This document shows positions 1-41,322 of a stretch of DNA of 41,322 bases, piece by piece. The DNA is taken from NCBI GenBank assembly GCA_029238255.1, contig JAQWGK010000017.1:1-41322 (forward strand), read 5' to 3'. Under the pieces are notes generated by a model. It did not search any database and was not told where the DNA came from. It saw only the letters and a program-made list of their open reading frames with translations. Numbering within the stretch: the first letter of the stretch is position 1; each line of letters begins with the position of its first letter. The translations under genes and the position numbers were made by a program. This DNA comes from Porticoccaceae bacterium. Its GTDB lineage: Bacteria > Pseudomonadota > Gammaproteobacteria > Pseudomonadales > Porticoccaceae.

Positions 1-983
1 GGTTACTATCATGGGGAAATTGATAAGGTGACCGAGGAAAAGAACTTTGGTTTTAATCCATTTACCGGAATGATTATTTTACCTGGTGATCCATTGGTTG
101 ATGTTTCCGATACACCGCTGGTATTTCTGACCGAAGATAAACGTGAAAACAGCTATGTCTATTTTCAGGATGTCTGGCTGCTCGACAATGACTGGGAGCT
201 AACCGCCGGTATACGCCACGATAATTATTCTGATTTGGCTCGACCACTAATCCTCGTTTGGCCTTGGTCTGGTCTACCAGTTATAAGCTGACTACCAAGT
301 TTCTCTACGGTGAGGCATTTCGTGCGCCTTCATTTGCCCAGACCAGAGCGATTAATAATCCATTGATTCTCGGTAATCTCGAGCTTAAGCCAGAGGATAT
401 CGAGAGTTATGAGGTGGCATTTGATTACCGTCCCAATTATCAACTGACTTTAAATACTAACTTTTTCTACTATAACTGGACGGATATTATTCAGTTTGTG
501 CCCGACCTTAGCGGCAGTACCAGAACTGCACAGAATGCCGGTGAGCAGACTGGTTATGGTATGGAGTTTGAAGTTAATTGGTCGGCGACTGATAACTTAA
601 CCATTACCAGTAATTTCTCAATCCAGAAATCCACCGATGAGACACTGGATGTACCTGCCTCCAAGTCTCCGGAAAAACAGTTCTATTTCCGTGGCGACTG
701 GGTATTGCCCCATAAGTGGCGGGTGGATATGCAGGCTAACTGGGTGATGGATAGAAATCGTATGGCGGGTGATCTGCGCCCCGAGATTGATGACTATATT
801 GTCTTTGACGTATCAGTTCGTAAGGCGTTAACGAATTCATTTGAGGTTGGTTTAACGGTTAATAATGCTTTTGATGAGGATGCTCGAGAGCCGAGTCCAA
901 ATTCAACACCAATGCCTTTTATACCTAATGATTTGCCTCTCTCAGGGCGAACGGTTTTGGGCGAGATTCGCTATAGTTTTTAA
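1..983 (+). pseudogene. TonB-dependent outer-membrane receptor, 3' part, frameshifted
   Basis: The reading frame is already open at base 1, so the 5' part of the gene lies outside the window. Frame 1 encodes barrel sequence up to ITAGIRHDNYSD-like residues (actual: ELTAGIRHDNYSD), then leaves frame at about 234-236. The continuation, with VWSTSYKLTTKFLYGEAFRAP, is in another frame and runs to the TAA at 981-983. Adding one T to the TTT at 234-236 would give DNYSDFGSTTNPRLALVW, the usual sequence of this family, so a single-base deletion is the simplest explanation. The protein ends in RYSF, with the terminal Phe typical of outer-membrane barrels. The family takes up iron complexes, sugars or other ligands using TonB energy; the substrate cannot be told from this part. 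The gene lies 74 bases upstream of a periplasmic binding protein. The lesion may be a real mutation or a sequencing error. Confidence 0.8.
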
Positions 984-1057
984 TAGAGCAGGCTGAGTTT
1001 ATTTTACGCTAGTATTTTTAAAGCAGTACAGGGAGTGGCGCTATAAAAATCCAACAG

Positions 1058-1987
1058 ATGGCATCTGTATTTTGGTTGACCCTAACCGGTTTTGTCGCAA
1101 TTGGATTTGTGTCACTGGCTAGCGGTTCAACCACTGCTGAGCGACCGGTGGATCTGGTGATTATCTATCCAGAGGTGCGCGAACCCTTTGCCAGAGTTTT
1201 TGAGGAAATTGTTCGAGGTGCCGAGGAGGCATATCAGCAGCAGGTCAGACGTGTATCTATGGCCGATAACCAATCACCGGTCGACTTTGTGCATGTGCTG
1301 GATGAGAGTTCGCCGGTATTGGTTCTGGGTAATCGGCTGGCTCGTCAGGTGACTGAGAACAATGCCGAACGCCGTTTAATTGTTGGGGCTGTTAATAGCG
1401 AATACAGCAGTGTCTTTGGTATTACGCTGATTCCAGATGCCAAGGTTATCGCCAAAAAACTGCCGGTGTTAGTTCCAGATGTAAAGACTGTTCATATTGT
1501 TACCAATCCTGATAACAACCTGCTCGATTTTGATCACGCAAAAACGGTTCTGCAGCAGCAGGGTATTGTGCTTTCTATTCATCAGGCTGAGGATGTAAGA
1601 GTTGCCGCCGGGGTCTATCGAGATCTTATGCCGACACTGGGTGAGCAGGATGCTGTGTGGATTCTGCCCAAGGGTTCATTTGTTAACAATGCGGTGCTGG
1701 CAATTCTGCTTCAGGAGTCGTGGGAACAACACTTTGTGGTTTTTTCCTCAAATCCTATCCATGTTAAGCGCGGCGCGCTTTTTTCAATCTATCCGAATAA
1801 TTACAAGATGGGCTTAAGTCTGGGTCGTATGGCCTGGGATATAGCTCAGGGAAATTCTCCCCAGCGCCAGATGCAGGCGTTGGAGGATGTCTTTGTGACG
1901 GTCAATGAGCGTACTAGCAATCACCTGGGTATTAATTTGAGTGAGGATATACGCAGCCATATTGATTTGATTCTGCCGGCGCGCTAA
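1058..1987 (+). CDS. Periplasmic ABC-type substrate-binding protein (PF04392-like)
   Basis: A 309-residue protein with a hydrophobic N-terminal segment (about residues 4-23) ending in ASGSTTA, consistent with a Sec signal peptide and a periplasmic location. The body resembles the ABC_sub_bind family (PF04392): an early DLVIIYPEVREPFARVFEEI strand and helix, and a late ALFSIYPNNYKMGLSLGRMA segment. No permease or ATPase gene is adjacent. The next gene, 16 bases downstream, is a membrane hybrid kinase, so this protein more likely senses a ligand for that kinase than feeds a transporter; that is inference. The ATG at 1058 has no good ribosome-binding site. GGGAG at 1031-1035 lies 7 bases before an in-frame ATA (1043) that would give a lysine-bearing signal peptide, so the true start may be there. 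Confidence 0.75.
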   Translation: MASVFWLTLTGFVAIGFVSLASGSTTAERPVDLVIIYPEVREPFARVFEEIVRGAEEAYQQQVRRVSMADNQSPVDFVHVLDESSPVLVLGNRLARQVTENNAERRLIVGAVNSEYSSVFGITLIPDAKVIAKKLPVLVPDVKTVHIVTNPDNNLLDFDHAKTVLQQQGIVLSIHQAEDVRVAAGVYRDLMPTLGEQDAVWILPKGSFVNNAVLAILLQESWEQHFVVFSSNPIHVKRGALFSIYPNNYKMGLSLGRMAWDIAQGNSPQRQMQALEDVFVTVNERTSNHLGINLSEDIRSHIDLILPAR

Positions 1988-2003
1988 CTATGAACAGACA
2001 ACC

Positions 2004-5000
2004 ATGAATAGAAGAACTCAAAAAGGCTGGTTCGATAAACTGAGATTCAGAACTCAGTTTACGCTGGTTTTTGTCGTGGGAATTTTACTGTTGGCCACCG
2101 TCACCTCGGTTGTGGTGAGCAAGATATCCAGTGGCATTATTGAAGACCATCAGGTTCTTCAGGGCATGCAGGTTACCGAATCCCTGGCCCGACAAAGTGA
2201 AGTGGCGCTGCTCTATCAAAGTCCTGAAAGTGCTGAAGATATAGGTAGAAATGCAATTAATTTCCCCGGAGTGAAGGGGATTGTGATTGAAACCGAAAAA
2301 GCCGATCAGCTATTTAGTATTGGTGTTACCTCGCTTGATTCCTCCGTTCCCACTGCCCGCCCAAGTACTGCCCAATCTTCTCTTAAGGGAATGAGTCTGG
2401 ATATATCTAAAGAGCTCAGCCTGGCGGAAGAAAATGAAAATCTTTGGAAATTTACTTCGCCAGTATTTGTTAGCAGTGATGACAATGAACTGGATATTCA
2501 GGATATGGAGGAGGTCGAGAGTCTTGGCCAAGAGAAAATTCTGCTCGGTTATATTACCGTTATTGTAGGCAAGGATACTCTAAGGCTAATGCAGAAGAGC
2601 ACTCTGAGAAATAACCTGTTGGTATCCTTTGCCGGAGCGATGATTTTACTCTTGATTCTGCTTTATTTTTCGCGCCGTCTGACGCGACCCATTGAGCGTT
2701 TGTCGGCAGTGATGGACAGAGCCAAGGACGGTAAAAGGAAAACCATTCGAGCCAGAGTCAATGGCCCGGTTGATATTACCGAGATGCAGGATTCCTTTAA
2801 TAGCATGATGCAGGTACTCGAAGACCGTCAGGGTGATTTGGAACGGGCGATGAATTCGGCTCTCGAGTCTGCGCGAGTCAAAGGTGAGTTTGCCGCCAAT
2901 GTTACCCATGAGTTACGCACACCGATGAATGCGGTTTTGGGTATGCTCGATCTGTTATTGACTATGGGGCTCAGTTTTAAGCAGAAGGAATATGTTGAGA
3001 CAGCCAAGTCATCCGGTGAGAGTTTACTGAGCCTTATCGACGAGATACTGGATTTCTCGGAGGGCGATGCCGGCAAAATCAGTATCAATAATCACGATTA
3101 CCTACTCAATGAGAGCCTCGACGATATTGTCGGCTTACTGTCCAGTACCGCGCTGAAAAAGCAGATCAATATTGGCTATATAGTGGATCAGGATGTGCCG
3201 CAGGCGTTGCATTCAGATAGTGTTCGCATCCGTCAGGTACTTATTAACCTGGCAGGCAATGGCGTTAAGTTTACCGAAAGTGGTGAGGTCTCGATTCATG
3301 TGAGTGTGGATCATGATAGCCAAGATTCAAAGGGCTTGGATTCAAACAGCCCTATTGCAGCAGAAGCAGTCGAGGGCACAACGCAACTTAAATTTGTTGT
3401 TAAAGACACCGGAATAGGGGTCTCGCTAGAAGATCAGGCAAGAGTTTTTGAAGCCTTTACTCAGGTGGATTCATCCACCACCAAAGAGTATCAGGGCACA
3501 GGTCTGGGGCTGGCAATCAGCACGCAGATTATTGAGATGATGGGTGGCGATATATTTGTCTCCAGTGAAGTGGGTGTGGGCAGCGAGTTTGGTTTTACCC
3601 TGCCAATTCAAATCGGACAGTCTCCCGAACCGGTTCCAGTCCATGAAGAACTAGATGGTATTAATGCGCTGTTTATCAGTGACAGTGAAATACTCAATGT
3701 AGTGGCCAGTCAAAAACTGTCGGAGTTGGGTGTTCGGGTTCAGTTCGCCAATTGCGCCTCCGAGGGCTTAAAGCTTATTCGCGAAAGCACGGCTCATGAT
3801 CGCTTTGATATTCTGTTTGTCGATCAGGATATTGCTGATATTAAAATCAATGACTTTATTGGTTTCCTCAAGAAAGAGGAAAATTTTGGTAAGCGTCTGG
3901 CGGTTATGTTGAGCAACCCATGGGCAGTGGATCCACAGATTCGCGATCTCGCACTACCGCGTCTAAATAAACCTCTGCGCTCCAATTCTTTCTCAGAATT
4001 ACTGGTTAAATATTTTGTCACGGAGCATCTTAGCGAGACCGATGAATATCAACTATTAAAAGAGCCAGAGACTAAAGGTTGTAGGGTATTAATTGTCGAT
4101 GATAATCGCGCCAATCAACAGGTCGCTATGGCCATGCTGGAGAAGCTAGGCTGCATAGCTGCTGTTGCAGAAAATGGTCAAAAAGCACTGGAGCGGGTGG
4201 CTCGGGAGCAGTTTGATCTGGTCTTGATGGATTGTAATATGCCGGTAATGAGTGGCTATGATGCCACCACTAAAATACGGGAGTTGGAGGGCGATAAAGC
4301 CGGAACTCTGCCGATCATTGCGATGACCGCTAACAACAGCGAAGCTGAAGAGGAACATTGCAAAGATGTAGGTATGAATGACTTTTTACCGAAGCCATTA
4401 AGCCTCAATGGGTTGAGTGAAAAGCTGGATCTGTGGGTTGGCGATGAATTTAAACAGTCTCAGTTACTGCCAGCTAAAACCCATCAAGTAAAGCAGCCGG
4501 AAGCCAGCTACAGGCCGCTGAGTTATGACGTTAAAGTTATTGAAGCACTGCGCGAGGCAGTGGGTGAAGTTGTCTCTTCCATGATTGCGGCTTTTGTTGA
4601 AGATACCCCGGTCTATCTGGAGAAATTAAGAGCTGCCGCCATAGATAACAATGCCCGTCATGTTCGGGAGATGGCGCACACCATCAAGGGCAGTGCGGCT
4701 AATTTTGGTGCTCATGCACTGGTTAAGTTGAGTAAGGTTCTTGAAGATCGTGCCGCGCAGGAAGACCTCAGCCGAGTGCTTGATCATGTCACTAAAATTT
4801 CTGATGCTTTTGAACTTTTAAAAGATGATTTAAAGCAGGAAATTTCTCCGGTCAATCAGGCCACTAAAGTGCCGTTTAGAAATGATCACCACAGTCGAAT
4901 ACTGGTTGTGGATGATGACCGCACTATGCGTCTGGCATTGGTCGATGCCTTCCTTAAAGAAAACTACGAAGTCGAGGAAGCCAGCAATGGTATGCACGCC

Positions 5001-6569
5001 CTCAATATCTGCAAGCGGCGGATGCCGGATCTGGTGCTGATGGATGCGGTGATGCCAGAGTTGGATGGTTTTGATGCCTGCCAGATGATCCGCGATACAG
5101 CTCAGGGCGCGGATATTCCTGTGTTGATGGTCACCGCTCTTGAGGATGAAGAATCAATAGTCAGAGCGTTTTCTAGTGGCGCTACAGATTATATTGCCAA
5201 GCCAATCAATTTCTCGGTGATGAAGCAGCGCGTAGCACGATTGATTAAAGCCAATAAGGCGGAGAAAGATGTTAAGAAACTGGCCTACCATGACCCGCTG
5301 ACCGGACTGCCCAATCGCGCCCAGTTAAAACAGCAGATTCGCATTATTGTTAACCGCGCAGCCATAGAAAAGCAGCGCTTTGCGATTATGTTCCTCGATC
5401 TGGATCGCTTTAAAATGATCAATGACACCATGGGGCATGATGCCGGTGATCTGCTGCTAAAGGCAGTGGCCGATCGGATTCGCCACTGCGTGCGGGAAAG
5501 TGATTTTATTGCTCGCCTTGGCGGTGATGAATTTACCATTGTTCTGGAAGATATCGAGAGCCCGGAAAGCGCCGCCAATGTCGCCGAAAAGATCTGCCGG
5601 TCAGTAGGGCAACCCTTTGTATTTATGCAGCAGAAGATGTTTGTCACCACCAGTATTGGTATCTCGATTTTCCCCGATGATGGTGAGGATGTCAGTGCAT
5701 TGATCAAACACGCAGACTCGGCAATGTTCCGCGCCAAGGAAAAGCGCAACAATTTCTGTTTCTACGAACAGGGTATGGAAGCGGAGATCGCCAAGCGTTT
5801 AAAGCTGGAGCAGGAATTGCGCAAAGCGATCGACGAAGACGAGTTGGTTTTGCACTATCAGCCACAGGTCACTTTAAAAACCGGCGAGCTAATTGGTGCC
5901 GAGGCACTGGTGCGCTGGCAGCACCCGGTTAAAGGGTTGGTGTCGCCGGATATATTTATTCCTCTGGCCGAAGAGAGCGGTCTGATTAATCAGCTGAGCG
6001 ACTGGGTTCTTGAAAATGCCGCCATGCAGTTAAAACACTGGATTCAGAAGGGTCACAAATTAACGTTGGCGGTTAATCTATCGGTCAAAGATTTGATGGC
6101 TGAAGAACTGCACACTAAATTACATGATCTAATGCAGCGCAACAGTCTGCCGAAAAATGTGTTGGAACTGGAAATTACCGAGAGCACATTGATGGATCAT
6201 CCGGAGCTGATGATCACCGAAATTAACAAGATCAAAAGAATGGGTATCACCATTGCCGTGGACGACTTTGGCAGTGGTTATTCATCGCTTAATTATTTAA
6301 AACGGCTGCCCGTGGATGTGTTGAAAATAGATCGCTCATTTGTCTCTGATATTGAATCAGACCCCAGCGACAGCGCTATTGTTGCAGGTATTATCGGGCT
6401 CGCCAAAAGTCTTAAAATGGGAACCGTTGCCGAGGGTGTTGAAACTGAAGAGCAGCGCCAGATATTGGAAAAGTTAGGCTGCGATAATTATCAGGGTTAT
6501 CTGTTTAGCAAGCCGCTGACGGCCAAGTTGTTTGCCAAGAAGTTTCTCTCCAATGAAAAAGTTACCTAA
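2004..6569 (+). CDS. Hybrid sensor kinase with three receivers, HPt, GGDEF and EAL domains
   Basis: A 1521-residue inner-membrane signalling protein. In order: TM1 about 17-37; a periplasmic region; TM2 about 205-222; HAMP to about 275; HisKA with phospho-accepting H302 in HELRTP; ATPase with DTGIG (468) and GTGLGLAI (about 498); a receiver-like domain with D607 but only part of the acidic pocket; a full receiver with D743 (LMDCNMPVMSG); HPt with H892 (HTIKGSAAN); a third receiver with D1014; GGDEF at 1173-1177, preceded by an RESD inhibitory I-site; and EAL at 1300-1302. The EAL domain keeps the catalytic signatures NLS, EITES, DDFGSGYSSL, KIDRSF and EGVE. Both cyclic-di-GMP synthesis and hydrolysis therefore look possible. 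The N-terminal part resembles BarA-type phosphorelay kinases. It follows the periplasmic binding protein by 16 bases and is probably co-transcribed and cued by it. An ATG at 1990 opens only a five-codon frame, so 2004 is the start. Confidence 0.93.
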   Translation: MNRRTQKGWFDKLRFRTQFTLVFVVGILLLATVTSVVVSKISSGIIEDHQVLQGMQVTESLARQSEVALLYQSPESAEDIGRNAINFPGVKGIVIETEKADQLFSIGVTSLDSSVPTARPSTAQSSLKGMSLDISKELSLAEENENLWKFTSPVFVSSDDNELDIQDMEEVESLGQEKILLGYITVIVGKDTLRLMQKSTLRNNLLVSFAGAMILLLILLYFSRRLTRPIERLSAVMDRAKDGKRKTIRARVNGPVDITEMQDSFNSMMQVLEDRQGDLERAMNSALESARVKGEFAANVTHELRTPMNAVLGMLDLLLTMGLSFKQKEYVETAKSSGESLLSLIDEILDFSEGDAGKISINNHDYLLNESLDDIVGLLSSTALKKQINIGYIVDQDVPQALHSDSVRIRQVLINLAGNGVKFTESGEVSIHVSVDHDSQDSKGLDSNSPIAAEAVEGTTQLKFVVKDTGIGVSLEDQARVFEAFTQVDSSTTKEYQGTGLGLAISTQIIEMMGGDIFVSSEVGVGSEFGFTLPIQIGQSPEPVPVHEELDGINALFISDSEILNVVASQKLSELGVRVQFANCASEGLKLIRESTAHDRFDILFVDQDIADIKINDFIGFLKKEENFGKRLAVMLSNPWAVDPQIRDLALPRLNKPLRSNSFSELLVKYFVTEHLSETDEYQLLKEPETKGCRVLIVDDNRANQQVAMAMLEKLGCIAAVAENGQKALERVAREQFDLVLMDCNMPVMSGYDATTKIRELEGDKAGTLPIIAMTANNSEAEEEHCKDVGMNDFLPKPLSLNGLSEKLDLWVGDEFKQSQLLPAKTHQVKQPEASYRPLSYDVKVIEALREAVGEVVSSMIAAFVEDTPVYLEKLRAAAIDNNARHVREMAHTIKGSAANFGAHALVKLSKVLEDRAAQEDLSRVLDHVTKISDAFELLKDDLKQEISPVNQATKVPFRNDHHSRILVVDDDRTMRLALVDAFLKENYEVEEASNGMHALNICKRRMPDLVLMDAVMPELDGFDACQMIRDTAQGADIPVLMVTALEDEESIVRAFSSGATDYIAKPINFSVMKQRVARLIKANKAEKDVKKLAYHDPLTGLPNRAQLKQQIRIIVNRAAIEKQRFAIMFLDLDRFKMINDTMGHDAGDLLLKAVADRIRHCVRESDFIARLGGDEFTIVLEDIESPESAANVAEKICRSVGQPFVFMQQKMFVTTSIGISIFPDDGEDVSALIKHADSAMFRAKEKRNNFCFYEQGMEAEIAKRLKLEQELRKAIDEDELVLHYQPQVTLKTGELIGAEALVRWQHPVKGLVSPDIFIPLAEESGLINQLSDWVLENAAMQLKHWIQKGHKLTLAVNLSVKDLMAEELHTKLHDLMQRNSLPKNVLELEITESTLMDHPELMITEINKIKRMGITIAVDDFGSGYSSLNYLKRLPVDVLKIDRSFVSDIESDPSDSAIVAGIIGLAKSLKMGTVAEGVETEEQRQILEKLGCDNYQGYLFSKPLTAKLFAKKFLSNEKVT

Positions 6570-6588
6570 ATAAACTTATTGGGCTGTT

Positions 6589-6634
6589 TATAGAGCCTGT
6601 ACTTTTTAGCCTGTACTTTTTTGAGTGCTCTATA
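6589..6634. repeat. Two-copy 14-base tandem repeat inside an inverted repeat
   Basis: GCCTGTACTTTTTA (6595-6608) is followed directly by GCCTGTACTTTTTT (6609-6622). The pair is flanked by TATAGAGC (6589-6596) and its reverse complement GCTCTATA (6627-6634), so the array sits in the loop of a possible 8-bp stem. It lies 20 bases after the stop of the hybrid kinase gene. There is no classical GC-rich terminator here. Confidence 0.7.
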
Positions 6635-6701
6635 AGGTGCTGTATGGGATAATAGCGGCGAAGTTTAATCTGCTATTAATATTACCAATGAGTGCCAGCC
6701 C

Positions 6702-7319
6702 TTGAGCGAATATCTTTCTATCCATCCAGAAAATCCCCAGCAGCGTCTGATCGCCAAAGCGGCAGAGATTGTTCGCAAAGGTGGCGTGATTGTCTATCCC
6801 ACCGACTCTGTCTATGCCATCGGCTGCCATATAGGTGACAAGCAGGCCCTCGACCGTATTCGTGCCATTCGACATATCGACAAAAAGCATAACTTTACCC
6901 TGATGTGTCGAGACCTGTCTGAACTGGCCAGCTACGCCAAGGTTGATAACAGCGCCTTTCGCAGCCTTAAAGCTAGCACACCGGGGCCCTTCACCTTTAT
7001 TCTGCCGGCCACCTCTGAGGTGCCCCGTCGACTGATGCACCCCAAGCGTAAAACCATCGGCCTGCGCGTGCCAGACAGTCCTATTGCCCAGGCGCTACTG
7101 GAAGAATTGGCCGAGCCAATGATGAGTGTCACCTTAATTCTGCCCGACGATGATTATCCGCTCTCCGATCCCTACGATATTCGCGCTGCGATGGAAGCCC
7201 ATGTGGATGTGATTGTCGACGGGGGTTACTGTGGGCTTGAGCCCACTACCGTGGTGGATATGACCGGATCACTGCCGGAAATTACCCGTCAGGGTATGGG
7301 TGATTTTTCGTCAAATTGA
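6702..7319 (+). CDS. yciO: YciO, YrdC/Sua5-family nucleotide-binding protein
   Basis: A 205-residue protein closely resembling E. coli YciO along its length: IHPENPQQRL at the N-terminus, GGVIVYPTDSVYAIGC, NFTLMCRDLSEL and KRKTIGLRVPDSPIAQALLE. YciO is a paralogue of TsaC/Sua5, which makes threonylcarbamoyl-AMP for the tRNA t6A modification; the role of YciO itself is not firmly settled. The start is a TTG at 6702. The nearby ATG at 6688 reads only five codons to a stop, and the TTG matches the N-terminus of the family. It is followed by scpA after 77 bases, the usual neighbourhood in Pseudomonas relatives. Confidence 0.9.
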   Translation: MSEYLSIHPENPQQRLIAKAAEIVRKGGVIVYPTDSVYAIGCHIGDKQALDRIRAIRHIDKKHNFTLMCRDLSELASYAKVDNSAFRSLKASTPGPFTFILPATSEVPRRLMHPKRKTIGLRVPDSPIAQALLEELAEPMMSVTLILPDDDYPLSDPYDIRAAMEAHVDVIVDGGYCGLEPTTVVDMTGSLPEITRQGMGDFSSN

Positions 7320-7396
7320 TAATCATGGTCGTTTCAATGATGGTCAAGAGAGTCATTGCGGTTATAATCTCGTTCAACTGATAAATTGAGTCGACT

Positions 7397-8260
7397 GTGT
7401 CTACCCAAGCTACTCCTCTGGAAGAAAATACTACCCTCGAACAACCCGGCGAAGTCGCGGGCAATAAGTTGCGCCCGGAACAGGAAGAGATGCCTTTTGC
7501 TATGGTGCAGGGCAAAGAGCTTACGGTAGTTCCCAAAGATCTCTATATCCCACCGGACGCTCTGGAAGTGTTTCTCGAAGCCTTTGAGGGACCGCTCGAT
7601 TTACTGCTGTATTTAATCCGTCGCCAAAATCTCGATATCCTCGATATCAACGTTGCTGAAATCACCAGCCAATATATGGGCTATATCGGCCTGATGGAGT
7701 CTATTCATCTGGAATTGGCGGCTGAGTATCTGGTGATGGCGGCCATGCTCGCAGAGATTAAGTCTCGTATGCTGCTGCCCCGTCAGGTTTCAGAGGAAGA
7801 GGATGAAGAAGATCCGCGAGCTGAGTTAATCCGTCGTCTGCAAGAGTATGAGCGGTTTAAAAAAGCCGCGGACGACATTGATGAGATGCCGCGACTTGGC
7901 CGCGATATTCATCAGGCGTCGGCCCATGCCCCTGAGCGCGATCAGGAAGTGCAGCACCCGACAGTGGATATGCGTGAAGTACTAGCGGCGCTGGCCGATG
8001 TGCTGCAGCGTGCAGAAATGTTTGAAAGCCATCAGGTGGAGATGGAAAAGCTCTCCACCAGAGAGCGTATGACCAGAGTGCTGGATACGCTTCAGGGTGA
8101 GCAATTTATCCCTTTCGTCAGCTTGTTTAAGCTCTCCGAGGGAAAACTTGGCGTAGTGGTAACATTCTTGGCCATTATGGAATTGATTAAAGAGTCACTG
8201 GTAGAGATCGTGCAGAGCGAATCCTTTGGCCCAATACATGTAAAAGCTAGAACATCATGA
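7397..8260 (+). CDS. scpA: Segregation and condensation protein A
   Basis: A 287-residue ScpA kleisin. Together with ScpB it bridges SMC ATPases in chromosome condensation and segregation. The family signature FEGPLDLLLYLIRRQNLDI lies near residue 63, followed by VAEITSQY and a helical region that includes EIKSRMLLP and an acidic stretch (EEEDEEDPR). The C-terminal winged helix ends near VEIVQSESFGPIHV. About 60 N-terminal residues precede the conserved core, and the start is a GTG at 7397. The stop overlaps the scpB start by 4 bases (ATGA at 8257-8260), indicating coupled translation. No smc gene is visible here; MksB or MukB-type partners could be elsewhere. Confidence 0.95.
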   Translation: MSTQATPLEENTTLEQPGEVAGNKLRPEQEEMPFAMVQGKELTVVPKDLYIPPDALEVFLEAFEGPLDLLLYLIRRQNLDILDINVAEITSQYMGYIGLMESIHLELAAEYLVMAAMLAEIKSRMLLPRQVSEEEDEEDPRAELIRRLQEYERFKKAADDIDEMPRLGRDIHQASAHAPERDQEVQHPTVDMREVLAALADVLQRAEMFESHQVEMEKLSTRERMTRVLDTLQGEQFIPFVSLFKLSEGKLGVVVTFLAIMELIKESLVEIVQSESFGPIHVKARTS

Positions 8261-8973
8261 ATGCAGATTTAATAAAAAGAATTATCGAAGGTGCCCTGTT
8301 AGCTGCCGGCAAGCCACTGGATATCGCAAAAATTGAAAACCTCTTTGAAGAGGAAGAGCGTCCGCCCCGCGATCAAATTCGCGCTGCTCTGGAAGAGGTC
8401 GAGTCCGATTGCCGCGGACGTGGATTTGAATTGATGCAGACTGCCAGCGGCTACCGCTTTCAGGTGCGTCAGGATCTCTCCACCTGGGTCAATCGATTGT
8501 GGACTGAAAAGCCCAAGCGTTACTCCCGTGCAATGCTCGAAACACTGGCCCTAATCGCCTATCGTCAGCCCCTGACTCGCGGTGATATTGAGCAGGTGCG
8601 CGGTGTTGCAGTAAGTTCAGATATTATTCGAACGCTTCAGGAGCGCGACTGGGTCAGAGTCGTGGGCTTCCGAGATGTGCCGGGTAAGCCTGCACTCTAT
8701 GCAACGACTAAGAACTTTCTCGATTACTTTAATATTAAAAACCTTGAACAGTTGCCAGCACTTAGTGAAATCAAAGATTTCGCCGAGCTCGACCCAGAGC
8801 TTGAACTGGCTCTTTCCGGTGACAAATCTGCCCCAGTGGCAGCCAACGATGAAGTGTCCGACACCAGTGTTGAAGACTTCGATTTGCAGCAGCAGGCCGA
8901 CGGTGAAGATAGCGTTGATGATGTTGATGCAGATATTGATTCAGACGATCTGATAAGCGGCTCCAACTCATGA
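8257..8973 (+). CDS. scpB: Segregation and condensation protein B
   Basis: A 238-residue ScpB, the partner of ScpA in the SMC-kleisin complex. The two winged-helix domains are visible, with the second carrying the hallmark ALIAYRQPLTRGDIEQVRGV and then FRDVPGKPALYATTKNFLDYF. The last 50 or so residues are a low-complexity acidic tail rich in Asp, Glu and Ser, probably disordered. It overlaps scpA and rluB by 4 bases each (ATGA at 8257 and 8970), so the three genes form a tightly coupled unit. Confidence 0.95.
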   Translation: MNADLIKRIIEGALLAAGKPLDIAKIENLFEEEERPPRDQIRAALEEVESDCRGRGFELMQTASGYRFQVRQDLSTWVNRLWTEKPKRYSRAMLETLALIAYRQPLTRGDIEQVRGVAVSSDIIRTLQERDWVRVVGFRDVPGKPALYATTKNFLDYFNIKNLEQLPALSEIKDFAELDPELELALSGDKSAPVAANDEVSDTSVEDFDLQQQADGEDSVDDVDADIDSDDLISGSNS

Positions 8974-9806
8974 GTGAAAAACTACAAAAAATATTGGCAA
9001 CCGCTGGTCTGGGTTCGCGCCGTGAACTTGAAAAATGGATTTCAGCTGGACGAGTTTCGGTTAATGGCGCCGTGGCCAAGTTGGGTGATCGTGCTGAGAG
9101 TGATGACCGAATTCTGGTCGATGGCCGACCGATTAAAATTGTTACCGACGATGTCCCGAGAGTGCTGATGTACAGCAAGCCGGAAGGCGAGGTTTCTACT
9201 ACCTCTGATCCGGATGGCCGACCCACCGTATTTGATCGCCTGCCACGCCTAAGCCGTGGCCGCTGGATTGCCATTGGTCGTCTCGATATCAACACCAGTG
9301 GACTGCTGTTATTTACCAATCACGGTGAATTAGCCAACCGCCTGATGCATCCTTCCTACGAAGTGAAGCGCGAGTATATGGTGCGTATCCATGGTGATGT
9401 TGACGAAGCCATGATCAAGCGCCTGACCGATGGCGTGATTTTGGAAGATGGTATCGCCCGTTTCCAGACAGTAAAAGCTCAGCATGCCCGCAGTGCCTCT
9501 GATGAAGGTGGACGCAATCGCTGGTTTAGAGTGATTCTCGCCGAGGGTCGAACTCGTGAAGTTAGACGGTTGTGGGAATCTCAGGATGTCGAAGTCAATC
9601 GCCTAAAGCGAATTAGCTACGGTCCTATCGACCTGCCGTCGATTGTGCGCAGCTCAGACTTTATTGAGCTCGATCCGAAGCAGGTGGTGTCGCTGTTTAA
9701 TGCCGTTAGCCTTAGACCGCCGAAGTTTAGCGAGAAGAGTGTTTTCCGCGATATGCGCGAGCGCAAAGAGAAGAAGCTGCGCGCCCGCGGCAATACTTAC
9801 AAGTAA
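8970..9806 (+). CDS. rluB: 23S rRNA pseudouridine(2605) synthase RluB
   Basis: A 278-residue protein with an N-terminal S4 RNA-binding domain (residues 3-50, LGSRRELEKWISAGRVSVNG) and a RsuA-family pseudouridine synthase domain. The catalytic Asp is D106 in GRLDINTSGLLLFTN. The family converts U2605 of 23S rRNA to pseudouridine. The C-terminal tail is basic (RERKEKKLRARG), suiting rRNA contact. RluB is preferred over RluE/RluF from the S4 domain and from its place directly after scpB, where rluB sits in many gammaproteobacteria. The next gene, yciK, is convergent. Confidence 0.92.
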   Translation: MSEKLQKILATAGLGSRRELEKWISAGRVSVNGAVAKLGDRAESDDRILVDGRPIKIVTDDVPRVLMYSKPEGEVSTTSDPDGRPTVFDRLPRLSRGRWIAIGRLDINTSGLLLFTNHGELANRLMHPSYEVKREYMVRIHGDVDEAMIKRLTDGVILEDGIARFQTVKAQHARSASDEGGRNRWFRVILAEGRTREVRRLWESQDVEVNRLKRISYGPIDLPSIVRSSDFIELDPKQVVSLFNAVSLRPPKFSEKSVFRDMRERKEKKLRARGNTYK

Positions 9807-9826
9807 CAGCAGCACTGAGCGTCTGG

Positions 9827-9870
9827 TAATAAAAAGCTCGTAAATAAAAAGCTCTTAAATAAAAAGCTTT
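9827..9870. repeat. Three-copy 14-15-base tandem repeat between rluB and yciK
   Basis: TAATAAAAAGCTCG (9827-9840), TAAATAAAAAGCTCT (9841-9855) and TAAATAAAAAGCTTT (9856-9870) stand head to tail in the gap between convergent rluB and yciK; the last copy reaches the yciK stop. The AATAAAAAGCTCT core resembles the unit found after lptG. No standard hairpin terminator is seen, although AAAGCTTT is itself a palindrome. Confidence 0.75.
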
Positions 9871-10636
9871 AGCGCAGAGGTTGCGCGTCGATAGACTGGC
9901 CGTTGACCTCTTTGCTATCCCCGCCCAACAGGTATAAATAGGCCGGCATAATCTCTTCAGCTGATTTCAGGCTGCCGGGATTTTCCGCAGGAAACGCCTG
10001 AGCGCGCATACCAGTTGCAGTAGCCCCCGGATTGATCGCATTAACTCGCACCGAACCCAGTCCCTCAAGCTCCGAAGCCCAGACCTGAACCATGCCCTCA
10101 ACAGCAAACTTCGATACCGCGTAAGCACCCCAGAAAGAGCGTCCAACGCGACCCACGCCAGAAGTAGTGAATATCACCGAAGCATCCGCAGACTTTTCCA
10201 AAACCGGCATCAGCGCCTGAGTCATCTGGAACTGGGCAGTAACATTGACCTGCATAACCTTATCCCAGACATCCGTACGATAATTGCTTAGCGGTGTGCG
10301 CTGACCAAGAATCCCTGCGTTGTGTAGCAGGCCATCGAGATGACCAAACTGCTCGTCAATATGACCGCATAATTCGTTGAAGTTATCGCTGGTGGCGCCC
10401 TCTAAATCTATAGGGTAGATAACTGGCTCCGGGCCGCCGGCCGCAATAATCTGGTCGTAAACCTGCTCCAGTTTAGCCACAGTTCTGCCGGCCAGAATTA
10501 CCGTTGCGCCATGGGCTGCGCAGCTTAGGGCTGCAGTTTTGCCAATACCATCACCAGCACCGGTAATAAGAATATTACGGCCTGATAACAGGTTGTTGTC
10601 TGCTTGGTATTCGGCGATCTGTGTTGCTGATAACAT
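9869..10636 (-). CDS. yciK: YciK-like short-chain dehydrogenase/reductase
   Basis: A 255-residue SDR with the Rossmann motif TGAGDGIG (residues 26-33), NAG at about 112 and the catalytic YAVSK (Tyr and Lys) after the TTSGVGR strand with its Ser. The sequence and the position next to mupP and ubiG match YciK, a conserved oxidoreductase whose physiological substrate is not known. It is the last gene of the minus-strand mtaD-ubiG-mupP-yciK cluster. A 180-base gap holding a palindromic repeat separates it from mupP, which may uncouple its expression. Confidence 0.88.
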   Translation of the reverse strand: MLSATQIAEYQADNNLLSGRNILITGAGDGIGKTAALSCAAHGATVILAGRTVAKLEQVYDQIIAAGGPEPVIYPIDLEGATSDNFNELCGHIDEQFGHLDGLLHNAGILGQRTPLSNYRTDVWDKVMQVNVTAQFQMTQALMPVLEKSADASVIFTTSGVGRVGRSFWGAYAVSKFAVEGMVQVWASELEGLGSVRVNAINPGATATGMRAQAFPAENPGSLKSAEEIMPAYLYLLGGDSKEVNGQSIDAQPLR

Positions 10637-10700
10637 ATTTCTTTGTACTCTTTTTATTCAAACTTAAAAATAATTTTGTCATCTCGGCCGATCATTCCTA

Positions 10701-10787
10701 TGTCATCCTGAGAGAGTGAAACGAACCGAAGGATCTCTGTATAACCTCGGGAGATCTTTCCACTCACTTCGTTCGGTCAAGATGACA
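10701..10787. repeat. 87-base palindromic intergenic repeat (GTCATCCTGAG type)
   Basis: Two 37-base arms (10701-10737 and 10751-10787) are imperfect inverted copies around a 13-base loop. The left arm begins TGTCATCCTGAG and ends AGGATCTC. The right arm begins GAGATCTTTCC and ends AAGATGACA. The GTCATCCTGAG...GAAGGATCT consensus is a dispersed extragenic hairpin family I recognise from many bacterial genomes. As RNA it would form a long stem between mupP and yciK, where it could stabilise the upstream message or reduce read-through. Confidence 0.85.
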
Positions 10788-10817
10788 GTAGAGATAGAAC
10801 GAAGTAACAAAAAACCG

Positions 10818-11480
10818 TCACCCCCCAAACAACACCGAATGCAACTGCTCAGATCGCTCAACAATCCAGTCAGCCTGCCAGTTGTGAATATTTTCGTGCT
10901 GCTCAATATAACCCCAGCCCGCCGCTATATTACGGGTGCCCGCCGCGCGTCCGGCCTCAATATCCCGCACATGATCACCCACATAGAGGCAATCAGTTGG
11001 GTTGATAGAAATCTCCGAACAGGCCAGTAAAATGGCTTCAGGGTGAGGTTTGGGCTGTGCTACATGATCCGGGCAGATTACCGTTGCTGCAGCGTCCATT
11101 AATCCAAGTTGTACCATCGCCGATTCGGTGTAGCGCCAAGGCTTATTAGTCACCACGCCCCAGGGAATATCCTGTGATCGGCATTCATCCAAAACCTGTT
11201 GTAGACCCTCAAAAAGAGCCGTTCTGTCGGCCAGATTGGCAAAGTAGAGTTCCAGAAACTCTTGACGCAGAGTCTCAAACTCGCGGTGATCGGGATCGAT
11301 GTTAAAACCGCTCTGAATTAAACCTATAGAGCCATTAGTGACACTGGTGCGAATCGCGTTATCTGGCAGCGGCTCGCGACCATGCAAACTTAGTTGCTTG
11401 TTTAAAGCAGTAATAAAATCCGGCGCTGTATCCAGAAGCGTTCCATCCAGATCGAACAGCAACCCCTTAAAATCGAGCAT
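10818..11480 (-). CDS. mupP: HAD phosphatase, MupP (N-acetylmuramic acid 6-phosphate phosphatase)
   Basis: A 220-residue HAD-superfamily phosphatase with nucleophile D10 and acid D12 in FDLDGTLLDT, motif II-like VVTNKPW, and motif III/IV LYVGDHVRDIEAG. It resembles phosphoglycolate phosphatase (Gph), but the position directly after ubiG and before yciK is that of Pseudomonas MupP, which works in muramic-acid recycling. The call rests on context; Gph remains possible. The start lies 12 bases after the ubiG stop. Confidence 0.85.
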   Translation of the reverse strand: MLDFKGLLFDLDGTLLDTAPDFITALNKQLSLHGREPLPDNAIRTSVTNGSIGLIQSGFNIDPDHREFETLRQEFLELYFANLADRTALFEGLQQVLDECRSQDIPWGVVTNKPWRYTESAMVQLGLMDAAATVICPDHVAQPKPHPEAILLACSEISINPTDCLYVGDHVRDIEAGRAAGTRNIAAGWGYIEQHENIHNWQADWIVERSEQLHSVLFGG

Positions 11481-11492
11481 ATCAAAAGTCCA

Positions 11493-12218
11493 TTAAGCGG
11501 GTTTGCGCGCGCAAATCAGATAGTTCACGCTGACATCGGAATCATTCAGGCGATAGGTTTTGGTCAGCGGGTTATAGGTCAGGCCGGTCATCTCATCGAT
11601 CTCCAGTCCCGCCGCTCTAATCCACTGTCCCAGTTCTGCCGGACGAATAAACTTGCCGTACTCATGGGTGCCCTTGGGCAGCATACGCAGCACATATTCA
11701 ACCCCAATCACCGCAAACAGGTAGGACTTGGGGTTGCGGTTAATGGTTGAGAAAAATAGGGTTCCGCCGGGTTTGGTCAGCGCGGCACAGGCGGCGACAA
11801 CCGAGCTGGGGTCGGGGACATGCTCAAGCATTTCGAGGCAGGTCACCGTATCGAACTGTTCGCCGTGCTGCTCGGCAAAATCTTCAGCGGTCGATTTTTG
11901 ATAATCCACCTCAACACCAGATTCCAGCTTGTGCAAATTACCCACCGCCAATGGTGCTTCACCCATATCTATGCCTGTCACCAGACCGCCGCGCTGAGCC
12001 AGTGCTTCGCAGAGAATACCGCCGCCACAGCCAACATCGAGCACTTTCTGCTCGGCGACCGGCGCCAGTTTATCGATCCAATTGGCGCGCAGGGGATTGA
12101 TATCATGCAGCGGTTTGAATTCACTGTTGCGATCCCACCAGCGACTGGCCAGTTTTTCAAACTTGGCAACCTCTTCAGGATCAACATTTAAAGTCGAGTT
12201 TTTTTCGCTGTTGGACAT
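11493..12218 (-). CDS. ubiG: Ubiquinone biosynthesis O-methyltransferase UbiG
   Basis: A 241-residue SAM-dependent methyltransferase that performs both O-methylation steps of ubiquinone synthesis. The family N-terminus EVAKFEKLASRWWD is present, followed by the SAM-binding motif VLDVGCGGGILCEALA and the later TCLEMLEHVPDP and NPKSYLFAVIGVEYVLRMLP segments. Length is normal for UbiG. It is followed closely by mupP (12 bases) and preceded by mtaD (47 bases) on the same strand, so the genes are likely one operon. Confidence 0.96.
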   Translation of the reverse strand: MSNSEKNSTLNVDPEEVAKFEKLASRWWDRNSEFKPLHDINPLRANWIDKLAPVAEQKVLDVGCGGGILCEALAQRGGLVTGIDMGEAPLAVGNLHKLESGVEVDYQKSTAEDFAEQHGEQFDTVTCLEMLEHVPDPSSVVAACAALTKPGGTLFFSTINRNPKSYLFAVIGVEYVLRMLPKGTHEYGKFIRPAELGQWIRAAGLEIDEMTGLTYNPLTKTYRLNDSDVSVNYLICARKPA

Positions 12219-12265
12219 AGGTTATTAGTACCAAAGTTAGTTTATAAGCGGTTTAAAAATAGCTC

Positions 12266-13579
12266 TTATTCAGGGCTGATCTGGTTACGCCAATAATCGG
12301 CGCTCTGGATCAGCTCAGCTTCATTAAGCGTCAGCAAGTCGCGCTCTTTCATCAGCGCCTTGCCGGCCACCCAGCTGTGGCTGACCTGACTGCCCGCATT
12401 GGTGTAGACCATCTGAGAGGCAGGATTATACAGCGGTTTCTGGCTCAGAGAATTGATTTCAACGGCAATGATATCGGCGCTCTTGCCTGCTTCTAAGCTG
12501 CCAATCTGATCCTGCCAGCCCAGTGCCTTGGCGCCATTAATCGTTGCCATGCGCAGGGCGGCGTGGGCATCCAGTGCAGAGGCATCCCCAGAGACGCCCT
12601 TGGCTAACAGGGCGGCGGTTTTTAATTCGCCAAATAAATCTAGATCATTATTGCTCGCCGCACCATCGGTACCCAGTGCCACATTGATACCTGCATCCAT
12701 CAGTTCGGCAACCGGGCAGAAGCCGCTGGCTAACTTAAGGTTGGATTCGGGGCAGTGCACCACATGGCAGTTATTGTCCTGAATCAGGCGAATATCATCC
12801 TTATCGATCTGGGTCATATGCACCAGCTGAGTCTGGGGTAGAAGAATGCCTAAATCGTCCAGTCGCTGCATGGGTCGGCAGCTGTAGAGATGAACAGAAT
12901 CGGTAATTTCCTTAGCGGTCTCATGGCAGTGAATATGCACTGGCATATCCAGTTCATTGGCATAGGTGGCAATTCTGCGCAGAGTTTCATCGCCAACTGT
13001 GTAGGGTGCATGGGGTGCGCAGGCGATCTTGATTAAATCATTGTCTTTATAGGTGTCGCGCAGCTTAAGTCCCTGATGAATATAGTCATCGGGATCCTTG
13101 CCGCCAGCAGTGGGAAAGTCAAAAACTGTAAAGCCTATCTGACTGCGCATACCACAGGCGCGAACCTGCTCGGCGGCGCTGTCGGCAAAGAAATACATAT
13201 CGGCAAAGCAGGTGGTGCCTGTCTTGATCATCTCAGCCATCGCCAGCTTGGTGCCGTCGGCAACAAACTGTTCACTTAGGAAGCGATTCTCCACCGGCCA
13301 GATATGTTCCTCCAGCCAGGGTTCTAGGGGTTGGTCGTCGGCATAGCCGCGCAACAGGCTCATGGCGGCATGACCATGGGCGTTAACCAGTCCCGGCATC
13401 AATACATGATCGTCCAGATCAACTACCGAGTCTGGGCTAAATTTGCTTAAGGCCTCGGCCTGAGGGTAGATGCCGACGATCTTTTGCTGGTCAATGGCCA
13501 GCGCGCAATTTTCAAAAACACGGTTCTCTGGAACGATTGGAATAATCCAGCGACTATTTATAAGTAAATCGATTTTCAT
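12266..13579 (-). CDS. mtaD: TRZ/ATZ amidohydrolase, probable 5'-methylthioadenosine/SAH deaminase
   Basis: A 437-residue metal-dependent amidohydrolase. Metal ligands include H68 and H70 (NAHGH), the HIHCHE segment, and Asp in LGTDGAASNNDLDLF. This subfamily deaminates 5'-methylthioadenosine and S-adenosylhomocysteine to inosyl products. Sequence type and position upstream of ubiG match mtaD of Pseudomonas. There the mtnA gene usually lies between mtaD and gyrA; it is missing here, so the fate of the product in methionine salvage is unclear. It is the first gene of the minus-strand cluster and divergent from gyrA. Confidence 0.88.
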   Translation of the reverse strand: MKIDLLINSRWIIPIVPENRVFENCALAIDQQKIVGIYPQAEALSKFSPDSVVDLDDHVLMPGLVNAHGHAAMSLLRGYADDQPLEPWLEEHIWPVENRFLSEQFVADGTKLAMAEMIKTGTTCFADMYFFADSAAEQVRACGMRSQIGFTVFDFPTAGGKDPDDYIHQGLKLRDTYKDNDLIKIACAPHAPYTVGDETLRRIATYANELDMPVHIHCHETAKEITDSVHLYSCRPMQRLDDLGILLPQTQLVHMTQIDKDDIRLIQDNNCHVVHCPESNLKLASGFCPVAELMDAGINVALGTDGAASNNDLDLFGELKTAALLAKGVSGDASALDAHAALRMATINGAKALGWQDQIGSLEAGKSADIIAVEINSLSQKPLYNPASQMVYTNAGSQVSHSWVAGKALMKERDLLTLNEAELIQSADYWRNQISPE

Positions 13580-13819
13580 TGGCTGTATGTAGCCTCCTAA
13601 GCTAGTGCTGGGAGTATACCGACTTTTTAATTGGGTTTAAGCTCTGTAGTGAGTTTCAGGGCAATAAAAGCGACCCACTGGGGGTATATATGTGGTAATA
13701 TTTCGAGCTTTGAAATGGCGGCTTTTAGCACCCGCTGGTGCAGTGTAAAACACCGCCAAATTTGAGTTAGATACGCAAGCAAAATAATACCAATAAAAAC
13801 CAGGGTACAACGGAATCTT
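13580..13819. promoter_or_regulatory. Divergent mtaD-gyrA intergenic region
   Basis: These 240 bases must carry the promoters of both divergent units. A TATATA/TAATATT-rich stretch lies at about 13685-13702 and a small hairpin GCACC-CGCT-GGTGC at about 13728-13741, both upstream of gyrA. CGGAAT lies about 8 bases before the gyrA ATG and may be its ribosome-binding site. I cannot assign -35/-10 boxes with confidence. Confidence 0.4.
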
Positions 13820-16432
13820 ATGGGTGAATTAGCAAAAGAAATTGTTCCAGTAAATATCGAAGACGAACTCAAACAGTCATATCTAGCCTACGCGATGAGC
13901 GTCATTGTCGGCCGTGCACTGCCGGATGTTAGAGATGGCCTCAAGCCAGTGCATCGTCGCGCACTGTTTGCCATGCACGAGTTGGGCAACGACTGGAACA
14001 AAGCCTACAAAAAGTCAGCACGTGTTGTTGGTGATGTTATTGGTAAGTATCACCCGCACGGTGATTCGGCGGTTTACGAGACGATTGTTCGTATGGCTCA
14101 GCCTTTCTCGCTGCGCTATATGCTAGTTGATGGTCAGGGTAACTTCGGTTCTGTCGATGGCGACTCCGCTGCGGCAATGCGATACACCGAAATCCGTATG
14201 ACCAAGATCGCCCATGCGCTGATCGAAGATCTGGAAAAAGACACCGTCGATTTTGTCCCTAACTATGACGAAACCGAACAGATTCCAATGGTTATGCCAA
14301 CCCGTATCCCCAACCTGCTAGTTAACGGCTCGTCGGGTATTGCGGTGGGTATGGCGACCAATATTCCGCCTCACAACCTGACCGAAGTGGTTAAAGGTTG
14401 TCTGGCGATGATTGAAAATCCGGATATTACCGTCGACGAGTTGATGGAATATATCCCCGGCCCAGATTTCCCTACCGGCGCAATTATCAATGGCCGTGCA
14501 GGTATTATCGAAGCCTACCGCACTGGTCGTGGCCGCATTCGTATTCGCGCTAAAGCGGATATCGAGGTCAATGAAAAGACCAAGCGCGAAACTATTATTA
14601 TCACTGAGATTCCCTATCAGCTTAACAAGGCGCGTTTGATTGAGCGTATTGCTGAACTGGTTAAAGAGAAGAAAGTCGAGGGTATCTCTGAGCTGCGCGA
14701 TGAGTCCGATAAAGACGGTATGCGCATTGTTATTGAAATTAAGCGTGCCGATGTTGGTGAAGTGGTCCTCAATAATCTCTTCGCCCAGACTCAGTTGCAG
14801 AGTGTGTTCGGTATCAACGTTGTGGCACTGGTCGATGGTCAGCCAAAGATTCTCAATCTTCAGCAGCTGATTCAGGCCTTCCTGCGTCACCGTCGTGAAG
14901 TGGTTACGCGCAGAACTATCTATTTGCTGCGCAAGGCTCGTGAACGCGCCCATACCCTTGAGGGCTTTGCTGTTGCGCTGTCCAATATCGATGAAATTAT
15001 TACCCTGATCAAACAGTCTCCGACGGCGGCAGAAGCTCGTGAAGCACTGGTTGCACGGGGATGGAGTCCAGGTTCAGTAACCTCCATGCTCGAACGTGCC
15101 GGCCCCGAAGCGACCCGCCCTGAATGGTTGGAAGAGCAGTACGGACTGCGCGATGGCAACTACTATCTATCGCCAGAACAGGCTAAAGATATTCTCGAGT
15201 TGCGTCTGCACCGCCTGACCGGCATGGAGCAGGACAAAATTATTGCTGAATTTGCCGTCAAGCTTGAAGAGATTGCTGAATACCAGGAAATTCTTGGTGA
15301 TCTGGCGCGTCTGATGACGGTTATCCGCGAAGAGCTGGAAGCCGTTATTGAAGAGTTTGGCGATGAGCGTCGCACTGAAATTATTGAATCAATGCACGAC
15401 CTCACGGTAGAAGATCTGATTACCGAAGAAGATCGAGTCGTCACTATCTCCAACGGGGGTTATGCCAAGACTCAGCCGCTGAGTGACTATCAGGCACAGC
15501 GCCGCGGTGGTATGGGCAAGTCAGCAACCGCGGTTAAAGACGAAGACTTTGTTGAGCACCTGCTGGTTGCCAGCACTCACGCGACTATTCTGTGCTTTAC
15601 CAATCTGGGTAAGGTTTACTGGCTCAAGGTCTATCAGATTCCTGTGGCTGGCCGCAATTCCCGTGGCCGTCCGGTAGTCAATCTGCTGCCCCTTGATGAA
15701 GGCGAACGCATTAGCTCGATCCTGCCCGTTGAAGAGTACAGCGCCGATAAGTTTGTGATTATGGCGACCGCCAATGGCACCGTGAAGAAAACCTCGCTGG
15801 ATCAGTACTCCCGTCCAAGAAGCGTTGGTTTGCGCGCGGTTGATCTGGTTGAAGGTGATCATCTGGTCGGCACAGCTATTATTGATAACGACAGCGATAT
15901 TATGCTGTTGAGTTCTGAGGGCAAGGCTGTGCGCTTTGCCAGTACTGATGCCCGCGCCATGGGTCGAGTCTCTAAAGGTGTGCGCGGTATGCGTCTGCCG
16001 GAAGAGCACAAGGTTATCTCGATGGTTGTCCCTGAAGAGGACGGCTTCCTGCTAACTGTTTGTCAGAATGGTTATGGCAAACGCACCAAAGTTACCGAGT
16101 TCCCAACTAAGGGTCGCGGTGGTAAAGGTATGATTGCGATTCAGGCGAGTGAGCGAAATGGTCCATTGGTTGGTTCAACCCAGCTGTTTGCCGGTGATGA
16201 AATTATGTTGATTTCTGATCAGGGCACGATGGTGAGAACCCGCGGTGATGAAGTTTCTGTGGTGGGTCGCAATACTCAGGGTGTAAGAATTATTCGTCTG
16301 AAAGATGGCGAGAATCTGGTTCGATTGGCACGTATTGCCGAGCCGGATGAAGAAGAGGAATTTGTTGAAGAGGGCGATGTGGTTGAGGCTGAAGCCGCCG
16401 ATTCATCTGACAAAGAGCCCTCTGAGGATTAA
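13820..16432 (+). CDS. gyrA: DNA gyrase subunit A
   Basis: An 870-residue gyrase A subunit, the strand-cutting half of the A2B2 enzyme that introduces negative supercoils. The catalytic tyrosine is Y122 in AAAMRYTEI. Numbering coincides with E. coli through the quinolone region: S83 is retained, while position 87 is Glu instead of Asp. The GyrA box at 560-566 reads QRRGGMG where E. coli has Lys in place of Met. The C-terminal pinwheel repeats follow, and the protein ends in a long acidic tail (about 25 residues of mainly Glu, Asp and Ala), as in many gammaproteobacteria. pheA follows after 10 bases, with no serC in between. Confidence 0.98.
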
Positions 16433-16442
16433 GGTTTAAGAA

Positions 16443-17528
16443 ATGGCTGAAAAGAATCCACTTCTCGATCTGAGAAACGAAATTGATGCCCTTGATCAGC
16501 AGATCATGGAAAATATCAGCGCCCGGGCGCGCTGTGCCCAGAGTGTCGCAGAGATAAAAGAAAAGCTCGGCGATACCGCTTACTACCGACCTGAGCGCGA
16601 GGCTCAGGTGCTGCGTGCAGTGATGGAAAAAAATACTGGGCCACTCGGCAACGAAGATATGGCGCGTCTATTTCGACAGATTATGTCCGCCTGTCTGGCG
16701 CTGGAACAGCAGATTAAAGTCGCCTTTCTCGGCCCCGAGGGAACCTTTACTCAGGAAGCCGCGCTCAAGCACTTTGGCGATTCAGCAGATACTGTGCCCA
16801 AAGCGGCTATCGATGAAGTCTTTCGCGATGTTCTCGCCGGTTCTTGCAACTACGGTGTAGTGCCCGTTGAGAATTCAACCGAGGGTGTGGTCAGCCATAC
16901 TCTGGATACCTTTATGGATTCATCGGTCAAGATCTGTGGTGAGGTTGAATTGCGTATTCACCAGCACTTTATGATCGGGCCCAACACCAACAAAGATAAT
17001 ATTACTCGAGTCTACTCCCATGCTCAGTCGCTGGCGCAGTGCCGCAAGTGGCTCGACTCCAACTACCCAAATATTGAGCGAGTAGCCGTCAGCAGTAATG
17101 CCGAAGCCGCGCGTCGGGTAAAGGGTGAGTGGAACTCTGCAGCGATTGCCGGCGATATGTCCTGTGATCTCTACGAACTGGATAAACTCTGGGAGAAGAT
17201 TGAAGATCGTCCGGATAACTCCACGCGCTTCCTGATTATTGGTCGCGAAGCCGTAGGCCCCAGTGGCGACGATAAAACCTCCATTGTGGTATCGGTTAAC
17301 AACAAGCCCGGCGCACTGCACGACCTGATCGAGCCATTCCGCAAACACGGTCTGGATATGACCCGCCTCGAGTCGCGACCGTCGCGCAGCAGCAAGTGGT
17401 CCTATGTGTTCTTTATCGATTTTGCTGGCCATCAGGACGACCCGGTTGCCGCCAAGGTACTCAAGGAACTCGCTGAAGATGTCGCTGAACTCAAGATTCT
17501 CGGCTCCTATCCTCGAGCGGTGCTGTAA
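16443..17528 (+). CDS. pheA: Bifunctional chorismate mutase/prephenate dehydratase
   Basis: A 361-residue P-protein for phenylalanine synthesis. A chorismate mutase domain (about 1-88, starting LLDLRNEIDALDQQI) is followed by prephenate dehydratase (about 93-270, FLGPEGTFTQEAALKHFG and the catalytic-region SSNAEAARRV and NSTRFLIIG) and a C-terminal ACT domain. The phenylalanine-binding motifs GALHDL and ESRPSR are both present, so feedback inhibition by phenylalanine is expected. It lies in the gyrA-to-rpsA block, 52 bases upstream of the tyrA-aroA fusion; the hisC gene usual at this point in Pseudomonas is absent. Confidence 0.97.
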   Translation: MAEKNPLLDLRNEIDALDQQIMENISARARCAQSVAEIKEKLGDTAYYRPEREAQVLRAVMEKNTGPLGNEDMARLFRQIMSACLALEQQIKVAFLGPEGTFTQEAALKHFGDSADTVPKAAIDEVFRDVLAGSCNYGVVPVENSTEGVVSHTLDTFMDSSVKICGEVELRIHQHFMIGPNTNKDNITRVYSHAQSLAQCRKWLDSNYPNIERVAVSSNAEAARRVKGEWNSAAIAGDMSCDLYELDKLWEKIEDRPDNSTRFLIIGREAVGPSGDDKTSIVVSVNNKPGALHDLIEPFRKHGLDMTRLESRPSRSSKWSYVFFIDFAGHQDDPVAAKVLKELAEDVAELKILGSYPRAVL

Positions 17529-17580
17529 CGGCTGGTTTATTATTTAGCGAATAATCTGTTTTACTCAAAGTGATCTATTA

Positions 17581-19827
17581 ATGGTTGAAAACTCACACAC
17601 TGCCGACCACTCTATCAATCGACTGGTTGTAATCGGACTTGGCCTGATTGGCTCAAGTCTTGCTGTCGCTGCTCGCAATGCAGGGCTGGTCAGCGAAGTC
17701 GTGGGAATCTCTCGCCGTACATCCACTTTGGATCTGGCCCTGGAAATGGGTGTTATCGACCGCGCCGAACAGAGTCTGGCAGCGATTGCCCCGCAGCTTG
17801 GCCGTGGCGACGTGGTCGTAATAGGCGTACCAACATTAACCGTCCCGTCAATTCTCGAAGATTGCCATAAGCTGTTATCTGCTGAGGTCACCATTACTGA
17901 TGTTGCCAGCGTAAAGGGCAGCGTTATTGATGCCGCAGAGAAGATTTACGGCACAGTGCCAGCACAGCTGGTGCCCGGACATCCAATTGCCGGTTCAGAG
18001 AAAAGTGGTGTTACCGCTGCCAAAGCGGATCTGTTTAAAGATCATCGGGTGATATTGACGCCCCATGCCCACAGTACCGAAGATCATATTCTACGAGTCG
18101 AGAAACTCTGGCAGTCAGTCGGCGCCATTGTCTCCTCAATGGATATCAAAGATCACGACGAAGTGCTGGCAGCCACCAGTCATCTCCCTCATTTTCTCGC
18201 CTACTCGCTGGTCGACACACTGGCCGGTATGCGCGATAACCGCGAAATCTTTCGCTATGCCGCCGGAGGTTTTCGCGACTTTACCCGCATAGCCGCCAGC
18301 GACCCGATTATGTGGCGCGATATAGCCCTCGCCAACCGCGAAGCCATTCTCACCGTGCTCGACCAAATTATGGACGACTTTACTGAGATGCGCCGAGCTA
18401 TCGACAGCGGCGATCAGAACTATCTGATGGACGTATTTACCCGTGCACGCGATGCGCGAAATCATTTTGGAAAATTAATAGAAAGTAAGGCACTAGAACA
18501 ACCCATGTCAGAAAAAATAATTAATTACACAGTCTCTCCCGGGGGAGAAGCACGCGGTGATATCCGCGTACCAGGCGACAAATCCATGTCTCACCGTTCA
18601 ATTATGCTCGGTTCTATCGCCGAGGGAATGACCGAAGTCACCGGCTTCCTCGAAGGGGAAGACAGCCTTGCGACGCTGCAGGCTTTCCGCGATATGGGTG
18701 TTGTGATTGAAGGCCCCAATGATGGCCGCGTAGTGATTCACGGTGTTGGCCTACATGGCCTTAAAGCTCCGGAAAAACCGCTCTATCTGGGCAACTCAGG
18801 CACTTCAATGCGCCTGCTAGCTGGCCTGTTGGCCGGTCAGAGCTTTGATGTTGAACTGACCGGTGATGAATCCCTTTCAGGCCGACCTATGGCCCGTGTC
18901 GCCAATCCACTGGCAGAGATGGGTGCCGTTATTGAAACCGCAGAGGGTGGCAGACCACCAATGCGTATAAAAGGTGGCAATAAACTCAACGCCATTGATT
19001 ATGTATTGCCGATGGCCAGTGCTCAGGTTAAATCCTGCGTACTTCTGGCAGGACTCTACGCCGAGGGTCAAACCTCCACCGTCGAGCCAGCCCCAACTCG
19101 CGACCACAGCGAACGTATGCTGCGCGGCTTTGGTTACGATGTTACCACTGAAGGCAGTAAAGCTTATCTGAGCGGCGGCGGTTCCCTGAGCGCAACACGT
19201 ATTGATGTGCCGGCCGATATCTCCTCTTCGGCATTCTTTATGGTTGCCGCGGCAATCACTCCGGGCTCCGATATCACTCTGCGTCATGTGGGTGTTAACC
19301 CAACTCGTGTGGGTGTGATTAATATTCTGCGCCAGATGGGCACCAGCATTGAGCTGTCTAATCAGCGCGAAGTCGGTGGAGAGCCGGTCGCTGATATCCG
19401 CGTCCGTTACGCTGAGTTAAACGGCATAGTGATCCCTGAAGATCAGGTACCACTGGCCATTGATGAATTCCCAGTACTCTTTATAGCCGCCGCCTGCGCC
19501 AAGGGCGAAACCGTATTAACCGGTGCTGAAGAACTGCGTGTTAAAGAGAGCGACCGTATTCAAAGTATGGCCGATGGACTGGTAACTCTGGGTGTAGACG
19601 CTCAGTCAACCCCTGATGGCATCCGCATTCAAGGTGGAAAAATCGGCGGCGGCGAAGTTCACAGCCACGACGATCACCGTATTGCCATGGCCTTCGCGAT
19701 TGCCGGCTTGCGCGCAGAAAATCAAATACTGATACACGACTGTAACAATGTTGCGACATCATTCCCTGACTTTGTCGGGTTAGCCGCTGCTGTAGGGCTA
19801 ACGATCAACATGGATACAGCGGAGTAA
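17581..19827 (+). CDS. aroA: Fused prephenate dehydrogenase (TyrA) and EPSP synthase (AroA)
   Basis: A 748-residue fusion. Residues 1 to about 300 are TyrA, with the NAD-binding VVIGLGLIGSSLA, VPGHPIAGSEKSG and TSHLPHFLAYSLVDTL; it oxidises prephenate towards tyrosine. From M309 onwards is 5-enolpyruvylshikimate-3-phosphate synthase, with VPGDKSMSHRS, LGNSGTSMRLLAG, the RDHSERML segment and ELRVKESDRI. The shikimate step thus precedes, and the dehydrogenase follows, the chorismate branch point served by pheA just upstream. The fusion is known in Pseudomonas relatives. No stop or frameshift separates the halves; M309 could also serve as an internal start. The active site has the GNSGTS form with Gly, the ordinary inhibitor-sensitive type. 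cmk begins 3 bases after the stop. Confidence 0.96.
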   Translation: MVENSHTADHSINRLVVIGLGLIGSSLAVAARNAGLVSEVVGISRRTSTLDLALEMGVIDRAEQSLAAIAPQLGRGDVVVIGVPTLTVPSILEDCHKLLSAEVTITDVASVKGSVIDAAEKIYGTVPAQLVPGHPIAGSEKSGVTAAKADLFKDHRVILTPHAHSTEDHILRVEKLWQSVGAIVSSMDIKDHDEVLAATSHLPHFLAYSLVDTLAGMRDNREIFRYAAGGFRDFTRIAASDPIMWRDIALANREAILTVLDQIMDDFTEMRRAIDSGDQNYLMDVFTRARDARNHFGKLIESKALEQPMSEKIINYTVSPGGEARGDIRVPGDKSMSHRSIMLGSIAEGMTEVTGFLEGEDSLATLQAFRDMGVVIEGPNDGRVVIHGVGLHGLKAPEKPLYLGNSGTSMRLLAGLLAGQSFDVELTGDESLSGRPMARVANPLAEMGAVIETAEGGRPPMRIKGGNKLNAIDYVLPMASAQVKSCVLLAGLYAEGQTSTVEPAPTRDHSERMLRGFGYDVTTEGSKAYLSGGGSLSATRIDVPADISSSAFFMVAAAITPGSDITLRHVGVNPTRVGVINILRQMGTSIELSNQREVGGEPVADIRVRYAELNGIVIPEDQVPLAIDEFPVLFIAAACAKGETVLTGAEELRVKESDRIQSMADGLVTLGVDAQSTPDGIRIQGGKIGGGEVHSHDDHRIAMAFAIAGLRAENQILIHDCNNVATSFPDFVGLAAAVGLTINMDTAE

Positions 19828-19830
19828 ATA

Positions 19831-20529
19831 ATGCCTGCGCAAAACAACGTAGCCGTTATCACCATTGACGGCCCAAGCGGTGCTGGAAAGGGCACTATCA
19901 GTCGTATAGTGGCGAAAAAGCTCGGCTATCACTACCTCGATAGCGGTGCGCTTTATCGTCTGCTGGGTCTCGCCAGCAAACGTCACAATGTCAAACTGAG
20001 CAGCGTTAAAGCGCTGGCAGTTCTGGCCGAACATATGGATATCAGCTTTAAAACTGGCACTAACGGTGACTTCTCTACCCACCTTGAAGGGGAAGATGTC
20101 ACCCGTGAGCTACGTACCGAAGAAGCGGGCCTATTGGCCTCTCAGGTAGCTGGATTTCCAGAGGTTCGCGCGGCACTGCTCAAGCGTCAGAGATCCTTTG
20201 CTCAGGCCCCGGGTCTGATCGCCGATGGTCGCGATATGGGCACCGAAGTGTTTGTCGATGCCCCGGTTAAACTCTACCTGACCGCCAGTGCCGAAGAACG
20301 TGGTGCGCGTCGCTACAAAGAGTTGCTAGAAAAGGGCGAAAATGTTAGTCTGCCCGCCCTCGTGGAGCAGGTACGCTCTAGAGATGAACGAGATATGAAC
20401 CGAGAGGCTTCTCCCTTGCGCTCTGCAGAAGACGCAATTGAGATAGACACCTCGGAAATGTCGATTCAAGAAGTGACGGATAAGGTACTCAACCTGTTAG
20501 CAATTAAAGGTTTTATACCTCACCCGTAA
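19831..20529 (+). CDS. cmk: Cytidylate kinase
   Basis: A 232-residue (d)CMP kinase, which phosphorylates CMP and dCMP for nucleotide supply. The P-loop GPSGAGKGT lies at residues 14-22, followed by YHYLDSGALYRLLGL, the CMP-binding insert, ADGRDMGTEVF and the LID-region RDERDMNREASPL. It starts 3 bases after the aroA stop and precedes rpsA, the classical gammaproteobacterial order. Confidence 0.97.
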   Translation: MPAQNNVAVITIDGPSGAGKGTISRIVAKKLGYHYLDSGALYRLLGLASKRHNVKLSSVKALAVLAEHMDISFKTGTNGDFSTHLEGEDVTRELRTEEAGLLASQVAGFPEVRAALLKRQRSFAQAPGLIADGRDMGTEVFVDAPVKLYLTASAEERGARRYKELLEKGENVSLPALVEQVRSRDERDMNREASPLRSAEDAIEIDTSEMSIQEVTDKVLNLLAIKGFIPHP

Positions 20530-20684
20530 GGGAGTTTTAAACTTAATGGGCAACGCAGCAATCGCCAGCTTATATTGCTGTAGGCCTTTATTTTAACTGA
20601 CCCGCGTAAACTGGCCACGCGGAAAAAAGAGACCGACGCGAGCAGTTCCCCTGTCGACTCTCTGTCATTTTTAGGTATTTTTCC
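20530..20684 (+). promoter_or_regulatory. rpsA leader region
   Basis: 155 bases between cmk and rpsA. It contains a 6-bp inverted repeat, CCGCGT (20602-20607) and ACGCGG (20617-20622), followed by a purine run, and a second weak fold near 20630-20665. In E. coli the rpsA message has a structured leader used for autoregulation by S1; a similar role here is an inference. No strong Shine-Dalgarno precedes the ATG at 20685 (TTTTTAGGTATTTTTCC), which also fits S1-dependent initiation. Confidence 0.5.
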
Positions 20685-22364
20685 ATGAGCGAAAATTTCG
20701 CAGATCTATTTGAAGAAAGTCTCAAGACCGTTGAGATGAATCCCGGCGCCATCATCACTGGCGTAATTATCGATATCGATAAAGACTGGGTAACCGTACA
20801 CGCAGGACTGAAGTCAGAAGGCGTCATTCCAGCAGAACAATTTTTTAACGATAAAGGCGAGCTAGAAGTCACTGTTGGTGACGAAGTTCAGGTAGCCCTA
20901 GAAGCTGTTGAAGACGGATTCGGTGCAACTAAGCTTTCTCGTGAAAAAGCCCGCCGCGCAGAATCCTGGATCGAACTTGAAGCAGCTCACAAAGCTGACG
21001 AAGTGGTTATCGGTGTTATCAGCGGTAAGGTTAAAGGTGGCTTCACAGTTGATGTTCGCGGCTTACGCGCGTTCCTGCCAGGTTCACTGGTAGATGTTCG
21101 CCCACTGCGCGAAATCACCCACCTCGAAAACATTGAACTAGAATTCAAAGTTATCAAATTAGATCCTAAGCGCAACAACGTTGTTGTTAGCCGTCGTGCC
21201 GTTATGGAGAGTGCAAACTCTGTAGAGCGTGAAGAACTGCTAGCTAACCTCGAAGAGGGCGTATCACTCAAAGGTGTTATTAAGAACCTTACTGATTACG
21301 GCGCGTTCGTTGATCTGGGTGGAATCGATGGTCTGTTGCACATCACTGACATGTCTTGGAAGCGTATCAAGCATCCATCAAAGATGATCAATGTTGGCGA
21401 CGAGATCGACGTTAAAGTACTTAAGTTTGACCGTGAGCGTAACCGCGTATCTCTGGGTATGAAGCAGATGGGCGAAGATCCTTGGGGCGACATCAAAGGT
21501 CGTTACCCAGAAGGCGCACGTGCTAAAGCCAAGATCACCAACCTTACTGACTACGGTTGTTTTGCCGAGTTGGAAGACGGTGTTGAAGGTCTGGTACACG
21601 TTTCTGAAATGGATTGGACTAACAAGAACGTACACCCATCTAAGATTGTCCAGTTGGGCGACGAAGTTGAAGTTATGGTTCTGGATATCGACGAAGAACG
21701 TCGTCGTATCTCACTGGGTATCAAGCAGTGTCACACCAACCCATGGGACGACTTTGCTACCACTATGGGCAAAGGCGACAAGATCTCAGGTAAGATCAAG
21801 TCAATCACTGACTTCGGTATCTTTATCGGTCTGGACGGTGGTATTGACGGACTGGTTCACCTGTCTGATATCTCTTGGAACGAAACTGGCGAAGAAGCCG
21901 TTCGCAACTTCAAGAAAGGTGAAGAAGTTGAGACAGTTGTACTTAGCATCGATGCAGAGCGCGAGCGCATCTCACTGGGTATCAAGCAGCTGACTGACGA
22001 TCCATTCAATGAATATGTCACAGTCAATGACAAAGGCGCTATCGTAACTGGTACCGTTAAAGAAGTTGATGCCAAAGGCGCTACCATTGATCTAGGCAAC
22101 GATATCGAAGCTTACCTGAAGGGTTCTGAGCTATCTCGCGAGAAAGTAGAAGATGCTCGTCAAGAACTGCAGGAAGGCCAGGAAGTAGAAGCTAAGATTA
22201 TCAATGTAGATCGTAAGACCCGCGCCATTAGCCTGTCTATTAAGGCTAAAGACGTCGCTGAAGAGAAAGCTGTTGTTAAAGCTCATCGCAAGACCGAAGC
22301 TGATGCAACTTCATCCTCAGCAACAACGATCGGTGATCTGATCAAAGCTCAGATGGACAAGTAA
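20685..22364 (+). CDS. rpsA: 30S ribosomal protein S1
   Basis: A 559-residue S1 protein, which binds mRNA and brings it to the 30S subunit. Six S1 (OB-fold) repeats can be followed: two divergent N-terminal ones, then four regular ones with [22 protein letters not shown]-like cores (for example [23 protein letters not shown] and [23 protein letters not shown]). Length matches the E. coli protein. The C-terminus is short and Ser/Ala-rich before [12 protein letters not shown] strong terminator follows. Confidence 0.98.
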
Positions 22365-22392
22365 TTTACTGCTTGTTGTAATCTGTGAAGGA

Positions 22393-22420
22393 AAAGGGTG
22401 GCTCTGCCACCCTTTTTTTT
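22393..22420 (+). terminator. Rho-independent terminator after rpsA
   Basis: Stem GGGTGGC (22396-22402) pairs with GCCACCC (22406-22412) around a TCT loop; the preceding AAA extends the pairing into a run of eight Ts (22413-22420). It separates rpsA from ihfB, which must then have its own promoter or rely on read-through. Confidence 0.93.
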
Positions 22421-22560
22421 CGCCTAAAATCCCCTAACCGACAAGTTTTTGCTTGTATAAATCTAAAACTTCAATAAAATCAACGAGTAATAAATATTGG
22501 TGAGTGGTTTAAGGTTAATATCATTCACAGACCATAAAAGAAAATACAGCCGAATCAAGC

Positions 22561-22845
22561 ATGACTAAATCTGAATTAATCGAAAAGATCGCCGCCAGCC
22601 AAGACCAGCTTCCTCCAAAGGATGTTGAAATCGCCGTAAGAATGGTTTTGGAGCGCATGACTCAGGCTTTGGTTAATAATCAGCGAATTGAAATTCGCGG
22701 CTTTGGCAGCTTTTCTCTTCACTACCGCGCACCCCGCGTGGGCCGTAACCCCAAGACCGGTGATGCGGTGCAGTTAACTGGGAAGTATGTGCCTTACTTT
22801 AAGCCTGGTAAGGATCTGCGTACGCGGGTTAACGATAGTCTGTAA
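22561..22845 (+). CDS. ihfB: Integration host factor subunit beta
   Basis: A 94-residue HU/IHF-family DNA-bending protein. The signature [17 protein letters not shown] and the beta-arm [10 protein letters not shown], with the intercalating Pro, are present. IHF-beta pairs with IHF-alpha (ihfA, not in this window) to bend DNA sharply in replication, recombination and transcription. Its position after rpsA and the IHF-type N-terminus ([11 protein letters not shown]) favour ihfB over HU. Confidence 0.97.
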
Positions 22846-23266
22846 TACTGTTAGACCCCTTATTCCGACAAAGGAACGTCACTAGTTTCGAAACGGTGGT
22901 CAAAACCGCCAGCGTCAATACCCCCCCCCCTATTGGCAGCAGTGTTGGTGCTAACATCCCTAGCTAAAGAGTAAAAAATTTCCAACCCCTAAATTGAATG
23001 TCTTGTAAACATGATCAATCAGGTTTTCCTGTATATGAGCGCCAATGGCAGCGATGAAATGATCATCGCCGATAAAATCTTATTGCCGAGCAACCAGCCT
23101 TTGCGGATATTGGGCTTAAGCCTATTGTGAAGTTGACCATTAGGGATCTTAATTTGGTATAGAGTTTAGTTATAAGACTGTTGTGAGACCAACTCAACTG
23201 TAAAACTTTTTGTTTCGGTAGGAGACCTTTTTATAGTCTATTCTACTTGAAATTACTTATGAATGG
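22846..23266. other. Gene-free gap with a possible coding remnant and a C homopolymer
   Basis: 421 bases between ihfB and the AAA ATPase gene. A run of ten or more Cs lies at about 22920-22931. At about 23080-23160 a short open stretch reads NLIAEQPAFADIGLKPIV and then KLTIRDLNLV before a stop, in a frame interrupted by a stop upstream. An overlapping frame from the ATG at 23036 reads 31 codons. It has the look of a decayed gene end, but I do not recognise a family. Confidence 0.35.
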
Positions 23267-24688
23267 ATGCAGGAAATGATCAGGGAAATTGAGATTACAA
23301 ATTTTCGCAGTATAAGACATGACAGTATCTCATTGGAGCCATTTACCGTACTGATAGGTGCAAACGGTTCTGGAAAATCCAATTTGGTAAAGGCACTAGA
23401 ATTTCTATCTGACTTACCTAGTGCAGGCATAGATTATGCAGTAAGCAAGCAGGGCGGTCGTGACGGTATACTGCCTAAGGAGATACCGATAAAGGAAATT
23501 GCACGCTCTCCAACCATTATTCGCTATAAAGTATGTTTGCCCCCTCCTGACGATGATGCCTCTCGACCTACATCCGTTGACGTTGTACACGAGTTTAAGC
23601 TCGGATTTACAAAAAAAAATACTGGAATAAGTATTAAAAATGATGAGCTCACTTTTCATAAAGTTCTATATGTTGGGAGGCGTCTTAATGATGCAAAAAA
23701 AACACAGACTGTCGAGTTAGGAGCTCCTGAGCATCCAAACTCAGATTCTCTATTCAGATTAACTCAAAGAGGAAAGAGGGTAGCCTATGACTTTGACCCA
23801 CCTATTTCTAAAGAGACACTAGACGATTATGTTCATTGGTTAGGTTTAGATGTTTTAAGAGATCAAATATCAACTCCTAATGAATTAAAGCAGTTTTTAA
23901 GTACCTATAAAAAGTGGCGTAATACAAAGCGCTCTGGATTGGGTGGAGATAATTTAAATGAGCCGAAAGGGCTGCTAACCGACCCAGCCATCAATACAGC
24001 TATAAATTTTGCACCTCAGAATTACATGTTTCTTACAAATATATCCTCTATTAGACGATACGATTTACTACTTCATGAGCTTCGGCAGGAGCAACCACCT
24101 AGTGATTCAGCTCAACTGTCAAAGGTTGGCGCAAATATGCCGTCGGCATTCCGCAAGCTTGCATCGGATTCTGGGGTTATCAATAGATTGCGATCAAGCT
24201 TTGACGCTATTGCTCCTCATATTAGAGAGATTAAGGCATCCTCTCTTCGAACCGGCAAGGAATTTATAGAGTTTGTCGAGTCGGTTCATGGTCGAGGAAT
24301 TGAGTCTTGGGAGTCATCAGATGGGAGTTTAAGGGCATTAGCTATATTAGTCGCTTTAGAAACGGCTGATGAAGGTCAGACTGTAATAATTGAAGAGCCG
24401 GAGCAAAATCTTCACCCTTGGGCCATCCGAACTGTTATTGATCATATGAAGACGATTGTAGAGGAGAAGGGTGTACAAATAATTGTTACAACACACTCCG
24501 AGCACGTTCTTGAGCGAGTGAACGCTGATGAAGTGCGTGTTGTATCTCGAAGTCGGGGCAAAGGCACAATTTTCAAGAGGATTGACCAGATCATTACAGG
24601 AAGGAAAATAGTAATGGGAGAGGTAGGTCGACTATGGGTCAAAGGGCTTCTTGGAGGGGTTCCTGAAGTAGAAGAGGATATGCTATGA
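23267..24688 (+). CDS. AAA/ABC-type ATPase, OLD/RecF-like, probable defence component
   Basis: A 473-residue ATPase of the AAA_15/AAA_21 (RecF/OLD-like) type. It begins IREIEITNFRSIRHDSI, the usual start of such proteins, then Walker A GANGSGKSN (31-39). After a long divergent central region come the signature-like SSDGSLRALAI (350-360), Walker B TVIIEEPEQNLHP (372-383) and the switch TTHSEHVLE (408-416). No nuclease domain is fused to it. The gene overlaps the next by 4 bases (ATGA at 24685-24688), so the two products are probably made together and act together. Such ATPase plus TOPRIM-like pairs include AbiL, RloAB-like and PARIS anti-phage systems. The region is visibly AT-richer than its neighbours, which suggests transfer. 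The start could also be the ATG at 23276; neither has an ideal ribosome-binding site. Confidence 0.88.
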   Translation: MQEMIREIEITNFRSIRHDSISLEPFTVLIGANGSGKSNLVKALEFLSDLPSAGIDYAVSKQGGRDGILPKEIPIKEIARSPTIIRYKVCLPPPDDDASRPTSVDVVHEFKLGFTKKNTGISIKNDELTFHKVLYVGRRLNDAKKTQTVELGAPEHPNSDSLFRLTQRGKRVAYDFDPPISKETLDDYVHWLGLDVLRDQISTPNELKQFLSTYKKWRNTKRSGLGGDNLNEPKGLLTDPAINTAINFAPQNYMFLTNISSIRRYDLLLHELRQEQPPSDSAQLSKVGANMPSAFRKLASDSGVINRLRSSFDAIAPHIREIKASSLRTGKEFIEFVESVHGRGIESWESSDGSLRALAILVALETADEGQTVIIEEPEQNLHPWAIRTVIDHMKTIVEEKGVQIIVTTHSEHVLERVNADEVRVVSRSRGKGTIFKRIDQIITGRKIVMGEVGRLWVKGLLGGVPEVEEDML

Positions 24689-25341
24689 ACTCAAGGCCTC
24701 CGGTAGGGTTTGTAGTTGAAGGCCATGGTGAGTTCGCATGTTACCCATCTCTATTTTGTCGAACGGTAAAAATTAGTGGCTTGTATGCTCCCGCTGTAAA
24801 TGCTGGGGGTTGTGGTAGCATTGTAAGTAATCTAGGTGAACACCTAACGGACTTGGTATCTTCGAGGTTCCCAGTTTCTGTTATTGTAACTATTGATCTA
24901 CAGGATGCTTTGGATCAGCAGCTAGCACGAGATTCGGTGGAGTTGCTTGATTTATTGAATTCAGAAATTCAAAAATGGCAAGAAAAAGCAGTCTCTGACA
25001 GTAGATGTCATCCCCTACCTGAGAGCATAGTCGCTGTCCTACAGGTGAGGAAGTTTGAGTCTTGGCTTATATCTGACACTGTTAGTTTAAAAGCTAGTAA
25101 TATTCTCAACAGTGAAGCCCCAGATATTACAGATGCTGAATCAGTTGAGTCGCCCTGTAGATTTTTACAAAAACACCTCATTATTTCAGGCGACTCTAAA
25201 AATCCAAAGACTGCAAAAATCATAGTTTCCAAGATCGTGCCGGATAAAATGCGCGTTAATTCTAGGTCATTTGCTATTTTTTATAACGAATCAAAAACAG
25301 CCTATGAACTATGGATTTCAAAGGGCTTTGATCTTAATTGA
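24685..25341 (+). CDS. DUF4276-family TOPRIM-like protein, probable defence effector
   Basis: A 218-residue protein with the arrangement of the DUF4276 family. VVEGHGE at 10-16 (acidic E12 and E16) resembles the TOPRIM glutamate motif. A hydrophobic strand ends in TIDLQDALD with D71 and D74, in the place of the TOPRIM acidic pair. KFESWLISD at 123-131 is the conserved EaWL-x-aD segment of the family. TOPRIM folds bind divalent metal and cut nucleic acid, so a nuclease role switched by the ATPase is a reasonable inference. The acidic spacing is D-x-x-D, not the textbook D-x-D, so activity is not certain. Translation is coupled to the ATPase gene by the ATGA overlap. No third gene follows. Confidence 0.78.
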   Translation: MNSRPPVGFVVEGHGEFACYPSLFCRTVKISGLYAPAVNAGGCGSIVSNLGEHLTDLVSSRFPVSVIVTIDLQDALDQQLARDSVELLDLLNSEIQKWQEKAVSDSRCHPLPESIVAVLQVRKFESWLISDTVSLKASNILNSEAPDITDAESVESPCRFLQKHLIISGDSKNPKTAKIIVSKIVPDKMRVNSRSFAIFYNESKTAYELWISKGFDLN

Positions 25342-25681
25342 TAAAGCTCTTTTTGAGCCCCATTATTTTGCTTAAAATTTAAGTGGCATCTTAAAAAGGT
25401 GCGAATATTGTTTTATGTATCAACTTGCAGAATTTGCTTTTATTTCAATATCTAGACAATCTTCCTACGCTGCTTACTACCTCATGTGAGAATCAATTAG
25501 GAAGAACGTTTCAATATATGACGAAGTTTGCCTATCGGACCTGTGCTAATTTCCTCTTGTGAGAGGTTGTTTTCCCCGCAGTCATGTGGATTTATCAGAA
25601 TGACGATACTCTATTGTGATGACATTTCCGTTTTTTTGGGGTTGATTTCAGCCTTCGCTGGTGTGAGGAAAAATAACTAAA
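25342..25681. other. Gene-free AT-rich gap downstream of the AAA/DUF4276 pair
   Basis: 340 bases between the end of the DUF4276 gene and the end of the convergent rep gene. I see no open frame of note, no tRNA, no integrase remnant and no clear direct repeat. GCTC-TTTTT-GAGC at about 25348-25360 is a weak hairpin without a good T-tract. The high AT content matches the preceding islet, so the boundary of the transferred DNA probably lies near the rep stop. Confidence 0.5.
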
Positions 25682-27712
25682 TCACCCAAACAACGACTTC
25701 AAAGCCGCCAACGATTCCTCACCCTTAGCCTGATTCTCCTCAGCACTTAACTCAACACCACCACCAATCCGAATCAAATCATCCTCAGGCAGTTCATCAA
25801 TAAACCGACTAGGCGTTGTCGCTGAGGTCTCGCCAAACTGGGTGCGCTGTCGAGCACAGGTCATGGTCAGCGTGCGCTGGGCTCTGGTAATACCCACATA
25901 GGCAAGGCGTCGCTCTTCTTCTATCTGGCCGCCTTCAACGCTGTTTTTGTGGGGCAGAATATCCTCTTCCATACCGACCATAAACACATGCAAAAACTCC
26001 AATCCCTTTGCGGCATGAAGGGTCATTAGCTGCACTTTATCGTCGGCGGATTCTTCTTTTTCCCGGTCGAGCAGATCTCGAAGAATTAGTTTTGAGATGG
26101 CATTTTCAATTTTGCTATCACCGTTCTCTTCATCTGTGGCAGTCTCATCATTCTTGAGCACCTGAGCTAATTGATTGAGCAAAAACTGCACATTCTCCCA
26201 GCGCTTTTGAGCCACATGATCGTTGCTGGCATTTTGTCTTAGCCAGTCGAGGTAATCGATATCGTCGAGCATCTCATTAATGGCTTCAATGGGTTTGCCG
26301 TTGTAGACATTACGATTGATATTTTGCACCCAGTGTTTAAAGCGTTTTAGGCGCTCCAGATTTTTAGGGGGCATGGTGGCGGTAAGACCGACTTCATCGA
26401 TGGCATCATAGAGCGAGATACTGCGTTTATTGGAATACTCGCCAAGTTTCTCTAGCGTGGTAGGGCCGATCTGCCGTCTTGGGGTATTGATAATCCGCAG
26501 CATGGCGTTGTCGTCATCCGGATTAATAATTAACCGCAGGTAGGCCATAATATCTTTGATTTCGGTCTTGGCATAAAACGATTGGCCGCCGGTAATCTCG
26601 TAGGGAATACTCTGGGATTGCAGCTTAATCTCGACCATCTTGGCTTGATAGTTGCCGCGATAGAGCACCGCGAAATCACTGTATTTACAGCGCCGTTTTA
26701 GGCGCATATCGATAATTTCGTTGACCACCCGTTCGCATTCGCCCTCTTCATTATCACTACTGATAAAGCGCAGAGGATCGCCGGGGCCCAGTTCACTCCA
26801 CAGGGCTTTGCTGATCAGGTGAGGGTTGTTATCGATTAGGGTGTTGGCGGCTTTTAGGATACGGCCGGTGGAGCGGTAGTTCTGCTCGAGCTTAACGATA
26901 TTCAGTGCCGGAAAGTCTTCCTGTAGTTGCATCAGGTTTTCCGGTCTGGCACCCCGCCAGGCGTAAATCGATTGGTCATCATCGCCTACTACCGTAAGCG
27001 CTTGCTTTTCATTAACCAGAGTTTTTACCAGTTCGTACTGAGCGAGGTTAGTATCCTGATATTCATCAACCAGCAGATAGCGAATGCGCCGCTGCCACTT
27101 GGCAAGCACCTCAGGCTGGCTTTTAAATAGCAGTACCGGGATCATAATTAGATCATCGAAGTCGACGGCGTTATAGGCTTTGAGGGCGCGCTGATAGCGC
27201 TCGTAGAGCATAGCGATAGCTTGTTCGCCGGTGCTGTTGGATGCATTGGCTGTCTGATGGGGTTCTAAGAGGCCATTTTTCCAGTTGGAGATGGTGTTCT
27301 GGGCGGTGTCGATCAGCTTCTCATCGAGCTCAGTATGGCGTGCCAATAGCTCTTTAAGCAGGTTTTTACAGTCTTCCTGATCCAGTATCGAGAAGCCGGG
27401 CTTAAAGCCCAGAGCTTTGCTCTCGGTGCGAATAATATTCAGGCCGAGGTTGTGAAAGGTGGAGACGGTCAGACCTCTGCCTTCGGTTTTGCCGAGCAGG
27501 GCAGAGACTCGCGCCTTCATTTCGCGGGCGGCTTTATTGGTAAAGGTGACGGCGGCAATATTGCGTGCGGGTATACCGCACTTTTCGACCAGGTAGGCGA
27601 TCTTGCGCGTGATTACACTGGTTTTACCACTACCGGCACCGGCCAGTACTAGCAGTGGGCCATCGATATACTTCAGCGCTGCGTGCTGTTGGGGGTTTAA
27701 GTTTTGCGACAT
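25682..27712 (-). CDS. rep: ATP-dependent DNA helicase Rep
   Basis: A 676-residue UvrD/Rep-type superfamily 1 helicase. Motif I LAGAGSGKTSVITRK is near residue 22, Ia TFTNKAAREMK, II LLVDEYQDTN, III VVGDDDQSIYAWRGA, IV LEQNYRS, V VQLMTLHAAKGLEF and VI ERRLAYVGITRAQ. Length and segments such as TISNWKN, FDDLIMIPVLLF and INPDDDNAMLRIINTPRR match E. coli Rep better than UvrD. Rep moves 3' to 5' and helps replication forks past bound proteins. It lies 7 bases downstream of valS on the same strand. Confidence 0.95.
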   Translation of the reverse strand: MSQNLNPQQHAALKYIDGPLLVLAGAGSGKTSVITRKIAYLVEKCGIPARNIAAVTFTNKAAREMKARVSALLGKTEGRGLTVSTFHNLGLNIIRTESKALGFKPGFSILDQEDCKNLLKELLARHTELDEKLIDTAQNTISNWKNGLLEPHQTANASNSTGEQAIAMLYERYQRALKAYNAVDFDDLIMIPVLLFKSQPEVLAKWQRRIRYLLVDEYQDTNLAQYELVKTLVNEKQALTVVGDDDQSIYAWRGARPENLMQLQEDFPALNIVKLEQNYRSTGRILKAANTLIDNNPHLISKALWSELGPGDPLRFISSDNEEGECERVVNEIIDMRLKRRCKYSDFAVLYRGNYQAKMVEIKLQSQSIPYEITGGQSFYAKTEIKDIMAYLRLIINPDDDNAMLRIINTPRRQIGPTTLEKLGEYSNKRSISLYDAIDEVGLTATMPPKNLERLKRFKHWVQNINRNVYNGKPIEAINEMLDDIDYLDWLRQNASNDHVAQKRWENVQFLLNQLAQVLKNDETATDEENGDSKIENAISKLILRDLLDREKEESADDKVQLMTLHAAKGLEFLHVFMVGMEEDILPHKNSVEGGQIEEERRLAYVGITRAQRTLTMTCARQRTQFGETSATTPSRFIDELPEDDLIRIGGGVELSAEENQAKGEESLAALKSLFG

Positions 27713-27719
27713 TCCCGGG

Positions 27720-30614
27720 TTAAGCCATTTCAGCTATTGCAGCACGTTTCTCTTGTAGCTGGGTTAGCGAGCTTTCGAAGTCGCTGAGTTTTTGACGCTC
27801 TTTGGCGACCACTTCTGCGGGCGCATTGTCGACAAATTTGGCATTGCCTAGTTTGCCGGTAAGCTTTTTCGCTTCGAGGGCATTTTTTTCGATTTCACGA
27901 TCGAGGCGTGCAAGTTCTGCATCCACATCAATCAGGCCTGCCATAGGCACCAGAATTTCCAGATCACCGGCCAATGCTGTGGCGCATAGAGGTGCGTCTT
28001 CAGGGTTATCTAACCAGGTAATAGATTCAAGGCTGGCCAGCTTGCTAAGGAACTGACGGTTGTCTTCGAGTCGACGCTGATCGCTGGCATCGCCTTTGGT
28101 CATATAGATCGGCAGTGCTTTGGCCGGGGAGATATTCATCTCGCCACGGATATTGCGCACACCGACAATTACGGTTTTGAGCCATTCAATATCCGCCAGG
28201 GCAGTGCTATCAATTTGGCTTTCATCGGCAACCGGGAAAGGCTGCAGCATAATGGTGTCGCCGGTGGCTTTAAGTTCAACACCGGCTAGAGGAGCGATGG
28301 TCTGCCAGATCTCTTCGGTGATAAACGGTAGCATTGGGTGAGCTAGGCGCAGGATGGCTTCTAATACTCTTACCAGCGTGCGGCGAGTGCCTTTCTGCAG
28401 TTCGGGGTCGCCATTCTCATCCCAGAGTACCGGCTTGGAAAGTTCCAGATACCAGTCGCAGTATTCATTCCAGACAAAGTCGTAGAGCGCCTGTGCTGCC
28501 AGATCAAATCTGTAGCTGTCGATAGCGGCGGTCACGTCGATCTCGGCCTGCTGCAGGCGCGAGATAATCCAGCGGTCTGCGAGGCTGAGTTTGTAGTTGT
28601 CGCTGCCGTCCTGACCACAGTCCAAATCGCCATCTTCACCTTGGGCATTCATCAGTACATAACGCGAGGCATTCCAGATTTTGTTACAGAAGTTTCTGTA
28701 GCCTTCGAGACGTTTCATATCCCAGTTGATATCACGGCCGGTGGAGGCCAGTGCACAGAGGGTGAAACGCAGGGCATCTGAACCATGGGGTTCGATGCCG
28801 TCGGGGAATTGCTTGCGGGTTCGTGCGGCGATCTTTTCTGCCAGTTGGGGCTGCATCATATTGCCGGTGCGCTTTTCCAACAGGCTGTCGATATCAATAC
28901 CGTCGATCATATCCAGCGGGTCGAGTACATTGCCCTTGGATTTGGACATCTTCTGACCCTGTTCATCGCGGATCAGGCCGGTGACATAGACGGTTTTAAA
29001 CGGTACTTCCGACTCGCCATTTTCATCTTTGATCAGGTGCATGGACATCATCACCATACGCGCTACCCAGAAGAAAATAATATCGAAACCAGTCACCAAC
29101 ACATCGGTGGGGTGGAAGGTTTTTAAGCGATCAGTCTGCTCCGGCCAGCCCTGAGTGCCAAAAGTCCAGAGGGCAGAGGAGAACCAGGTATCCAGTACAT
29201 CTTCATCCTGCTTAAGAGGTCTATCACCGAGATCGTATTTTTCACGAACAGCTTTTTCGCTGTGGCCAACATAGGCTTTGCCGGCTTCGTCGTACCAGGC
29301 GGGAATCTGATGACCCCACCACAGCTGACGAGAGATACACCAGTCTTGAATATTGCGCATCCACGAGAAGTACATATTTTCGTACTGCTGGGGAACAAAT
29401 TTAATGCGGCCATCTTCTACAGCTTCAATCGCTGGGCCGGCCAGTTTCTTGGCGTCCACATACCATTGGTTGGTCAGGAGCGGTTCGATTACCACACCGC
29501 CGCGATCACCGTAGGGTACGGTCATATCGTTTTCTTCGATGCTGTCTAAAAGTCCCAACGCTTCAAAGTCGGCGACAATTTCACGGCGCGCGGCAAAGCG
29601 TTCCATACCGCGGTACTTCTCTGGCAGAGTGGAATCGATTTCATTGTTATCACTGCCGTCGGTATTCACGCATTCAGCGGTTTGGCGAATATCGGCATTG
29701 GTGGTGAGGATATTGATCATCGGCAGCTTTTGGCGCTGACCGACTTCATAGTCATTAAAGTCATGGGCCGGAGTAATTTTTACACAGCCAGTACCTTTTT
29801 CCATATCCGCATATTCATCGGCGACAATTGGAATTAGTCTGCCCACCAAGGGTAATTCAACAAACTTGCCGATCAGGTTTTGGTAGCGAGGATCTTCCGG
29901 ATTAACCGCTACACCGGTATCGCCGAGCATGGTTTCCGGGCGGGTGGTGGCTACAATGATAAAGTCTTTGCCATCGGCAGTAGTGACGCCATCGGCCAGT
30001 GGGTAGCGCAGGTGCCACATCTTGCCTTTGACTTCACGGTTTTCAACTTCGAGGTCGGAGATGGCGGTGTGTAGCTTTGGATCCCAGTTGACCAGACGTT
30101 TGCCGCGATAGATTAGGCCATCGGCATGGAGGCGCACAAAGGCTTCCTGAACGCCTTTGTAGAAACCATCGTCCATGGTGAAACGTTCGGTTTCCCAGTC
30201 CACAGAGTTGCCAAGACGACGCATCTGTTTGGTGATGGTGCCGCCGGATTCTTCTTTCCAATCCCAGATCTTTTCAATAAATTTTTCACGGCCCAGTTCT
30301 TCGCGGCCGGGTAGGCCTTCGGCGGCCAGTTTACGCTCTACTACCATCTGGGTAGCAATGCCCGCATGGTCTGTACCCACTTGCCACAGAGCGTTTTTGC
30401 CTTTCATGCGGTTGTAGCGGGTCAGGGCATCCATAATGCCGTGTTGCAGAGCATGGCCAATATGCAGGCTGCCGGTAACATTCGGTGGTGGAATAACAAT
30501 GCTGTAGGCGTCATCGCGCTCTTTACGGCTGTCGTCGGGGGCAAAGTAGCCGCGCTCTTCCCAGATTTTGTACCATTTGGTTTCTATATCCTGGGGGGCA
30601 AATGTTTTTTCCAT
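27720..30614 (-). CDS. valS: Valyl-tRNA synthetase
   Basis: A 964-residue class I aminoacyl-tRNA synthetase for valine. The HIGH motif is at residues 51-54 (after PPPNVTGSL) and KMSKS at 555-559. The editing domain contains [17 protein letters not shown]. The C-terminal coiled-coil arm ([15 protein letters not shown] onwards) is typical of ValS and separates it from IleS and LeuS. It follows holC and a small gene on the minus strand, the order known from Pseudomonas. Confidence 0.98.
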
Positions 30615-30748
30615 TATGGGGCTCAGTATTTAATTTTTGTGAGTCGTTTTAATGCTTCTTAACAGCGCTTATTTTTAGCGATAAGAGAGCACTTAATTAC
30701 AGGCTGTGGATTATAGATGTTGGCGGGTTTTGTCGCTAGCAGTTGTGG

Positions 30749-31174
30749 CTAGTTTTCGCGCTTAAAACGCGCAATCACCATGGCGCGGATTTTATCGCGC
30801 AGTAGCTGGTCGATCTTAGGTCGCAGTCGGGCCATTAATTTACTGACGACTGCATTGATCTGCTCATCAGTCATTGGCTGTGGCTGTGGCTTGGGCTGGC
30901 TAGATTCGCTAGAAGGCTGCTCAAAGAGATGCTGCTGGGCACTGTTAAAGGTTTCCTGTTGCTGCTGCTCCTGATGAATCTCGCTGTCGACCACTTCGCT
31001 GAGGATCGGTATTTCCAGATTATCCATAGCTTCTTTATCAATGCTGGGTGGCAGTTGCGGGCTATTTTCCGGCAAGTTATTGGCCTCAGGAAGCAGGTTC
31101 TTCTGCAGAGAGTAGAGGTCGTCGAGAAGGTTTTCGTAGTCTGGATAGCGATCGTCGTCGCTTTTGCTGTTCAT
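30749..31174 (-). CDS. Conserved hypothetical protein between holC and valS
   Basis: A 141-residue protein of unknown function. The N-terminal half is acidic and Pro/Asn-rich, the middle is rich in Gln and Ser (QEQQQQ, KPQPQP) and probably disordered, and the last 45 residues form a more ordered helical part, TDEQINAVVSKLMARLRP onwards, ending in a basic RFKREN. Gammaproteobacteria often carry a small unnamed gene at this point between holC and valS, so position supports a real gene. It starts 27 bases after the holC stop. Confidence 0.75.
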   Translation of the reverse strand: MNSKSDDDRYPDYENLLDDLYSLQKNLLPEANNLPENSPQLPPSIDKEAMDNLEIPILSEVVDSEIHQEQQQQETFNSAQQHLFEQPSSESSQPKPQPQPMTDEQINAVVSKLMARLRPKIDQLLRDKIRAMVIARFKREN

Positions 31175-31201
31175 CTGTGGATGTTCATCTATGGTAAATT
31201 T

Positions 31202-31630
31202 TTAGGGTTTAAACTTTTCGCTTAGATCGTGAAAGCTCAACGGATAGCCACGCTCTTTGTAGAACTTGAAGTTGTCGCGCTTGGCCTGCTCGTATTCGGG
31301 CTGTTGATAGATAATTTCCATCACTCGCTCAAAGCGACTAAACCAGGTGGGAATCTCCGCCTGCAGGTTAATCAGAATACTGTGATGATCGGCGGGATTG
31401 CTCTCCACGGTAATGGCGATCGGCATCTGATCTGCACCTATGCCATGAGGGACAAATGAACTGGCCTGAAAGTCCCAGAGCATTTTATTGAGCTGCTCTG
31501 CGGTTTCATGACTATCGACCAGACAGAGAACCTGCTGATTGGTTTTCAGGGCTTTTTGGGCGAGTTGGCAGACAAGCGCCAAGGCAACCTGAAGGTTGCC
31601 TGACAACTTGTAAAAAGAGACATCGGTCAT
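31202..31630 (-). CDS. holC: DNA polymerase III subunit chi
   Basis: A 142-residue HolC from the ATG at 31630 (MTDVSFYKL). The chi subunit joins the clamp loader to single-strand-binding protein at the replication fork. The family pattern is clear: FYKL at the start, a helix ending LVCQLAQKAL, VLCLVDSHETAEQLNKMLW, SFVPHG and WFSRFERVMEIIY. A TTG one codon upstream directly abuts the pepA stop; the ATG is preferred because it is stronger and fits the family N-terminus. The order pepA-holC-valS is conserved. Confidence 0.94.
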   Translation of the reverse strand: MTDVSFYKLSGNLQVALALVCQLAQKALKTNQQVLCLVDSHETAEQLNKMLWDFQASSFVPHGIGADQMPIAITVESNPADHHSILINLQAEIPTWFSRFERVMEIIYQQPEYEQAKRDNFKFYKERGYPLSFHDLSEKFKP

Positions 31631-31633
31631 CAA

Positions 31634-33100
31634 TTAACCCGCTTTTACAGCTTTACTGCGCAGGTAATCCATCAGGATTGGCACTGGGCGGCCGGTGGCA
31701 CCTTTTTGTGGGCCTGATACCCAAGCGGTACCGGCAACGTCCAGATGGGCCCACTTATACTTCTCGGTAAAGCGCCCCAAGAAGCAGGCGGCGGTGATAG
31801 TACCCGGGTGTCCGCTACCAATATTGGCTATATCTGCAAAATTACTTTTAAGCAGCTGGTCGTACTCTTCATACATCGGTAGACGCCAGGCGCGATCACC
31901 ACTGCGCAGGCCACTGGCAAGAAGATCTTCTGCGAGCTGGTCATCATTGGCGAGCAGGCCGGCGGTAACTTTGCCCAGCGCGGCAATAACCGCACCGGTT
32001 AAGGTAGCGATATCAATCACTGTGTCGGGCTTAAAGCGCCCGGCATAAGTGAGGGCATCACAGAGAATCAGACGGCCTTCGGCATCCGTGTTTAATACTT
32101 CAATGGTCTGACCAGACATGCTTGTCACTACATCGCCGGGCTTGGTCGCGTGACCATTGGGCATATTTTCTACCGCGGGAACTATAGCCACTACATTGAT
32201 TGGCATCTGAGTTTCGATCAGCGAGTTGATTACGCCAATAACAGAGGCGCCGCCGCACATATCGTATTTCATCTCATCCATGTCATTGCCCGGCTTAAGG
32301 CTGATACCACCGGAGTCAAAGGTCACTGCTTTGCCGACTAGAACAACTGGCTTAACCGAGGCCTTGGTGCCCTGATATTTAATAACAATTAATTTGCCCG
32401 GCTGGTCTGAGCCTGCGCTTACCGAAAGCAGAGAGCCCATTTTCAGTTTTTTCATATCCGCTTCACTGAGCACAGTGGTCGTTACCTTGCTCTGACCTTT
32501 GGCAAGTGCCTTGGCCTGAGTGGCTAGATAGCTCGGTGTGCAGATATTGGCCGGCAGGTTACCGAGTTGGCGGGCGGCATTCATACCGTTGCCCACCGCT
32601 GAACCATAAGCCAACCCTTTTTTGGCGGCCCCTAAGCTGCCTTTTTTACCGGTCCAGTAAGTCAGGGTTTTTAATTTTTGCGCCTTGGGCTTTTTGCCGC
32701 TGATATATTTATAACTGGCGGTCTGAATACTGCGAGCGATAATTCCGGCTTCCCATTCCGCATCTTCGGAGAGTCCTTCACCAACCCAGACGGCTTTGGC
32801 GCTGGGGGTTTTTTTAAGGGCAGAGGCCCCGGCTTCAATCACTTTTATAAACTGCTGCTGAGTGGTTGCCCCCTCAGTGCCGAGCAAAATAATACGCTTA
32901 CCTTTTGCGCCGGGAATATGCATAACCAGCGTCTCTGCTTTTTTACCGCCGAAGTCGCCTGCTTTAATTAGCGAGGAGATAGCGCCATCTAAAGATTTAT
33001 CCAGTGCCAGAGCACTGTCTTTTAGTTGTGGGCCGGTCGGTAGAATGAGAGAATCTGCTTTTATATTTAACAGCTGTGCTGAAGATGCAGTAAAATCCAT
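31634..33100 (-). CDS. pepA: Leucyl aminopeptidase (PepA)
   Basis: A 488-residue M17-family cytosol aminopeptidase that removes N-terminal residues using two metal ions. The signature NTDAEGRLILCDAL lies in the C-terminal catalytic domain, with the metal-binding VGKAVTFDSGGISLKP upstream and KYDMCGG between them. The N-terminal third is the less conserved DNA-binding/oligomer domain. In E. coli PepA also binds DNA as a recombination and transcription factor; whether this one does cannot be seen. It heads the minus-strand pepA-holC-valS-rep run and is divergent from lptF, with 119 bases between them for both promoters. Confidence 0.96.
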   Translation of the reverse strand: MDFTASSAQLLNIKADSLILPTGPQLKDSALALDKSLDGAISSLIKAGDFGGKKAETLVMHIPGAKGKRIILLGTEGATTQQQFIKVIEAGASALKKTPSAKAVWVGEGLSEDAEWEAGIIARSIQTASYKYISGKKPKAQKLKTLTYWTGKKGSLGAAKKGLAYGSAVGNGMNAARQLGNLPANICTPSYLATQAKALAKGQSKVTTTVLSEADMKKLKMGSLLSVSAGSDQPGKLIVIKYQGTKASVKPVVLVGKAVTFDSGGISLKPGNDMDEMKYDMCGGASVIGVINSLIETQMPINVVAIVPAVENMPNGHATKPGDVVTSMSGQTIEVLNTDAEGRLILCDALTYAGRFKPDTVIDIATLTGAVIAALGKVTAGLLANDDQLAEDLLASGLRSGDRAWRLPMYEEYDQLLKSNFADIANIGSGHPGTITAACFLGRFTEKYKWAHLDVAGTAWVSGPQKGATGRPVPILMDYLRSKAVKAG

Positions 33101-33219
33101 ATTTTGCTCCGTTTGATCGTCGTTTTTTGATAGTAAATTTAGTGTTAATTTTTAAATCACTGAATGACCAACGATAGCATAATTTGCTTAATAACACCCA
33201 AGGGCTATAACCTTTACCT

Positions 33220-34350
33220 GTGATTATTTTCCGTTATCTATGTCGTGAAATCCTCTCCGCCACCACAGCTGTCTGTGTGATTCTGTTGTTGGTACTGATG
33301 AGCGGTCGCTTTGTAAAGTATCTGGCCAAAGCCGTTGCCGGAGATATGGAGTCGAGCGTTATCTTCGCCATGATTGGCTATCGAATTCCCGGCTTTCTTG
33401 AGCTGACCCTACCTCTGGCATTCTTTTTAGCGGTGTTGTTGTCCTTTGGCCGCCTGCATATCCAAAATGAAATGAGTGTTTTAAAAGCCTGTGGTATCTC
33501 TGAAAAGCGTCTGATGGGCTACACCTTGGTACTGGCAATGTTCTTTGCTGTGATTACCGCCTGGCTGAGCCTATCGGTAGCACCCTCAGGTATGGCCAAG
33601 GCCGAGGCTCTTCAGCAGGCGGAAAAGCAGCGCAGCGAGTTGGATAAGCTGATGCCGAAAAAGTTTTACTCCCTGTCTGGGGGCAAAGGTGTCACCTATG
33701 CCGAAGGGGTCACTGAAGATCGCGAGTTGGATGAAGTCTTTTTGGCGATGGCGGTTGGCAGTGAAGAAGAATCAAACCGCAGTCTGGTTTTGGTGCTAGC
33801 GGAAAAGGGTCGGCAGAAACAGGCTGAAGGTGCTTCAGCAGATGCTCCGGAACGTTATCTGGTATTGGATAAGGGTTACCGTATTGAGGGAATCCCGGGT
33901 CAAAATAATTATCAGATTACCTATTTTGAGGAGTACGGCTCCCGCCTAAAAGACAGCAAGCCGATTGATAAAGCCCCTAAAACCGATGCTATTGCCACTC
34001 AAACTTTACTCGACTCAGATGATTTGGAATTGCAGGCGACATTGCAGTGGCGGCTCTCTATTCCGCTACTGGTAATAGTAGTGACCCTGCTTGCTGTTCC
34101 CCTAAGCCGCACTAATAACCGTCAGGGTCGTTTTGGTAAATTGCTGCCGGCGATTGTTTTGTACTTTACTTATCTGGTTTCCCTAAACGCCATGCGCGGC
34201 GCGATTGAGTCCGGTTCAGTGCCGGTCTCGGTCACCATGTTGCCCGTGCATTTTGTCTATCTAAGTTTGGCGCTGGTACTGCTTAGATCGGGTCGACCAA
34301 AGAAGCCCCGTATTGTAATGAGTGCAACAGATGATGGAGTGCAGGCCTAA
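33220..34350 (+). CDS. lptF: LPS export ABC transporter permease LptF
   Basis: A 376-residue inner-membrane permease, one of the two that with LptB drive lipopolysaccharide towards the outer membrane. N-terminal IIFRYLCREILSATTAV, then membrane helices around residues 12-32, 52-75 and 98-120, a large periplasmic beta-jellyroll domain (about 130-265), and three C-terminal helices with VPLSRTNNRQGRFGKLLPA. The start is a GTG at 33220. Its stop overlaps the lptG start by one base (TAATG at 34348-34352), so the pair is coupled. Confidence 0.95.
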   Translation: MIIFRYLCREILSATTAVCVILLLVLMSGRFVKYLAKAVAGDMESSVIFAMIGYRIPGFLELTLPLAFFLAVLLSFGRLHIQNEMSVLKACGISEKRLMGYTLVLAMFFAVITAWLSLSVAPSGMAKAEALQQAEKQRSELDKLMPKKFYSLSGGKGVTYAEGVTEDRELDEVFLAMAVGSEEESNRSLVLVLAEKGRQKQAEGASADAPERYLVLDKGYRIEGIPGQNNYQITYFEEYGSRLKDSKPIDKAPKTDAIATQTLLDSDDLELQATLQWRLSIPLLVIVVTLLAVPLSRTNNRQGRFGKLLPAIVLYFTYLVSLNAMRGAIESGSVPVSVTMLPVHFVYLSLALVLLRSGRPKKPRIVMSATDDGVQA

Positions 34351-35417
34351 TGCGACGACTGTCACGACATGTTGGCTCGACAATTTTTGCTGCCATTGCG
34401 GTAGCACTGTTGGTCTTGGTCGGACTTGATTCGGTAGGGGCGATTATTGACCAGACCGCGGATATATCCCGCAACTATCATTTTTCCGATGTGCTGATCT
34501 ATGTCGGCACTTTGATGCCGTCCCGAATCTATGAATATATGCCCTTTGCCTCACTGATTGGCTGTCTAATTGGTCTTGGACTGTTGGCAACCAATAGCGA
34601 AGTGATTGTGATGCGTGCGGCGGGGGTGTCACCGCTGCGTATTGTCGGGTTTGTACTGCAGCCTGTGATGCTATTTATTATGTTTTCGATGGTGATAGGC
34701 GAGTATTTTTCTCCCTATCTGGATCAGTTGGCCGAAGGTCGTCGCGGTTATTTACTAAAAGGCGAGTCAGCGCAGGATTCAACCTCTGGCCCCTGGAATC
34801 GCGAAGGCAATGAGTTTATGCACTTTAATGCGGTGTTCCCCGGCGGTGTTGTCTACGGGGTGACCCGCTATCGCTTTAATGATGATCGCCAAATTGAAGA
34901 GGCGAGCTTTTCTTCACGGGCAACATTTAATGCCACTGAGAGTTATTGGGTAGAAGAAAATGTCTCGGTAACGCGCTTTTTAGACAACAGCACCGAGACT
35001 GAAAAGCTCGTCACCAGACGCTGGGACTCTGAGTTAACCCCGGGAGTGCTGTCGCTCAATATTCTGCCGGCAGATTCATTGTCAATGGAGGCGCTCTACA
35101 ACTATATCCGTTATCTGAGACTGCAAAATACAGATACGGCAGGCTATGAGGTTGCGTTCTGGCGCAAAGTGTTACAGCCGTTGATTATTTTGGGGCTGGT
35201 TCTAATCGGTATTTCTTTTGTGTTTGGTCCATTGCGCGACTCAACTATGGGTTTCAGAATCTTTATCGGCGTAGTGGTGGGGGTTAGCTTTAGAATTCTG
35301 CAGGATATGTTGGGCCCCTTGAGTATTGTTTTTGAATTTCCACCTCTGATGGCGGTACTGGCACCGATACTCTTCTGTGTGGTGGTGGGGCTTTATCTGT
35401 TAAAGCGCAGTGGTTAG
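34350..35417 (+). CDS. lptG: LPS export ABC transporter permease LptG
   Basis: A 355-residue partner of LptF. It shows the same plan: N-terminal helices with the conserved MPSRIYEYMPFASLIGCLIG, EVIVMRAAGVSP, a periplasmic jellyroll, and C-terminal helices with FVFGPLRDSTMGFRIFIGV. Length is normal. After the TAG at 35415-35417 the frame stays open through a five-unit 15-base tandem array to a TGA near 35614, so read-through would add a repetitive tail. I take the TAG as the real end. Confidence 0.95.
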   Translation: MRRLSRHVGSTIFAAIAVALLVLVGLDSVGAIIDQTADISRNYHFSDVLIYVGTLMPSRIYEYMPFASLIGCLIGLGLLATNSEVIVMRAAGVSPLRIVGFVLQPVMLFIMFSMVIGEYFSPYLDQLAEGRRGYLLKGESAQDSTSGPWNREGNEFMHFNAVFPGGVVYGVTRYRFNDDRQIEEASFSSRATFNATESYWVEENVSVTRFLDNSTETEKLVTRRWDSELTPGVLSLNILPADSLSMEALYNYIRYLRLQNTDTAGYEVAFWRKVLQPLIILGLVLIGISFVFGPLRDSTMGFRIFIGVVVGVSFRILQDMLGPLSIVFEFPPLMAVLAPILFCVVVGLYLLKRSG

Positions 35418-35428
35418 CTGGTAAAAAA

Positions 35429-35503
35429 TGCTCTTCACAAAAGTACTCTTCATAAAGGTACTCTTCATAAAAGTGCTCTTCACAAAAGCACTCTTAACAA
35501 AGA
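35429..35503. repeat. Five-copy 15-base tandem array after lptG
   Basis: Five units of exactly 15 bases: TGCTCTTCACAAAAG (35429-35443), TACTCTTCATAAAGG, TACTCTTCATAAAAG, TGCTCTTCACAAAAG (identical to unit 1) and CACTCTTAACAAAGA (35489-35503). It starts 12 bases after the lptG stop and ends 16 bases before a terminator. In the lptG frame it reads as pentapeptides ALHKS, TLHKG, TLHKS, ALHKS and TLNKD. The unit is too short, and has no spacers, for a CRISPR. Confidence 0.93.
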
Positions 35504-35518
35504 CAGAGAATTAGAATT

Positions 35519-35545
35519 GGCCGGGCATCTCTGCCCGGCCTTTTT
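35519..35545 (+). terminator. Rho-independent terminator after lptG
   Basis: A perfect 9-bp stem GGCCGGGCA (35519-35527) and TGCCCGGCC (35532-35540) with a TCTC loop is followed by TTTTT. It ends the lptFG transcript. A second inverted repeat, TGCCCGA and TCGGGCA, lies just beyond at about 35552-35579. Confidence 0.95.
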
Positions 35546-35588
35546 GTTATATGCCCGACCTGTTAAGAAATCTCGGGCAACAACAAAA
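35519..35588. repeat. Terminator-linked dispersed block, copy A
   Basis: The block of about 70 bases, from the GCCGGGCA stem through TGCCCGACCTGTTAAGAA to GGGCAACAACAAAA, aligns with 38488-38556 with one single-base gap. Shared parts include the stem core, the T-tract with TTTGTT, and GCCC-ACCTGTTAAGAA followed by CAAC. In this copy the distal part is itself an inverted repeat (TGCCCGA/TCGGGCA). Confidence 0.7.
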
Positions 35589-35919
35589 CCTAAAGGCGGT
35601 TTCTCTTTGAGTTGAAAAGATCCCAAGGAATGAAAATAAAGTTCCTTTGATAAAAGACGATTTTGTTTTAATTTTTCTTAAAAGAATCTTTCTAAAAATT
35701 ATTTAATCTACAGGTAAAGGGTAGATACAAAGCCTGGCTATATCCAGTATTGAATTATTAAATTTTAATTGGGCTATCTATTGAGCCTAAATAGTCCTGC
35801 ATCCGTATGCTTAAGCTTATGATTAAAACTTCTAAGCCGAGCAAAAATTATATTGTCCAGAGCATATAAGGCAGTTAGAATTGCGAGCTTTTTTGAATCC
35901 AGACCCAAGAGAAATATTG
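35546..35919. other. Gene-free region between lptG terminator and the dioxygenase gene
   Basis: About 370 bases with no open frame I can support. The first 45 bases form a second inverted repeat (TGCCCGA...TCGGGCA) shared in part with the block after the flavoenzyme gene. AAGGAA and TTCCTT form a small stem near 35627-35650. The rest is AT-rich, with TATAAG at 35865-35870 as a possible -10 box for the dioxygenase, but no matching -35 is clear. AAGAGA at 35907-35912 is a plausible ribosome-binding site for the ATG at 35920. Confidence 0.45.
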
Positions 35920-36987
35920 ATGTCCGCCAATACTGCTGAAGCTTTTGCGCCACTGCCCAATATCATTGAACCTGAATGGTGGACCGGCACGCCTGCAATC
36001 TCCCCGGAATTATTTGTTATCGATGGCAATGATTACCGTGTGAACGGTGAACCGCTGCTTGCCAGCGAAGCACTGGCTCAGCATATGCAGCGCGTGTATG
36101 ACGATATAGGTCTTGTTCATGTGATCAATACCGGCTTGGATGATCTTCAATCCATGCGTCTTATCGCGACTCAGGTGCTCAAGAATGAGCGCAAGTATGA
36201 AGGTGGAGCCAACCCTCGCAAGACTATCGAAAAGAATGTCTACGAAGTGGGTGCGCCTCTTAATGCCTGGCTGCATTACCATCATGAGATGGCCTATATT
36301 GGTTCCAGCACCAAAATGGTCAGCTTTATGGCCCATAAAATGCCCAGCGAAGGCGGTGCGACTTTTGTGTCAGATAACTGCAGTGCAACTGATGCGCTAT
36401 TGGCAACTGAATTTGGTCAGAAATTAAAAAGACTGGGTCTCTGTTATCACCGCAATCTCTCCGATAGAGATGCCTTTAAAGGCCGTCTGGATATAGGTGT
36501 ATACAACCACTGGCAGCAGTCCATGCTCACCGATGATCCGGATCAGGCGATTGCCGAAGCGCGCAGCCGCGGTCTGGAAGCTGAATGGGGCGAGGATAGA
36601 CTTCTTAAGACCCGTTACTATATTTCTGCGTTTGAGTACTTCCCGCATCTCGACCGCAATCTTCTCTATGCCAGCTTGGCTGACGACGGTATGTGGTTTG
36701 ATACCTGGCCTCTGGTTCAGCACCTCTCTGCGGAAGAGCGCCCACTAAAGCTGACCTTTGGTGATGGCACAGAGATGACAATGGAAGAGAAGCGACTGTT
36801 TCTAAAAATTTACGATGACTACGGTATTCCTATCAACTGGGAAGTCGGTGATGTGGCGCTGATTTGTAACTACAGATTTGCCCATGGTCGTCCCGCTGTT
36901 CACCTCAAAGAAGGCGAAAAGCGCGAGTTGGGTGTTCTGATCGGTGAATCATTCGACAGACTCCAGGCTTATGAAGATAAATGGTAG
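35920..36987 (+). CDS. TauD/TfdA-family 2-oxoglutarate-dependent dioxygenase
   Basis: A 355-residue non-heme iron enzyme. Iron ligands look like H121 and E123 (HHE within WLHYHHEM) and the distal H322 in YRFAHGR, with R324 as the likely 2-oxoglutarate-binding arginine. The family hydroxylates substrates such as taurine, sulfonates, betaines or amino acids; I cannot name the substrate. A longer reading from a TTG at 35881 is possible, but the ATG at 35920 with AAGAGA before it is the better start. The next gene, 73 bases on, is an FAD-linked 2-hydroxyacid-type dehydrogenase on the same strand, so the two may share a pathway. Confidence 0.88.
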   Translation: MSANTAEAFAPLPNIIEPEWWTGTPAISPELFVIDGNDYRVNGEPLLASEALAQHMQRVYDDIGLVHVINTGLDDLQSMRLIATQVLKNERKYEGGANPRKTIEKNVYEVGAPLNAWLHYHHEMAYIGSSTKMVSFMAHKMPSEGGATFVSDNCSATDALLATEFGQKLKRLGLCYHRNLSDRDAFKGRLDIGVYNHWQQSMLTDDPDQAIAEARSRGLEAEWGEDRLLKTRYYISAFEYFPHLDRNLLYASLADDGMWFDTWPLVQHLSAEERPLKLTFGDGTEMTMEEKRLFLKIYDDYGIPINWEVGDVALICNYRFAHGRPAVHLKEGEKRELGVLIGESFDRLQAYEDKW

Positions 36988-37060
36988 GCGCGAAGCCAAA
37001 TAGTATAAAAGAGGCCTTGTCAGTTACACTGCAATTCTTGTAACTGACAGAACAACTGTA

Positions 37061-38437
37061 ATGGACAATTTAATCACTCGGCTCTCAGCCCTAGTGGACT
37101 CATCGTCGCTTCTTCTTGGCGACGATATCAGCGAAAAATATCACGCCGACTGGAGTGGGTTAGATCCCTGTCAGCCAGCCGCACTGCTCAAGCCAAAAAC
37201 CACTCAACAGCTATCTGACATCATGGCTCTCTGCTATGAGTTCGACCAGCCTGTGGTGATTCAGGGTGGGCTAACTGGGCTATCTGGTGGAGCCACACCG
37301 CAAACAGGCGAGTTCGCCATCTCCTTAGAGCGTATGCAAGGTATTGAAGAAATCGATACCACTGCCATGACCATTACCGCCCAGGCCGGCACACCACTTC
37401 AGGTACTGCAAGACGCTGCTGCAGAGCACGATCTATTTATGCCACTGGATCTGGGTGCTCGCGGCAGCTGCAATATAGGTGGCAATGTGGCCACCAATGC
37501 CGGCGGTACTGAAGTTATTCGCTATGGTATGACTCGATCTCTGGTCTTGGGTCTGGAAGCGGTTATGGCCGACGGCACCGTGATTAGCGCCATGAATAAA
37601 ATGGTTAAAAATAACTCCGGCTATGATCTTAAGCATCTCTTTATAGGTTCCGAAGGCACTCTGGGGATTGTGACCAAGGTGGTGGTGCAGTTGCAGCCAA
37701 AGTTGCGCAGCTGTCACACAGCACTCTGTGCCTTAGAGGATTATGATTCTGTCACCCAGTTGCTGGGCGAGCTTAAACGCAGTCTTGGGGCAGGTCTTAC
37801 GGGTTTTGAGTTAATGTGGGATAACTATCTGGATAAAGTATTAGAGGTAGTCCCCGCGCTTCAAAACCCCTTTGCAGATTCCCACCCTTTTTACCTTTTG
37901 ATAGAGTACAAAGACAGTGATGAACTGGCTGGTGCCGAGCGCTTTGAAAATGCACTTTTTTCCCATCTTGAGGCGGGATTAATTACCGATGCGGTTATTG
38001 CTCAATCTCATAAAGATGCAGAGAATTTCTGGCAAATACGCGATGGTATCGGCGAATTGCTACAGGTGTTGGGCCCGGTATCCAATCAGGATGTCAGCCT
38101 GTCATTGACCCAACTTGGGCTGTTTGCAGCAGATTTAGAAACCCGTCTCAAAGCTAAATATGCTGATATGGATGTGCTGATGTTTGGGCATATTGGCGAT
38201 AATAATTTGCATGTGGTGGCCTACACGGGCCGTGCGGAAGATAAGCCGCTTATCAATACAGATATTATGCTGATGATTGGTGAGTACGCGGGTGCGATTA
38301 CCGCTGAACATGGTGTGGGTGTTAATAAGAGGGACTTTCTTGATCAGTCCCGTAGTGCAGAGGAAATTGCTCTGATGAGGACGCTTAAGCAGGCTATGGA
38401 TCCTAAGGGTATTTTGAATCCGGGGCGGGTGATTTAG
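37061..38437 (+). CDS. FAD-linked dehydrogenase, GlcD/D-2-hydroxyglutarate dehydrogenase-like
   Basis: A 458-residue flavoprotein of the VAO/PCMH (FAD_binding_4 plus FAD-oxidase_C) type. The FAD-binding half has VVIQGGLTGLSGGATP, the pyrophosphate-contacting RGSCNIGGNVATNAGG and FIGSEGTLGIVTKVVVQL. The C-terminal half has FGHIGDNNLHV and ITAEHGVGVNKRDFL, and ends MDPKGILNPGRVI, all typical. Enzymes of this group oxidise D-2-hydroxyglutarate, D-lactate or glycolate. The closest look is to D-2-hydroxyglutarate dehydrogenases, but substrate assignment is tentative. A strong terminator follows the stop. Confidence 0.88.
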   Translation: MDNLITRLSALVDSSSLLLGDDISEKYHADWSGLDPCQPAALLKPKTTQQLSDIMALCYEFDQPVVIQGGLTGLSGGATPQTGEFAISLERMQGIEEIDTTAMTITAQAGTPLQVLQDAAAEHDLFMPLDLGARGSCNIGGNVATNAGGTEVIRYGMTRSLVLGLEAVMADGTVISAMNKMVKNNSGYDLKHLFIGSEGTLGIVTKVVVQLQPKLRSCHTALCALEDYDSVTQLLGELKRSLGAGLTGFELMWDNYLDKVLEVVPALQNPFADSHPFYLLIEYKDSDELAGAERFENALFSHLEAGLITDAVIAQSHKDAENFWQIRDGIGELLQVLGPVSNQDVSLSLTQLGLFAADLETRLKAKYADMDVLMFGHIGDNNLHVVAYTGRAEDKPLINTDIMLMIGEYAGAITAEHGVGVNKRDFLDQSRSAEEIALMRTLKQAMDPKGILNPGRVI

Positions 38438-38486
38438 GTACCTAATCGACCGCGATCAGCTAAAGAATAATACGCCAGATAAAAGT

Positions 38487-38514
38487 AAGCCGGGCATAAA
38501 TGCCCGGCTTTTTT
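38487..38514 (+). terminator. Rho-independent terminator after the flavoenzyme gene
   Basis: A perfect 10-bp stem AAGCCGGGCA (38487-38496) and TGCCCGGCTT (38501-38510) with a TAAA loop runs into TTTT. It lies between convergent genes and may also slow transcription of the minus-strand TonB receptor. Stem and downstream flank resemble the terminator after lptG. Confidence 0.95.
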
Positions 38515-38556
38515 GTTTGCTGCCCTACCTGTTAAGAATTTTGGACAACTAGCAAA
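38488..38556. repeat. Terminator-linked dispersed block, copy B
   Basis: The second copy of the block described at 35519-35588. It keeps AGCCGGGCA, TGCCCGGCTTTTTTGTT, GCCCTACCTGTTAAGAA and CAACTAGCAAA. The distal inverted repeat is weaker here (TGCCC against GGACA), so the sequence, more than the second hairpin, is what is conserved between copies. Confidence 0.7.
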
Positions 38557-38574
38557 TCGAAATTCGCCAATGAT

Positions 38575-41217
38575 TTAGAAGCTGTAACTAACGCCTCCAA
38601 AAAAGTACGAGCCGTTAAATCCAAAGGGCGCTGAGCGGCGAGAGAAATCAAATACGCCATTGGAGTCTACAAATACATTACCCGATGAATCGGCGATGGT
38701 GCCTGCACGAGTCTGTCCGATGGTGTTGGTGTCTGGCGTCTCATCAAAAATATTGATGCCGCCGAGATTGACGACCAATCCATTGCCAAGGTCATATATC
38801 AGGTTGAGATCAGTAAGCACTTTGGCACCAAAGGTTTGGGTATTGGATACACTGTCACAGCTACCTTCACAGACGGTGTATTCTCCGTAACGATTGAATG
38901 AGAGCACAGCTCTAAACGCTTCGTTGCTGTAGTTGGCGGTCAAGTTGATTCGATCTTCAGGCTGCCAGTCTTCAATAATCGAAATATCCTGCGGGGTGAA
39001 AACATCTTCGGCACTGATGTTTGCCAGGCCTCCGCTGGTGAAGGTTTTTACCACTTCAGTCTCGGTAAAGTTAGCTGCCAGTGATAGCTCGAGTTCGCCT
39101 TGATTCATTTCCATATCGTAGACAGCAACTATATCCACACCTTCCGTCTCGGTGTCGACCCCATTGAGGAAGAACTGTGCGCCGCTAGCGCCTGAGGCTG
39201 CCAGAGCTGCAGTTAGGTTGGGATCGCCAAGTGCCGAGGTGAGGCTGCCACTGATAACGATACGATCATCTATATCAATCTTATAGCCATCGATAGCAAT
39301 ACTCAGATTATCAGTGGGTTCGATAATCAGTCCGAGGCTGTAATTAATGGACTCTTCTTCTTGCAGCTCGGGTATGCCAATGGCGCGTGCCAGTTCGCTG
39401 TCATTTCTGAAAGTACCACGCTCCTGGGCAATAACCATCTCATCTTCACCCTCGCCAATAGTGACAAACTGGGTGCTGATATTATTGAAAAACTGTTGCT
39501 GCATGGAGGGCGCCCTAAAGCCAGAGCTTACTGCGCCGCGCAGTTTGAGTTTTTCGCTAAACTTAAAGCTTCCGGCTAATTTGAAGTTGGTGGTATCGCC
39601 AAAGTCGCTGTAGTCGTCATAGCGGATTGCCGCGCTGAGCATAAACTCATCGCTGATCTCTGCCTCCGCATCGCCATAAATAGACCAGATATCGCGATCT
39701 TCATCGACTTCATTGGACGGTTGAAAACCACGGAATACTTCGATACCGGCGTCGCCATTTGTGGCGCCAAAGATATTGGTGCCTGCGGCGTCTGTATCGT
39801 AATCAAGATAAGAGTATTCCTCACCGGCGTTGATTTCATATTCATCGCGACGGAATTCAGCACCCCAGGCTAGATTCAGCGATCCCATCGGCTGGGTGAA
39901 ATCCAAGTTGAGGGTTTGTAGCCCGGTGCTCAACTTGCCCGCATCTGCGCTGCGTGCGGTTGTGGCGCGAATTTCTTCGTCACTCAGCATATTGCCAAGC
40001 AGTTGCAGATTTACAAAGGAGGCATTGACTGAATTGCTGATATTAAAGTCAAAATCGTTTTGCCCATTAGTGTAAGAGATATCCATGGTGAGCTGATCGT
40101 TAAGCTCCATTCGATAACCAATGCTGGCTGACATATCTTCGATGGCGGTATTGATTAAGGGTAAAAAGCCATCTGGTGCAAAGGCTTCACCATCGGATAA
40201 TGTTGGATTGTCCGAGGGTGCGTTGGCCCGACGGTAAAAGCCGCCGGATTGGTTGTCGCGATCGGAGTAGGTGACAAAGCCATAGAGCTCACCCTCAGAG
40301 AGTTCATAGGCGGCATTTAAGGTCACCGCTAACTGTTCAGAGTCGGCATCGCCAATTCTAAAGTTTTGTCGATTGAACTCAGCTTCCCGCGGATCGGCTG
40401 CTTCGTCGATGCCATCGGGATCGGAACTGCCTGTACCATCATTGTTGGCATCACAGCCGGCCAGATACTGACATTGGCCGCTTAAGCCAGCGCGGTTGGT
40501 TGCGGCGCGATCACGGTAGTTGAGAGATCCGCTGACATAGCCGCCGTCACCAAAGTTAAAGCCATTGGTGATATCGATATTGGTTGTCTCGCCATCCTCG
40601 GAATACTGACCGTAAGAGACATTAAAGCTGTCCATATCAGGATCGTCATTGAGGACGATATTGATAACACCCGCCAGAGCGTCGGAACCATACTGTGCAG
40701 CGGCACCATCGCGCAGCACTTCGATACGCTTAATTGAGGCGGCGGGAATCGCATTTAAGTCGACCCCGGCAGAACCTCTGCCAACGGATGTATTGACGTG
40801 AACTAAAGAGGTGTTGTGACGACGCTTACCATTGATCAATACCAATGTCTGGTCAGGTCCAAGGCCTCGCAATGTGGCTGGGCGCAGTGCGTCGGTGCCG
40901 TCACTAATTGATGAACTCGAGAAGTTAAACGATGGCGCAACGGTCTGCAGCATACGTCCCACTTCAGTTTGCCCGGTTTGTTTTAAGGTGTCTGAACTTA
41001 GAACATCGACAGGCACCGCTATATCAACAGCCGTTCGGCCCACTGTTCGACTGCCAATTGTAACCACTTCATCGACAATTCCATCGGCTGCGAATGCTTG
41101 GTTTTGCGGGAGTACTGCGCAGACTGCGGCGACGAAAAGTAATTGAAAAAATAATTTTTTAAAGGATTGGTGATTCTGCCCATCATTGATAGAAAGGCAA
41201 TAAGATTTGCTATTCAT
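38575..41217 (-). CDS. TonB-dependent outer-membrane receptor
   Basis: An 880-residue complete receptor. A basic N-terminus (KKLFFQ) and hydrophobic stretch to AFAA (about residue 44) form the signal peptide. VDEVVTIGSR then opens the plug domain, which contains LRGLGPDQTLVLINGKRRH and the plug end IEVLRDGAAAQYGSDALAGVINIVL. The rest is the 22-strand barrel, closing with FGGVSYSF and the terminal Phe. An acidic, Gly/Asp-rich loop with two Cys (CQYLAGCDANNDGTG) near residue 240 looks like a surface loop that could bind calcium. Sequence type is the iron-complex or nutrient receptor class; the substrate is not visible. GGGGGAAG before the ATG at 41217 is a good ribosome-binding site. The gene is single, with no adjacent transporter. 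Confidence 0.94.
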   Translation of the reverse strand: MNSKSYCLSINDGQNHQSFKKLFFQLLFVAAVCAVLPQNQAFAADGIVDEVVTIGSRTVGRTAVDIAVPVDVLSSDTLKQTGQTEVGRMLQTVAPSFNFSSSSISDGTDALRPATLRGLGPDQTLVLINGKRRHNTSLVHVNTSVGRGSAGVDLNAIPAASIKRIEVLRDGAAAQYGSDALAGVINIVLNDDPDMDSFNVSYGQYSEDGETTNIDITNGFNFGDGGYVSGSLNYRDRAATNRAGLSGQCQYLAGCDANNDGTGSSDPDGIDEAADPREAEFNRQNFRIGDADSEQLAVTLNAAYELSEGELYGFVTYSDRDNQSGGFYRRANAPSDNPTLSDGEAFAPDGFLPLINTAIEDMSASIGYRMELNDQLTMDISYTNGQNDFDFNISNSVNASFVNLQLLGNMLSDEEIRATTARSADAGKLSTGLQTLNLDFTQPMGSLNLAWGAEFRRDEYEINAGEEYSYLDYDTDAAGTNIFGATNGDAGIEVFRGFQPSNEVDEDRDIWSIYGDAEAEISDEFMLSAAIRYDDYSDFGDTTNFKLAGSFKFSEKLKLRGAVSSGFRAPSMQQQFFNNISTQFVTIGEGEDEMVIAQERGTFRNDSELARAIGIPELQEEESINYSLGLIIEPTDNLSIAIDGYKIDIDDRIVISGSLTSALGDPNLTAALAASGASGAQFFLNGVDTETEGVDIVAVYDMEMNQGELELSLAANFTETEVVKTFTSGGLANISAEDVFTPQDISIIEDWQPEDRINLTANYSNEAFRAVLSFNRYGEYTVCEGSCDSVSNTQTFGAKVLTDLNLIYDLGNGLVVNLGGINIFDETPDTNTIGQTRAGTIADSSGNVFVDSNGVFDFSRRSAPFGFNGSYFFGGVSYSF

Positions 41218-41322
41218 GATCTTCCCCCTGAAGAATTGGTGTTTCTATTTTTATCTTGCTCTATTAGCTATAGATACAAATTTTGTTGTTATCCAGTGTG
41301 GGGGGGAGAAATTTAGGGGGGT
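41218..41322 (-). promoter_or_regulatory. Upstream region of the TonB receptor gene
   Basis: 105 bases reaching the window end. On the plus strand it holds two G runs, G7 at about 41301-41307 and G6 near 41316-41321, separated by an AT stretch. Nearer the gene it is AT-rich, with several TATA-like hexamers. I see no clear Fur box or riboswitch. Confidence 0.35.

Follow-up and report, generated by a model that had tools for sequence, protein, structure and literature searches.

On the basis of profile matches, the two-gene unit at positions 23267..25341 of the window (the whole 41,322-nucleotide stretch analysed, from a Porticoccaceae bacterium) is a copy of HEC-01, an already catalogued candidate defence pair, and not a new system. 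The unit encodes an ATPase followed by a DUF4276 protein (DUF, domain of unknown function) and was probably acquired recently as a stand-alone HEC-01. An earlier interpretation made from the letters alone (the sequence-only reading) had described two genes joined by an ATGA overlap, and both the coordinates and the overlap were exact. The pair itself is a good but ordinary example. Its significance lies in a tie between DUF4276 and the TOPRIM/RloB nucleases, obtained by profile comparison with controls, in three invariant acids that can be named as mutation targets (E12, D71, and E125), and in a compact stand-alone HEC-01 pair at a junction that in relatives is clearly seen either closed or holding other cargo. 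The pair is a straightforward model in which to study the working of split ATPase-TOPRIM systems other than PARIS. The features of the locus are as follows.

23267..24688, + strand: HEC-01A-type OLD/ABC ATPase, 473 aa (ORF, Pfam AAA_21, PADLOC HEC-01A, motifs)
24685..25341, + strand: HEC-01B-type DUF4276 TOPRIM-like protein, 218 aa (ORF, Pfam, PADLOC HEC-01B, family profile, AlphaFold2)
22846..23266, no strand: left spacer with decayed fdhD/fdsD (formate dehydrogenase) pieces (identity to relatives' loci)
25342..25681, no strand: right spacer, GC 0.365 (no match among 32 stretches fetched from relatives)

Assignment of the pair to HEC-01

The ATPase matched AAA_21 in the Pfam search (110.9 bits) and the PADLOC HEC-01A model PDLC04179 (389.4 bits), with residues 4-467 aligned to positions 1-456 of the 459 in the profile. 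The complete ABC motif set described earlier was recovered: Walker A (GANGSGKS) at residue 31, a signature-like motif (SDGSLRAL) at residue 351, Walker B within VIIEEPEQNLHP at residue 373, and the H-switch (TTHS) at residue 408. No TOPRIM domain was found in the ATPase by the Pfam search. Because the HEC-01A match starts at residue 4, the protein may begin at the second ATG (23276). The small protein matched Pfam DUF4276 (40.4 bits, cut-off 30.2) and the HEC-01B model PDLC04198 (140 bits; residues 6-206 on positions 4-205 of 211), and its seven PADLOC rows were every one HEC-01B. In NCBIfam no row was above its cut-off for either the ATPase (best 25 of 86 rows) or the small protein (1 row), and the ATPase alone had no match in viral contigs. 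The sequence-only reading held that the pair might fall outside every named type. The nearly end-to-end matches of both proteins to the HEC-01A and HEC-01B models overturn that view and rule out a new unnamed system, a PADLOC match being a resemblance to candidate-system models and not proof of function. Its two marks of a variant also fell away, as the second acidic position of the D-x-x-D spacing varies across the DUF4276 family and the two-gene unit without a third gene is usual for DUF4276 in the class sample.

That sample comprised 369 genomes of the class, in which a profile search found DUF4276 in 39, in 32 of them above the Pfam cut-off. A HEC-01A-type ATPase match lay no more than 1.5 kb upstream on the same strand for at least 53 of the 57 DUF4276 matches; the 57 include the window and count a split gene in G303 twice, and 53 is a lower bound. 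When 29 DUF4276 loci were read (the window's own left out), an upstream frame of more than 120 aa was present in 26, 25 of which carried Walker A; the three loci lacking such a frame were L015, L030, and L035, and a narrow Walker B pattern was also fitted in 16 of the 29. Searches by motif and for relatives yielded nine further loci. In six of these, all on viral contigs (L185, L186, L187, L188, L192, and L193), the DUF4276 frame follows an ATPase frame with Walker A, and the same arrangement was seen in Nocardia (L173); L189 and L191 are 34-aa chance frames and not DUF4276. The motif scan had returned 48 genome-contig and four viral-contig stretches, with the Nocardia protein the sole clear DUF4276 member. 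Close relatives of the small protein were found neither by pattern scans of genome and viral contigs nor by tblastn against plasmids and phages.

Two loci from this sampling stood out. L040 (G196:C32 50262-53584) appears to hold a tandem of two HEC-01-like ATPase/DUF4276 units, with successive matches that include several to the ATPase and two to DUF4276. At L006 (2-775) G140 holds a DUF4276 gene fragment without an upstream ATPase, and the frames adjoining it look to us like transposase.

HEC stands for Hma-embedded candidate, and the set, which reportedly comes from a 2024 preprint of Payne and colleagues, was discovered as genes beside other defence genes, a setting that is not a definition of a copy. 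Both window proteins fit the HEC-01 models and are encoded side by side, the ATPase gene preceding that for DUF4276; the window pair differs in standing alone between core genes, and the copies embedded in E. coli BREX-1 fit other models best (PDLC04176/PDLC04185). According to passages of later papers, several HECs have antiviral activity (PMC12988326), HEC systems have been confirmed to confer phage resistance, HEC-04 joining an ATPase and a TOPRIM domain in one fusion protein (both PMC12111858), HEC-05 and HEC-06 are discussed in PMC11411939, and HEC-01 is among the predicted systems of Desulfovibrio piger (PMC12724379). No antiviral test of HEC-01 itself was found in the accessible passages of the literature citing the HEC set, its mechanism was not the topic of any title among the matches listed from the open-access literature, and a full-text search of the open-access literature for DUF4276 returned none.

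The link of this family with defence stood up: BREX-1 harbours a sister HEC-01 pair, and the models were drawn from a catalogue of defence systems. A tblastn search of plasmids with the ATPase gave 46 records, all below 60% identity. On the E. coli plasmid NZ_CP010234 the matched pair sits between pglX and pglZ of BREX-1 and scores 604 bits for HEC-01A and 330 bits for HEC-01B in PADLOC. Of 5426 complete E. coli genomes, 26 contained DNA like this pair, and in every one of the 26 the match touches both pglX and pglZ; the window pair's DNA had no match in the E. coli genomes. The E. coli copies are only distantly related to the window pair, the ATPase being 28% identical over 47% of its length, and, as distant sisters, therefore show the habit of the family and not that of the window copy. 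OLD-ABC ATPases with TOPRIM nucleases are described as back-up effectors of BREX in PMC12839542.

Relationship of DUF4276 to TOPRIM proteins

The TOPRIM motif consists of a conserved Glu after strand 1, an Asp after a later strand, and the second Asp of a DxD. The acidic residues previously picked out in the small protein (E12, E16, D71, and D74) were correctly placed, and a TOPRIM-type Glu and Asp are present as E12 and D71. In alignment A3, E12, D71, and E125 occupy columns that are invariant in 29 of 29 DUF4276 proteins; of the 30 DUF4276 loci retrieved in addition to that of the window, 23 entered A3, and the partial or masked loci L015, L021, L027, L030, L031, and L035 were left out. The second acidic (DxD) position varies among the family, and the window protein reads D71-L-Q-D74, with Q73 at that position and D74 adjoining it.

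Judged by profile comparison, the DUF4276 family is TOPRIM-like. With E values that hold for one comparison, HHalign aligned the DUF4276 profile (n = 29) to RloB (n = 10) with a probability of 89% (E 2.4e-6, 106 columns) and to OLD-TOPRIM (n = 13) with a probability of 87% (E 4e-6, 66 columns). The targets comprised 10 of 13 RloB places and 13 of 18 OLD-TOPRIM places, partial or weakest ones being excluded. The RloB alignment pairs the EG-E motif, the Asp, and the FE-W motif with the DUF4276 profile. In 40 column shuffles per target the maximum was 0.97% for RloB and 0.53% for OLD-TOPRIM, and 23 unrelated proteins run as single sequences reached at most 0.96%. Removal of the window sequence from the profile still left 88% (RloB) and 86% (OLD-TOPRIM), and the window protein matched a profile of the other 28 DUF4276 proteins at 98%. 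The window sequence alone gave 4% against RloB and 1% against OLD, and the RloB and OLD profiles gave only 13% against each other; because of these values, the TOPRIM assignment rests on the family profile. The earlier description of the small protein as TOPRIM-like therefore holds for the family profile and not for the window sequence by itself. The Pfam RloB model had no match to the window protein at E up to 1. In a PDB sequence search the small protein found nothing, and the best profile match (E 0.014) was a designed protein, which was not convincing.

Structure prediction with AlphaFold2 gave a pLDDT of 34.5 from the single sequence of the small protein and a pLDDT of 81.4 with a pTM of 0.80 from eight sequences (A7). 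In the model, E12 lies just past a strand at 7-11, D71 ends a strand at 65-71, and E125 is in the helix after a strand at 114-120. Among the 50 PDB rows listed by Foldseek, the top probability (0.85) belonged to the C-terminal region of Xanthomonas OLD (TM 0.43/0.46, E 0.036), and among the 50 viral rows listed it belonged to a RloB-like protein (0.69, not significant). Nothing was found at an E value of 0.001 or better. PDB row 1 and many others listed were RecA-fold proteins (TM ~0.28), and a GDSL lipase was present at TM 0.36/0.43. Of the expectation that the predicted structure of the 218-residue protein would reveal a TOPRIM fold, the part that stood is that an OLD domain was the most probable PDB row listed; significance did not follow. 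The modelled fold lends tentative support to a TOPRIM assignment. Neither of the refuting conditions set out with the sequence-only reading counted against it, given the profile alignment of DUF4276 with TOPRIM families and the accessory status of the pair.

Among known families, RloB (PF13707) aligns with the DUF4276 family profile as described above, but the window protein differs in lacking a Pfam RloB match of its own. PARIS (AriA/AriB) shares the split arrangement of an OLD-type ATPase with a small TOPRIM-like protein, whereas the window small protein is DUF4276, with neither a DUF4435 match in Pfam (the family of AriB) nor an AriB row in PADLOC, and the window ATPase scores 108 bits for AriA versus 389 for HEC-01A. 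PARIS was rejected as the family, the small protein having only DUF4276 in Pfam and only HEC-01B rows in PADLOC. DUF4435 itself gave matches in only 2 of 119 genomes. AbiL (AbiLi/AbiLii) is similar in that the window ATPase matches AbiLi (112 bits) and different in that the small protein has no AbiLii row in PADLOC, on which ground AbiL was also set aside.

The ihfB/rep junction

The pair is AT-richer than its surroundings, as had been noted, with a GC content of 0.414 versus 0.494 for the window once the insert is excluded, and GC3 values of 0.331 (ATPase) and 0.324 (DUF4276 gene) versus 0.457-0.589 in 13 other long ORFs. Its neighbours are core genes by Pfam, in agreement with the housekeeping setting first proposed: a cytidylate kinase, an S1-domain protein, an HU/IHF family protein, a UvrD/Rep helicase (25682-27712, on the strand opposite to the pair), and a valyl-tRNA synthetase. 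We take the HU/IHF-family and UvrD/Rep neighbours to be ihfB and rep, respectively. PADLOC gave no specific defence gene among the 10 neighbours of the pair; the helicase matched GajB (best 360 bits) and RTasHel models (best 383 bits overall), and the cytidylate kinase had a weak match.

The flanks had been called gene-free. This was right insofar as spacers of 421 bp (left) and 340 bp (right) are present, but the left one holds broken formate-dehydrogenase gene pieces. Stretches within 22846-23266 are 72-86% identical to relatives' loci in or adjoining FdhD and FdsD genes, the FdsD-type pieces corresponding to the formate dehydrogenase delta subunit genes of relatives, which suggests that they are probably earlier cargo of the junction. 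Convincing repeats marking the ends of the insert were not found, promoter and terminator counts around the pair were no better than in shuffles, and the two RNA-family matches were both below the families' own cut-offs and were taken as chance.

A survey of the same site in relatives revealed closed, wider, and other-cargo states and the pair to be accessory. The small protein was present in 0 of 34 other same-genus genomes and 0 of 21 of the order (1 of 56 including the window's own), and the pair is thus not core at this site; across 390 genomes of the order, the HEC-01B model PDLC04198 picked up, besides the window copy, a single weak hit (E 4.6e-4). Among the 34 same-genus genomes the ihfB region could be located in 28, of which 25 were readable because three stretches were cut by contig ends. 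The ihfB-rep distance was 4-169 bp in 12 of these relatives and 0.8-4 kb in seven, rep was not within 6 kb of ihfB in the other six, and the gap in the window is 2836 bp. The helicase was at the ihfB site without the pair in 19 of the 25. PADLOC applied to the 14 frames of the seven wide gaps gave defence-model matches in two gaps and none in the other five: in the G002 gap (L100) AbiEi was matched at 305 bits and a short frame resembled AbiEii at 222 bits, and the G023 gap (L101) contains a 96-aa frame like candidate PDC-S09 (105 bits), with a weak HTH row as well. Elsewhere, the G016 gap carries a molybdopterin oxidoreductase, a short-chain dehydrogenase, and a sigma-factor piece, and the G005 gap an S41 peptidase. 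From these states (L097-L124) it follows that the junction gains and loses cargo that is only sometimes of defence type. We conclude that cargo turns over at the ihfB/rep junction within the genus.

Possible mode of action and rival readings

The reading that we consider likely is that of a stand-alone HEC-01, horizontally acquired into the ihfB/rep junction, in which an OLD-family ABC ATPase acts with a separate RloB-like TOPRIM protein as a PARIS-like sensor ATPase controlling a nuclease. For the pair itself we infer complex formation, sensing, nuclease activity, its substrate, and defence. In PARIS, according to PMC12409363, an AriA hexamer holds AriB until a phage trigger releases it, and AriB is a two-metal TOPRIM endoribonuclease that cuts tRNA. 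A course of sensing, release or activation, and cutting appears most likely for the window pair because it has the same kinds of parts as PARIS with a different TOPRIM family, and a sense-and-release mechanism is proposed by that likeness. The HEC-01A ATPase would assemble into an oligomer that keeps the TOPRIM protein inactive and would sense a phage product or damage; upon triggering, the DUF4276 protein would be activated or released and would cut nucleic acid, with E12, D71, and E125, and probably also E16, D74, and D131, as the putative metal ligands. The target would more probably be RNA such as tRNA than DNA, a preference weakly indicated by the RloB resemblance and the split layout, and cutting would stop infection at the expense of the infected cell.

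The same ATPase-TOPRIM defence pair might instead have a DNA nuclease of the OLD/Gabija kind as its effector, held in a permanent complex and not acting as a released tRNase, which is possible although we lean away from it. Consistent with such an effector are the OLD TOPRIM domain as the most probable PDB row listed, the OLD profile match, the statements in passages of PMC12796447 and PMC12409363 that OLD-family enzymes cut or nick DNA, and the GajB match of the neighbouring UvrD/Rep helicase. The RloB profile match, however, is longer and takes in the FE-W motif, and the two-gene split is shared with PARIS, in which the effector is described as a tRNase (PMC12409363). As for Gabija and the fused OLD nucleases, they share with the pair an ABC ATPase and a TOPRIM-like part, but the window pair consists of two genes, its ATPase has no TOPRIM match, and the neighbouring helicase is core. 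Gabija, with a TOPRIM domain fused in GajA and GajB in tandem, was rejected because the helicase lies on the opposite strand and, in 19 of 25 relatives, occupies this place although the pair is absent, and for the same reasons we regard its GajB match as a general UvrD resemblance.

Readings outside defence were judged considerably less probable. A pair that serves as a toxin-antitoxin module or for its own selfish maintenance, and is not specifically directed at phage, would be in keeping with the Pfam description of AAA_21 as a putative AbiEii toxin family, the accessory distribution, and a window site lacking specific defence neighbours, but the sister group inside BREX-1 operons and the origin of the models in a defence catalogue make it improbable. 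It is very unlikely that the acquisition is decayed and non-functional: Q73 in the DxD region, the decayed pieces in the left spacer, and the sole copy in the genus sample could be read in that way, whereas both frames are full length, the ATPase motifs are intact, and the invariant E12, D71, and E125 are kept. Least probable of all is a cellular DNA-maintenance function of the sort reported for the archaeal OLD protein Cran1 in PMC12796447; OLD-family proteins outside defence do exist (same paper), and the neighbours are core genes, but the small protein is missing in all 34 of the other same-genus genomes and the pair is AT-rich, and it is therefore not a core function of the lineage. An extension of the stand-alone HEC-01 reading, which we think unlikely, is that HEC-01 is a separate RloB-like branch of the split OLD systems whose active site needs only E-D-E (E12, D71, and E125) and not DxD, with a cutting chemistry or substrate different from that of AriB, and which works both alone and as a BREX-1 back-up.

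The source genome also encodes a fused ATPase/OLD-TOPRIM-like protein of 626 aa (L222 1138-3018, G000:C38), for which the best PADLOC row was Old (104.5 bits) and Pfam OLD-like_TOPRIM fell just below its cut-off; a second OLD-family gene is therefore present there.
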